Assembly: GCA_021234155.1 (NCBI GenBank)
Contig: JAJEKV010000005.1
Span: 13,805,449 to 13,869,448 of the forward strand
DNA length: 64,000 bases
Origin: Isoetes taiwanensis
Lineage: Eukaryota > Streptophyta > Lycopodiopsida > Isoetales > Isoetaceae
Reading direction: 5' to 3'
Shown: piece after piece, positions 1 through 64,000 of the stretch
How positions within the stretch are numbered: position 1 is the stretch's first letter
Layout: each line of letters opens with the position of its first letter
Notes under the pieces: generated by a model
Seen by the model: the letters and a program-made list of their open reading frames with translations, nothing else
Told to the model about the DNA's origin: nothing
Database searches by the model: none
Position numbers and translations under genes: made by a program

Positions 1-331
1 GTCAAAAAAGGTTCTAGGGTGTTCTATTCCATCTATTCCATGGGCAGAATGGAAAGTATCCGGGGTCCAGATTGCCTCCCAGTTTAAGCCCTGAGATGGA
101 TTAAGAATGGTGTTTTTGTGCCGCAATCTCCTTTTAAATTCTCTGCCTTCAACGCCGGCCCCCGTCTCTGCCTTGGCAAAGATCTTGCTTTTGTCCAGCT
201 CAAATATGTTGCTGCTGCTATTGTGAAGAACTTCAAAGATTGTCGGGTTACTTCGGACATGTAGTTAGGAAGAAGCTTTCTTTAACTCTTTTTCATGAAA
301 AAAAGGGCTTCCAAAGAACCTTGCATTCTAG
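1..331 (+). pseudogene. Cytochrome P450 (CYP704/CYP86-like) C-terminal fragment, broken frame
   Basis: This is the heme-binding end of a plant P450 monooxygenase, truncated by the window start. Reading from base 1 gives VKKGSRVFYSIYSMGRMES, the conserved stretch typical of the CYP86 clan (fatty-acid omega-hydroxylases such as CYP704 and CYP86). It continues to the heme-ligand loop [14 protein letters not shown] at 148-189, which contains the cysteine that binds heme iron. The frame is damaged. A TAA at 85-87 interrupts the expected QFKPERW segment, which is recovered only by short compensating indels. After AIVKNFK the literal frame stops at 262-264, but the normal tail (about KKLSLTLF, then MKKGLPKNLAF) is readable after further shifts up to a TAG at 329-331. 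It may be a pseudogene or a real final exon with sequence errors; several independent indels favour a pseudogene. The subfamily is from memory of the family. Confidence 0.82.
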
Positions 332-1774
332 ACCAAATGATTTGAAGCCAACTTGAAAGAAGAGTGTTTTGTGACTTTGACGGCATGAATTTTTTATCTT
401 CTTGGTCGATTTCTATTTGTGTTAAGATTTGCCTCGTTACAAATTGATAGAGAAAAAACATCACAATGGTTTGTCAGTCTTTTCTAATCCCTCCCATTTC
501 CCAGAGGAAAAAACAAGCCACGACATTATGGAATGTTCTAGTATCCGTGGAAAGCTTCTTCTTATTTGTCGAAGCACAAGCAAAGTCGATAGACTCTATT
601 TCAAGACTAGTAGTTATTGGCCTAAATCTCTTCTTCTAACATTTGAGGGTACACTTAGTTCCTCACCGGGACAGGCTCCCGCCAAGTCACTTGAATAATG
701 AATAGTCTCAAAATTTTCCTTCTTATCGTTCAGTTGTGGCTCTTCTCAATAGCATACCCTACCTAGGTCGGGCATAAGATATTATTAAAGCGTGCTAAAA
801 TAAACATGCCCATCTTTAAATCATTCAATGAATTGAAATTTGGTATAGGTTTTCCATGAGCGAACATGAGCAGGTGCAATACTTGCAATGGCCCACTACC
901 GCTAACATATCGGTAGGTGAGCTCATTCTTGCCTAGTGCATGGCCAAAAGTCCTCATAACCTTGCCTTTATTCTTTGGTTATCTTCCTTACCTCCCAAGA
1001 GCCCCATCCAATATTTAATCGTTGATGTAAATTGTGCTTAATAAAATAAGTCTCTAGAATGCCCTTGTTACTCATTCGGATTGCAACCCAAAGCAAAATA
1101 TGCTTATGGATATTGTTTCATAGCTGCTTAATGTCTTTACTGAATTCTTAGATGGCAACAACATAGGATTTTGAACTGGTAAGGGCCTTCCATCATCCCC
1201 CTCTTTCCACGATTTTATTCTTTTACAAAGAGGTAATCACTTCAAAAACTAGGCTTACTTTGTAGTACAATGGGCCACTCATCATTCATAGCGAACTTAA
1301 AAGTCGAGGGCTAGTGCAACAACAATCAATCTATCATCCCTGGCTGAATGCAACCTTCCATGAACCCTTCCAAATCGGGCACTTCGTCAACAGTATAGGG
1401 CTGGTGTGTTCAAGTTGCATGTGTGGATTTTATATCGCAATTCAAGCATGTTAGCACCTCGGTATTTTTCAGTGACGACGAAATGTTACCTATTCTTGTT
1501 TTATCTAGATGCATTGTCTAGTTGCAGCGTGAGTGTTCAAGGGATCGGCTTCATAACGATAAGGGGGCTCGTTGCTAGAGACCAAAGAACTGTTATAGAA
1601 GTTCAATCATATCACACCTATTAGAACCATAATTCTCAAACCACGGAGCTTATATCTAGGATGTTGAGGAGGGTCTTATTGGTTTGGAATTGTGGAGTGA
1701 TACTTATTTCGAGCTCTCCTCGCCATAGTGGCACAAGTAAAGAAAGATGAATTAGAGAAGCAATCCAAAGCACA
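332..1774. other. Stretch with no supported gene
   Basis: I found no convincing coding signal, RNA gene or structured repeat here. Short open frames exist on both strands but none has recognisable composition or motifs. Confidence 0.5.
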
Positions 1775-2110
1775 TTATAAACCTAGTTGGAGATTGAGAT
1801 GAGACGATCTGTTTGCCATATGTCTGATGAAGTCAACGCATAAATTGTCGTCTTCAACTATTGAGGTTGTGCCTGAGTAACCCAAGCAAATTTGTTGAAG
1901 GACAAAATCGATTCTGGCAGGCTTGATGTCAGTAGACAGGTACCAGGGTATTCCTGTGTGGAAAATTATAACTGGACTGCTCTGATCTGAAGCTAGAAAT
2001 TGATGCTGTATGCGGCTGTTGAGGTGTCGTTGGGCTTGGGTAGGTCTGAACCAGGGGGCAATGCTCATCTTCTCCTGTCTTAATCGGTGTGCATCCCCTC
2101 CTATCTTCAT
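1775..2110 (-). mobile_element. Possible Ty1/copia RNase H fragment
   Basis: A 111-codon minus-strand frame contains SIVEDDNLCVDFIRHMANRS followed by SHLNLQ. The spacing resembles the copia RNase H signature, in which a (Y/E)EDNxxC(I/V) motif is followed about 10-15 residues later by RSKHIDL. Upstream HTGIPWYLSTDIK could correspond to the segment before the motif. The characteristic KHID is degraded to SHLN. No integrase, reverse transcriptase or LTR was found beside it. It is best regarded as a decayed piece of a retrotransposon; chance resemblance remains possible. Confidence 0.3.
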
Positions 2111-2479
2111 CTAAGCAATCACTGAACTAGCAAAATCAACAAGCCCTGTATAAATCTTGACTAAAGGAATCATTGTGGGCTGGAAAGATTGATGCAAAAA
2201 TCGCTACAATTCGATTGTTGCAGAACTGGCTGGGCTTAGGCTTTGTGCTGATGCTGAGATGCTACATGGTTCTATGAGCGCCAAGGTGCTTAGCTTGTCC
2301 GAACTAGCGAGGCGGTGCAGAGAGAACTTGGAGTGGCATATATTCTATTGCCAGAAGGTGGTGAATATGGGAGACATCTGACGAAACTAGCCTATATACT
2401 GGCAATGGGTCCACATCCCCTCCACATCGTCTTAAAGCTTGTTGAAAGGAGAAACGTGCATGGAATAATTTAAGGGCTA

Positions 2480-3010
2480 AACTTAGCTATTTGGCAATTT
2501 TTAGCATATTTTCAAAAAAAATTGGCTAAAGTAATTGAAAAAAATTGGGAAAAAAATAATAATTTTAGCTTAACTTTTTTCGGGACTATACCAACCCTGG
2601 AGCTCTTTAGCCAAACGCTAGAAAGTAAGAGAGTGAAATTTTGTATTGTTTAGCTAAACCATAGAAACTTTTAAAATGATTTTTGGGTAGCTAACATCAT
2701 TCTAGTTTATATGAAATATATGATTAGTAGTTTAGTTTCTAGCATTATGAATTAATTTGAGTCCTAGACTTTGCTAGTTAGCATTATTTTAGAATGTTTT
2801 CACAAAGAAAATGACCAAAATAAGTGGAATATATTGAAAACAAGTATAGTAATTTGGCTTGATATTTTCTGTTGGTCACACCATAGAAATTTTTGGGATG
2901 ATGTTTGGGTTAGTTTAGCTAAACGCTAGAAAGTATGAGGAAAAATATGTACAATTTAGCTAAACCATAGAAAGTTTTGGGATTAATATCGAGCAAGTTT
3001 AGCTAAAGTC
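2480..3010. repeat. AT-rich region with repeated TTTAGCTAAAC-type blocks
   Basis: Blocks containing tttagctaaacgctagaaag followed about 40 bases later by tttagctaaaccatagaaa occur around 2,600-2,670 and again at 2,910-2,980. Related partial copies lie between them (for example caccatagaaatttttgg near 2,880). This looks like a diverged direct duplication of roughly 300 bases. The core tttagctaaa is itself nearly palindromic. No coding function is visible. Confidence 0.6.
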
Positions 3011-3220
3011 ATTCTAGCTAACAAAATTTATTCCCTGGAAATGTGCAGGTTGATTTTCCAGATGAAATGTCCAAGAGTATGGATTTGTATAGGTGCAAGA
3101 TGAGGAAGGTCACTTACTTCAAGCAATATCTCGATACATGCTTTCTTAATAAGTTTTGGGATGTCATTGTTTTGAAAAAGATCAAAACAACACACTATAA
3201 AGGCCAGATTAATCCCATAC

Positions 3221-3545
3221 TTGCCTGCAGCCCATACCAGCATGTTAGCACATTTTCCTATAAAGAAGCATAGAATAGTTGCATCCATTCAAACTGGTGC
3301 ACACTGCCTCAGAATTGAAAGAGACAAATGGTGGAGACATGAGGAGCGTGAAAATCGGATATGTGAATGTTGTCAGATGGGAGCCAATGAATATGAATGC
3401 CAAAATTTTCAAATTTGCCCATCGTTTGCGACTGTACAAGCATGATATGTTGACTTGAGTACACGTAATCAGCCGCTGTATTTGCCCTTGCAGACGCTTG
3501 TAGTAATGACAGATCATCCTCTATCCTGGTTTTCAGCAAGTGGGA
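3221..3545 (+). mobile_element. LINE-like 3' coding end (cysteine-rich C-terminus of reverse transcriptase ORF)
   Basis: The plus-strand frame reads HRIVASIQTGAHCLRIERDK, then WWRHEERENRICECCQMGA and a degraded tail. The layout of RxGAHxLxxExxxWW, then R.CxCC, matches the zinc-binding C-terminal region of plant LINE polyproteins. Positions 42,080-42,300 hold a second copy beginning MIASIRTGAHPLQI, with related wording and different decay. No upstream reverse transcriptase core is visible, as expected for 5'-truncated LINE copies. Assignment rests on motif layout only. Confidence 0.45.
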
Positions 3546-3821
3546 TGAACTATCCCCCTTTTTTTAAGGATAAAATTTATTTAATATGACTCAAAATACA
3601 TGACGAGCGATATAGGAGAACATTTGTCCAAACCAACATACTCAAACGATGGTCCAATATCACATAAATACACTTTACATACTTCCTCACGGAAGGACTA
3701 TATCCTGAGTATCTGCAATGTGAAGTGTCCTTTTCCAGATAGTTGCTCTAAGTGGTTCTTTCAGATTGGATGTGTGGTATATGAGATGTACAGTTTGTAT
3801 CTGAACTGAGGAATCAATGCA

Positions 3822-3870
3822 CCCGTTACGACCAAAGCTCGGGGGGCGGCTCAGAGGATTTGCAGAGATG
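3822..3870 (+). repeat. Short repeat shared with 31,200-31,246
   Basis: The run with ggctcagaggatttgcagag atga, preceded by a gttacg...aagctcgggg block, is found again almost identically at 31,200-31,246. There it lies inside an LTR-like unit. Here it ends where a MITE-like terminus (gggtaaaagc) begins, so the MITE seems to have inserted into or beside an older repeat copy. Confidence 0.7.
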
Positions 3871-3892
3871 AAGGGTAAAAGCATGCTAGGGT
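3870..3892 (+). repeat. MITE terminus (single end)
   Basis: The sequence gggtaaaagcatgctagggt gt matches, with one change, the 22-base terminal inverted repeat of the complete MITE at 47,130-47,450. No matching right end was located downstream, so this copy appears truncated or disrupted. Confidence 0.6.
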
Positions 3893-4239
3893 GTCATACA
3901 TTAGTTCTAAATTCATGTACTATTTTGCACTAGAAAACCCATTTTTTATGTAATTTTGAATGTATGGTAGGAGGCCACGTGCTTGTCGTTATATATTTAA
4001 AAAAGGAATATATTTGATTGTTTGTCATCATGACATGAAGTGGCCCGGCAGTTGTTCTGTGAAATTTTGGGCACAATCACTTTGGATTCCCTCCGATCCA
4101 AGCAAATTCCCTTCAATCCATCCGAAAAGCAAACAAATTCCCTCAATTCACGGTCTAAGAATCTAAAACAAAGAAAAAAATTTCAAATTCTTGCGGATCT
4201 TTGCATGCATATCGGTTTTTCATAGTAGTAGTAGTGGCA

Positions 4240-5000
4240 TGGCACAAGAAAATCAAAGTATGAAACATATGCAATTACTCAATGATGTCCAAAATGAGGA
4301 CGGTGATACCGAAATCGACAAAGGGAAGCGAAAATGGTTGAACAAGATACTCTAAATGACATCTTGAATGAAGTGACAGAGAGTGATCTTGTCAACAATG
4401 AGAATGGCGATCATATTCCGTACTTCACCAAAAAATCAGAAAAGAGCGAAAAGGTTGTTGAATGCTTTAGAAATGAAGCCAGTTCTCTATCTCCTGGTGA
4501 AAGAGAGGTATATTGGTTTCGGGATCTTGCAAGATAATGGGCTCTTGGGATTGTTTAAACACAATGATTGGGCTACCTTTAGAAGCGGTGGTGAAACATT
4601 CATTGTTACAAAATCTCTCAAAGATGGATTAGAAGAGGTTAAATCTTCTAATAGCAAAGTGACAAGTTGGCAGATAAGCACTCTGTTTTATCCATGATTG
4701 TTGGGAAAAATGGGGAAGCAAAAAGGAGTTGCTTCAAAAATGTTGAACTGCCATCCTCGAAATTTGTCATACGCTGCAGGCAGAAGAAAGAGAATGAAAA
4801 TTGCAGGTCCAACTATATGGGCATTAGCGGTGAAGAGAAGATCGATTGTTTGGACGAAGACACAAAGCAATTAGTCATCCAATTTTGGTTAAACAACACC
4901 AAGGTTTCACCTAAATACTGGGATGTAAGAAAGAAAGGCATCGTGCAATCCAGTTTCTTGATATACCACAGTGTATTTCATTCTTTCATCGTGTGAAATG
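4240..5000 (+). pseudogene. Transposase-like gene, copy A, N-terminal part (broken)
   Basis: This is the first recognisable part of copy A. An ATG at 4,240 starts MAQENQSMKHMQLLNDVQ, followed by frameshifted charged sequence. The informative segment is QFWLNNTKVSPKYWDVRKK (about 4,880-4,940). It aligns with SFWDTNTRVSPNAKDVKLRR in copy B (minus strand, near 28,700): W, NT, VSP and DV keep the same spacing. After the DVRKK block a frame shift leads to a FLDIPQCISFFHRVK-like piece, corresponding to the HYPEDT segment of B. At least three frames are needed, so this is non-functional. The superfamily is not one I can name with confidence. Confidence 0.55.
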
Positions 5001-5394
5001 CTTCTTGATCCCTCATGCATATGTTTTTATTGGAATTTATAGTATCTTCTTTGTTTTGATGTATGAATGCTTTCTAATGACTGATCTATTATTTATGTAT
5101 TCACTTTTACTTACTTTTACATATGCAATCACCTTTGTTGGTTTGCTTACATTTATTGACCATGTATATTACACTAAATCTTCCTTTCTTATTTATGCAA
5201 AGACTCCAAAATTCTTAACCAATGTACGATTAGATATTTGCATAATATTGTATGTTATACATGTCTATAGAGTACATATCTTGTACCTGGGACTTCCAAT
5301 AGTGCCTATGGACTTCAAGAATTTACTCTAGAACATTAATATGCTCTAGGGCATGAATGTACCCACATTTTCTACTTTATCCTTACACACGATT

Positions 5395-5580
5395 TAATGT
5401 ACATGTGTAATGTGTATTCGTTGTCCTTATGTATATTGTAAGTACATTAAAGTACATATGAGTACATATGAGTGCATATGAGTACATCTGAGTTCATATG
5501 AGTACATCTGAGTACATATTAGTACATTATGAGTACATGTTAGTACATTTTGACTCCGCATGTACTCAATTGCACATACA
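5395..5580. repeat. Degenerate tandem array of AGTACAT(ATG) units
   Basis: The motif agtacatatg and variants (agtgcatatg, agtacatctg, agttcatatg, agtacattatg) recur about every 10-11 bases for some 130 bases, with looser copies at both edges. The array sits between two coding pieces of copy A, so it may lie in an intron of that element. A similar reverse-orientation cluster (aatgtact) occurs at 16,290-16,500. Confidence 0.8.
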
Positions 5581-5639
5581 AAATCTTTTATTAACTATGA
5601 TGATTTGAATGCACAGTGAGTCGTACATTTTAACTTTGT

Positions 5640-5771
5640 GGAGCAACACCCCAGGCGGAACATTGGCATCGATTGTTCAAATACCTCAAACCTGATTGTG
5701 TAAGGAAGCTAAAGGAAAGAAACACATGTTGTTGTGTCAAGCATGAGCAAGCAGAGAACTTCAGGAAGGCA
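5640..5771 (+). pseudogene. Copy A transposase-like gene, segment before the insertion
   Basis: The frame reads a KPDCVRKLKERNTCCCVKHE block, then QAENFRKA, up to the codon GCA at 5,769-5,771. Copy B has the counterpart FEKLKPWYVMKLKQIQFMLL followed by HSSCETADALGWL. In B the next cysteine cluster follows directly, while in A it is displaced to 8,057 by the LEA-carrying insertion. The CCC-x2-H pattern suggests metal binding, which is inferred from spacing only. Confidence 0.55.
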
Positions 5772-5822
5772 TTAGAGGATATATGAGATCAAATAAAGAC
5801 CCTCTAAGAAATGCCATGTCAT
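5769..5822 (+). repeat. Left terminal inverted repeat of the LEA-carrying insertion
   Basis: The blocks gcattagaggat, gatcaaataa and atgccatgtca pair with the right end at 7,983-8,034. A small size difference lies between the second and third blocks. Confidence 0.65.
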
Positions 5823-6901
5823 CGATGCCGAACCTGTAGCCTTGGGCAAAATGCCATCCCGAACCTATAAAGACTTTTTTGTCCTATTAATAACAGCTTC
5901 TAACTTTATTAATAGCAAATAGCACAGTAATAACATGGGTCTATGGCGGGAAAATTGGGGGAAATTGGGACATGGCTCCGGCGGGAAAATTGGGGGAAAT
6001 TTGTGTTGCAAAAAGTGATGGTCGCATTTGGAGTTTTGCAAACGGAGTTCGATTCCCGGGGTTTTAGGCGGGGAGTTTGGGTTGTGGAGTTTTAAGGCGA
6101 TGGAGTCTTGAAGCGGTGATGACGTGCTAATAAACGGGATTTTTTTTGTTCAAGAGAGAAGACCCAACCAGATTTTAAAGGGTGGAGAGAAGAAAAGGTA
6201 TAAAAGCAGAGATCTCGGCTATGTTTTTCTTACCGCCAAAGACATTCTAGCAAACCGTTGGAAGTATTTTTTTTGTTGTAATCGATTTGGTGGAGATGGT
6301 AATGTCCTTGCTTTAAAAATGAAGGCGCTCAGTTCTTGCATGCATGCCTTCAGTTCTGAGGGCATATGATAAAGGAGAAGGCTGCATGCACATATAGTTT
6401 AGCCGCTCTCAAATATCGGGGTCTCGCTACTACAATTAACTTCTGATAATTTTCATTTGCGATTGCCAATAGCTTGAATTTTGAGCTTCGTTTTGGCAGC
6501 TATGGCGATTGACTAATATATTGATTGATCTTTTTTATTTACCGTGAGCTCGGAGAAATGAAGGGCATGACATGGTAAGAATTTGTGGCCTCTCTTCAAA
6601 GCTTATATTTTATTTTCTCTTCTGCTCCTCGAATGCACTGTGCTGCAGCGACGGTCGGATTTGGGTTCCTTTTACAGGAAATAAAACCGAGTGATGCTAC
6701 TCGTGTGACCAAGTTGCAGGGATATACAAAACCTTCCAAGTCCTTCTATTTCATGCAGAATCAGACTGTTTTATAGAATTTCTGCAAAGTCCTTTGATTT
6801 TTGTTGTTGCATTGCCTCTACCTTTAGTAGCAAGGTGTCAACGCAAGGGAAGAGAAGTACATGCAAGGGGGCAACGCAGTTGGTGTGTAAGAGAAGAAAA
6901 G

Positions 6902-6913
6902 GCCCTATAAATA
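6902..6913 (+). promoter_or_regulatory. TATA box upstream of the LEA gene
   Basis: The sequence cctataaatat lies about 55 bases before the first ATG of the LEA gene, a normal spacing for a plant RNA polymerase II promoter with a short leader. Another TATAAAAG lies at 6,198-6,205. An ACGTG core (the core of ABA-responsive elements) is present at 6,122-6,126, but too far away to assign with certainty. Confidence 0.5.
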
Positions 6914-6961
6914 TTCATCAAACGTTGCTGTGAAAAACGAACACAGAAGAGCAAAGCAAAA

Positions 6962-7218
6962 ATGGCAGCCATCAAGGAAAAGGTCGGAGCAGGAGAAAAT
7001 GGAGAAGGCCAAGAATTCTGTGGCTGAGAAGGTAAATTGTATTGAATCTTCATTTTGGTTTTGCATTGTGGTTTAGGGGCTGAAATGAGGTTCGGTTACA
7101 GGTAGAATCCGCGACCGCCCAAAGCGATCACCAGAAAAAGGCAGTTCATGAAAAAAAAGACATGAAGGATGCAGAGGCTGAACGCAAGCTTCATGCCAAA
7201 AAGGCTGATAACAGTTGA
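6962..7218 (+). CDS. Small LEA (LEA_1-like) protein, two exons
   Basis: The gene encodes a short, very hydrophilic, Lys/Glu/Ala-rich protein like group LEA_1 late-embryogenesis-abundant proteins, which protect cells during drying. Exon 1 begins ATGGCAGCC at 6,962 (MAAIKEKVG) but runs out of frame after about nine codons. A second ATG at 6,999 opens an intact frame, MEKAKNSVAEK. A 70-base intron (GT at 7,032, AG ending 7,101) joins it to VESATAQSDHQKKAVHEKK, then DMKDAEAERKLHAKKADNS and TGA at 7,216-7,218. Starting at 6,999 gives 49 residues, shorter than typical family members. One base lost or gained in exon 1 may separate it from a full-length ancestor. The helix-forming repeats and AE(R)K pattern suit LEA_1, but other LEA groups are possible. 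It lies within the TIR-bounded insertion and has its own TATA box. Confidence 0.55.
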
Positions 7219-7982
7219 ATTGGCCCTCACTCTCCCTCATTTAATAATATAACTGACCGATGGGAAAAAAAAAAAAAGAAAAAGGAAGTAGTCATGGTAA
7301 GAAATGCACGTCTCCTTCTTAGAAGGAAGACATTTATTCGCACCGTGGCTACTATATTTTGAAAGTACACAATGAATTAATAGTCTTTGTTTGACATGTT
7401 TGGCAAACCAATAAAATAAAATAACAAACAATGCAATGAAATAATAAACAACTGAGCATACAAGCTAAACCAATTTACATCAAATTTGCATTCTTGAGAA
7501 TTTGCATGCACATTCTACATTAATTTACTAAGATAGTCGCCTTGCTTTCCTTAATGCATTATAAAAACAAATGACATAGAAATTATGTATCATCATTTAA
7601 TTTTTTGACCTATTATGAAGCAACTAAACAATACATAACTTTACCCAACCGAATGAGAGGTATGCCGATCGATTCGAGCATTTGACATATTATGGAGTGA
7701 CGGAATAGAAGTACTAATAGAAGAGCTCATCGACTTTATCCAAACGAATGGGAGCGCAGCCGATTCCCCGCCACTCTTGGCAAAAATTTGTGATTTAAGT
7801 TTTGGAATGAAGCAGGAGTTGGGGGCGGGAGCAAAGGTCATTAATGTTTCTATCGTATCTAGCACCCACACCAAAGGCACGTGCATTGCCGAACCTACGT
7901 ATAGATGACACCTGGAAAGCACTTAAGAGCCTCGGTATAAAAATCCTGTACACGCTCGCTTTCCCATTGGCCGCGCATTATT

Positions 7983-8034
7983 TGACATGGCATGGAGTTG
8001 TGGCCCTTATTTGATCCCAAAAATCCTCTAATGC
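7983..8034 (-). repeat. Right terminal inverted repeat of the LEA-carrying insertion
   Basis: It begins tgacatggcat and ends atcctctaatgc, the reverse complement of the left end at 5,769-5,822. Copy A coding sequence resumes immediately after it. Confidence 0.65.
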
Positions 8035-8035
8035 A

Positions 8036-9060
8036 TTTAATTCTATGAGGGCTAAGCTCCACATCAATTGTAGCTGCAATTGTGAAGTTTGTGCTGCTAA
8101 CAAAAATAATGGAATTTGTCAGGCTCACAAGCATACATACTGTAATGTCAGCACTCTATGGAGGAGTATGGTTTGTCCAAAACAGGATAGTGACGAGTGG
8201 CACAAATTAAATTGTATTACAAGTGATTGCAAGAACTGTGGTAAGCAGAACATTAGCTTGTGTCCAAAAAGAAACCGTAATGACATTGAAAGTAAAGTCA
8301 ATTGGCAAATATACTCTTATGTGGATGAGAAGTCTAAGAAGGAGTCTCAAGAAGGCTCGATTGGTGGACAAGACAACAAATGCACTGTAATGCTGGATGC
8401 CATGTTTGGTCACATGAAGACATTTATCCATCACAACTTTGCGACTCAGCGGCAAAGCAAAGAATTCAAGATGTGTTCAAAATCGAGAGATGATTCAGTG
8501 ATATCGGTGGTTGACTTTGCAAAAAATTATACATTGAAGCCTTTCAAAGAGGTTCACCGAACATTGGAATGCGTAGACCAAGTTACTATAATGGTACAAT
8601 TACCATGCTAAAGGTAAATGGCATCTTGAAGAAGACCGTTCACTTGTATATTTCTGATGACAAAATCATGATACACATTTTGTACAAAGATGCATTTAAG
8701 CTTCATCTAAAATGGCTGAAAGAGAATGGTGGATCTCATGTACGATTCATATTGTGTGGTCTCGATATGGTTGTCCGCATAATACAAGTCCGAAGAAATT
8801 CATATTTCATTAATTGGTACTATGTTGAATATGGCATTCGTTTACAATGGAACTACTTTGGTTGGGGGCATGGAAGAGGTGAACATGATGGAGAGTCCGC
8901 CAAGGCCAAGCAAGTACTTTTGTACCGAAACGATTCACGAGAACATGGAGCAGATTAGAGGTGCACATGATGCTTGTGTTGTCTTGAAGAGCAAGCAATC
9001 TAATGTTAACAGTATCTTGGGAAGTGAAGGAGTCGGATATTGATAGAACCAATGCATTGG
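8036..9060 (+). pseudogene. Copy A transposase-like gene, cysteine-rich and DDE-like core
   Basis: The longest frame here (8,045-8,611) has three parts. First is a cysteine cluster, INCSCNCEVC. Second is MVCPKQDSDEWHKLNC followed by SDCKNCG, a probable zinc-binding module. Third is KTFIHHNFATQRQSKEF, then VVDFAKNYTLKPF, like the acidic DFAENY motif of many uncharacterised eukaryotic transposase-like proteins. A frame change near 8,610 leads to VHLYISDDKIMIH and GIRLQWNYFGWGHGRGEHDG. The latter matches WNFFRSNHCKGEHDG in copy B. A second shift near 8,917 leads to HENMEQIRGAHDACVVLKSK. The conserved acidic residues (DFA, SDD, GEHDG) could be catalytic, which is inference. Three frames mean it cannot be functional as read. 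Confidence 0.65.
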
Positions 9061-9700
9061 ATGTGCAACCTCTTCCCGGTATTCGAAATTGCATGCTATA
9101 GCTTCTATAAGTCCAAGCTGACCCCACCTTAGTAATGGTGAGACCATTATCTTGCTTACGCAATGCTTGCATTAACTTTGAATGGGATGCTTGTGAGTCC
9201 ATTTCATTACGTAGGAAGTGGCAATTAAAGAAGCTAGTACCCCGAGTAAGTACTCATTGTGAAGTAGAGAATGAGGAAACTACTTTTTTGCAAATGAAAA
9301 TGAAGAGCTAGAAGATCTAGTACAGGTAGGTGATATGTTTGCTTCTTTTCTTTGCACTAGGAAATGAAGAAAATGTGCCATACTATATCCTTCTTTGCAA
9401 GAAAACAAAATTTGTTTTGCGGGGAAAATGTTATTGACGATTACAAAATTATCACCATATAGGTGAAACAGTCATATCCGCGTATTACTATAAAAAATTG
9501 CCCGGTTGTCACCACAAGTATAAGTTATTGGATGACAAAGAAGTTACGTACACTGCAGAGTCTGCGTTATTGGAGCAAAGTTTGCAATGCCAAAAGTAAA
9601 TCATAAGGTGAAGGGTGCTTCTGCAGCTTATGCATTGTCTACTGATGTGCATGAGATGCTACTGGGAAGTTTGCCTGAAATGCTACATGATCTGGAATAG
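9060..9700 (+). pseudogene. Copy A transposase-like gene, C-terminal region
   Basis: After KEVKESDID (about 9,020) with the DIDRTNALDVQPLPGIRN-like stretch, later frames read EENVPYYILLCKKTKFVLRG. They continue VISAYYYKKLPGCHHKYKLL with DDKEVTYTAESALLEQ, and a VKGASAAYALSTDVHEMLL tail that stops at a TAG at about 9,698. The PG(T/I)RN-like block is also seen in copy B (rows near 26,900: VRRSFWEVKNVDRKNAW). Multiple frame changes are needed. This fixes the 3' coding limit of copy A. Confidence 0.45.
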
Positions 9701-9779
9701 CTTGAACAGATTATATGTTGGACAGATTATATGTTGGAGAGAAATCTGAAAAGAAAAAAGTGCAGATGTAACATGAATA

Positions 9780-10010
9780 TGTAGCATAATGACAGGGGTT
9801 TTTTTTTGTGTTTTTGTACACTTTTCACAAAGGTTTTCCTAAGATTTCATGGCGTATTCGAATCGATGTACTAATGCGTACATCTAGAGTGCACCATTTC
9901 TTAGTCGTTGATTTAGCTTTTTTTTTTCAATGGTCCAACATCCAAGGGCTCACAACAAAAGCCCTCTTTTTGTTTTAGGGGCTTGAACATGCAAGCATCG
10001 AAAAAACCAT
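9780..10010 (+). repeat. Non-coding 3' flank of copy A, homologous to 53,780-54,035
   Basis: Both places carry, in the same order, a T-rich start (ggggtttcctttgt-like), gtactaatg(c/a)gtacatctagagtgc, and a caagggc(t)cac...aaaagccct block. At 9,780 it follows the end of copy A, so it may be the element's terminal region. The copy at 53.8 kb has no recognised transposase beside it. Confidence 0.6.
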
Positions 10011-10019
10011 TTTAGGGTT

Positions 10020-11280
10020 TTATTCCTTCTTCGATTCTATTTTTCTTTTGCGAGGATCGGCGGTGAAGGCAAAGGATGAACTCCTTTAATCGTATTGAGA
10101 GGTTGGAGTGCGTGGGTGTATGGAAAATCAAAGCCGTTTCAAACAGCCAATTTGTGCGGTAGTAGCGAGAAAAGAGATTTGGATGTTTGTTTTTTAGATG
10201 CTCGTGCTCTTGGTAAAGGTCGGGCACGTATATAAGGCGATTGAGGACATGCGACTTGGACCCGACCTACCTTTCTGAAACTTCTGAACGCTACGGAACT
10301 TGTGGGCGCTACATGATTTTTCGACCTTGTTCGATCCAAGGGTAGAAGCGATTCGATCCAAGGGTAGGTCGGTTCCCCTTTTTTTTCAATTTGGTGTATT
10401 TACCAGCGATAAGAGCCGGTCGTTGGGGTTAACTTCGATGCGCCTTCTCCCGTCTCTTCGAATGTATTAATTAGCTTCTTCTTAAAATTTGTTGAAAAAA
10501 TATAAGCAAGGAAATGGAGCAATCCTCACCGGCTTCCAAAAATCATAGTCTCAGATTGTAAAAGTATGCCGCAGATGCAATCTAAGCAGAATAAAGAACG
10601 CAACGCAATGTAAAGAAACGCAAGTGTCCGATCTTGAATTGAATGGCATGGCATGGCATGGCATGGCATGCGATCTCGATGGCGGTGAGTGCACAGCCAA
10701 GTTCGTGGAATGGGTCTACTTGGCCGGATCAACTGTTATGTTGCTTACTCTTCTCCCAGGGTAGCTCTCTCGCTTGTTGGCCGCTAGACCTTCAAGATGG
10801 CAAAGCAAAGGATTGCACATTGACAAGGAAATTTGACATTTTCGATAAGAATTTCCTCCTCGAGCTAATTTTGCGTGTGCACTAACGTAACTAACTATCC
10901 GTGTGCCCGAGTTTTGATGATCCGCAAACAAGAGTGGCGACTTGATTATGATTGTCACATCAAGTATACCCCTACTTATTCGCCTTCGTATTCCACACAC
11001 ATTTTCATAACAAATAATTGGGACACATATTTGATATTATAAGCTGTGCTTTGGCATTCATTGGACTCTTGGTTTACTGCTCTTACCAGGTGCTTCATCA
11101 ACCTTGATTTTCATTTCTTCAAGTAGCCGCTTCTCTCTTACCTTATTCATCTTCGTAGTGTCATTATGCTACATATTGTTTTGCATGAAGTCGCTGAGAA
11201 TTACACTTTCGTAGAGTCTGGATTATAGGCACTGTCTTTTCAGCTATAAATCAGTCAGGTTGTGGTCTTGCATAGTTGTT
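10020..11280. other. No supported gene; minor repeats
   Basis: I see a duplicated attcgatccaagggtag (about 10,329-10,364) and a GGCAT microsatellite, but no convincing coding region. Short frames lack recognisable motifs. Confidence 0.45.
10643..10670. repeat. (GGCAT)n microsatellite
   Basis: Five or more consecutive copies of the pentamer atggc/ggcat. Confidence 0.9.
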
Positions 11281-11282
11281 TG

Positions 11283-11690
11283 ATCATCTTCTATGTCAGG
11301 TATTCTCACCTTGGATTCAAGAAAGGACAGATAGAAGAACTCCTAATACAGCCGTTTTTTCAAAGTAAGTGCTTGTTTACTGCACCAATGCAGCATAAGA
11401 AAACGGATCATTCTTGTTGTCTCAAGTCTAGACTTCTCATGCATCCCTTGCTTCATACAGAATCTTTGAAGCCTTTGACATAGACAAAAACGGGACCCTT
11501 TCCAAAAGTGAGCTGAAATCGCTTGGCCGAGTCAGAATATGTACCCACACAAATATACTTGAAGAAGATGAACTCAAGTCCGGTTAAGAGACTTTGATAT
11601 TTCAATGATGGATTGATTCAAAAAAACAGAATTCATTAACAAAGATGTCAAAATGGGTGAAGGCAACCTGGTTTGATCTATTAGGAAACT
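11283..11690 (+). pseudogene. EF-hand pair like plant NCL/EF-CAX Na+/Ca2+ exchangers, fragment
   Basis: Exon-like sequence FKKGQIEELLIQPFFQ is followed by GTAAGT at about 11,365 and an intron ending cttcatacag near 11,460. It then reads IFEAFDIDKNGTLSKSELKS, a canonical EF-hand loop (D-x-D-K-N-G-x-L-x-x-x-E). A second loop follows with indels: gactttgat...gatggattgattcaaaaaaacagaattc (D..D...DGLIQKTEFINK), then KWVKATW. Two EF-hands followed by (S)KWV resemble the cytosolic EF-hand region of NCL-type exchangers, where EEFxxxISKW follows the second loop. No membrane segments were found on either side. The frame stops at a TAA near 11,588, so this is a fragment. A calmodulin-like or CDPK origin is the alternative. 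Confidence 0.5.
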
Positions 11691-12030
11691 TGCATTATGC
11701 CTATTATCTTATGTAGCACTATATTCAACTCATATCATGATGGATTTTTAAATCGCATCCGGCTATAAGCCATCGCTTCCATCCAGGAATTTCATGCACA
11801 TGAATTACGTGCTGAACTATTTTAAAGATTGCAGTTGCTCTTCATAACATTGTGATGAAGAGACAAATTATGCTTTTATGCCATTCATATACAGGATACA
11901 ATGCTGTGGTGAAGAATCTAATTATATATCTATACCATTTAACAGTTAAATGCTGTGGTGAAGCGTATGTAATTAAATTACGGTATGCTATAACATTATA
12001 GTTTCTCAGGTTTCATATTATGGCTTTTTT

Positions 12031-12181
12031 AAGGCCCGAAGGGCCCAAAAAATTTTTTAGTATCACAACCAACACATAACAACCATTAACATTAATTAAT
12101 ATTCTTACGTCTGCTTGTTTTTTTTAGGGCCCGAAGGGCCCAAAATTTTTTTTAGTATAATAACCAACACATAACTACCAT
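12031..12181. repeat. Two direct repeats containing GGCCCGAAGGGCCC
   Basis: A unit with the palindrome gggcccgaagggccc, then aaaattttttagtat and accaacacataac(a/t)accatt, occurs twice about 95 bases apart. The second unit runs into the left arm of the fold-back element. Confidence 0.75.
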
Positions 12182-12574
12182 TGAAACCATTGAATCCAAC
12201 ACATTTAAATTAAAATCCCCCTTAAACCCCCTTTGGTTTGGGTGCATATTCACACGGGGGGTGACGTAGGGCAGCGAGAGCCCTCGTATTTGTATTTTGC
12301 ACGTACGAAATCAACACCATATAGTATTCCGCTTGAAATCTTATAGTATTTTGTGAATCTTGTTATACAGTATAGCAAATCTTGTACTTGCATACCCCAC
12401 AAACGAGGAACTTTAACGACGTAGATTAAGGAATAAGGGGTGAATATGCCTATCCAACAACTCGTTGCCCGGAGTCACCCCCCGTGTGAATATGCACCCA
12501 AACCAAAGGGGGTTTAAGGGGGATTTTAATTTAAATGTGTTGGATTCAATGGTTTCAATGGTAGTTATGTGTTA
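12167..12574. mobile_element. Fold-back (MITE-like) element with ~110-bp arms
   Basis: The left arm (about 12,167-12,275) reads acacataactaccattgaaac ... ccccctttggtttgggtgca ... and the right arm (about 12,457-12,574) is its reverse complement. The arms include caccccccgtgtgaatatgc and ggggatttaatt-type blocks, with only a few mismatches. The roughly 180-base centre is unique and non-coding. It is too short for a transposase, so it is non-autonomous if mobile. Confidence 0.8.
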
Positions 12575-13333
12575 TTTCAAAACATGTTTCTTGTTATTGA
12601 TAACTTTACAGAATATATCAACTTCTTTTATGCCTAACTATTACATCCTGTGGTGGCTGAAATCTCATAGGTATTGCATCCATTCTCCTAAGATTTCCGG
12701 AGCGCCATATAATGTTAGGACTAGTCAGTGGCAGAGGCCATCGCTACTTCTCTTTGCAATTGGAAGCCCACTCCAACCCTCACGCTGTGACACGCTTGAC
12801 TCATTTGCACTTGGCAACTGATTCCTTCCTCAAGGATCAGGATCATAGATCTTGTGAATTGCCCAAAGTATTGTTAGCATCTCATCCCTGGTGCTTCGCC
12901 TTCTCGATCTGTTAGAACTGCTCCCATAATCCAGTGCAGGCGGTAAGGAATCTTGCTTCATACATTAAGCCACAAGAGAATGGTACATCTGGAACATATT
13001 CTCGCTTCAGCCCCTAAAGTAGAAGGTGGTTCATCCGGTTCAACCTCTGCTCCATGTACATGTACAAGTTCCTTTTTGTTCGTTCAACCTCCGCTCCATG
13101 TATAAATTCCTCTTCAATTTCATTTTCCTCAACTTCTAATCCAATAACAAAAGTTAAAAATTATTAGCATTTATAAAGTATTAAATCTAAAACTTCCTCA
13201 ACCTTAAATATTAATAATAGATATAACTTAACAAGTACTCAAAAGAGTTATGAAAGCAAATCAACATCAAGAAAAGTTACAAATAAAAGTATTCGGGTTT
13301 ATCAAAGGCATTGTAATAGGGGCTTTATTACGC

Positions 13334-13925
13334 TCATATCTTCGCCCAGATTCGTCCACTATATATGTCCCATTCTATTCTATTCTTATGCTCCTTTATG
13401 TAATTGGTAAAATCTGGTGCATATTTCAACCCTACCAACCAATCAAATAAGAAGGACCGATGGTTGTCGCGTTCTATCAAAGGTGTCCATAGTGGCACAC
13501 AAACATAACTTTCTTTGTTGAAAAGAGCTTTGTGCTTAGACTCAAACACACCACGTAGTCGACCATTGTATTTAGGATATTCAATGACAATACTATCCAT
13601 AGGTACTACTTCAGGGTTACACCAACCTGAATTTGTGTAAGGAAGTCCCCAACATCTCTTTTCCATAAACATGTTTAAATTTTGGGATGCCATCTTCATA
13701 GAGCTTGTCCAAAATTGATGTTATGATATCTAAGGTAAGAGTTGACCATATGGCCAAATCCCAATGAAAGGAGGCATATTGAAGCATTGCTTTCATTGTT
13801 GGTCCGCAGAGAAAAACTCCATGTTCTGAATTATGGGCTTGTAAGAGGAAATATTGATTCCCCGAGTTCTATAAAAGTAACCCGTAACACCTTGGATCTC
13901 AAATATTAGAGTCCCGTAAGGAAGC
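13334..13925 (-). pseudogene. FCP1/NIF-like (HAD family) phosphatase domain remnant
   Basis: On the minus strand from about 13,925, one frame reads YGTLIFEIQGVTGYFYRTRG, which sits where plant FCP1-like proteins have L(V/I)xDxNGxL. After a shift another frame reads HGVFLCGPTMKAMLQYASFH, then WDLAIWSTLTLDIITSILDK and LYEDGIPKFKHVYGKEM. This matches the family's RP...FL.......(F/D)LAIWSS......ILD.L layout. After a second shift come HKALFNKESYVCVPLW, then ERDNHRSFLFDWLVGLKYAP and DFTNYIKEHK. The KALxN....P....DN......L...L...AxDV..Y...H spacing is typical of the domain end. The usual DDSPxK is replaced (VFESKHK) and the first Asp is Glu, so catalysis is doubtful. It may be a host gene relic or carried by the surrounding element. 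Confidence 0.55.
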
Positions 13926-13929
13926 AAAA

Positions 13930-15235
13930 TATAATTAACCCACAAAGAGCACTAGGATTGCAACCATTCATTGATTACATTATCAAGATTACATAAAGCC
14001 AAATGGCTTAGTGTTGTTTCCAATAAGAAAAAGCCAATTGGCCTCATTTGATAAATAGTTATGAAGAAGTTAAGCACTACCATGCTTCTCTTTGCGAGGT
14101 GCTAGTAGTGCCCGCTTCGATGAGATGGCTCTTATAATTAATCATAGCCTTAATGAGCACATGTCTTCGGATGCATACTCCGTGATCAAACCAATCAAGA
14201 GAATCGAAAGAATGAAAACAAATAGTTTTCTAATTAAATATTATATAAAAGCAATTGTTGATATGTTATCTCACCATGCTCTTAGCCCGCACTGGGGCAT
14301 CCACAAAGGCTTGCATATAAGCCATGACATAAAAGACCACAGGAGGCCAGGTCACCTTGTCTTCTTTACATAAATATCAATCTTACGAGAACTGGAATTA
14401 GTCAATGTTTGAATGATATCTTTATGAAGCCCGAATAGAAAATAACATCGTAATTATGAAGCATTACAATCGAATTAATAGTGAGTGCATTTACATCATA
14501 ACCATCCTCGTGTCAACCCAAGCACATTCTTTAGCTTAGTTCGTAATAAGGATAGCTGAGAAGACAAAGGGTCTTGCAGTTCTTGGCCTTATCTAAAACA
14601 ATGATGACCAAAGGCATGGTGCATAGGATCCAATCAATGCGGATTGGAATCATAATGTACGGGCATTTGCTCAATATGATTCCCCCCAAGCCCCTCTTTG
14701 AACTACAGCCAATCAATCCGACTATACCATCGGGTTGCATCGATGACAGCTTGTTAAAGGTCGCTCAGAGGGCTAAGAAATTCTCTCAAGGGAAGTAAAA
14801 ATGCATCACGCCATTTGTCGGGCATAATGCTAATCAGATACCTATTCACAAAGCAAGTGAGGTTAGATGTTCAGTAGTTAACCATAATGCAAAAAAATCT
14901 GATTAAGTTACCTTCCAAATATATCTATATGCCCGTTGGACATGTGCCTGCTCTCGCAAAGACCTTCCACACAATATTTAGTCACCTTGATTAGAGGCTT
15001 TTGCCGAAAGGGTAGCATGGAACTATTTTCAACAAGCTCTCCGTCTCTCAGAAAGCAAACTTGCATTATTGAGAGACAAATGAATTACAACTACAAAGGA
15101 ATCTTACTTACTCTCTCACAATTGTCATCTCCAGATCGAAAGCACTTTCGATGATGTTTGGCTTCTAGTCCCCGCAGAAGTCATCATAGAATTGTTCCAG
15201 ATATTACACTTTAAAAGCTTCAACTAACATAATAA
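13930..15235. other. No supported gene
   Basis: Open frames on both strands are short. A minus-strand piece around 14,540-14,700 (MIPIRIDWILCTMPLVIIVL) faintly recalls a Ulp1-type protease, but without its catalytic residues. Confidence 0.4.
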
Positions 15236-15239
15236 ATAT

Positions 15240-15548
15240 TCACCTTTTGGTTGAAGTTGTATTTTGCATACACTCCTTCTTTTTGTCTGGCTTTCTTCTC
15301 ACTTTAACAACCTTGGTCTCCTCAACCTTGGTTTCCTCTATGTCATCAACCTTAGTGGCCTCAACCTTTGTTTCCTCAACCTTTGTTTCCTCAAACCTGG
15401 TTTCCTCCACTGCCACATCATCCTTTTGGATCTCTTGTACCTCCACCATCTCTTCCTCTCCCTTAATATGGCTACTATCCTCTATCTTTTCAATGGTTGC
15501 CTGAACAAAGGCTTCAGCAAGATTCACCAATTTCCAACACTTCTGCAT
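15240..15548 (-). pseudogene. Acidic VEETK-repeat open frame
   Basis: A 102-codon frame holds a run of (V/F)EETK(V) repeats at about residues 49-80: EETRFEETKVEETKVEATKV, then DDIEETKVEETKVVKV. A basic stretch, RRKPDKKKE, follows. The underlying DNA is a minisatellite of about 15 bases (tcaacctttgtttcc units on the plus strand). Upstream the sequence is charged (EEEMVEVQEIQKDD). It is low complexity, so no function can be assigned. It lies on the same strand as the zinc-finger and FCP1-like pieces and could be an exon of the same decayed gene or element. Confidence 0.4.
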
Positions 15549-16013
15549 AAATTAGTCACCAAAGTTAATCAGTATTGTGAATCCTAATTTTAAGTTAATG
15601 GTATACCTGTTGAATCATCACTCAACAGCATTTGAATTTCCTCTGAAATGATGGCATTGGCTTAATAGGTTTCAAATTGGTTTCTCCGGCAATTTGTATT
15701 ATGAAGAAAGACCATGACTGAACTTTATATCTTTGTGAAGAAAAACTTGAAGAACCTACAAAAATGGTGTTTAATAATTGCAGTACACACAAGCAAAAGA
15801 AGATGCAACATACCGCAGATAACTAATCGCTCGCTTTTAACTTTTCAACCTCTCACTGATAATCCACAAATGTTCGAATCGGGTATGCTCGTGGCTATAT
15901 GGAATTCCAAGTGACATATCAAGCTCATATGACATGAAAAATTAAATTCCGAGATTGTAAATCAATCAAATGTGATATTTACTTACATGTATCCGAGGAC
16001 TTCACCGTACCTC

Positions 16014-16140
16014 AAGCTCTTCCTCAAAAGACTTTTACAAGGTTTACAGTGATGCCCATGTAGAAGTATTTCCCAAATCCTCGACCTTCCATGTCAAATC
16101 CAATACCTTGGAAGAAAGTGATGTTGGCTTCTTGCTGTCA
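16014..16140 (-). pseudogene. Unidentified coding remnant (ITFFQGIGFDMEGRGFGKYF)
   Basis: A minus-strand frame reads QQEANITFFQGIGFDMEG, then RGFGKYFYMG. A one-base shift continues as HHCKPCKSLLRKSLRYGEV, with a CxxC pair. The codon quality and motif density suggest former coding sequence. I do not recognise the family. Confidence 0.3.
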
Positions 16141-16289
16141 TCTACAATAAAGAGTAGAAAAGACTTGAGATAAGAAAAGGAATATGCATGATTAACAAGA
16201 CTACAATATCATACCCTTTTAAGTTTCCTTATGCTACTAAAATCACTGCATCGGTCGGACATTGAGTATATCAAGATCATCAGCTAAGA

Positions 16290-16500
16290 AATGTATTCTT
16301 AATGTACTCTACAAGTATAGTCAATGAAAAAACTTAACCGATAATGTACTCCAATGTATCCATCTGATAATGTACTCTAATTTATCATGTAAATGTACCC
16401 AATGTACTTTATTGAAATATACTTGAATGTACTCTGAAATTCATTGTTCAAGTACAATCAATGTAAACAAAGCTAGCTGATATTGTACTCGCCCATCGAT
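16290..16500. repeat. Cluster of AATGTACT motifs
   Basis: The octamer aatgtact and close forms (aatgtacc, atatactt, gtactct) occur about ten times in 200 bases. It is the reverse complement of the agtacatt core of the 5,395-5,580 array. In both places it lies between coding pieces of an element. Confidence 0.65.
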
Positions 16501-16839
16501 GAGTCATGAAGTATTCAATAATAACTCAAAATGTAATTTTGATGACAACAATAGCAATGTATCCGTCTAATTGCTACACTATACGCATTCTCAATAACAA
16601 GTAATTAGCTACCTACATTATCGAGGCTGATGATCACATGAAATTAAAAACTCTCATCTTTAAAAATAAGTAGTCTATTTGGCAGATTATACATGACTGA
16701 ACCCACATTATCCAACTACAAAAACTATGTATCTAAATACTCAATGTAAATGCAAGCCTAAAACCTTCATGCAAAAAAGAATCTAACTATTAAAATAAGA
16801 AAAGAAATTGTAAATTAAATGTACATCTACTAACCTTTT

Positions 16840-17040
16840 GTTGCAAGCAGTCCAAGTGCTACAGGCAAATTGCTATTCCATGAGCAGTCAGGATCAACAC
16901 ATGAAATCTTTGTGCTAGCAAGATAGGATATACATAGCAGACAATAAGGGTGTCTGCAGGGTGCCAGAACCATTGGATTCACACCAAAAGATTGCTCACA
17001 ATATGTACATGAAGAAAAAGGCTGAACAATAATCTGATCT
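16840..17040 (-). pseudogene. RING-like cysteine/histidine cluster, element- or gene-derived
   Basis: The minus strand reads FSSCTYCEQSFGVNPMVLAP, then CRHPYCLLCISYLASTKISC and VDPDCSW. The C-x2-C ... C-x-H-x2-C-x2-C ... C-x4-C spacing suits a RING-like zinc-binding module. In ferns and mosses I recall such modules in transposon-associated proteins, but that is memory, not proof. Flanking frames are short, so the host protein cannot be rebuilt. Confidence 0.45.
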
Positions 17041-17198
17041 GCAAGAATTGTAGACTGGAGAGGAGGGGTAAAAGTGGGGATCGAGGAATGTTCTAAAATT
17101 CCCCCAGTTCCATAATTTTTTTGTCTCCCCTCGGTGAGCTCATATCAACGTATGTAGCTTCAATCTTTGCATCTACATGTTTCAATTCGGTGGAAGAT

Positions 17199-17381
17199 TC
17201 ATGTCAATATGTTTCGTAACTCACCGATCCTCATTCTTGATTCCTTTTGCTCGATAGCATCCTCAACTTTCCATTTTAGGTGCTGAAATCTTATGGCACT
17301 TTCGGATGTTTGGTCCAGTTTTGATTGTTGATCCTCCAATGCTTTGCCATTTTGCTTCAACATTCCTCTCTTCTGGACCAA
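17199..17381 (-). pseudogene. Coiled-coil-like coding remnant
   Basis: A 60-codon frame (KQNGKALEDQQSKLDQTSES, then RFQHLKWKVEDAIEQKESRM) has the charged, heptad-like composition of a coiled coil. It lies upstream of the zinc-binding cluster on the same strand, as in proteins with an N-terminal coil, but has no family-specific motif. Confidence 0.3.
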
Positions 17382-17399
17382 CCTAATATAAAACCTGCT

Positions 17400-18600
17400 C
17401 TCTCCCTTCCTCAGGCTTCAAATGTATCAAGGATTTCTTGCCTTCTTTCCTTTAACTCAAGTTAATTTCTTGCTTAAAGATGCTTTCACAATAGATCTGT
17501 TGTCTAAGAAGTTACTGAAAACTTCTAATTGCTCCTTTGTGTAACTCTTAGCTGAAGTTCTTGGGGCTTTGCATTTGCATTGCTAGATTTCACCGTCACC
17601 ACCTCACTAGATAGATCAGAATCCTGGGTTAAAGCATGGTATAGTGGCTCAATATGTTAGTTTTGCAACATCAAATAATAGATCCAAAATAGTGGGAATT
17701 TTAGTCCAAAAATAGCTCCAAGAACTTCGACCAACCTCGAATAGGCGAGAATGACTAAATTTGGGGGGAACTCGTTTGAAGCACCCAAGAGCTTAGCCTT
17801 ACCGCATCTCCGAACCGGATGTTTCACACACGTACGCCTCCATCAAGAACACGATTTGGGGGCTTGCAATTGTGGCGCCAATTAAACAACATAAGGATTT
17901 CAATTTTTCAAGGTCGAATTTGCACCGCATGTATTGACAGTGGGTGACAGGAAGCTACCATTTGAAGATTTGAAGTTATTGAGTAAGATTGGTTATGCAC
18001 ATAGACTATTACAATTTTTTCTTTAGCCTTGGCATTCGATTTGCTTCACCCTTTATTCTAGCTTTGGTGGAACCTTTTAAATCCACTCTTTGGAGTCGGA
18101 TTTGTGAAGACCTCGAGAGAATTTTTGGTTCCCGATAAGATAAATTTTAGATATGAGCAAAGAAAAGCCATCTAACTGTGGCCAAGAATTTCATATTGAA
18201 ACTTTTCAAAGGTTGAGCAATATGAAAAAGTGGCTGCCATTTAGAATACATTTGTTTTGTTACAGAATTCTTATTAAAGAAAGCATTGTTGATTCTGAGA
18301 TTATTAAAGTCTCAACGCATGTATATGTAAATGGTCGTGTGTTTTTGTTATTTGCTTTAGCAGGCTTTTGCTTTTTTATTGAAGCTAACAGTAAAGTGCA
18401 CATTTGCAGTGAAGTTTTGCACATTTGTAAGTCTGCAAAGCTTGCATTTGTATCATTTTTTGGTTGTGGCCCTAATATTAGTCAATGACTTGCTACATAT
18501 CAAAGAAACAGTAATGATGCGACATAAAAGAGTTTAGAACACTCATTTTCCCAAAGAAGTCTTTCTGCTTTATTATTATAGTCAGTTTGTGGTTTGTAAT
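17400..18600. other. No supported gene
   Basis: There is one 111-codon plus-strand frame (18,153-18,488) with no recognisable motif and no supporting composition. I would not call it a gene. Confidence 0.4.
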
Positions 18601-18629
18601 TGTGCTTTTCATTTTTTATTTTCAGGTTC

Positions 18630-19112
18630 ATGGAAGAAGATAAGCAGAACGTGACCGACAAAGAGAGAGGGATCACCTATAAGGATTTGTATAAATGAGG
18701 AGAAAGGTCGATGACATTGAGATGCTAAGATGTGGGGTGAGAAAGTGAAGGGTAGAGCTTGTTACAGATACAAGCTTCTACAAGAGAAAAGAAAGAAGGA
18801 GTTCATGGATCTATACAAGAAAATATTCAACAGAGATAAAGTTTTAGGCCAAGGTGTTCCAGTGCTTTAGCGATGGCTTTTGTGTTACATTGCAATGGGC
18901 AGGCGGTAGATTGGCTTTAGCTTTTATGAGCATGCATCTTCAGCCTCAAGAACTAAAAAAAAGAATGAGTCATAGTGTCAAGATGTCCTTACAATTGATG
19001 AAGAGGAGGAGAATGACGTACCTAAAAGTCATATCGTCTTCCAAGAGCACCCACTCCTATGTAACATCTAACACTAAGCGTAGAGCAACTTCCAAAGAAC
19101 AATCCACAAGGT
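18630..19112 (+). pseudogene. Charged coding remnant, start of an unclassified element
   Basis: Frames around 18,630-18,850 are Lys/Glu-rich (for example YRYKLLQEKRKKEFMDLYKK in one frame), followed by a basic stretch ending at 19,112. It lies upstream of a GTTGCG-rich, probably intronic stretch (19,300-19,640). That stretch resembles the reverse complement of 28,200-28,440 in copy B. This may be the 5' part of a third, strongly decayed element. Confidence 0.25.
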
Positions 19113-19752
19113 AATTTAGATGTATCTTTCTTGTTTGATGAGTGTATAGATAAGTTGGCGGTTTACCATAGTTCATAGTTTGTGTCCGTTTGCTTGTATA
19201 CGTTTAAATTTCTCGTTGTTTATTCCGAGCCTCGTGTTCATGTTAGTTACATTTGACATGAGTGGCGTGTTAGTTTTAGTTAGTGCATCTTTATTTTTAG
19301 TTAGTGTTAGAAGTTGTTTATATGCGATAATAGTTGTTGGGTGGCGATTAGAACTGGTGGAGTTCTAGTTTGGTGTTCAATTTGCAACTTTGGCGATTGC
19401 TTCGAGTTGAAACTACTTTGAGTTACATTTGAATGTCGATTGCAGTGTAGTGTCACCGATTCGAGTTGCAACCACTTGTTGAGTTATAGCTCGAATGTCA
19501 GCCGCGCGTATGTAGTTACTGATTCGAATGTTTTTGTTGGTAGTAGTTGCGTTGATGGTAGTTTCGCTTTGTTTTTAGTTTCGCTTAGCTATTAGTTGCG
19601 CTTTCAACTCAAACAATGCTCATTTGTTGTTGCGCTTTTGTATATACAATTTTGTCTAATCGATGCATGTTACAAAAGAATGTCACAGTGGTTGAAAGAA
19701 TGGATTTCGGGATAGAAGATAAGATTAGCAGATTGGCATTGGAAAGCCAACA

Positions 19753-19950
19753 ATGAATGACAGGTGCAATGACTTAACCGACAAAATCAAAGGCCTTGGC
19801 AAAGAAACAAGCACACTTGAGGGTGACATTGGCGGATATGAAGCATTAATTGCAACCTTACCCACTATAGCAAGGGTTGGCATTGAGGCCGCTATTGACC
19901 TACGTAAAAAGAACTTGCCGAGATTACACTGTCATAAAGGATGCAAGTAA
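19753..19950 (+). pseudogene. Coiled-coil-like remnant of an element protein
   Basis: A 65-codon frame reads NDRCNDLTDKIKGLGKETST, then LEGDIGGYEALIATLPTIAR. It is a helical, charged stretch with no diagnostic motif. It precedes a CPFC cluster at 20,110-20,240. Confidence 0.3.
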
Positions 19951-20109
19951 CGACATTACTTTCGTAAATTTCTAGGGATGGCACATTGGATGAGTTTTGA
20001 AAAGTTGAAATCTTGTCTTAAAAAGAATGTTACTTGCTAGACAAACTATGAGTCGATCATTTGATTTGGATCCTCCAACGCCATAGGGAGCAATAGTTAT
20101 GAGTAATCA

Positions 20110-20242
20110 CGGGATAGTATTGAATTGAACGGGGCGTGCCCATTTTGTCACGGATCATTGAAAACAGATGGCATGCTTCTACCTACCATTGTTGCGAATG
20201 CATGCATGCGTATCATCTCCTTGTTGTCTTGTGCATTTTAGG
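20110..20242 (+). pseudogene. CPFC-type zinc-binding remnant
   Basis: One frame reads NGACPFCHGSLKTDGMLL, then PTIVANACMRIISLLSCAF and a stop. The CxxC followed by LLP and a distant Cys is seen in transposon-linked plant proteins as I recall them. Only one knuckle is clear. Confidence 0.3.
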
Positions 20243-21429
20243 TAGTTGAACATTATCACTCTTTTGCCTCATTTTCTTTTAACTATTTAACCATGTATGT
20301 CTCGTGTGTAGTGTATCTAAGAATGTCATGAGATCCATTGTGAGCACAAGATATCAATGACATGGATATCTCTACTTGGTCCGAATCAGACGAAAAAGAG
20401 TGCAAATGAACACAATGATAGAGTCTTGTGATGGTTGGTTGTACATTTATGATAAGTTTGAAATGATCATACCTTATATTGAGGAATGTTTATGCATGTG
20501 GAGCGGAAAGGAATGGAGGATTTGCAATGGCTGCCTTTATCCAACATCCATGTCCTCGCCAAGGAAAACAAGCTGCCGCTAAGACGTTTGAGTGACTGAT
20601 TTGATCGTTGAAGAAGAAACACAAAAAAGATTTGCTATCAATACTTAAAATAATGTCAAAGAAGGTAATATCTATTGTATGAGTTGAGGTTATATGCATG
20701 TTTAAAAACATGCGGGTTATGATGCAGGGTGCAAAGTTATGAAAATTGTTACCGTTAGGGTTTTGATTAACACCAAGGTTAAAAGAAGTTTTAGCTTATA
20801 TTAAGAGTGAAGCATGTTTTGAAGTTGAGAATGACATTTATCTTGAAGAGACAAGATTTGGCCACAATGTCACTTCCACCGTAGCTTATAGAAAATGGAA
20901 AGGTCAATAAGTGAATTCTTAGTCCTTACAATATTTAAAGTGTTTGCAAGATAAAGAAATATGCGGAGAGGCTATATCATGGACAAGAACTAAGTGATAT
21001 CGCATCATCACCTAGTATGAAAATCAAAGTTGATCACAGGTCCATGTAAGGAGAAAAGAGGGACTAACCAGGCCTTAAGCAAATAATTTGAGAAGAAGAA
21101 TGTTGAGTACCACATTGAAAAAAATTGTACGTTGAAGGAGCGGTATATAGCAGCGAAACAAATAAGTCAATCTTGAGATCAAGGGAATCATATTCACACT
21201 GTAATCCTTAGGGGAAATTCCATCTCTTAACTTCCACTTAGTACGTGTTTTTAACATTTAAATTCTAAGGAAGTACAAGAGCAGGTGGGCTACTATAAAG
21301 AAAAGAACGCGGAGGTGACATACATAGCGATCCCTCTATGTTGCGAATCAATAAGCTGCTTAAAAACTGAACTATGAAGCTTTTTAATTTTGAGCTTGAA
21401 GAGTTTTGTGTGTGTTGTTTGAGAAAGGA

Positions 21430-21676
21430 GAACTATTGCCCCGACCTTCAAGATGATGCGTAGGCAAAGCATCTCAATCTCTCAAAGATATTGGTTTTGC
21501 ATCCAAGAGCATTGAGTTTTTTGGAATGGTGGAGTGAGACGCCGGGGTTACTATCCGGACAACATTGGCGAGTGTGGTACAGCAAATTTAACGAAGCATA
21601 CCTTTCAAGGAGTCTTAGAGACAAGTTGCTATTTATTGGCACCTGGGGATGTTGCCTGAAACATCATTTAAAGTGA
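21430..21676 (+). pseudogene. Unidentified protein-like remnant
   Basis: The frame reads KHLNLSKILVLHPRALSFLE in part, then WWSETPGLLSGQHWRVWYSK and FNEAYLSRSLRDKLL. Tryptophan-rich composition suggests former coding sequence. The family is not recognised. Confidence 0.25.
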
Positions 21677-22230
21677 GCAAAAGCCTATTCTCACGAAAGA
21701 TCTCAACAAGGTCTACGACTCGTCTAGATACAAGGAACATGGGCTGAACACAACCACGGTTTGATTGATGATGACATGTTATCTGGTTACAAAAATCTTT
21801 AGCACACACGATGAAGTGACTAAGCAGGTTATCGACCATCCCGCCTTGAAGGTAATTTTTCTCTTGGAGCATTTGAAACCTCCCGGGGCTGTTGGGAAGT
21901 TGAGAATGTGAAAGACTTCACGTGCTTGAGAAGAAACTATCCCTGTTGGATAAAGAATCTAAACAACAATGGATATCCCCGCTTGTTTAAGTACTCTTCA
22001 TGTGATGCCGATTTGCATTTAACATTTTGGATAATGAAGTTTGATTATGGTTGGTGATTGATCAAAGATCATGTTGTTGCATATCTTGATAATGTAAATT
22101 GATGTACTTTTTGAACTGCATTTTGTACTTTTGATGTTCAACATTGCCTCTCGCTTACGGTTTGGAAGTGCATTTGTAACTAGTTTTGGTTTTGTATTTC
22201 CTTTGACAAGATTAAAGGAGGACGTAAAAA

Positions 22231-22465
22231 GATGATTCACATAGTAAATACATTAATGGATCGGAGAAAAGAAATTGTTGGTTTGGTCAAAAAAGAAATT
22301 ACACAAAAGTTTGTCATATATAAGGTCTTGTCCAAGTAGGACTTGCGAAAAAAAGATGATTCATAGTAAAATACATTAATAGATCTGGAGAAAAGAAAAT
22401 TACCTGATTTGTCAAAAGAAATTACACAAAGTTTACGGCCATATATTAAGGTCTTGTCCAAGTCT
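22231..22465. repeat. ~120-bp tandem duplication
   Basis: Two units each contain gatgattcatagtaaatacattaat, ggagaaaagaaa, tttgtcaaa, gaaattacacaaagttt and aaggtcttgtccaag in order. A third diverged unit lies at 24,020-24,190. There, too, it follows a ttttggttttgtatttctttacaa block. Confidence 0.8.
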
Positions 22466-23929
22466 TGTCGAAGCCCTTGAGTCCTATACTTTTTGTCACA
22501 ACTTTGTTGTGAAGAGGATTAGAGCCAGAAATCGAGGTCTTTTTCCAAAGAGGTAACCCCATTCTCAAGGCCAAATAGCAAAAACGTCTCGTTAACAAAC
22601 TCAAGAAAACCAAACAGATAATATTTATCTCAAAGGGGAGGATTACGTCCAATGTATGTCTCAATGGGAATGGAATCTTTTGGATCATCGAAGTTGATGA
22701 GGCGGTTGGAACAGGATTGGTGAATGGAATGAACGTAGCTTCCATGACATGAAATTCGCCATCCATAGATTATCCCCTTTATTAATCAGTAAAAATCCTC
22801 CACAACCATGAGAAGTATAAGGGTGCCATAAGCATCATTAACATTCGCGGAGTGTAGAACATCGCCTATATATTTAAACTGTCTTTAGCTGAATTCATGA
22901 TGGTTCGAGTTTATGAACCAAAACATGTAAATCATTTGCATAACTTCTCTTGTATATAATATTGCCCAAATCCTTTCTTGCCTTGCTTTATTTCATTGTC
23001 TCGATCATCATCCGACAGACCATTGATTATAGGGAGGGAACTTGGACAGTGTTCATGAATTCTCTCATCTCCATATAATCAACTTCAAACCTATCTGCTC
23101 CTCTATCAAATTTTCTCCTCCGATGACCTCTACATAGCTCCATGTACCCTTAAGTGAGCAAGAAATGGGTTAGAAGTTTTATAAGATGGTAAAGCATTTA
23201 TGGTAAGGGCTTTTTGCGAGAGGAGCAGAGGGGACCAAAGGTTAGCTATGTTGATCCCTCGCTTTTGTTTACTTTGAGAATGACAGCCAGTAATTGGAAA
23301 GACATTTTTCATTTTCTCAAAACCATAGGAGAGTTTAAATGAATACCGCGGCACAAAAGAGTAAAGTTTAGATCCTAGTTGAGGCCGTTCATTTTGAAGC
23401 ATATTGTCCCAAGCAAAAGATCGTAATGGACTTCAATAAAAGAGGGGCCGGACACCATAAGGCTCAGAATGCCGAGAAAAGATCAATTGAAGGCATAACA
23501 CCAAGGAAATTGGGATCTTCGAAAGATTATCCCATATTGGCAAGCGGCCTAAAGAGGCTCCATTAATTTGCTTTGAAGAGTAAGATCCCGAAAATTGCCA
23601 AAGGAAATGAAAGTCGAGCCTTTGGACGAGATTTCTTCAAGTTTGAAAGCCGAGATTGCTGATCTTCTTTTTGAAGCGCCAAAACAATGGAGAAATGGCG
23701 AGTTTTGGGCTTTAGATTAAAATCGCCTTCATTTTGGCAATGATAAAAGGCCGTGGATGCAAAAGAAAGGGGAAATGAATCGATCAAAAGCGTGGGAGGG
23801 CCTGAAAAGAAGGGAGAAAGTGGAAAAGCTTGAGAAACATGAAAGGAGAACACAGAAGATCAAATTTAGACTAGATGTTGAAAGGAGAACAAGATAGTGG
23901 TGTCCATTTCAATTAGATGTGTTTGTTTG

Positions 23930-24190
23930 TTTGCTTCACTTGGTTGCTCGGTTTGAAGTGCAACATTTTGTAACCACTTTGGTTTTGTATTTCTTTACAA
24001 AAATTTTTAAGTAGGACTTAGTAAAAAAGATGATTCAAAAGTAAACACATTACTAGATCACGGACAAAGAAATTACACGCTCGGACATAAGAAATTACAC
24101 AAAGTTTCGTCATATAAAGGAAAAACCATCGTGGTTGTCTTTACGTAAAAGTAAGCTTCAAATTACACAAAGTTTCGCTTTAGGTACTAC
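23930..24190. repeat. Diverged copy of the 22,130-22,465 repeat
   Basis: It shares the order (tttgaagtgcaacattttgtaac), ttttggttttgtatttc, gatgattc, acattact(t)agatc and gaaattacacaaagttt(cg) with the 22.1-22.5 kb block. Two such blocks flank about 1.6 kb, so they may be terminal or subterminal repeats of one element. Confidence 0.6.
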
Positions 24191-24647
24191 ATAGAAGGAA
24201 AACCATCGTGGATGCTTTACAAAAAATCAAGCTCGAAGCTCTAAACCTTAAACCAAAAACAAGCTCTAAGCCGGATACATTATATTGGCTAGTGATGAAG
24301 GGGGCATCTAGCTCCACATAAAGATAAAGTCCATTTGCATGGTCATCCGCAAAAGGCGCCTCATGAGGCAAAACACGGTCAATCCATGGAACTCTCTTAG
24401 AAACTTTAGCTCCTTGCTCAATGACTCGATTGACTTCCCTCGCATGAAAAAATTTAGCAACAAAGGTCATTTGCATGCCCCCCATTGCCGGAAGTGGAGG
24501 GGAAGCCGAGGATTCTTGATCTTCCGGGCCGGTTTCTTGATCCATGTCTCCCTCGAAGAAATTGGAGGACCGAAAGATCCAATGGGAAGAACAAGGAACC
24601 GGATGTCGAAGTGAGTGGAAGACCCAAAAATCGCAAAAAAAATGCAT
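24180..24647 (-). pseudogene. 155-codon open frame of unknown function
   Basis: From an internal Met it reads MDQETGPEDQESSASPPLPA, then MGGMQMTFVAKFFHAREVNR and VIEQGAKVSKRVPWIDRVLP. This is one of the longer intact frames in the window. It lies just beside the 23,930-24,190 repeat, which suggests it belongs to the same repeat element. I see no known catalytic motif. It may be an element ORF exon or chance. Confidence 0.35.
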
Positions 24648-24736
24648 TATATAGAAACGGCGTTAAAAGGTGCTATCATCGTCCTTGCCTTGAATCCGAG
24701 CCCATGCAAGCATACCTAGATTTTTCTCAGAAAAGA

Positions 24737-25330
24737 ATGTTCTACATAAATTTATTCTTTACATTCTAATCTAAAACTTATGTGATGTAGATTGTAGAAA
24801 CTTATGTGATGTAAAACAATTTGACCATATGAAACTTATGTAGACCATATTCAAGTGATGATCAATAGTTCAAGTGTTCAAGAGAATGTTCTACATAAAT
24901 TTATTCTTTTACATTCTAATCTAAAACTATAGAAGCATCAATAGTTAAAAGAAACAATGTAGACAAGTCATGATTTCAATATAAGGCACATTTGTGGCAC
25001 TTAAACTATGGATGCATTTGAAGATGCCTTAAACTAGTGCATTTGGTCATAAGATACTCTAACTAGTGCCAAAAGGCAAATTCCAATAGGCATTTAAAAC
25101 TATGGAATCATAAATAGTTCTAATGTGTGTTCTAATTAACCCTAAACTTATAACACACTTATGAAGTTAAAAGAAACGATGTGACCATATGCAAGTGATG
25201 TAGAAACTATGTGACCATATGTAGAAACTTTATGTGATGTAAACAATTTTGACCATATGAAACTATGTAGACCATATATTCAAGATGATCACGGAATTGG
25301 CTAAAGAAATGGAGCTAGATTTTCACGCTT
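24737..25330. repeat. AT-rich tandem and interspersed repeats
   Basis: A block gaatgttctacataaatttattctttacattctaatctaaaact-type (two copies, 24,737-24,776 and 24,890-24,935) is mixed with many copies of cttatgtgatgtaga and gaccatatgaaac. The units are partly nested. Confidence 0.8.
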
Positions 25331-25363
25331 ATGTAATGATAGGTAGTGAATAAGTTCACAAGA

Positions 25364-25440
25364 TAAGTAGCAATGAGATTAGCTATAGTTTCAATGAAAA
25401 TTTTGCAAAAGGATAGCAATGAGATTAGCTATAGTTTCAC
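25364..25440. repeat. Two-copy direct repeat
   Basis: The block agcaatgagattagctatag tttca is followed by aaaattttgcaaaaggat and then repeated (agcaatgagattagctatagtttcacggaaatttggcaaaaag), about 45 bases apart. Confidence 0.85.
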
Positions 25441-25449
25441 GGAAATTTG

Positions 25450-26855
25450 GCAAAAAGGAATGGCCGCCATGGATTCCGTGGTGCCAGGGTCCAAGAACAA
25501 CCAATCCAACCTAAATTTGTGCATAGGTCCAAGACAACCGTGCATCAAGAAGGCATCCCATGCCCCACATTAACCCATTTACTAGAAATAATTTTTAATT
25601 GCTTATATGTGAAGCCCTTTCATTTGGGTTAGGCTTGTGGGATATAATCGAATAATAACCATTGGTTTTTTTTTCTAGGGTTCACGGTTCACTTCTTCCG
25701 GATCGCCCTAAACCCGAAGTCGCCAAAGAAGAGTGGTACATGTATGAAGTGATGGGTCCTTCCTATGCATCGCGAATTACGCTAGGAGCGAAAAAGATGC
25801 TTTTATAAATATATTTGCCTAATTTGGTTGCATGGCCTTTTGGGTTGGCCTTTTGATCTCAGACGGTGCTATTTAGAGCGGACTTTATGTATGCAATCCT
25901 CGATTTGTTCCAATCTGTTTTGTAATATAAGTGTTCATGTTTTGTATCGTAAGTTTTGTCTTAGAGCCCTTCCAAATCAAAACAAAGGATAATACAAATA
26001 CACATCCAATGATATTTCCAAACCGGCGAGGGATATTTGTTTTATTCAAGAAAAAAGAACGATAAATAGAAGTCCAAAATTTGACTTCAAAAATTAACTG
26101 CTTGTTGATGATGCGCGAAAAACATCAAGAACTTAATAACGAAGATACATCATAGTTTGACACAATATAAATCAGACCCTTCGACCTGTTTGTTTCACTT
26201 AAAGCTTCAAGTACTGTGAACTGCAACACTAACTACATTCCAACTCAGAATCGAATATTTAATCCTCTTCGATGCGATAGCACATCGGGGAGATTGTCTA
26301 AAAATCTTTTTTCATTGTCGACTTCACAAAGTTTGTAAACAACACGGTTTCCTTTCAGCCTATGTTTTGCTTTGTGCCATATCAAGTCTTATTGAGCAAA
26401 CTTGGGTAGCATAAACAATGCCTTTTGGCTCGTTAGAACATAAAGTGTAACTCGTAGTTTTAATCTTGGGACTTTTTTGTAGTAAGTTCCCTCTAAAACG
26501 CCTTCCCCTTTATAAAACCAATTCCATAGGCTTCAAAATCATGCGAACCACATATTTCTCTTTTCATACAAATAATATCCAAAATAAAGTGTCCTCATCA
26601 TTGTCCTTTTGAGCTGCGACAAATGGGTTATCTCCTTCCCTTACCAAATCACTCAACACAGATCTCCGGAAAAATAGAGCTCTTTCGGGATCTGCGAACT
26701 CATTATTCATCGGCCTATAGCCTTGCTTGGCTCAACAACCACGAGCTCCCAATCATCTACATATTCCTTTGTTCGGACACTTCTCCCATTGTGCATCAAG
26801 GCAATATGCACAAAAACAAGATAAATGCCTTATATGCAATTGCGTAGGAGATGCT
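25450..26855. other. No supported gene
   Basis: Short open frames only. A poly-T run with gttcacggttcacttcttcc near 25,660-25,700 has no clear role. Nothing else is recognisable. Confidence 0.4.
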
Positions 26856-26879
26856 AAGTTAAAAATGCATGCACGTAAT

Positions 26880-29030
26880 GAATGTTCCTCGCGTGTCCTC
26901 CATACCTCAAAGACACCCATGCATTCTTTCTATCCACATTTTTCACTTCCCAAAACGACCTTCTTACCGGGGTTTCTTGTTCACACTTGAAGATGGAGCA
27001 ACAAAGATTGAAATTCTCCCTCGGCTATATTCACAATATCAGCAAAGACATTCTACTTTTTGCGTGATCTCTTCATCATCTCCCCTTAGCCACCGTTTCA
27101 ACTCTCGCAGCCTTTCCCATCATGCTCCCCTTTGCAGTGATTGGAGCGAAAAAAATTCCACATCATTTCAATGAGTGTCTCATGAGAATACCTTCCTACA
27201 AAATAGAATGGCCGGGCAGCTTTTGAATTGGGATGCGAATCCCGAAAATACCCAATGCTTTTTGGATGTATGCCCCCGTTTCTTTCATGAATTACGTGAT
27301 GCATCATAAATGCATCTTTGACCCGAAACAAAGGTGTCATATTTTGTATCATCGATATATAGTAATGGGTGTCCTTGATGACATCACCGATGAAGGCTCC
27401 AAATAGTATGTGATTTGTACAAGAATGGTGACTGTTTGCTTGTCCAAGACGCAGATTGAACTTGATCCCGCCTGCCCAATTGTGAAGTTCTCTCCAAAGT
27501 CTACTACATGAATACAATAACCCCAAAAGGGAGGTTGTCTAACATATCCCTAAACCGCATCGCCATTTTATGCCTAAAAGTCAGGCAATTGGAAACTTTG
27601 CCAATCAATGTGTGCATAAGATCTTTTGGTTTTGTTTTCCTCCACGGTATTTGAGTACTTTCTTGGGTTTCCACTTATCCTTACCTCCTTCCTCATAATC
27701 TCAAGATCTCCCAACTCACAAATCCTTCTTCTGGACAACTCTAGAGGACACACAGTAGTCGAGACACACCACACCGCTCACAATCTCCATAAATGCAATC
27801 TTTCTTGTGGAATTCTTGATTTTCTTCTTTAGGACACAATATGGATTGCCGAAGAGTGGTTGACTTATACTTCTTAGTCTTGGCAAAGACATAGTTGGCC
27901 TCAGAGATTGCATACCTCACATGCACAGGTGCAACATTCTACATGCATATTTCTAAGTGAATTTAAGCCATCCAAGAGCATCTGCAGTCTCACATGATGA
28001 ATGCAACAACATGAATTGAATTTGTTTCAATTTCATTACATACCATGGTTTTAGTTTTTCAAATGCTCTTTGGCCAATTGTAATTTAAGGGTGTTGCTCT
28101 TTGAATTTAATGAACATCTCGATCGCAAAGCATAATCAAAAATATGTGAGTAACATGTCAAATAACAAGTACACATGAACATGTAACTCTACTCTAATCA
28201 ACTATAAAAGCGCCATCAGAACTCACTATGACAAATGTAAACACAAACTACAAACATACAACCCGCAACTAATGGTCATAACGCAACACCAACCGTGAAT
28301 CGCAACAAACATAATCACAAACCGCAACCACCGACATAACTCAACACTTGCGGAAACACTAACCGTAGTCTAACTATTTAACATGCTCTCTGCAACACAA
28401 ACTGAAACTATGTAATGGAGCTCAAACACTAATCGCAACATCAACTTAACAACCTAAGTTGAATCTCGACCAACCAAAGAAAGAAGCTCGAAATGTTTAA
28501 GTTGCATATTAAGAACTGTACTTCAAACCTTAGCTTCAACACCAACTACATCTACATAAGTTTAACAACAACTACATCTACAAATGATGCACATATCACC
28601 AAAAAATCAACAAAAGATAATTTGCACTGTAGTATCCTCCGGATAATGTGTAGCATGTTCCTCCTTCACATTTCTTTCCGATCTTCTCAACTTCACATCC
28701 TTTGCATTAGGGGAAACTCTTGTATTTGTGTCCCAAAAACTTTGAACCGGTTCGATGACATATTTGTCAATTGAATCAAACCTCCGTGACCTTCTAAAAT
28801 ATACCCATCCCTCCTTATTAAACTCCACTTCTTTCTGCTTTTTCCTTGGGCTGCTGCAATACATCTAGGATGGACTCCCAAAACTTTTCCCAAACTTCTC
28901 TTGCTAATAGCTTGATTTAAAGTCTCCTTCCCAATAGACATGGCAAGTACACTTCTTCTTGCAGCCATAGAATCTAAACTACTAGATCCTTTTATAGTCC
29001 AATAGATTCTCCGAATGTTCTCAATCACAT
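26880..29030 (-). pseudogene. Transposase-like gene, copy B (homologous to copy A)
   Basis: Read on the minus strand, the order of blocks matches copy A. It starts with SIGKETLNQAISKRSLGKVL, then VYFRRSRRFDSIDKYV (29,030-28,780). SFWDTNTRVSPNAKDVKLRR follows at about 28,740. Then comes a GTTGCG-rich probable intron (28,140-28,450). Next are FEKLKPWYVMKLKQ (about 28,070), a HVECCTCACEVCN cysteine cluster (27,930) and SILCPKEENQEFHKKDC with GDCERCG (27,830-27,760). YAHIDWQSF lies near 27,600 and PFYFVGRYSHETLIEMMWNF, then RSNHCKGEHDGKG, near 27,140. Last is VRRSFWEVKNVDRKNAW (26,930). Frames change several times. In B the KLKP segment and cysteine cluster are nearly adjacent, which proves the 2.2-kb gap in A is an insertion. 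Confidence 0.65.
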
Positions 29031-29554
29031 GGCTTTTGACTTACAATCCTTCAAGTGATCAAAGAAGTGACATCCTTCATTTCTTTGTGCCTCAAGAAAT
29101 CATTTAGCACTTCCCTTTTATCTTCCAAATCCATTTGACAAACTTGCCTTTTGAATGAGAACACTAGATTAGACACAATCTTTTGTTTACTCACTTGATT
29201 GGCATAAGCTTTGGACTCCAAAGATCAAAGCATTCTTCTCTTTTTTTTCTCTTTCTTTGTTTCCTCTTCTTTAGAGTCTCCTCGCTCTCTTGTCCTCTTC
29301 CTCTTTCCCATAAAGTTTCTTTTGCTCCCACTTCTTCCATCTTGATTGCTCATAAACGCCACCTTCAGCACCTATAATAGTCCCTGCCATACAAAATTAA
29401 CGAGACGTAAGAAAGTATCATATAGAAAAGGAATTACATAGGCGTAATACTTTAAGTCTTCAATATGCCAAAAAAAAAAAACAGAATTCACCACATTAAA
29501 CCGGATATATTTTTCATGCATGGCTCTTGAATGCATGCCTGATATATTTTTCTC

Positions 29555-29960
29555 GATGATTACAAGAAGGAAACCAAATCTACATGCAAATCAAACACAA
29601 AACAAAGAGAGCACTACAATCAATTTTAATTGCTAGAATGAGAATAATCTGCGGATTAAAAGCAAACTTTGAATGGCAACATACCCAAATTTTAGTCTTC
29701 AAACGAAATTTCAAGAGGCCTTACATTCTTGAAATTCGAATTTGACCTACGCAAATAATAAGAGACCAAAAATTTAAGGAAACCAAAGGTACATGCAAAT
29801 AAAAAACAACGAAAGTCATGTCTATTGAAATCAAATTACAATGAAAGAAATCTTGGATTCAAAGCAAAGCAACGCAGACCCAAATTTTGTCTTGAAAGAA
29901 AGTATGCAAAAAGGCTCTACATTCTTGTAAGGTCGAATTTGATCTTCCTCGTCGGACCCA
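29555..29960. repeat. Two-copy ~230-bp direct repeat
   Basis: Units begin aaggaaaccaaa(t/g).tacatgcaaat and end ctacattcttg(t)aa(at/g)tcgaatttgacct. They share accaaatttt(a)gtctt, with 65-75% resemblance by eye. They lie upstream of copy B's coding start and may be its 5' end. Confidence 0.65.
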
Positions 29961-30035
29961 AATCTTAGGAGAAAGTCCATACATTCTTCTTCATCGGTGA
30001 TCGATGATGGTGCACCAAAATTCTCCCCAAATTTT
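29890..30035 (-). pseudogene. Acidic N-terminal exon-like remnant upstream of copy B
   Basis: One minus-strand frame reads GENFGAPSSITDEEECMDFL, then LRFGSDEEDQIRPYKNVEPF. It is acidic and uninterrupted for about 45 codons, and placed where a 5' exon of copy B would be. No diagnostic motif is present. Confidence 0.3.
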
Positions 30036-30420
30036 GAATTCTCTCAAGCGGTGGTGGTTGAAGCAAGAAACGAAAATAGGTAAGTGGCTAACTACCTTCA
30101 ACTAATTTTCGAACTAATTAGGGGGGACGGGGGACAACTAAAATAAGACACTATACCATGCTTTAACCCTCCTTTTGAAGAATTTGATTACCATTGATGG
30201 CCTTTACCCATAAATTAGTTTTCTTAAACTGTTGTTCATCCAAGAGAAGTTGTCCAGTTGAACAATAGTTTTCTCAATTTTGGGAAGAACCACAGATAAT
30301 CTCTGCAGTGTTCGCGCCCAGTTGGGTGGTCAATTTGTGCAAAAGATCATGTTCTTGGATTTTAAAGTTGTTTGGATTAACTGTGACTGCTAGTTTTGCA
30401 AGTAGAAAAGATGGTTCATA

Positions 30421-30645
30421 ACATTTGATATCAGAGCCAAGGTTTAATTTTGTGGCAACGTTGGTGTGTTTTACATGTTTGAGGGTAAGCATCTCGAGGA
30501 AGGGGAGGAATTGATATGGTCTGTGGGGTATGGGATTTCTGGAAAGGTTGGAGCCCATTGGATAATGATTTTCTTGAAGGATCCATCCCTTTGGTGCGTT
30601 GGTTATCACTAGAGGTGCTAGTGCATAACATTTGGTATCATAACA
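30421..30645 (+). mobile_element. LTR-retrotransposon primer-binding-site-like sequences
   Basis: The sequences acatttgatatcagagcc aa (30,421-30,440) and acatttggtatcataac (30,629-30,645) both resemble TGGTATCAGAGC. That is the complement of initiator tRNA-Met used as primer site by many Ty1/copia elements. Two related sites 208 bases apart suggest a rearranged or nested element. No gag-pol was recognised downstream. Confidence 0.4.
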
Positions 30646-31089
30646 TAAGCTGATCTTGTTTAAATAATCATGTGCTAGGCCTTTAACATGTTTTGAGTTT
30701 TCGCTTTAGCCAATTCGATGATGTAATATATACCTGATACCTAGAAAGTCCTTGAGAGGTTAACGGGTTGGTTTAGCAGACTCTCAGAGAAGGAAGGAAG
30801 AAACCGTTGTTGTTCTTGATGCAGGGAAAGTAAGAAAGGACAAGAAACAAAAAAAGACTGTCCTAAGCCAGTTGGAGACTAGAAGATATTGAGCAAGAAA
30901 AGCATGCTTTGCAAATGATCAGAAAGATCCATCCCCAATTTGGCAAAGAGAAGGCAGAAGCTTAAGAGAGAGAGTACAAATTCAGATTGGTTATCTAAAA
31001 GATAAGTAAACTAAGCAAGTTTGTGTATGCCTGTGATAATTAGTTAACCATCGGATAGTCAAGTGACTAGCTTTGGAAAAACATAGTTA

Positions 31090-31600
31090 TTTCAGCAAGG
31101 TAGATGATCGAGTATGATCAATCTTGAGACGGAAAGGAATTGTTATGGCCTGCAAGGCAGATGATCGAGGACGATCAGTCTTGAGACAGGAAGGAATTGT
31201 TACGGCACAAGCTCGGGGAAGCGGCTCAGAGGATTTGCAGAGATGAACACAGAGGCAAAGGTGTTAGTTAGCATTTTGAAACCTGGATGTGTGGTGGAAC
31301 TAAAGGAATGAGCTATTTTAATATAACAGGTAACTGCCTACTAAAAAATGCTAAAGTCATGGAGAGATCTATAAATAGAAGTTAAACTTCAATTGGATAT
31401 ATCTCGACAACCAAAGCTGTGATAGAGGGGATTCTTACTTCCTTGGAACCGACTCGGAGTCTAGTTTCCTAATTGAGCGGCATATTCTATAGTTAGTTCA
31501 TACGAGAGAGTAATACCCAAGTGTTAACCCTTAAGGATAGGTGTACAATTTGCTATAATAGGGTAAAGTAGCCTTAGGTGGTGTAATTGGGTTCCAAACC
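31090..31600. mobile_element. LTR-like unit with internal duplication
   Basis: Two neighbouring copies of ggcagatgatcgagtacgatcagtcttgagac, ggaaggaattgtta(c/t)gg lie at about 31,100-31,205. The following block ggctcagaggatttgcagag atga is shared with 3,822-3,870. Downstream comes a leader-like, AT-rich stretch with tataaatag (31,370) and an end near ggttccaaaccca (31,590). These features fit a solo LTR or an LTR remnant, but matching ends were not proven. Confidence 0.4.
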
Positions 31601-32639
31601 CACCTCCACATCTAACTCCACTCATCTCCCCGGAACTTGTAAAGCCCACACGTCAGAGGGAGGCAACTCGTCCTAAATTGCCAGGGGCTCGTAGCATGAC
31701 TTGACGAAGTTGGTAGGATCAATCTTTGGGTTAGATTGCCATACAGGTCCTGTGCCTTGTGGGAGGTGGAGTGGAAGATTATTTGCCACTCGGGCCCAAA
31801 TCCGCCTATCGGGCACCTTAACATGAAATTTGTCATGGAACAATTGCCATAGTGCTAATTAACCAGCCAAATACTTGTTTTGCACAGAGCAGACCCCATG
31901 TTGTGTCCACCTACACTGAATGTAAGGATCAACATATGAGGCCGGTATGGATGGCAACGTACTTGGAGCAAGCGAGATTCACCGTGGAGATGCTGACAAC
32001 TGGATGCAACTAGAGACATCAATCTCAAGCATCGGAACCCACTCCCGTGCTCATAAGTGCCTTTGAGGAATGGAGAGGAATGGACATATGGCCTGATCTC
32101 CGAGAATATTGCCCAAGGTAGATGCGCCGGGACTGCGGCTTATGAAATACGATCGAGTGGGACAAGGATTGAAATAAATTTTGCATCATCACATTGCTAA
32201 TGTACAGATGTACAGTTTCTCGGTCTATGACTATTAAGATTTTTCTCTCGAAAACCATTTGGGTCGAAGATTTTTTAATCCTAGGCAGTAATGCATTTGT
32301 TGTGCTCTTTCTTGTATTGGGTCCCATAGAATTTTTTTTTATTTTTTTTTGGGTTGCCCCTAAGGGGGCAAACCCTTGTTTATGTGGGGTTTGTAGCATA
32401 TTCTAGGTATATGCCAGTATATGCCCAGAATATGCCGATGACTGCTAAAAACCCATTATTGTCTGTAAATGCTAGGTCACTTGTGTTAGTGGGCAGCACT
32501 CTTGGAAACCGGATAACTGGTGGTGTTCTGGCGATGGTGGGTGCTGTAGCACCAGCTTCTTCCTAGGCCCTTAGCTGCACAAAGACCGCTCAACAAGCTT
32601 CACTCCTGGGTTCTTGGGCTTTTCTATGCATACGATGGA

Positions 32640-32960
32640 TCATTAAAGCTTGGCATACAGGCTTCCAAAAGTGTCAGATAGGCAGCCCAAAGACGACTTC
32701 AAACATCTCCTTTGGTTGGCAGTGCTTTGGTTGATATGTATGCGAAATGTGGATCACTTGGTGAGGCAAAAATGCACTTCTCGGCATTGAAGATGATAGT
32801 TGAAGTTATCTTTTCCGGTGCTTGGAAATCTATCTTTGCAAGGAAAACTCTGGAATAGGTAAACAATACTGGAGCAGAAGCATTCAAATGCGTCGATTAT
32901 GGAGCTTTAGTTTTCCAACAAGTTTTTGAGGTCATTGCAACTTCTGATATATTATCCAGT
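32640..32960 (+). pseudogene. PLS-type pentatricopeptide repeat (PPR) protein fragment
   Basis: The frame at 32,703 reads TSPLVGSALVDMYAKCGSLG, then EAKMHFSALKM. This is the hallmark S-type PPR sequence (VxxALVDMYxKCGxxxxAxxxFxxM) of organelle RNA-binding and editing factors. Further frames give GAEAFKCVDYG, like the (A)xxxFxxM of the next repeat. The frame is broken on both sides and no start, transit peptide or terminal domain is seen. It is one repeat unit or so of a former gene. Confidence 0.6.
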
Positions 32961-33595
32961 GCCCACTGTCTAATTGAATGGGCAGAACATCACAAATTTG
33001 CACACGATTGCATTGACATGTCCCTGGTCATGCTTTCTGTGGCAAACAATCAATATCAACAGGAATCCTTTAACCTCACATCAATATTTATTATACAGGT
33101 GGTTGTCCTACCATAAACTCCGTTGTTATCTTCTCTGTATAGCTTTGGTTCTTCTCCCGGATAAATATGATTTATAGATGGTTGGCGTCTTGGCTCAATG
33201 ACAATTGACAGCTTAGCTAGGAATTGGTGGCTGCACATATGTCGTCCTGCGTTTCATGTTTTTTGTCCATGCATCTTTCATGATGCATATCTGTTTGAAG
33301 AACAAACTGGCACTTCTAAGGCTTGCTACTGTTGCAACCAGCGTGATTCAGTTTGGCATTCAGTTTCATTCATACGTAGATTGGCATTCAGTTTGGTGCC
33401 TTTAGAACATTCATTTAAAAATGCCACTTTTTCTTTTCCGACTACATCTGTCCAACATTGTCAATTGTTCATGGGGTTATAAGACATGCAACAAGTATCA
33501 TTTCTTGGGTGGATCATTCAATCGCAAACTTTCGTGACACTAGGGTATTCATCATTAAGGCGCTGTGGATTCGAAGATCCGCCATTGAACATTTC

Positions 33596-34575
33596 AAGAA
33601 ACATGTTGCGTTGAATAACATTCCAACCATGTCCTCAATATGACCGATAAGGCATGCATTGTTTCCCTTTGAATCAGCTCTTATTATAATGTGCCCCATG
33701 TTGGCTCAACTGGCAGATATCATGACCCAGCTATGGTCATGAGGACCTAAATGATGGATGGCATGAGTTTCATGTTTATTGGGCAGCAAAAGGGAAGGAA
33801 CACAAGAAGATTTATCGTGGTACAATGCCTACACCCCAATGGGTAGGGCCTCTTTAGTATTTGATTCCTTATCTATATTGTTTAACATGTCTTGAGATCT
33901 TACTGTGCATTTGTATTTTGAAGGTATCGCAAGGCACTGAGAATGACGAGGCATGCTGAGCAGCATGGATTTCCTTACATTTGATAATACTCCTGTTGCA
34001 TATGCGGAATTGAAGCCAAGAATGTGGTCGTGCATTACATATGACGACGATACGACTTGGCAATCAATGTTTTTTGACTTCATATTTTCTCCAGGGTGAG
34101 GCGAATGCTGCCAATCTGCGACAAAGGTTTGGATTGAAGGTTCCAATTATCTCGACTGTCATTGGTGAAAATGGCTCTGGAGACGCACTTGCAATTGGCT
34201 GTGCGAACAAGATGCTAATCCTTGAAAATGCCGTGGTACTCATTCTCACATTATATGGTTGTTGAGAACTCTCTTTTATTCCAATAATTGCTAATATCTT
34301 ATTTGCTCGGCATGCATTTATGGAAGTGATCTATGCTACATTTATGATGTATTCCTAAAGATTGTTCTTCATCTTCCTCTATATATTTTTTCTTAGAGTA
34401 GTTTTAATTAGTATTACCGGTGTTATTGTTAGCCTTTGGTATACATACTAGCTATGCTATGTATATATATTTTCCACGAACATTGGCGGTTTTCTTTACA
34501 TGCACCACGATGTTTGTGCGACTATCCTTTGGAGAACGAATAATGATTCACCACCTCCATTAGACCATGTTAATA
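33596..34575 (+). pseudogene. accA: Plastid acetyl-CoA carboxylase alpha-carboxyltransferase, intron-containing pseudogene
   Basis: The gene's normal product joins the beta subunit in the plastid enzyme that makes malonyl-CoA for fatty acid synthesis. Several exons are readable. Exon a is FMFIGQQKGRNTRR with MPTP (33,769-33,838). A GT..AG intron follows, ending at about 33,922. Exon b is YRKALRMTRHAEQHGFPY, then after a shift [10 protein letters not shown] (33,923-34,016). A second intron ends ttttctccag at 34,094. Exon c is [18 protein letters not shown], then [20 protein letters not shown] and KMLILENAV (34,095-34,235, then GT). After a third intron, CATILWRTNND (about 34,520-34,560). The expected GEGGSGGALA loop, which helps form the active site, reads [10 protein letters not shown]. 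Frameshifts, stops and altered key glycines show decay. Retained introns show it arose by DNA duplication rather than retroposition. Confidence 0.85.
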
Positions 34576-34599
34576 AACGGCCCGTGGAGTATGGCAATT

Positions 34600-36590
34600 T
34601 TTCATTGTAGATGCCTTGCTCAAGTGCCATCCGCCAACAAGAAATGTGTATCTAACCGAAGATATAAGCTTAGAGACGCCGCAAAATACTCTCTGAACGT
34701 TCTATAAACAACCCACTTTTGATATGAATAATGGTTCTGTTCAGATTTGTAGACCAACTATGTTGTTGTTTATGCAGCTTATTGTTACACATAATATCTC
34801 CTATGTACTAAAATTATCTGTACATATTCTATAATAGAAGATAAGCAAGATTTATTTAGCTGTTCTACACATGAACTACGCACTCTGATAATGTGAGGTC
34901 GTTTTTGTGGTAAAAATTCATTCTTGGTCTCCTTTATTACTTCTCTCCTTGCATTATTATTGTTCTTTATTTCTGATACCCCTCTTGATCTGTTCCAATT
35001 CTACTACCATAATTATTGCCCTAATGCTCGGGGGATGTTGTTTAATTCTTTGCAATTGATAAGAAGCTGCAATCAGAATAGACTGTTGCTAAGATGGCAA
35101 ATAAATTCTCCTTTGTAGCATTTTAAAAGTACCAAGTGTGTGTTTTATTAAAGATACAAGAGGCGATTATTGAACATTTTGATTCTTGTGATACGATGCA
35201 CAATATCCCTCAAGTACGCTTCAAATGTTTTCTGTGGTATATCCTGGAGTATGTTCAAATGTTTTCTGTGGTAGCTTTTGGAGTTTACATGTGAATGTTT
35301 GTTGTGAAAAGTTGAGGTGACATGGAGATGTTGAGTGTTCCCATAAAGTCACGTGAAATTCTTCTTGATCTTTTTGCATTATAAATGTCACCTATGTATA
35401 CAAGTCTTTGCTATTTGACGCGTTTGTTTTAGTCATTGCATTAATTGTCGATTCCTATAAAATCGAATCTATTAATTTAAATCGCAAGGGATCACAAATC
35501 CCCTTGCAAGTGGGTTTTTTTTTTTTTTGGTTTTTTTTTTTTTTTTTTTGGGGGTCAACTCTTATTCAAATACATCATTGAACCATTGTGAACTATAACA
35601 TTGGCCTTTGCTTTCTAAAGAGTAACAAGGGGTTATTGCATAACCTATAGATATGATTGATATCACATTCTAATCAATCATTAAACGTTCATTCGCACAA
35701 CATCACATTTGCCTAGAAATTATGCCTGACAGAAAGCCCAGCAACGTTGGGCACTTTTTCTAGTGTCTTACATAATGTTAGAACTTGCATGTAACATAAT
35801 GCAACAGAAATGCAACACTGGGCAACACAATGCCATAGCATAATTTGCTATTATCAACCTCCACATAATTTTACTTGTTGGCCTTCATTAACAAATGTTC
35901 TTCATTTTGGACTTTCAGATTCAAGGCAAGATGAGTTTGCCGGAAGTTGGAGAATCGGATGCCATGACCATGCTCACCGCCTGTAAAAGGTGTCTCATGT
36001 ATGGCATGATCTCTCCTTCAGATCCCAGATGCCACAAGTGTGAGAGCAACGTCCTGCTCCATGCTCTTCCTTTGTTATAAGAACAATCCTTACCCTCCAC
36101 AATCCAAAGTTGAACATTGGGTGTCTATGGAGATGTAAAGAACAACTGTACTCCAGTCTTGAAGCAGCAAGAGAATAACGTAAGCAGCAACTGTACTCTA
36201 GTTCTTTCTTATTGTAACTTCTATTTTTAAGATACTTGTTTAAGGATTTCTTATTACGCTTATTTACGATATCGTGTTACGCATATGTAGGTTTTTGCAG
36301 GCAGCTCAATTGGGTGGAAGGATACATTTGTTGCTTATGAAGCCCAAAGGTTTTGAGAGTCCTTAGGCACAACTTAAACAATAGTATAGGGTTTATTCTT
36401 GAATTCGTTCACTACTTGCGGCATAAAGAATGTAGGAGCCCATACTTCCTCTACTTGCCGACGTACAAATAGAACCATTTTGCTTTCTAATTAAATGCGA
36501 GGTTTTGAAAGGTGGAATAAGGTTCTTTCCTACGACATTAGGCATGTCGCCGGACAAATTTACAAAATAAAAAAAACATGCAAATACACC
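34600..36590. other. No supported gene
   Basis: There are short frames only. A poly-T/poly-G stretch occupies 35,514-35,553. Around 35,215-35,275 a short block with tcaaatgttttctgtggta is duplicated. Confidence 0.4.
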
Positions 36591-36599
36591 CCAGAAGCC

Positions 36600-36960
36600 A
36601 CTTTGGGGCAACCCCTCCGTAGCGCGCACCTTGTTTATTTTTTATTTTTGAAGGAAGACAAGCTTTATTCACCAACTAAAAACTAGAGTAACATAAAATG
36701 CAAAAGACGGATTATAACCCAAAGGGACAAACCGATCCAACCGAAAGCACAACCACCTGCCTATGCAAAAGAATGAATCTGAAGGTAAGTATGCGAGATC
36801 AATACTTTCTTCTCTTGATCAAGAGAAGAACAATTGTAAGCCATAACAATTTTATTTTGCGCCCGCTGAAGAACAATCTCATCTGCAGTATCTACGCCCT
36901 TAAAGTTTTGTCTCCGTGGATGATAAAAGTCAATTCAATTTTATCTAGCAATTAGTCATT
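36600..36960 (+). mobile_element. Possible LINE/SINE 3' remnant
   Basis: Near 36,910 gtctccgtggatgataaaag followed by tcaattcaatttta resembles the 3' tails at 37,893 and 42,481. A degenerate ggccc/aaccgatccaaccg region precedes it. The match is partial. Confidence 0.3.
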
Positions 36961-37892
36961 TCTGCTTAATTAAATACAGCTAAGACAGCAATGCATGCAG
37001 GTTTTATTTAGTAAATAAACGTAGTAGGATATTCTACTACTCCATCTTAGAAATTCTACTTCCGTGACAATGTCTCTTGTGTTTTACTTTCCATTTCCTA
37101 CATTGCTCAAATCCTCATCCACACCTATTTGACTCGAAATTGAAATATTGGAGATCTAAAAATTAAGAAAGACAAAGTAACAAAATGTAAATTTGTCTGT
37201 TTTCCGCCTATAGATAAATTCCAATTTCCAAAGTCTTATGTTTTTCTTCTCCATTCCATGAGAAATCCCACTTCTGTTCATGGGGAGTCGCATGAACAAG
37301 TTAAAATTTCTATTGGTTGATGGCATGATAATTGCATCTACAAGTACTGGAAGGGATAGCAAAATTAGAAATGTAGTCATTCATGTAGAAGTATCATGCA
37401 CTAATTCTTTTAGAAATGGCTATCCTAATTCATGAGAATAGAATAAATGGAAACACCAGGCTCCAGGCTTGTATACATCTGCCCAAAATGACATCTACCA
37501 TGCTGAAAAGAACAAAGTAAGTTATCATCTTGTTGTTCTCTTTGTCTTCAAATTGAGACAGGGAGATGGATTGAGGAGCCATGTCAGGACATGCTTTGTC
37601 GATGCTGCCAAATGGGAGTCGTTGAAGATGAATTCCATACCCAATAGGGCATTCCGGGGTATGATCAAATCTAGGCATGCTATACCGAGTTGTTTCAGGC
37701 CAAGACAGCCGCTACATGTGACATTGAGCACTTCTTTAGTTCAAATGTTGGGATTATACCTTGAGAGGTCATGTATGTGACGGGATCAGCTACAATTTGA
37801 TAGCACTCTTTATTATTACCGCGGTTTTCCTCAAAAAACATTTCAGGATCGGGATTTTTAAACCGAAATGAATAAGTCTGCTCTCTTTTTTT

Positions 37893-37956
37893 GGGTTCCA
37901 TAGGCCGATTGGTCTCCATGGACATTAAAAACCCTATTCTATTCTATTCTATTCTT
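37893..37956 (+). mobile_element. LINE-like 3' tail with (TTCTA)n
   Basis: The sequence gggttccataggccgattgg, then tctccatggacattaaaaa, runs into (ttcta)n. A very similar sequence ends the LINE copy at 42,481-42,540. A short pentamer repeat as tail is typical of some plant LINE/RTE-like elements. Confidence 0.6.
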
Positions 37957-39339
37957 TGGTATTTTTCTACAATCTTTTGATCTTTTAGAAATGATCAACC
38001 ATAGCTCGTAAACGCCAGCTTGTTTTTCTAGATTATTTGATAACTTTTCCTGCTCCCAATAATCATGATTTATCTATTCAGGTCATTCAACACATTAGGG
38101 CAGATTTGGGGTCTCAAATTCCACGTCAGATTTCTTATTCTTCTCCCCAATGCCATGTAGATTACCTACCCTTCATAGTTATAGATTCTCACGGATTTCG
38201 AGAGATTGCACATTTATTGTCCCATTTTCACATATTAGAAACAAATAAAAAATATTTATGGCATTAAACCATCGCGACTACGACTAATAATGATGGCTTA
38301 TTGACATTCACGAGGCAAAGGAATTTGAATATAAAAAAGTGATGGTTGATATTGAAAGGAGGGCGTTGATGATATCCATTCCTCATTGAGAATGAAACAA
38401 GCTTGAGATGCTCTATCGGACTTGTTCCCATATATATAGCGAATACATCTCAAAGAACAAGATGCAAAGAGGTTTGTGGAAGCCCCTAACAAAATCATTT
38501 AAGCTCATATGGATGCACTTAGTACATGCATATACTATGGGTGCATGCACCTCTCAGGGCGCATGCACTTGGTTTTGTTAGAAATGGGACAATTATGAAG
38601 TGAACAAGGCATGGAGAAATCCCGTAAGCATCCAAGGTAGCTTTTTTCATAGAAGCACTGATGGAGGAAAAATAATCACCATCCCTCTTAGATATATGAC
38701 AGAATGGAGATATGATTAATAGCTATGTCAAAATAACTTATTGTGTTGAAGAGGAGGAGATCACTGGAATAGCATCGATCACAGAAGTACCCCTTTAAGG
38801 AAGGGGAAATGTCCATGAAGATGCTAATAAATGCCATTATACTTTGCAATGCAAAGGGTTTATACATTCTTGAAGTACAAAGGTTATGGTGTTTGTGTTT
38901 AGATACCTCTAATACAAGAAGTCTTTGACTACTTTTCACAACAGATTCCTTTAAAAATCTATTGCTATTTAAATTATAGCAAAAATGAGTCTTGAAACTC
39001 TTTTAGTAGTAGAAGAACTCTTTGACTAGTTATCCATTTGATGACCATTTTTTAAGAAAATATGATATATGACATTCTTATATGCAAACATTCATAAAAT
39101 TTATGAACATTGAAGGTCAAAGCCATCCTTGTTTAAAGAGGATCATATGATGCAAAAATCTTCATGCACTAAGTAAATTACATATAAGAAATTAGCACAG
39201 TGTGATCCTTTAAATTAAAAAGTAAATAGAAACACAAATATTGAACTTACAACTTAGCGTAAACAAACAGTATTTTATTTATACTTTTTAAAACATATTT
39301 TAATGTTATTTTTGTATAACATAACATTAAGATGGAACA

Positions 39340-40330
39340 TAGCAAATTTGTATGGCGTGACCTACTTTCTTGTTTGCTGTTAAATTATAAACACAAGTAC
39401 CCATTCAATAGCCTCCCATTTGCATGTGAAGTTCTAAGCCTATTTCAAATAGCAAACACCTTTTTAATAAACCAACACTTTACATACTAACACTTTACAC
39501 TTTAAATAAGATATTTCTTTCTTTCCTTTTACTTGAAAGCTATTTTTTTTTCAAGATGGATCACACGAAGCGAATAATACATATGCAAAAAAGGGACACA
39601 CACTAAATTAGCATGGTGTGATCCACTTTCTTATTTGTTGTCAAATTAAAATTAAACACAAGTACCCCTTCTCATTTAATGCTTTACCACTCCAAGTGCA
39701 TAAAGTTATTAGTCCTTTTCAAAGAGCATATCTTTTTTTAAGAAAGATCACATCAAGCGAATAATACATATGCAAAAAAAAATAGAACACAATCATTTCA
39801 CATGGTGTGATACGCTTTCTTGCTTGTTGTCAAATTAAACTTAAACACAAGTACCCCTTCCTCTTTGCATCTAAAATACTTTACCAACTCTATTAGTACA
39901 TAAAGTTATTAGCCCTTTTCAAAAAGCAAACACTTTATCAATAAATGAGCACGTCACATATCCACACTTAACTTCAAATAAGACACATATATATTTCTTT
40001 TATTAAAAGATAATCAAAGTAATTTTACTATAGGAAGTCATCTTTTTCCAAGAAGATCACACCAAGCGAATTTTGTATAAGCTAAAAGGTTGGAATATAC
40101 TAAATTCGCATGGTGTGATCCACTTTCTTGTTTGTTGTCAATAGATAATAACACCAAGTCCCTCATCAATAGTCTCCCATTTGCATATAAAATATGTATC
40201 ATTCCAAGTTATATTATGTTTTATGAACTAAACTTTTTCAAAGAGGATCCCAAAGCAAAATACAAATACTTAATCAATAAGCCAACACTTTACCAACAAC
40301 CAAAGCTTTATTAAATAAGATTTTTATGTT
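39340..40330. repeat. Four-copy diverged tandem repeat (~200-310-bp units)
   Basis: Each unit begins (c)atggtgtgatccactttctt gtttgttgtcaaatta and continues aacacaagtacccctt, then a short variable part, ttattagcccttttcaaa and caacactttac. Copies start near 39,354, 39,614, 39,799 and 40,110. Between units lies gatcacaccaagcgaataa tacatatgcaaaaa. Its first part is the inverse of the unit start (cgcttggtgtgatc), so each unit is bracketed by inverted motifs. Confidence 0.85.
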
Positions 40331-40459
40331 ATTTTATCAAACCTAACAATGTTTCCATATGTGACACTTTGAGTTAACTGATCCAAAGGCTCATGAAAGC
40401 GACATTTTATACAATATGTCTTTGGAGCTTTTGTGTCGTGGCATTAGTAAACACCTCTA

Positions 40460-42055
40460 ATGGAGCAAATATTTTGTAACTCATTTTTTCAACAACCTTG
40501 GATGCACGTCTTATCAAACATTTCTTCATTGCAAGGACACCATTCTCACAACTTTGAGGCTTGCACAATTCGCTTAAAAGAGGTCATGGGACGACTTTCA
40601 AGCTCGGCTCCCACAACTTTACAACGTAAAACTAGATGCCCATTGCCCTGAATGTATATCTTGAATAGTTCTACCTATTCATTGCGTATGAATGTCGCTC
40701 CGACGATGTAACTCCATAGTCACCCTTCGTTAAGGATAGCATTCTCACTCACGAGCCTATGGATAGATATCCTTCCACCGTCATGCCTTTATTGTTTTGT
40801 AAGTGATGAACTGCAGAAGCAATATAGGAGTACTAGGAGCAATGATGGACGCAATTAGAGATACAGATCGGTCATTGAATTGTAAGAATGAATGGCATGG
40901 AGCAATACGATGAATGGGAAGAGCTGAAAAGTAGGAAAACTTCAGAATGAAAATTTGGGTAGTAAAAACATGGCATAGCGTAACGTTTGCTTGTCATTTA
41001 TCGACTCGCCGTTGTTGCTTAACTCTATGCTTCGCCCATAAAAAAACACGCACACTATTGGAGACTTGGATTCCAAATGAAGAGTGAAGGCGGAGAGGAT
41101 GTACATAGCGGCGCTACTGTGAACAATGGAAATCTTGGTGCCAAAATTTGATAAGGTGGTTGGTGCATGTGGGCATGTGCACAGTAGGCAGGAAAAGTAG
41201 CCATTATTTTATGATTTTCAAAAAATGCGGGCCATTAATGTGGTTGCAATGAATGCACAAACATGTCCTATGAAATTTCGCCATGTGGATGCCAAGTAAG
41301 CCTGCTCCTCTTTCTACTTGCCAACTAATACTGACTTTGGAAAAAAATGCGCAAACATCATTGGTCGTGAGAAACATGACGTGGAATTCTGGCATCCAAG
41401 TTATGGGCCATTTTGAGACCCCAAATCCGCCCTAATGATACATTCATAGAAGACTGTCTAAAAAGTGTCTCACCGTCTATCCCTAAAGAGTATTTATATG
41501 TATATTTATTCAAATGGACTCACACCTGTCAATTTAACTTTTTGTAATATGTGATCTCTTTTGACATACTATAAGAATACAGAAGTGGATTTGATATTTA
41601 TATCATATCTTGGACATCTAGAATGAAGTTGAGCGGTACAAAAAGCCATTTTAGCTCGAGCATTTGAGGTAAAATCCATAATCCCCTTCCAGATTCTTCT
41701 GTAGGAGACATGTTTCTTACATTTACAGTGCGTAGCACTCGACTGCCACATTATCTACTTCTAGAAGAGAGTTGGTATGGGCAATGAGTGTCTCCCAACA
41801 TGGCTTATACAATGGTCATGGGCCCGCAGCGCCTCAAAGCATATTGGAAGGCGAGGCGAGCTCAATAGTTCTCCCAATGAAATGTGCAGAACACATGTGC
41901 ATACAGGTGGAAACTAAAGAGGATCACCATCACTTACTACAGTACTTTGATGCTTCCTCAGCAAGCTTTAGGATACTAGTGCCCTAGAATAGGTCAAGAC
42001 ATTATAATATCCCACTTCAAGTCAATCCCATGTTTACATGGGGTCCACAGCACTA
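40460..42055. other. No supported gene
   Basis: The frames at 40,460-40,651 and 41,772-41,987 are short with no recognised motif. Nothing else stands out. Confidence 0.4.
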
Positions 42056-42059
42056 TCTA

Positions 42060-42540
42060 CGTACACATTTATTACTAAAAAAGCATAGAATGATAGCATC
42101 AATTCGCACAGGTGCACATCCTCTGCAAATTTAGACAGATAGACTATGTCGGTATTGTTATTGAGGCCAGGCCATCGAAGACGAATGCCACACACTAAAG
42201 TAATGTCCGACGTTCACCACATCCGAGCCCGTGATGTTGAGGCTAACTAGCCGCTTCATGTGTTTGTTGAACACAACTTCAAGGGTTTGTTGGAATCTTT
42301 TTCCAATGGATGCACACACTCGCTATGTCCCCAAAACATGGCTCGAGATTAAAATGCATCATAATGTATCAATTGTATAGTCTCTCACATACATATTCTG
42401 CCCGTGTTTCTCCCTTGAAAAACCTCTACGGGGAGTTTTCAAAGCCTAGCAGAAATAAAGCTTTGTTGTATTCTTTGTTCGGGTCCCATAGGCCAATTGG
42501 TCTCCGCGGATGTTAAAAATCAATTTAATTCAATTCTGAA
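42060..42540 (+). mobile_element. LINE 3' end with tail
   Basis: MIASIRTGAHPLQI (about 42,087) matches the LINE coding end at 3,260. Decayed coding sequence follows. It ends at 42,481 with gggtcccataggccaattgg, tctccgcggatgttaaaaa and an aattc-type tail. Two independent features, coding end and tail, support a single LINE copy truncated at its 5' side. Confidence 0.6.
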
Positions 42541-42919
42541 ATAAGTTCACACTAATTACAAAATGTATTAAAACAAGATTGCAAATTTAGCGGGAGTGTT
42601 GCAGCACTTCCGTTCCAAAGATTCCCTTTTAAAAGACACCATGCTCCTAAAATTGAGGTCTGGTTTGGTTTGGTTTCCCTGCGTTTTGGGTAAACATTAG
42701 ATCACAACTTTGTTTTTGTAAAAAAGGAAACTTAAAACTGGCAAAATATAGACATGAATATAAAATCACTGAAAGCAAGATATCAAAAACACTAAAATAG
42801 AGAAGAAAGAATATTATTATTATTTTTTAAATATTTTAGTACATCAATTTTGGCAATATTTTATAGCTAATAATAAATAATTTAGCATGAAACACGTGAA
42901 AGATCCAGATCATAGTCTT

Positions 42920-45150
42920 CGTCATTTTTCTTGTTGTCCCAACATCATCTTTCTCTATTGTCTTCTCCCTTTGTGGTGATTTACCACGAACTATTTCTTC
43001 CTTGTCCTTGGGAATAGTAGTTAGAGCTACTTCTTTCAGCTCTGCAAAGGTGGCTTCATCGTCTAAAGAGCCTGTAAAAGGAGGCTATATCTTTGAGGAC
43101 GTCATCTTACCATAATCAGATGAAGATTTGGCCTTTAACTCTCGATTCTCGCCTGGTAGAGTAGGTAAGGCAGCCAATCTCATCTTCACAAAGTTCACAG
43201 CCTCCTTATCAATATCCACGGCTACATAATTGTGACCCTTCTTAAGTGCACAGACGATGGTAGTACCAGAGCCAGAAAAAGCATCAAGCACCCAATCTCC
43301 TAGACGTGAGAACATGTCAAGAAGATAGTTGATGAGTTTATGTGGTTTCTGATAGTGATTCACTATGCTGCCTTGTGCACTTGGGTCCTGCATTTTTTGC
43401 AACACCGCTAGAACCCTAAGACATTAGAGAAATTCTGGCAGGCTGCAGTGTTGAAGTGTTCCATGGTTCTCTTCCCGTCAAAACTTCAGTAAGCAACATG
43501 GAGATATTCCACCTTGCTGAGCAAATTGGGTCCTCCACCATGGTAATCAATATTAATTTTGTACCTACAAAAATATTAGAGGTACAGTTAGCAACAAAAA
43601 CAAAATAAGGAAACAAAAAAAATGGGACTAAAGATTCCCTATTCCGGAATAAGAAACGTAAGTAAATAGGTCAGCACTTAACCAAGTCCAACTACATACT
43701 AGATAGAGATAAGAAAGTACAAAATAACTGTATTCCAGAATAAGGACTTACCAGACCCAGTTTTCATATCCTGCCTGTATAGGGGACTCGAAATGATTTT
43801 TATATGTGGATTCCACTAGGCGAACCTGCATGGTATAATGGAATACAACGAAATGCCAGTGTTTGGCTGTTGTGATTTTCTTGATGTCGTCGGCAAACAC
43901 ATTAAACTCCGAATTTTTGAACGGCTGGTCGTCATAGCGGCTGTCTTTTAACTTAAAGCCATAAGGCAGGTCTGTTATGACCAACATGAAGTCCTATGGC
44001 TTTACAGTCCGACTAGTTTCATGTCTTTGCTCTTCAACTCCCCGCGCTCAGACATGGTAAATATTTCATTTTGGAGATCCCAAATCTGCACATGTAAACA
44101 ACAGGTTAGCTTTGTGGACAACACAAAATTTGATAGAGCCGAACAACAAAATTTTAGAACATATTCTTATTTTGAAATACAGTTCATGCCGATCTTGTCA
44201 TCTATAAATGCTAGATGAAACCAGTTGTCATGGCTAATGAGTGACTGCCTTTTGTTAGCCTCGTCATATTTAAGACGGCATTTAATAGCACATGCCTCCT
44301 TCAACCCCAATGAGTTTGTTGGTTTCTTGAGGTCCTCTCCGTGCTTTTCGTTGAAGATTACATATTCTCTGTGCATAAACCTGATCTTATTGACGAAGCT
44401 CATTTTCAATTTATACTCGTTGTCAACATTGTGAGTGTTGGCAATGATTTTGGCTTCTTTATCAGTAAGGCCACAGTAAATAGCACAGAGGACGGAAAGG
44501 TACCTCGGGTTCTTCTTCTCTTTATAAAGTTGTCTCCTTGCCTTAAAGCTGTTGTTACCTCCCAGGACATAATCTATGTAGGTGTCTGCATTTTCTCTAT
44601 CATAGTCCCAGGGGTCTGTGCATTGCTCCCTGTTAACGAGGACATATTTTTGCTCCTTATTCTCGTCCTTCCGCGTTCCTTAAGTGGTGCGTGAGATCTT
44701 GTGAACCCTGGAAGTGGCCTCTCACAAGCTTCATTTTTTGGGTGCAGTCTCATGCATGTGACTGGTCGATATATGACCCCCTGCATGAACTTTTCTCTAT
44801 TTATTTCCTCCATTCTTTTGGAGGTCTTATCCACTTTCTTCTCTCTAATGGCGACCCAGATGCTTTTCCTTTTCCCTTCCTTTTCTTTGCTTTCCTTGAG
44901 GGCTTCCACCACTTCCAATTGCTGCACCTTTCTTTTTTTTCGGTCCCTTAGCAGAATTGTGGCTCTTGGTCTGCTAAGTTTTTTGGGTTGCTGCTTTTTC
45001 ATCTCCTCTGAACTTTCTTCTTCTTTATCCTAGCTTGAAGTACCAGCAACAGGGGACCCTTCATCTTCTTCCTCATGCTCGGACTCGCTGATAGTGAAGT
45101 TCTTGTTGTGACTTGAACAAATCCTCGAAATGATGGCAGGTAGGCTTTCC
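42920..45150 (-). pseudogene. Beta-class amino-methyltransferase (N6-A/N4-C type) gene remnant
   Basis: The minus strand gives, in order: an acidic/basic N-terminus (SESEHEEEDEG, then EEMKKQQPKKLSRP; 45,100-44,850); RENADTYIDYVLGGNNSFKA and KEKKNPRYLSVLCAIYCGLT (44,630-44,460); and KEACAIKCRLKYDEANKRQ, then DNWFHLAFIDDKIGMN (to about 44,180). Next are a probable intron ending acatgtgcag, then MLVITDLPYGFKLKDSRYDD (43,987-43,930, motif IV-like DLPYG), a KHWHFVVFHYTMQVRL block, and after an intron YHGGGPNLLSKVEYL-type sequence (43,560). The end is SRLGDWVLDAFSGSGTTIVC, then GHNYVAVDIDKEAV (43,300-43,190), the SAM-binding motif I. Motif IV preceding motif I is the beta order. TAG codons at 45,032-45,030, 43,996-43,994 and 43,087-43,085 plus a frameshift break it; frame stays open beyond the last TAG to about 42,920. 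Substrate is unknown. Confidence 0.7.
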
Positions 45151-45308
45151 TTGTTCTGTAATGCAAGGTATATTGTACAAACTTTTGGGTTGCACACTTA
45201 TGATTCTGAAGAAAGCCACATCAATTACTATAAAGCCCTGTGGAGTCTTGAATGACGGCCTCCCAACCTATCCATCTTGCCCGACAACTTCAGAAACTTC
45301 TTTAATAT

Positions 45309-47591
45309 AATGACATATTTAACAAAATTTGGACTTATTCAAATCTAATAAATGTACTTCAGGGATGCCATAATAATATTATATGTATTTTTAGCTCTTA
45401 TTGATTTTAATAATTTAGATAAAAAATATGATACTTACTAAAGTTTAAAGTTGTTTTCTAAACTAATTCTCGGTTTCATCTATTTGGAATTAAATTTTCA
45501 TCTAAGATAACTCTGTATAATTAAAATACTAGTCTTTTCAAAATATTTAAAGAAAGTTTTAGATTGAAATTAATTAAATGATTACGTTTATGTTTAATAA
45601 AAATGAATAGTTTATTATTGATTAAATGTCAATATATTTTATCTCATCAATAATAAATTATTCAATAGTTATTACTAAACCAATAACTTTATATCGTTTA
45701 ATTAATTTCAATCTAAAACTTTTCTTAAAGTATTTTTAAAAATGTAAAAGTTTGTAAATTGTGAAATTCTAATAATAGTTTTAAGTCAATCGCTAGTCAA
45801 ACCATCAGGTTTCATTTAATTATCATGATTCTTAAATTTTGAATCTGTTAAATCACTATAAATTGAAATTTTTATATTCTTGAAATGTCTAATTCTAAAT
45901 AGATTCAAATGAAGATTAGTTTGGAGATCAAGTTTATTCTTTGATAACCATTATAGTTTTAATTGAAAGATAAACTTATATAATTTAAATTTATAAAGAT
46001 TATAACAATCAAGAAGAATCAAACAAAATATATATTCTTATAATGGCGTGCTTGAAGTGCTATCTATTAAATCTGAATAAGTCCAAATTTTGTTGAATAT
46101 ATCATTTAATGTAAACATAGAATCAAAGGGCAAAACACAAAAACCACTAAGGAGAAGATGAACACGGTGAAAAGAAGTGGGGTATCAAGGAACTTATCTT
46201 CTTTTGAGGGTGTAGTTTTGCTTTTACGTGAGCACCTATATGTGGCTGCCCTATATTAGCTAAATCAACCTAAAAATCTTGATGTGGATCATATATTTAA
46301 CCAAAATTACAAAGCCCTTTTGTGACCCCAAAATTTTTCTGAAAGCAAAACTACACCCTCAAAAGAAGATAAGTTCCTTGATACCCCACTTCTTTTCACC
46401 GTGTTCGTCTTCTCCTTGGTGGTTTTTGTGTCTTGCCCTTTGATTCTATGTTTACATTAATATGATATATTCAACAAAATTTGGACTTATTCAGATTTAA
46501 TAGATAGCACTTCAAGCATGCCATTATAAGAATATATATTTTGTTTGATTCTTCTTGATTGTTATAATTTTTATAAGTTTAAATTATATAAGTTTATCTT
46601 TCAATTAAAACTATAATGGTTATCAAAGAATAAACTTGATCTCCAAACTAATCTTCATTTGAATCTATTTAGAATTAGACATTTCAAGAATATAAAAATT
46701 TCAATTTGTAGTGATTTAACAGATTCAAAATTTAAGAATCATGATAATTAAATGAAACCTGATGGTTTGACTAGCGATTGACTTAAAACTATTATTAGAA
46801 TTTCACAATTTACAAACTTTTACATTTTTTAAAATACTTTAAAAAAAGTTTTAGGTTGAAATTAATTAAACGATATAAAGTTATTGGTTTAGTAATAACT
46901 ATTGAATAATTTATTATTGATGAGATAAAATATATTGATATTTAATCAATAATGAACTATTCATTTTTTATTAAACATAAACGTAATCATTTAATTAATT
47001 TCAATCTAAAACTTTCTTTAAATATTTTGAAAAGAATAGTATTTTAATTATACAGAGTTATCTTAGATGAAAATTTAATTCCAAATAGATGAAACCGAGA
47101 ATTAGTTTAGAAAGCAACTTTAAACTTTAGGGTAAAAGCATGTTAGGGTGTACCACTTTTGGAACCTGCAAAAGTACATACACTAGGTACTTCAGAACTG
47201 GGTACTTTCTCAATTTTATTTTCATTAAAACTAGTACAAATATCCAAAATAAAAGTCAATGACGCAATAATATTCAAAGTTAAGATAAAGATAATGCTAC
47301 TAGAGACTAAAATATATATAAAAGTTCTAGAATGTACCTTTTATTGAGATATTACACAGGTACCCAGTACCCAGTCCTGGGTACCTTTTTAGGTACTTTT
47401 TTGGTCACTAAATAATACTTTTTAAGGGACACCCTAACATGCTTTTACCCTTTAGTAAGCATCATATTTTTTTATCTAAATTATTAAAATCAATAAGAGC
47501 TAAAAATACATATACATATAATATTACCATGGCATCCTTGAAGTACATTTATTAGATTTGAATAAGTCCAAATTTTGTTAAATATGTCATT
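45309..47591. repeat. Giant inverted repeat (arms ~0.92 kb) whose arms are themselves fold-backs
   Basis: The left arm 45,309-46,224 pairs with the right arm 46,342-47,591, around a 117-base loop. The right arm is longer only because of the MITE at 47,130-47,450. Identity looks high. In each arm the outer part (aatgacatatttaacaaaat ttggacttattca) recurs inverted at the inner part (46,075-46,110 and 46,459-46,495). So each arm contains an approximately 800-base fold-back element plus a ~114-base linker (46,111-46,224). It is very AT-rich and non-coding. A transcript would form a long, stable hairpin, a possible source of small RNAs, which is inference. Confidence 0.85.
47130..47450. mobile_element. 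MITE, 321 bp, complete with TIRs and target duplication
   Basis: Perfect 22-base ends, gggtaaaagcatgttagggt gt and its reverse complement, are flanked by TTTA on both sides (47,126-47,129 and 47,451-47,454). The uninterrupted version of the site is present in the other arm (reverse complement of about 45,431-45,460: aaactttagtaag), which confirms the insertion. An alternative reading is a 6-base CTTTAG duplication. There is no coding capacity. The interior contains several ggtaccca-type palindromes. Confidence 0.9.
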
Positions 47592-48059
47592 TAATAATAG
47601 TTCCCAGGTTCACAAGCTCACTATTATCATAGCGCTTTTGCCCTGGGCTCTTGCAAATGTGCAGGAAAGTTAATGTACTATATTTCCCCCCTACACCCCT
47701 CATGATAAACCACTATGCCTGGAATTTTTCATAAATTGCGTGCTTTTCAGTTGTCCCGCTTTCCCCCGTGGATGAGGTCGCTTTCACAATCTTCAGCACT
47801 TTCTTTGGAACCTTCTTGCTTCCCCTCAGACACGTGGAAAAGTTGTTGTTAACAAGTCTATAAAGAGTTAAAAGGAAGAGCGGGGGAGTATTCTAGAATA
47901 AAAATTGCTAAACTGGTTGTGCAAAAAGACATGCAAAATAAGAAAAATGAACGAAAGAAGTCTCACAAGCAAGTTTTTTATATGTGCTAAACTCACTAGA
48001 AAGGGCTTATTTAAGATTAAAAATATGCCATTTTTAAGGTTAGATTCTCTTTAAAGTGC

Positions 48060-48310
48060 CGTAATTTATTCGAATACACTTTGCCTTAAGACAAAAAAGG
48101 CAAGAGTGTGGAATTTGCCTTTAAGACAAAGGCAAAGTGTATCTAATACACCTTTTGTCTTAAAGCAAGAGTGTATTCGAAATATTGCATTCTTGAATAC
48201 ACTCTTGCCTTTTGTCTTAAGGCAAAATATATTCCGGAATACACTCTTTTGCCTTTTGTCTTAAAACAAAGTATATTCTAATACACTTTTGCCGATCAAA
48301 GAGATGCAAA
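48060..48310. repeat. Cluster of direct and inverted 25-35-bp repeats
   Basis: The units tgccttttgtcttaaggcaaa and (g)aatacactcttgcc, and their reverse complements, occur at least four times. Neighbouring units face each other (cttaagacaaa...tttgtcttaa), giving several potential short hairpins. Confidence 0.8.
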
Positions 48311-48739
48311 TGTATATTCGAAATAAGAATTAGGATATTGCAATGCTAAATGTCATTACAATCGTACTTCACACACTTACCGCATGATTATCTCCATGCG
48401 ATCGGAATACAACCGGGATTAGAATAGAAGGCGCTCGATCCGCAACTTAAGCTATAAACCCTAATGCGAACCGGATGTGCTCAAATTTCCTTTTTATTAA
48501 AGGTAGGTCATGGACCGCTTCTCTTTCTATATGAAGTAGAATACGACTTGTCCAAACAAATATGGACTAGTGTATTCCTAAATAGCTTTTTTTGTATTCT
48601 CGGTAGCAAATGCACACACATCAAAGTAAGTTACCGTGTCCCCTAACGATGTTGCGCTTGTCAAAGATGGTTAACCGCTGTCATTGAACAAACTTCCACC
48701 ACCTTTTGTTGCCTCTAGTTTCTTAGAGGGAACACTTGG

Positions 48740-51000
48740 CCAAACATGTTTCCTCCCACATACATGCTTCTAGACTCCTACCGACAAGACCCTTGTTGCT
48801 CCTCAAGACACTCGAGTCCAAAGAAGACTACCACCACCTTTCAAACCTCTCCAAGTCTGGTAGGAAGAAGGCTGCCCCCTTCCTTCAATGCATCACCGGT
48901 ATGTAACAATCTTCCACCACCTTTTGTTCCATTGCTCGAAACTACATAGGCCCCACCTCCACGGGTTTTTGAACCGATTTACCTGCACCATTTGTAGTTT
49001 CTCCGCTTCAAGTAGACAAAGCACGCTCAGAAGACTGCGAGATTCTCTACAACTTCTCCCACCATGACTTCACTACAAATGAGGATGATCTTGCATCATC
49101 TACTCCTCTTCACACAATCATTGTGACATATGGGTTTGCGAGAATTCCAACTAGCATGGGGAGATGTTTAAACGAATTCCTTATCAAGATGCTGCAACAA
49201 TATCTGCTACCACAACATCTTATGGCCCATCACCTTCATTTAACACTGTGTCTCTGACTTATCCAGGCACAGCTTCACGTGGTTTGTTTTCCTCTACAAA
49301 CACACTATTAAGAGCAGAGGAGGTCACCCCTAGAGTAGAACTCTCATTAGAAGATGAAAGACTCCAACGAGGGGTAAATCTAGATTATATATTCTCCAAA
49401 TTTTAGTTCCAAAGGAATTCAAGGTGGATTTTAGCTTAAGAGCATGCTCCTCCGTAAGAAGAAGGAATCTTATGGATGAGTAGAAAATGAGAAGACTTCC
49501 AAGAACTAAATGCTGCTCATTGGGTTGCATCAATAGATTCAACATGGCTAAATTAAGTGCAGTTAGAAACAATTACAATTCAATGACATTAGTAGACCAG
49601 AATGCCTATTGGGCTTATCATGTAAGACCAGAACATTACACCTTTTTGTACTAAATTATCCATGAACAAATCTGCCAAGAATGTTTTATGGTTGTTCAAT
49701 GTTTAGGGTCCAACAGAATGTCTCAAATAAGACTGGATAAAAACCCAGCAATTGATGATCACTGTGGGCTAAGAAGAGTTGTAACAATGCATGCCTTAGT
49801 CGCTGTGTCGTGGATGGAGAATTATTTTAGAGAAATATGTGAAAAGTTGCCTAACAACATGTATCATTTGACTGACAACATCACAAAAAAAAAGATGTCT
49901 TCCAAGAATACAAAGAGACTTGCATTCAGTCTCATCACATCTCTTACTCACACTTCACTAGACTGTAAGTGAATTCGGTCTTGTGAAAATTTTTAGGAGA
50001 CATAGAATATCTGTTTGCTCATGATATGCAGAATTGAAGAGTCAACAAGAAACTACAAAGGCAGAGGTCGAAAGGAGTAAGTTCAAGTTCTTTAATCTCA
50101 CACTTGTTTCAAAGAATTGTTTTGACCTGATTTCTTCAACAGATGTTGTGCAATGAAAACTTGCCAGACACCGTGAACAACAAGCAGGAGAAGAAAGCTT
50201 GCTAAGCACAGGAAACAAACTTTTGAACGTCCACTGCAATATGCCTATTATAATTGATGGAATGAATTAAAAAAAAAAGTCAACTCTAACTCATTTCTTA
50301 AACTAAAGATGTGCCAGAGGAATATTTTGTTAAGGTCCACCTTGTAGGAGCTATGGACTTCAAAGGAAGTCTAAAGTACAAATTATTTTTGACGTATCCA
50401 AACTTGCATGGGAATCCCAACCTCACAATTACAATTCGAACAAGATGTCTTAAGTAGCAAGAGCAATTACCACCCGCTTTTCTACACGCAACTGACAACA
50501 CTACTGTGAAGAACAAGAATCAAACACTCTTTGCTTATTGTGCCATGCTAGTGGAGCTAGGGATCTTCAGAAAAGCAAAGCTCGGATTTTTACTTGTAGG
50601 CCACACTCATAATCAAATAGACCAGATGTTGAGCAGATTTTCCGCCAGCGTCTTGGGGTGTTGAAGAAGAAGATTTTGTCTTCCTCGCTTAATTCAATCA
50701 TTGAAAAATTTTTACACTCCCATTTGTTTGTTCACACGCTCTAGTAGAGACAAGTTGTCAATAAGTTGAATGAATTCCTCCAAATCTATTCCAAACACTT
50801 GCTTGATAGAACGTCTTTGAAGCAATTTCATCTCAAAAATCCAAAAAGAGTCGAAGGTAAGAAAAGTACCTCATTGACATCCTTAAAAGCTACTAAAATG
50901 GAATTTCCCAAAGCTTTTAAGTAGTTCTTAGAAGAAGATCGGATGTGGTGGAGAAATTTCTTTCTTAAACAAAAATTGTTATTCAAAACCTAGCTCTAAG
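48740..51000 (+). pseudogene. Transposase-like gene, copy C (IIDGM / GHTHNQID family)
   Basis: A Pro/Ser-rich N-terminal frame (48,746-48,949) and SYGPSPSFNTVSLTYPG (49,200) precede ENYFREICEKLPNNMYHLTD (49,820). The diagnostic part follows: NMPIIIDGMN with a KSTLTHFL piece (50,240-50,300), KVHLVGAMDFKGSLKYKLFL (50,330), and HATDNTTVKNKNQTLFAYCA (50,490). It ends MLVELGIFRKAKLGFLLVGH, then THNQIDQMLSRFS (50,548-50,645). Many uncharacterised eukaryotic proteins share the order (S)IIIDGMDQ..., (Q)xDN...ENKN, GF(L)xVGHTH(E/D)xxD.. F. From memory this is a DUF7869-type family. Stops and shifts make it non-functional. Its C-terminal end is unclear (DRMWWRNFF near 50,940). Confidence 0.65.
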
Positions 51001-51049
51001 ATTCTTGCAGAACCTTTTAGGGCCCGACACCTTCCATCAACCCCACCAA

Positions 51050-53220
51050 GAGGTCCAAACGATGCTACAATAGCAAAGTTTGGGAGGATAGATGAGGACC
51101 GAAGTCGTACCTCGACCCGCAATGAGCCTCCGTAATATCAAAAAATTGCCAAAGATATGTTGATTGCTCTTCCAACTCCGAGGGGGATGACAAATGCCGA
51201 CATTTTGGATAAAGAAAAGTACTTGATATAGTTAAGGAGGAAGGCTTAGTGACTAAACTCAAGATTCATTGACTTGCTTAATCCACAAAATGCTTTTGAA
51301 ATGTAGGTATGAGTTAAAAATTTAGAAACTCAAGAAAAGGGGAAGGTTCAAGAAAGTGGGTTGTAGGGATGAGCTAAACTCTACGGGAAGTGAGTATACT
51401 ATGCTATGATTTCAAATTGAAATCGACAAATCATCTATGCCAGGGATGAACAATTTGTTTAGAAAGGCTTGTAATTACGAGGAAGAGGGACTAAGAAGGA
51501 GTGGTGGTGGCAATGCTTCACCATGTAATTACGCAGGGAAGAGGATGAAGAAGGGAGTGGTCCGTTGATAGTGACGGAGGAAGATAACTCAAGCACTTCC
51601 TCAAGTGACAATGAAAGAAGTGAAGGTGATGAGGATGGCATAATGAATATGATGACGCATCGGGATCCCTCCCAAAGACGCCATCATAATCGAAGTCTTA
51701 GAAAAAAAAAATCAGAATTTTGCATGTGAATATGAAGATTTTATCTTCAAATTTTGAAAATACTACAATTTCTGTTACACTTCACTTCAATTTTTTGTTA
51801 AATATTAGATTTCATCGTGTAGGCATTCAATTCTGACTCCATTAGGGTTCAATCCGCAAGAAGTGGCAAAAAAATAGAAGAAGATGTGATTATTTCATAA
51901 TTCGAAATGAGGGACAATGACGTGGCATAAAATTCAAAATAACTGACGCTCATTAATTCACACTCCCGCAATCTCCACTTTGGTATGCACCACCCGATTC
52001 TACCACAAAGAAGGTGCAAATATATGGCGTCAAAATGCGCGTTTTTGATACACCACAACGTGCTTTTACCCTGATGCACTGTCTGGATGCCCAGGATCGA
52101 AAGCCTAAATGCAATAAAGATGGATGATTGGGCCTTTGGTGAGGCCATTGCAGCCTGGCAATTCGAATCCCCTAGTCTCTCTTTCTGGCAGCATGCGAGG
52201 GCTGCATGATACCTCTCTAATCTTTACTATTTTATTTTAGAGGTTCTAGAACAAAGGAGTTCTTGCACTTTGAGCAAAGACAGTTTTCTCCACTCAGCGG
52301 ATTCTCTTTGTCTGCTGAGGTTTTATTCCTGCCTCTGCAATTATACATGTACTTTCGTGGGATATTGAATAAAGTCTGAGGTCCTTCAAAAAAACAAAAA
52401 AAAAACTAGTAGAAATGCAGGCTTGGGGTGAAGGCTAGGGTGGAGATAGAGAAATTACACTCATGAAGGTTATTTTGACTTGATTGTCACCTCAGTGTGA
52501 CATTGATACTTGCATTAAGACACGAACTGAAAGTTGCTTAGCGCTTAGACTCAAAAGACTAGCAATAGACCATGTGCGATCAAAATACAATTAAAGGTTG
52601 CCTTATTCCAGTCTATTGATTCACATTGCATTCTCAAAGTATTTTAAGGTCCAAGTTAAGGTCAAGGAACTTAGTTGGGCCATTCCAGCAATCATTGCTT
52701 CCATGAATAAACCCTAACCAAACCATGTGGACACATGAGAATGTCACCTGGCATTTTTGTTATGTGAAAAACACTTACATTATATTCTGTGGCCAGAATG
52801 TTAAACATTCCTTAAAACAATCACTGCCACATGTCAACACACAATTAGACTAGAGGAAAAGATGCAATGTAAGTGGTTTTTACATAGTATATATGATACG
52901 AAGCTAAAGTTTGGCACATGCCAATGAAGAAAGAAAATTCGCTTTATGGTACACATAAAGTGATGTTAGGATTGAGAACTTGGGGTTGAGAACTTGTAAT
53001 TTATTTATTAATATTCACTTGATATTAGTTAATCATTAGATTAAGCTTGTCCTTGTTTGCTTATGGTTGTCCATGTGATTGTGCTACATATTCTAAACAA
53101 GGTGCTTCCCCTAGACAACCTCGATCATTGGATCCCTCCATCTTACCAAGATCAATGTTAGGGGCCTCTATGCCTCTCGTTTCAATTATGAAAGAAAAGA
53201 AAGAAAGAATGATTTTTATC
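51050..53220. other. No supported gene
   Basis: Scattered short frames, one of them acidic (51,541-51,650), and a poly-A run (52,389-52,405) after gaataaagt. Nothing I can name. Confidence 0.4.
52049..52072. repeat. MITE terminus (right end only)
   Basis: The sequence acaccacaacgtgcttttaccc resembles the right end acaccctaacatgcttttaccc of the complete MITE at 47,130-47,450, with a few changes. A left partner was not found in the preceding kilobase. Confidence 0.5.
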
Positions 53221-53249
53221 GTCCACGGATTTTTATGGTGATTTATGAT

Positions 53250-53366
53250 TGGTGTACCTATGATTTTGAAATATGAAATACAGATTCGCCTAAGGTTTTG
53301 GAATATGAAATATAGGGAATCATCTCCATACAGGTTCATCTAAGGTTTTAGAATATGAAATGCAGA
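53250..53366. repeat. Three-copy short tandem repeat
   Basis: The unit (tt)ttggaatatgaaata with cag(g/a)ttc(a/g)tctaagg recurs three times, at about 53,262, 53,297 and 53,345. Confidence 0.75.
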
Positions 53367-53464
53367 GACTCGAACCCCTACCAAAATAATTCAATATCCT
53401 AATAAGAGTGCTTTAATGAATACAACCAGTGAGCTAACTCGCTTATTTTTTCTATTGAATCGAT

Positions 53465-53466
<2 letters not shown>

Positions 53467-53497
<31 letters not shown>
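53467..53497. repeat. Poly-T run
   Basis: About 31 consecutive T. A minus-strand poly-A tail of a retroposed sequence is possible, but no body is recognised. Confidence 0.8.
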
Positions 53498-53502
<5 letters not shown>

Positions 53503-53779
53503 CACTCATTCAATTGTGTTAAGGATGTGGTCTATGGTCTCAAGAATGGTGATTTATGCATCCATATCAAATTCCCCTGGAACCCCCTGTGATTGTGTCA
53601 CATATTTGATATTAAAAGTCCATGTTTGCTTTTTTATTCATAGTTGTATTTGATAGTGAACATCAAATTCAATTGAATATCATGTTATCTGAGTTGGACT
53701 GTGTAATTCAAGGTATGCGTATAGTGGACCATCCATATTTCTTATGAGAAATTAAAGGTGAATATCTAGCATAATAATG

Positions 53780-54035
53780 GGGGTTTCCTTTGTATTTTTA
53801 TACTTCTTTTCCTATGCTTTTTATATGATTTGATGGTCGTATTTTATAGAGTGTACTAATGAGTACATCTAGAGTGCTCCTCAGATTTTCACATTCTAAT
53901 TCTATTTTCTTAATGGTTTAGCCCCATGTTTCGATGGTTTTAATTTTAGCATGTTATTTCAATGATCGCGATCAACTCATTGAGTTTTTAATCAAGGGCA
54001 CATAATAAAAGCCCTATTATCTCTAGTGTCTTTTC
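53780..54035 (+). repeat. Homologue of the 9,780-10,010 repeat
   Basis: It shares the block order described at 9,780-10,010, including gtactaatgagtacatctag agtgct and a caagggcacataataaaagccct end. Confidence 0.6.
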
Positions 54036-54199
54036 ATGAAATCCCAAAGTCATGACATCGCAGGATGTCGAGCTAGAGTATGTTGTTATGCTAGATATTC
54101 CTTCGCTCTTCAAGTTTTTACGCTTTTCAAGTTCTCCAAGTCCCGATTCTTTCACTCGAAAAGCAAAGAAAAATTTCATATGGAGGCTATAATGATTAA

Positions 54200-55240
54200 T
54201 AATTTACCTTGAATTCCTTATTTCATTTTAGGTTGGGGTCAGTAGGGTTAATGCAATGGCGCATGCTTATTGCAGAGGTTCCTTGCCATAGGAAAGAAAG
54301 AAATTGAAGGCAACAACCATTCTATTGCATATCTATTTCAAACAGGCTTTTGAAATAGAGCACTTATATAGCAGATGATCACCACAACCAAGATGGGAGA
54401 AGAAACAGACGTCCAAACTAATTTTTGACATTCTCTATTTACTAGATGCAACATTTAAAGCTTATAATCAAAGCTGTTTCCAGGTGAAATATGCTAATTT
54501 ATAATTTAGAGCTTTAGTATGAATAACAACAGTTGTATAGATGTAGGCCGGATTTGATCAGATGAGTTTACAGTATGCATACAACAATCAGTGAGATGTT
54601 TGTATTCCCTCGTGGCACCTTTGCAAGACCTAGAAGAAGGAACGATCCATTTCTTTTTCCGTGTATGCAAAACTATCTCCCATTTCTTTACTTCTCAACT
54701 TCTCTCTTCTATGTTAGAATTGCTATGGATGCAGATAAATGATGCATTATATTAGAAACCATTGCTACAAATGTTGCTTAAATATATACATTATATATGG
54801 ACGTCCATATCTAGAGGCAATTTGGGAAATATGTATGATAGTATCTAAAATATGTAGGTTGGAGTATTTAAACAAATCAATAAGGCTATAATTGGCAAAG
54901 ATCGGTCGTTAAGTCCCAAGCTAGCTACTCAAATAAATCATTATGGTGCAACATATGCTATACTCAGACCCTTTTTTAGCACGCTAAAGGATTGTGACAT
55001 TTTAAAAATGGGTGTTTTCTCGCTTTTGCCTTACATACTTTTGTTCGCAAATTATGGCTGTAGCTTTTGCTTTTCTAGATTAAAAAACTTATTTTATGGC
55101 TCTCTACTAAAAGTCTTGCAATAATGACATCAACCGATCATGAGCGGGGCGCCGGTACTAATAGAAACTAAAAAAAGCCTTCAGAAAAGGCTACAATATA
55201 CCAGCGTGATGTGCTAGTAGTGCCCATATGGGAGCTCACC
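54200..55240. other. No supported gene
   Basis: AT-rich, with no recognisable coding, RNA or repeat signal beyond simple sequence. Confidence 0.4.
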
Positions 55241-55283
55241 TATGCTACATCAGTCCAGGGGCCTTAGGGCACAAGGGACAATA

Positions 55284-55355
55284 ATTCTATTCTATTCTAT
55301 TCTATTCTATTCTATTCTATTCTATTCTATTCTATTCTATTCTATTCTATTCTAT
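55284..55355. repeat. (TTCTA)n microsatellite, about 14 copies
   Basis: A perfect pentamer array after gcacaagggacaataa. The same pentamer forms the tail of the LINE-like copy at 37,893, so this may be another tail, but the GGGTYCCATAGGCC block is not present. Confidence 0.95.
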
Positions 55356-55813
55356 AACCATCATTCAATTAAATTGGGATTATGTCTTAATTTTGGGATA
55401 AATTTTATATTGCACTTTTTTAGTAACTTTGTTAAATTCACTTTTTTAGTAACTTTGTTGCCCTTAGACTAGAATAGACGTTAACATATAATCACACACC
55501 TTAATATAAATTCACACCTTAACTTCAAATTACAAAATCATATATCATGCAACTCAAGTAGTACACAACTTTTTATTAATTGTAGAAAAGATACATAGTA
55601 ACTGCTTTTTCATTTTTTCCACCAAAGATCCCCAAGGATATAAGAACCTTATTCCTTACATCCCAGGTATTGTAACTCTCATTGTTTTACTAGGAATAGT
55701 TTTGGAGTCCACGAGTACAATACGGTTTCAATGTCTAGCCAAAGATCGGGGATCACTAGGATTTCTCCTCCACCTCTTTGTCCAACAATCAATATATTTC
55801 TTTATCTTTGACA

Positions 55814-58210
55814 TTACTCAACCGATGTAATTGGACACCACCATTCCACGCCAGCGCGACTTATTGAAGTTAACATCACCTTCTTCTTTGCAAATATCCA
55901 GATAGTCCATCCCAACCACACTTTCGATAGGTCTCTAGATGTCTTTGGTTTTACTACTACAAATTGGTGGCACTCCACGTCCGGTAGAAGGTTCATAACA
56001 ATCCATGCCTAGATATTTTGGCCTATCCTTCTTAGGACCAACATAGTGTTTATCCATTGAGGAGGAGCATATGCCTTCACAATGCTACTAATGGTACCAT
56101 CATCTTAAAATGCACCTGACTAATGTTTTCCACTTACTTTTAGGAACCACCCTTCTTTCAGCTTCTTGAGGATGTGTCTACCTCATCCAACAAGTTGATC
56201 ACCTTCTTCCAATAATCTATCAATGCACCCATTAGTCTCATCCGAATTAGTTTGCCAATGCTTGATGTAGTCATTGATGCCATCCTTAGTCAATCCCAAT
56301 TGCTTGACTTCTTGAGCTTTGGTTTTAGAGCTTTTGGTTGACCGGAGAGGTATCATAGGGCTTTGCCATTTGCATCCCCAGTGCCAAATTTCTGCCCCAC
56401 CTCTCCACTTCTCCTCCTGAAGGTCTCATTTTCCATTGCATGATTGGAATCCCTTCTCTCACCCAAAAAGTGAATTGAAGAGGTCTAGAATGACCTTCCA
56501 TGTCGAGCATAACCATCCACAAAACTCTTCCAATCGGGCACTTCTTCTATGATAGATCCTATAGGAGATGGATTTGTACATCCATGAAATATTTCCAATA
56601 GCTCGGGAAAGTTGGTAAGTGTCTGCCGGTCCCCAATACATGACTATATTTTTCCAAACAATGCATCCACATCCTCATGAGTATGTCCCATTAGGAACCC
56701 CAAATTGACTCTTTCAAAATACCCACAAAATTGTTAAGTAGGATAGGAAAGAAAACATCCACCTGTTCTTATTTTGACCAAAGACAATTATCTAGTTGCA
56801 AGAGGAGCTTTTCTCGGGCAGATCTCGAGGTTTAGGCGAGATGTTGAAGCTCAACATGTTCATTAGGTCCATTCCTCCTAAATCTTGCCTTGCTAAACTT
56901 TTCAATACTATTAGGGGTTCCATCCAACAATGCACTATGTAGTGTCCAAGCTAGCCAGGGATCCCAGTAGGTGACCATTGTAACCCTTCTCATAGTTTCT
57001 TAAACACCTCCATGATACTCCCAATGTGAAAACTGGACCATCACTCCACAACTCTAAACCGAAATGGCCATAATAGGTCCGGACTGCCTATGCAATATTG
57101 CCCCATTTGAAATCTGCAAGGGTATGATCTTCCACATGACTTAGGAATGTACTTGAATTGTCGAAGACAAGTCTTCGTTGGTCCATTTTATCATGTATAA
57201 TACATAGATAGTTATTAGGTTCCATTGCGTATAAGGTCCTCCACATCCAATAAGTTGATCTACATGATAGTTGATCCGTCATATATGGTCCTTCATATGT
57301 TCCCTTATCTTTGCCCTTAGACTTGATTGCACAGTCTTATCTAGTGTCTCCTTCAACTTAGCACATAAATTGCACTTGGCAAAGTTGTTTGAAGTTGCTA
57401 TGGTCACATGCTTGAAATGCTTATTCCATAGCCTACTAAAATCAATGGCTTTTGGGATATAGAGGCCACTCCAAGTTCCCCAAGCAATGCATTTATTTCC
57501 TCTAATATGCTCTTTCCTGGGTACAATGGGATGGCAATCTCTTTCAACAATAACTCTACCCCTGCTCATCCTTCTTACTCTTATGTGGCATGTTTTATGC
57601 ATTGAAATCCACATATCTTTCAAATATTTCCTTTGTATAGTTCTTGAGGTAGGCCTTACCAGGCCGTTGTTCCCATGCAATGCAATTTTACTACCATTTT
57701 CATGTCTCTTTTGCCCGGTTATGTGCCAAGAAGAGGTTGGAATTCCATGTATAGCCATCCATGCTTTTGAACATATCCACTTTCTATTCAATGGGAATCT
57801 TTTCTTCTTTTGATCTTTCATCCCCTGAATTGCATAGCCAAATATGGTGTACATGAAATTCCTCCCATCATCACACTTATGTTCCCGATATGTAGCTCTT
57901 GCTCCCACCAACTCCTCTATTGTGAACATTCTAACACAAGAAGCCCAACAACATTCACCTCCTCTAACCTTCATCATAGCTTCGGAGAACAATCATAATC
58001 GACTTGCATCTTTTGGTGGGATAATGTTTGAAAGTTGGAAGTGGCCTCTTGCTACACCTGTGAACATTGTTGACAATGGTTCTACATCTATAGGAAACGG
58101 TAGTTCCCCTCCGCTGAATAACGTCCCTAGGCCATGCAACAATAGTTGGAACCTCTAGTTGCTTCACACAAGCTAGGCATTCTTGTTTTTTGCTCAACCG
58201 TTTTCCTTCC
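55814..58210 (-). pseudogene. Transposase-like gene, copy D (same family as copy C), best preserved
   Basis: The largest frame (57,279-57,992, 237 codons) reads KWICSKAWMAIHGIPTSSWH, HENGSKIALHGNNGLVRPTS and RLWNKHFKHVTIATSNNFAK, with CNLC following. The next frame holds NNYLCIIHDKMDQRRLV (57,190), then, after shifts, VNLGFLMGHTHEDVDALFGK (about 56,690), EVPDWKSFVDGYARHG (56,520) and RPLQFTFWVREGIPIMQWKM (56,470). The end is HQFVVVKPKTSRDL, then KVWLGWTIW and GVEWWCPIT (55,980-55,820). Order and motifs match copy C (IIIDGMN / GHTHNQID) and the wider family. Asp/His-rich motifs suggest metal-dependent catalysis, which is inferred only. At least four frame changes are needed. No TIRs were found. 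Confidence 0.75.
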
Positions 58211-58325
58211 AATTGTCATATAATTTTGAGATTGCCACACCCTAACCCCGTCCTCCCTAATCTTTCATCATTCACTGCATTGATAGGATTCTGCTAGAAC
58301 AATAATCCCTTCTTCTCATCGCCTC

Positions 58326-58604
58326 TCACGTTGCATGCATGCAGGATCTTGACCTTTTGTTTTTCCAATCGACCTGAGTATAAAGTACAATTTCCTTTCC
58401 TTTGGCATCATCCTTTTCATTTGAGGTCTTTTCCTTTCCTTTGCCATCATCTTTGTCATCTTCATCCTTTTCATTTGGTTTTTCCTTTCTTTTCCCATCA
58501 TCTTTGTCATCTTCATTAGTTGGGGATTTTTCCTTGCCTTTGATCACCATCATAGGGGGCCTTGGGGGATTTAGCATTTTGCATGCCATTGACCTAAAAT
58601 GCAT
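58326..58604 (-). pseudogene. Lys/Asp/Glu-rich repeat frame upstream of copy D
   Basis: A 92-codon frame repeats KGKEK and (N)EDDKDDG units (GKEKSPTNEDDKDDGKRKEK). Underlying DNA is a minisatellite of about 36-45 bases. It lies on the same strand just upstream of copy D and could be its first exon. Low complexity prevents firm assignment. Confidence 0.35.
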
Positions 58605-58639
58605 AAAACCTATAGTAAGTTAGCATATCCAAATAACAT

Positions 58640-59010
58640 CTCCCTAACATGTTCTTAAATGAAAGTTAACCTTAATAATAACCTTAATAACCTATAATAA
58701 CTTAATCTATAATAATAATAAGTTAACCTATAATATATTAACTTATAATAACCTTAAATGTTGTAACCTTAGAAACAACTTTAAAGCTTATTATAGGTTA
58801 GCACTTTTAAGGTTAGAAGTTTCAAGGTTAAAACTTCTAACCTTCAATAAATATAACCTTAAAACTTCTAAAACTTAAAACTTCTAAATTCAAATTCATA
58901 AACTTTTAAACCTATAACCTTATTTATGAACTTAAAAATATTAACCTTAACTTATAAACCTTAAAACTATTAACCTTAAATCTTATAACTTATAACCCTT
59001 GTAATAAATT
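58640..59010. repeat. AT-rich simple/cryptic repeat
   Basis: Many imperfect copies of taacctta, aacttataa and aaaacttctaa occur over about 370 bases. Confidence 0.7.
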
Positions 59011-59099
59011 TTTTGCTTATTATGGCAGTATCAAATTTTTTAAAGCGAGTTATTATGTACGATTTACAATCCTTTCCAACTTTTCCACGGCTTTTCTCT

Positions 59100-59640
59100 C
59101 TTTGAATTGGCTTTTCGACCTATCTGCCCGAACGGCTCCACAATCTCTGTGGCTTTTACGGCACCGAGCTTCAGGCTCCCACAATCTAAGTGGCTTCAAT
59201 GCGTACAATCTAGGCTTCAATCACTTCAATCTCGACTTCCTATGCTCTTCTCGGCTTCTATCCGCCATCAATCTCGACTTTTGGCTTCATATGCTTTAAA
59301 CTTCGGCTTTTTTAGGGGCTTTTAAACTTCTACAATCATCCCTTTAGGGTTTTTTCGACTCGAGGTGTTTTATTTCTAAAAGGTTTGTAGGCTCTATACA
59401 ATGTCTCTCGGCTTTTGGCTTTTAGGTCTCTCTGATCTCTCGACTTTGAATATCTTTGGTTTTTGTGTTAAAGCTTCTTCTGCTATTGCTTTCTCCAAAT
59501 TAGGCGCTATTGCTTTTCTCGGCTTCTTAAGGCTTCACCGAATCAAATCAACTTTGGTTTTAGATCTTTTTGGTTTACATTTCGAAGGCAAAGGCTTAAT
59601 TCTCGGGGTTAGTATTTCCTGGATTTACATAAAGTAGTTA
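59100..59640. repeat. Cryptic GGCTT-rich repeat
   Basis: Short units around tcggcttttggctt, aatctcgactt and ggcttcaa recur irregularly over 540 bases. They create open frames on the plus strand (59,102-59,299 and 59,401-59,637) that are probably by-products. Confidence 0.65.
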
Positions 59641-59719
59641 TTTTACATAAAGCATGTTATTTACTTTAAATATGCATCATCCCTAAAACCGCCCTAAACT
59701 TTCATATATAGATCCCCGC

Positions 59720-60060
59720 TCTATGATCTTGTTACGTGATCTTGCCTATATGATCTCTCTTATTCTATTTCACTAGCTCTTCCTCTATCTCTGTTCTAAT
59801 TAATGATCTAAAATAATGAAGTAAATAATGATCTATGATCTATCCGCTCACTATGATCGATCTTGCTCTATGATCTATGATCTCTATGATCTATCTCATG
59901 ATCTTGCTCTATGATCTATCTCTGCTCTATGATCTATGATCTATCCGCTCTATGATCTATCCGCCTATGATCGCTCTATGATCTTGCTTATATGATTTTG
60001 CTTGCATCTCCTCTTATTCTATTTCACTAGCTCTTCCTCTATCCGCTCTAAATAATGAAC
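59720..60060. repeat. Degenerate (TCTATGATC)n tandem array
   Basis: Units of 9-14 bases containing ctatgatc with linkers ttgct, tccgct or tct recur about 20 times, densest at 59,822-59,998. Flanking cttattctatttcactagct cttcctctatc appears on both sides (59,760 and 60,012), so the block is itself duplicated or bracketed. Confidence 0.85.
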
Positions 60061-60559
60061 TAAAACAATGAACTAAATATTGAACTAAAATAATGTATTC
60101 GCATTTATGCATTACGTTAGAATAATATGTTAGAATGGGAGAAATCGCTTGGCGCATTTCTATTTTAGTTTCGATTTTCCACTAGGTTAATCAAAGCGGC
60201 AGGTTTTTATTTGGCTTTTCTATTTCATACGGTTCTATACAAATCGCGCCAGGTAGCGTGTGAAATAGATCACGTGAAAAAAAAGCAAAAAAGCGCTTTG
60301 GCGCGCTTTGAATTATGTATGTTCGAATCGTTTTATGGGGAGAGTAATATATCATTTGCTAATTACTTAATTTCTCTCGTTCTAGTGCCATGGATTTTCC
60401 TTATGCATGGACACCGGGCCGATCCTATTTGGATGGTTCTAGTTCAAATACACTTCCCGACGCCGACCATCAACTTTGGACCACTGTACAAGATATTACT
60501 TGATTGTCTTTGTTCAAAAACGCTCAAAGAGAGTTGGAGATTCCATTAGACAGTCTGTA

Positions 60560-60900
60560 TCGGGGCCATGGGAACACTTCCATCGCATCTGGACATATCG
60601 CGCCCTCATGCTCTTAGTAAGGCTCATGCCAACTAATAAGTACGAGGATTTGATTTATAGTATCAAGGATCGATACAACACTGGTTTGGAGACTTCGACA
60701 TTCAGGGGAAGATGAGGATCCTATCATATCACAATGGTTCGTGGGACTTTTTTTTGCGGTATTGGGCCCATGAAGTGGGCCTATGTGATGATTGTAGAGA
60801 TAGAAAGAATTAATTGGCGCATTTTTGTAGAAGAAGAAATGTACATACACTTTTTGGAATATGAATACAAACTTCGGCCTGAAGCAATTTTGCACTAGAC
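60560..60900 (+). pseudogene. Unidentified protein-like remnant
   Basis: In one frame the sequence reads YNTGLETFDIQGKMRILSYH with minor shifts, then NGSWDFFLRYWAHEVGLCDD. Aromatic-rich composition and uninterrupted runs suggest former coding, perhaps of the surrounding element. The family is not recognised. Confidence 0.3.
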
Positions 60901-61797
60901 TTTTATGTCATTAGTTTATTATGTTTTTTTATATGCAATGTCGAAAACATTGAATCCTTTGATGCCCTCCAGCCCAAGATGACCAACCCCAAGAAACTAC
61001 ATATTTTCATTAATGTGTAGTTTCATGGGGTTGATATGATAATGGCTAAAGAGCATCAAAGAATACAAAATTCACAACATCAATGCCAGATATTATGATA
61101 TATTCATTTTTTTTAATATCGTAATATAAATACCTTTTTAGATGTTCTTTTGGCCATACTACAAATGTGCCCACGCTTTCACCAACTCAGATCACCACCG
61201 GGATGTCTTCTTGGAAGAGCCTCATCTTCATAATTGCGAGTTTATAATGGAAATCTTCTAAACTGTTTCCAAGAGGAACCCCCCACACATAGAACTTGGA
61301 TTCATCTTGATTTTACATAAGCCTACTCGGACGCTTCAAGTTTGTTGTTAAAAGATAGCATTCTTCTCGAAACCGATAAAGAACCGAATGCATTGGAAAA
61401 AAATAGAGGGCGAAAAAAAAAGAGAACAAGAGAATGCATTGAATGGAATCCACACTCACCATAGTTCAGTTCAGACATCGAATGGGATTGAAGGCGGCTC
61501 GATCGAATGGGATTTGAAGGCGTTGTAAGACGGATCTTGGGCTCGATAGTCGATTGTTCTTAGAGCCTCGATAGTAGGAATGATCTTGGGCCTCGATAGT
61601 AGGTGGCCGATTAGGTGATAGTAGATTGCCACATATCGTTTCTTGAAATTAATAATTAATTGTTATCTTGAAATTGCACTAAAAAGAAAAACACAATTTA
61701 AATTTGTAAATAGCCGAGCGACTACGTTAATTAAAAGGCTGTATAAATTTAAAAGGACGCTAATTTGAATTCTACCAAGTAAATCACGGCCTAGATT

Positions 61798-61998
61798 ATG
61801 AACGATACATATAGTTTAAACCAAAATCCCAGTCTCATATTATCCGCTTGCGAGTTCTATGGGCGTCCTAGAGGATCGGCGGCGAGGCGCGGTAGAGGTG
61901 GGCGATATTCAAAGCACAAATCCCAAGCCCGAGGTTGCCGAACAAACAAAAAGCACAAATCAACAAAGCCTCGGGTAATTGATCTGTTTTGTTCATAA
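61798..61998 (+). pseudogene. Basic Arg/Gly/Lys-rich short frame
   Basis: The frame reads FYGRPRGSAARRGRGGRYSK, then HKSQARGCRTNKKHKSTKPR. The composition suits a nucleic-acid-binding tail, but no motif is diagnostic. A coding by-product of GC-rich sequence is possible. Confidence 0.25.
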
Positions 61999-62763
61999 TT
62001 GATTTACGTGTCCCTTTTTTTGTTAGGTTTTAGGATGTTTTTCCTCAATAATATAGTTATTATCCAATAAGAAGCATGTGTCTAATGTTTGAGTTCATAT
62101 GTCCCAAAAATGTATGGAAACAAATGCTTAATGTGTACATGTTGGTTTCTCTTTTTAATGTTGTATGTGCTTTTTTGAAGCTTGTATACTTAGGCGATGG
62201 TTCATTGATTAGCTAGTTGTGTTTTTATAGTTAGTTGTGTCCTCCTCGATGAAGATTCAACTCTTTAAGTTGCATTTTTTATAGTTAGTTGTTTCACGAG
62301 CATTTTGATTCGGACAAAATGCCCCCGACGCTGATTTAATTAGGCATTACATTAGTTTCTTTATCTTCGGTCACTTCTAAAGCTTGCGCCAGATATTTGT
62401 TACATTTTGGTCGGGACAAAAGCGCGCTGGCCCCGACCCCAATAAACTAAATGAACTTCTTTGTGTATTCATTTTCAAATCGCGCCAAAGCGTTTTGTTG
62501 CATATGTATTATTAAAAGATATATTTGAGCATTAAAAGATTAACCCATGTCTTTGTAATTTCACGGGATCACAAAAAGACAATCAAAAAGAGGGAGGACC
62601 AAGCAAAGCGAGACCTCTCTGACCCCGGAAAAAGCAAAGGGCGATGAAGATGTTAATTATTACGGACTGCGCAATATATTGACGTTAGAAGATACATCCG
62701 GAATAATAAAGGCTCGTAGAACCTCCATGTCCGAAGAAGATCTTATGGAGGGGTCAATGGTAT

Positions 62764-63180
62764 GTGGAGATATTCAAAACTGGTGGGAAGACCGGACCTC
62801 ATATTCATGTCAAGGTTAAGAGAGATCAAATGAAGAAGCAGGAATTCTTATTACATGCGAAGTACCGGGACGATTCTTTTACGTTCGTGCTAGTTGAAGT
62901 GGGCCAAAAACATAAGAAGAGCCTAAAGAAGATCAATCGATGCAAAGGCGAGAGCTCTTTTAAAGAGATCGCTTTAAGATCGACGACATGGCCGATAACC
63001 TCTTCAAATTTATCGGGCCGGTTGGCGAAATGTTGACTCCTAGAAGAATATCGCGAGGGCTTACAAATTGCTCGACGAGCCATTAGCGCACGAAGGCCCC
63101 GGGCAATGTCTACTTACAGGCGGAAGGATAAGGAAGAAGCTAGCTCTAAAAGGCGTGGAACTACGAAGTGACCGGCGGCC
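62764..63180 (+). pseudogene. Element ORF remnant (charged region)
   Basis: The frame at 62,764 reads FKTGGKTGPHIHVKVKRDQM, then KKQEFLLHAKYRDDSFTFVL and VEVGQKHKKSLKKINRCKGE. A later frame has RRAISARRPRAMSTYRRKDK. It is uninterrupted for 90 codons and charged, with no known motif. It lies upstream of the DGQHS segment and probably belongs to the same protein. Confidence 0.35.
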
Positions 63181-63369
63181 TTAGCAAGTGACGATGACAA
63201 GGCCGAGGCAGTTGGAGGCAATGAGCAAACCGAAGAAATATGCCGCACAAGTATCCACCTCGGCCTCACTTCACCCATCCAACCAACGTGGGCCGGCTTT
63301 TAGGTCCACTAAAAACAATTTATATTAGCGTAAGGTATGACAAGCCGCACTCTTTGGAGATATTGAAAT

Positions 63370-63620
63370 TAAGATGATCGAAAATCCGTATGTGCCAATG
63401 CCCGCAGATGTAGTGCCGCATCGATACCGTAACAAAAAGGTAATCATTTGGAGCAAGCCGGAGGGACTTCATCGAGAACCCGGACATACATTTTATGATA
63501 ATAGATGGCCAGCATTCAATAGAGGCCCGTAAGATTCTCATCAAGAAGGCAATGACATCTGGGAATCGGTTGTTCTATAAGCTTTATTCCACAAAACGGC
63601 CGGTTCTGGCGGCTCAACAA
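63370..63620 (+). pseudogene. Element ORF remnant with IIDGQHSIEA motif
   Basis: Two frames combine as MIENPYVPMPADVVPHRYRN, then DFIENPDIHFMIIDGQHSIE, ARKILIKKAMTSGNRLFYKL and YSTKRPV. The (I/V)(I/V)DGQHSxxA motif recalls the DGQHR signature of the DndB/DGQHR group, although with S in place of R. I recall similar DGQHS sequences in plant transposon proteins. Frame shifts and a TAA in one frame show decay. Confidence 0.4.
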
Positions 63621-63834
63621 CACCTGTAGAACTAGCCCGAAATAAAGCGCCTCCTAAATGACATGGGAAAAACTTTCTTATACAAAAGGTAATTCTCTTC
63701 CTACATTTTATTTTTCGTATTTACCGTCAGCCAGCGCGATTTTCCCGGTAGATAGAAACCAAGCGCGATTTTGCGTTTCTAAATAGCAAAAGGGTTCTGG
63801 GATGGTAGACGCCACAAATAAGCAAAATCCGGCT

Positions 63835-63974
63835 GCGATTTCTTATTAGAATACAAATTGCGCCACGCGTGATTTGCCTAGCCTGAGGAGACATGGCTGT
63901 CCTTGAAGATAGCCGTTTCTCCTCAAAGTAGGTAAATCGCGGGTGGCGCAAGTTGTATTCTAATATGAAATCGC
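63835..63974. repeat. Near-perfect hairpin, 64-base arms, 12-base loop
   Basis: The left arm 63,835-63,898 (gcgatttcttattagaatac aa...) pairs with the right arm 63,911-63,974 (ttgtattctaatatgaaatcgcg), with about 10 mismatches. The loop is gtccttgaagat. Both arms carry the cgcgattt/aatcgcg motif of this region. It could be a fold-back MITE or a hairpin RNA precursor; size and pairing suit a plant miRNA-like hairpin, but nothing shows transcription. Confidence 0.8.
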
Positions 63975-64000
63975 GCCAGGCGCGATTTGCGTATAGGACG

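Follow-up and report, generated by a model that had tools for sequence, protein, structure and literature searches.

The methyltransferase locus is one half of a two-gene element

The window, a 64,000-nucleotide stretch of the Isoetes taiwanensis genome, contains between positions 42572 and 51806 the remnant of an element with two divergently oriented genes, one for an amino-methyltransferase and one for a protein with the domain DUF7869. Judged by its ends and gene content, the feature is a DNA transposon of about 8 kb with terminal inverted repeats (TIRs), and the methyltransferase is one of its two genes. The remnant is laid out as follows.

42572..51806, minus strand (that of the methyltransferase gene): whole transposon remnant, outer ~250-270 bp of the 5' end absent
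42572..42596, no strand: 25-bp inverted repeat of the 3' terminus, differing at 3 positions from the 5' arm of copy A7
42947..43570, minus strand: remnant of methyltransferase exon 5, motif I (DAFSGSGTT) at about 43259-43285
43751..44005, minus strand: 3' part of methyltransferase exon 4, motif IV (DLPYG) at about 43958-43972
44010..44021, minus strand: deletion junction, 0.7-1.2 kb gone, comprising the remainder of exon 2, exon 3, the beginning of exon 4 and introns
44025..45306, minus strand: start of methyltransferase exon 2 and most of exon 1, with charged linker, ParB-like region and YVLGGN.SFKARRQLYKEK
45307..47594, no strand: later insertion of a 2.3 kb inverted-repeat (foldback-type) element that splits exon 1
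47602..47733, minus strand: 5' piece of methyltransferase exon 1 beyond the insertion
47734..48686, no strand: region between the divergent genes, with short repeats that can be aligned with an intact copy's palindrome array
48687..51356, plus strand: remnant of the DUF7869 gene (probable transposase), aligned to 857 of the 987 reference codons and interrupted by 21 in-frame stops

The original prediction had placed a methyltransferase remnant at 42920-45150; this range holds for the methyltransferase half, whereas the whole feature extends to about 51806. At the low-coordinate border, the alignments of 11 of the 14 sampled loci stop at 42553-42579, those of L007 and L012 stop before this shared border, and that of L001 continues past it. 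The last bases of the window copy and of 11 other copies are similar up to the border and unrelated outside it, and the scan for the 3' TIR gave one match in the window copy versus none in 100 shuffles. At the high-coordinate border likeness ends at 51806/51803, and intact copies have 254-269 bp more.

Within the element, the 0.7-1.2 kb absent at 44010/44021 is present in the other copies aligned there, and 684 of the 944 methyltransferase reference codons could be aligned, with 7 in-frame stops. In the genome search, DNA copies of this gene had identities of up to 97%. The expectation that the gene is decayed and has better paralogues elsewhere in the genome proved right. Copy L009 is open over all 944 codons. 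By its lesions, the window copy is a dead member of a family with less damaged members.

The gene encodes a beta-class amino-methyltransferase

On the minus strand, DLPYG (about 43972-43958) comes first, then DAFSGSGTT (about 43285-43259), followed by VAVDIDKEA; this is the beta-class order, motif IV before motif I, that had been read from the locus. A search with the Pfam family PF01555 (N6_N4_Mtase) agreed, matching the window piece that carries motif I with E = 7.7e-15 and 55.9 bits against a curated cut-off of 26.7, and the L009 protein with 65.5 bits against the same cut-off. By itself, the motif-IV piece of the window gave no methyltransferase match in Pfam. The METHYLTRANSFERASE protein of L009 is encoded in five exons (start codon not found) and has a charged N-terminus and a ParB-like stretch in addition to the catalytic domain; other copies have GT-AG intron boundaries at common positions. 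The introns of the original prediction are thereby borne out.

The aspartate in place of serine at motif IV is likewise a family trait: D-[LI]-P-Y-G is intact in 13 of 18 aligned copies, as is DAFSGSGTT (13/18), and it recurs in F27, F28, F29 and L030. Relative to [DNS]PPY, residues 1, 3 and 4 are kept and residue 2 is changed. SPPY, the N4-cytosine type of motif IV, is not the motif of the element copies compared, which carry D-[LI]-P-Y. The N4-cytosine enzymes DN4MT of Marchantia have SPPY at this position. The same motif is given for the rotifer N4-cytosine enzyme N4CMT in the part of its description available to us (PMC8885841).

Among solved structures, the best match was CcrM (6pbd, 2.4e-10), followed by the N6-adenine enzymes MboIIA and RsrI; solved N4-cytosine enzymes ranked lower against the L009 protein (0.038 and weaker). 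Because of D-[LI]-P-Y and these best solved relatives, the N6-adenine type is favoured over N4-cytosine on sequence grounds. Two observations point the other way: several of the top phage matches, among those listed, are annotated as N4-cytosine enzymes, and motif IV is not DPPY. The protein thus resembles CcrM and other bacterial beta-class N6-adenine enzymes in domain family, motif order and best solved match.

The best PHROG was phrog_67 (5.2e-27), and tblastn against phage and plasmid sequences gave identities of 24-28% among the matches listed (15 of 314 and 15 of 309 records). A bacterial protein from Azospirillum, presumably the product of a CcrM-like gene, is 24% identical; it has 365 aa, starts near motif IV and therefore has no ParB-like part. 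Searches of bacterial genomes and viral contigs with two short peptide patterns each, an insensitive approach, confirmed no relatives. An RNA target had also been proposed for the enzyme, and no match supports one. In Pfam scans of the window pieces and the L009 protein, no MT-A70/METTL family was listed at E <= 10, with most matches above about 0.1 filtered out, and a METTL/RNA methyltransferase was rejected.

The methyltransferase is paired with a probable transposase

DUF7869 (PF25273) matches the frame of copy A7 at 1.1e-52 and a 987-aa open frame at 4.4e-51, and nothing else in Pfam scored above chance in the DUF7869 frames. A Ginger/integrase or MULE type was rejected, there being no such Pfam match in these frames, and no reverse transcriptase was found among 10 element frames scanned. 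The protein has a long variable N-terminal part, CxxC pairs and three conserved acidic residues spaced as in transposases (D in VIDGMDQ, LQLDNTTREN and HDQIDQMFS). It is a putative DDE/D-type transposase, structure searches having returned no convincing solved relative. The term DUF7869 was not found in the open literature searched, and the main text of the I. taiwanensis genome paper, as far as it was available (PMC8566536), does not contain the word 'methylase'.

We examined how often the two genes lie together in the genome (1,658,258,908 bases in 1110 contigs). A PF01555 profile search gave 1444 first-look candidates, of which 150 were scored, all above the cut-off; the DUF7869 search gave 9907, of which 150 were scored. 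Between these top-150 lists, 24 methyltransferase-DUF7869 pairs lie within 15 kb of each other versus 0.41 expected, and 22 of them are divergent. Where loci were selected by DUF7869 only, 10 of 13 have methyltransferase sequence; it is missing from L025, where the stretch ends early, from L031, and from L035, which contains neither gene nor palindrome. D24 retains only a fragment of the methyltransferase, at the margin of the stretch.

Element ends, target-site duplications and unoccupied sites

The TIRs are ~25 bp long (AACAAGATTGCATATTAAACGGGAG and kin) and start with AACA. We scanned 16 stretches with the TIR sequence, and eight had both ends. Each of the eight has the same 4 bp, directly repeated, on both sides (ATAT, TGTG, AATT, CATT, AAAC, GACC, TTAA and ATCC), as found by a script that demanded equality of the two 4-bp flanks. 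For B19, B20, B21 and L009 the rule for placing ends was fixed before the flanks were inspected; for A7, A8, A11 and L012 the ends were placed with the flanks in view. Weak matches were dropped at the 5' side of A10 and L003 (8 mismatches, unrelated positions), as were extra 3' matches in B21 and L009, and the 5' end of L012 was retained despite 8 mismatches, given that it sits at the aligned element end. The lengths of these eight elements are 8039-8373 bp in seven cases and 4105 bp in L012.

Three distant elements, F27, F28 and F29 (L027, L028 and L029), were picked by DUF7869 only. They are 8277-9568 bp long, share 53-62% identity with the reference DUF7869 protein in its C-terminal half and 33-38% in its N-terminal half, and contain the methyltransferase. 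Their ends begin AACAA and are flanked by the duplications CTAC, AGTT and TAGT, in a search that required a duplication; the ends of F27 and F28 are also the limits of their mutual alignment.

When the joined flanks were searched in the genome, junction-spanning unoccupied sites were found for four of the eight insertions, as judged from the listed matches. Their best identities are 98% (B20), 96% (L009), 94% (B19) and 87% (A7), with equal lengths in B20, L009 and B19 and 207 versus 204 in A7; for the other four sites, no unoccupied counterpart was present among 40 scored matches. The L009 element is inserted in a PPR gene, both of its flanks matching PPR families (8e-16 and 5.8e-19).

The original prediction regarded the gene as a resident nuclear gene family and not contamination. 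The family is indeed nuclear, contamination being ruled out by introns and by copies across many scaffolds. A resident host methyltransferase family, with the surrounding repeats coincidental, would account for the introns, the conserved frames and the many copies; common ends, TIRs, duplications, unoccupied sites and the coupling to DUF7869 refute it for the sampled copies, and we regard it as scarcely credible for the family. A Helitron was suggested by a 3' hairpin, and the TIRs and 4-bp duplications speak against it. Recent transposition was rejected as the source of the 97% identical copy C944. This copy is a segmental duplication or an uncollapsed haplotype, because the identity continues outside the element, an assignment based on the low-coordinate side only.

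Clade-specific palindromes in the non-coding parts of the element

A perfect 14-bp palindrome occurs at least once in every one of the 11 elements with both ends, either between the genes or within introns. Its sequence is GTAT-TCCGGA-ATAC in the A, B and L009 group, GTAT-GAATTC-ATAC in F27 and F28, and GTAT-AAATTT-ATAC in F29; among extra stretches, L030-L034 carry the AAATTT type and L036 and L037 CTAT-GCGCGC-ATAG. The four sampled clades thus have similar palindrome arms and different centres, and the four types match four groups of an 18-locus FastTree tree (local support 0.99-1.00), which was built without L030, L035, L012, the window and other partial copies. No perfect 14-bp palindrome occurs in the window copy of the element, nor do any of these palindromes in the 54.8 kb of the window outside it.

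Compared with the reversed sequence, the whole genome contains 12556 versus 17 palindromes of the AAATTT type, 3720 versus 0 of the TCCGGA type, 64 versus 11 of the GAATTC type and 1551 versus 0 of the GCGCGC type, these counts taking element and non-element DNA together. The 11 elements contain 91 GTAT-N6-ATAC sites; in 53 of them the centre is exactly that of the clade, and in 22 it is the variant TCCAGA or TCTGGA. One AAATTT site each is present in F27 and F28, beside their GAATTC type. Nearly all sites (88/91) lie outside coding matches, with 3 overlapping versus 60 expected from the 66% of positions that are coding; a position counts as 'coding' if a tblastn match to the reference covers it, and such matches extend across some introns.

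In the AAATTT group, agreement within the palindrome is 0.86-1.0 and falls to ~0.3-0.5 a few bases out, in a comparison of sites chosen with up to 3 mismatches, which biases toward the palindrome; in the TCCGGA group likeness reaches further beyond it. Of the GAATTC-type sites listed, 38 of 50 are clustered. Palindrome spacing gave helical-phasing R values of 0.80 in the TCCGGA group, whose spacings have been passed on by duplication, and 0.46 and 0.50 in two others; we do not claim phasing. Together, these group-specific tags suggest an element that places a chemical mark on DNA of its own.

A ParB-like stretch and a candidate self-marking mechanism

The stretch ahead of the catalytic domain matches phrog_1033 at 5.1e-6 in clade F27, with weak or no matches in other clades. 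In other members, families named ParB score 0.016-0.12, with unrelated families scoring equally in the same scans, and Pfam DUF6551 reaches 0.0023 at best, below its cut-off. No ParB among solved structures matched the stretch. We therefore treat the ParB assignment as a lead, significant in one clade only.

The best explanation overall, and in our judgement a fairly probable one, is that the remnant in the window derives from a two-gene transposon that binds and marks its own DNA. An element-encoded protein would bind the clade-specific palindromes between the genes and in the introns. The best candidate binder would be the ParB-like part of the methyltransferase, given that parS, the site bound by ParB, is palindromic too. 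The DUF7869 protein is a real candidate for the same role. The methyltransferase would then modify the element's control region, with N6-methyladenine as the more likely product and N4-methylcytosine as the other. We give about even chances to the core of this proposal, namely that an element protein recognizes the palindromes, most likely through the methyltransferase's ParB-like part, and that the enzyme marks the promoter region and introns of the element.

What such a mark would do is a more speculative matter. By analogy, it may counter host silencing, perhaps letting the element escape it, or control the element's expression, a possibility that we rate as less likely than not. More tentative again is a self-recognition resembling restriction-modification, in which the ParB-like domain would steer the methyltransferase to parS-like palindromes, enzyme and sites having co-diverged; TCCGGA, AAATTT, GAATTC and GCGCGC, set between like arms, would be the code words, one per clade.

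The mark could instead restrain the element, by repressing its transcription or by barring the transposase from its ends, and so lower its copy number. Some bacterial transposons are restrained in this way by Dam methylation, and the position of the sites between the divergent genes and in introns would suit such a role. However, of the 91 sites only one is closer than 600 bp to an element end, and a direct block at the ends is therefore unlikely; the family is also abundant (1444 and 9907 first-look candidates for the two genes, as rough counts). We consider self-restraint quite improbable.

Both genes are conserved, and halves may have been exchanged

To return to the proposed self-marking transposon, its two genes can be compared for selection. 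Among 10 copies (45 pairs), dN/dS of the methyltransferase could be computed for 21 pairs, at 0.05-0.40, saturated pairs being dropped; many dS values exceed 1.5, and these ratios are therefore rough. For DUF7869 it was 0.15-0.83 in all 45 pairs of 10 copies. The high DUF7869 values belong to close pairs or to decayed copies (A11, B23 and the window). Regional medians from seven copies were 0.08 for the catalytic part (15/21 pairs), 0.07 for the ParB-like stretch (6/21) and, equal to the catalytic part, 0.08 for the DUF7869 core (21/21). By these ratios, both genes are under purifying selection.

Between A7 and B20, dS is 1.32 in one half of the element versus 0.10 in the other. Halves of the same two copies thus differ strongly in dS, and the genes therefore do not always travel together, which suggests from the sequences that halves have been exchanged between elements.

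Within the same copies, dS is higher for the methyltransferase half than for the DUF7869 half, which would fit a methyltransferase that is a passenger, acting on host DNA or RNA with no direct use to the element while the palindromes serve DUF7869 alone, for example in autoregulation. The long variable N-terminal part and CxxC pairs of the DUF7869 protein would suit a candidate palindrome binder. Yet the methyltransferase is present in 10 of the 13 loci picked by DUF7869, including distant clades, and its regional dN/dS is as low as that of the DUF7869 core. Moreover, the 4.1 kb element L012 has lost most of DUF7869 and keeps 704 methyltransferase codons without a stop. A passenger methyltransferase is, in our view, unlikely.

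Relation to known systems

Bacterial-type amino-methyltransferases are, to our knowledge, rare and disputed in eukaryotes. In this plant genome, at no fewer than 150 scored places (of 1444 first-look candidates) such an enzyme forms a conserved part of a mobile element, whose candidate sequence-specific targets are legible directly in the genome sequence. Two questions thereby become testable: whether transposons write DNA marks other than 5mC in land plants, and how transposons evolve sequence-specific control over their own silencing. The family also calls for caution, as amino-methyltransferase domains annotated in plant genes may belong to transposons and not to the host.

We found no report of DUF7869 combined with an amino-methyltransferase in a TIR element in the open literature searched; the following comparisons draw on the available parts of the papers cited. 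The closest functional parallel is VANC of the VANDAL elements, MuDR elements of Arabidopsis, which binds motif arrays in non-coding element parts and induces loss of silencing methylation (PMC5735166). Both systems have a second element-encoded protein and short non-coding motif arrays whose motif varies between related elements. VANC binding has been measured, whereas binding in the Isoetes element is predicted from sequence, and VANC is not described as a methyltransferase in the available text (PMC5735166). The Isoetes element differs in its amino-methyltransferase, its DUF7869 protein and its 14-bp palindromes with like arms and different centres. Nor does it qualify as VANDAL/MuDR, with duplications of 4 bp rather than 9 bp and no MuDR/MULE match in the DUF7869 frames.

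Transposon-borne methyltransferases are known from retrotransposons and from viral Mariners (PMC5890265, PMC3627910). DIRS elements with a Dam-like methyltransferase and the DNMT retrotransposons of Symbiodinium and Klebsormidium share with our family a multicopy, transposon-encoded DNA methyltransferase and proposed self-methylation (PMC5890265); their enzymes are Dam-like or C5, whereas here a TIR DNA transposon carries PF01555 and a ParB-like stretch. The viral Mariners are DNA transposons with a methyltransferase gene as well, yet they have a Mariner transposase, TA duplications, Methyltransf_26 or C5 domains and an accompanying endonuclease. Other TIR DNA transposons of fungi and oomycetes encode enzymes that act on epigenetic marks, TET/JBP in fungi and a SET histone methyltransferase in HarbingerS and MuDR (PMC12730594). 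These involve other enzymes and other transposase types, and no amino-methyltransferase is described in the part of that paper available to us.

N4CMT of bdelloid rotifers is, like the enzyme described here, a transposon-linked amino-methyltransferase of bacterial type in a eukaryote (PMC8885841). It is, however, a host gene with a chromodomain and SPPY that helps to silence transposons, in contrast to a transposon gene with D-[LI]-P-Y. Sola2 elements resemble the family in their TIRs, 4-bp target-site duplications, long transposase and, in some, a second gene (PMC3627910). The family is set apart by the description of Sola2 duplications as AWWT or AT-rich, whereas TGTG, GACC, ATCC and CTAC are among the 11 found here.

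Possible recombination, and reduction, among related elements

Between two related copies of the transposon elsewhere in the genome, A7 (L007/L015) and B20 (L020), synonymous divergence was 1.32 in the methyltransferase half versus 0.10 in the DUF7869 half, and this very unequal divergence suggests that the element halves have recombined. We also found a shortened derivative at a further locus, L012:

L012 1405-5509 (coordinates on the reverse complement): 4.1-kb derivative with both ends and the duplication

DUF7869 is mostly lost from this derivative, with 152 codons and three stops remaining, while 704 methyltransferase codons are retained with no stop.

The element bearing the open methyltransferase frame (L009 and L022) sits within a PPR gene: PPR families are matched on either flank, and an unoccupied counterpart of the insertion site is present elsewhere in the genome (up to 96%).

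Palindromes and element ends

At 22 of the 91 palindrome sites, in the eight TCCGGA-type elements, TCCGGA was replaced by TCTGGA or TCCAGA, in which the central CpG is changed. Methylated CpG that undergoes deamination would leave such a pattern, a hint that the host methylates the TCCGGA sites. An additional palindrome, CGGGAGTGCTGCAACACTCCCG, lies directly inside the 3' inverted repeat of the elements, and its counterpart was absent from the 5' ends examined.

Other probable mobile-element traces in the window

Approximately 3.35 kb of the window, at 38091-41441, is missing from L001 (the 97% similar C944 copy), and 26-nt inverted repeats lie near the ends of this segment (38093-38118 and 41412-41437). 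We therefore read it as probably a separate TIR insertion.

At 45306-47595 the methyltransferase exon is interrupted by a large insertion of inverted-repeat type, whose nested arms measure 507, 166 and 119 nt and which is arranged differently in L001. A second, more distant trace of DUF7869 was also observed:

56518-56718, minus strand: second DUF7869 remnant (32% identity, E 1.5e-6)
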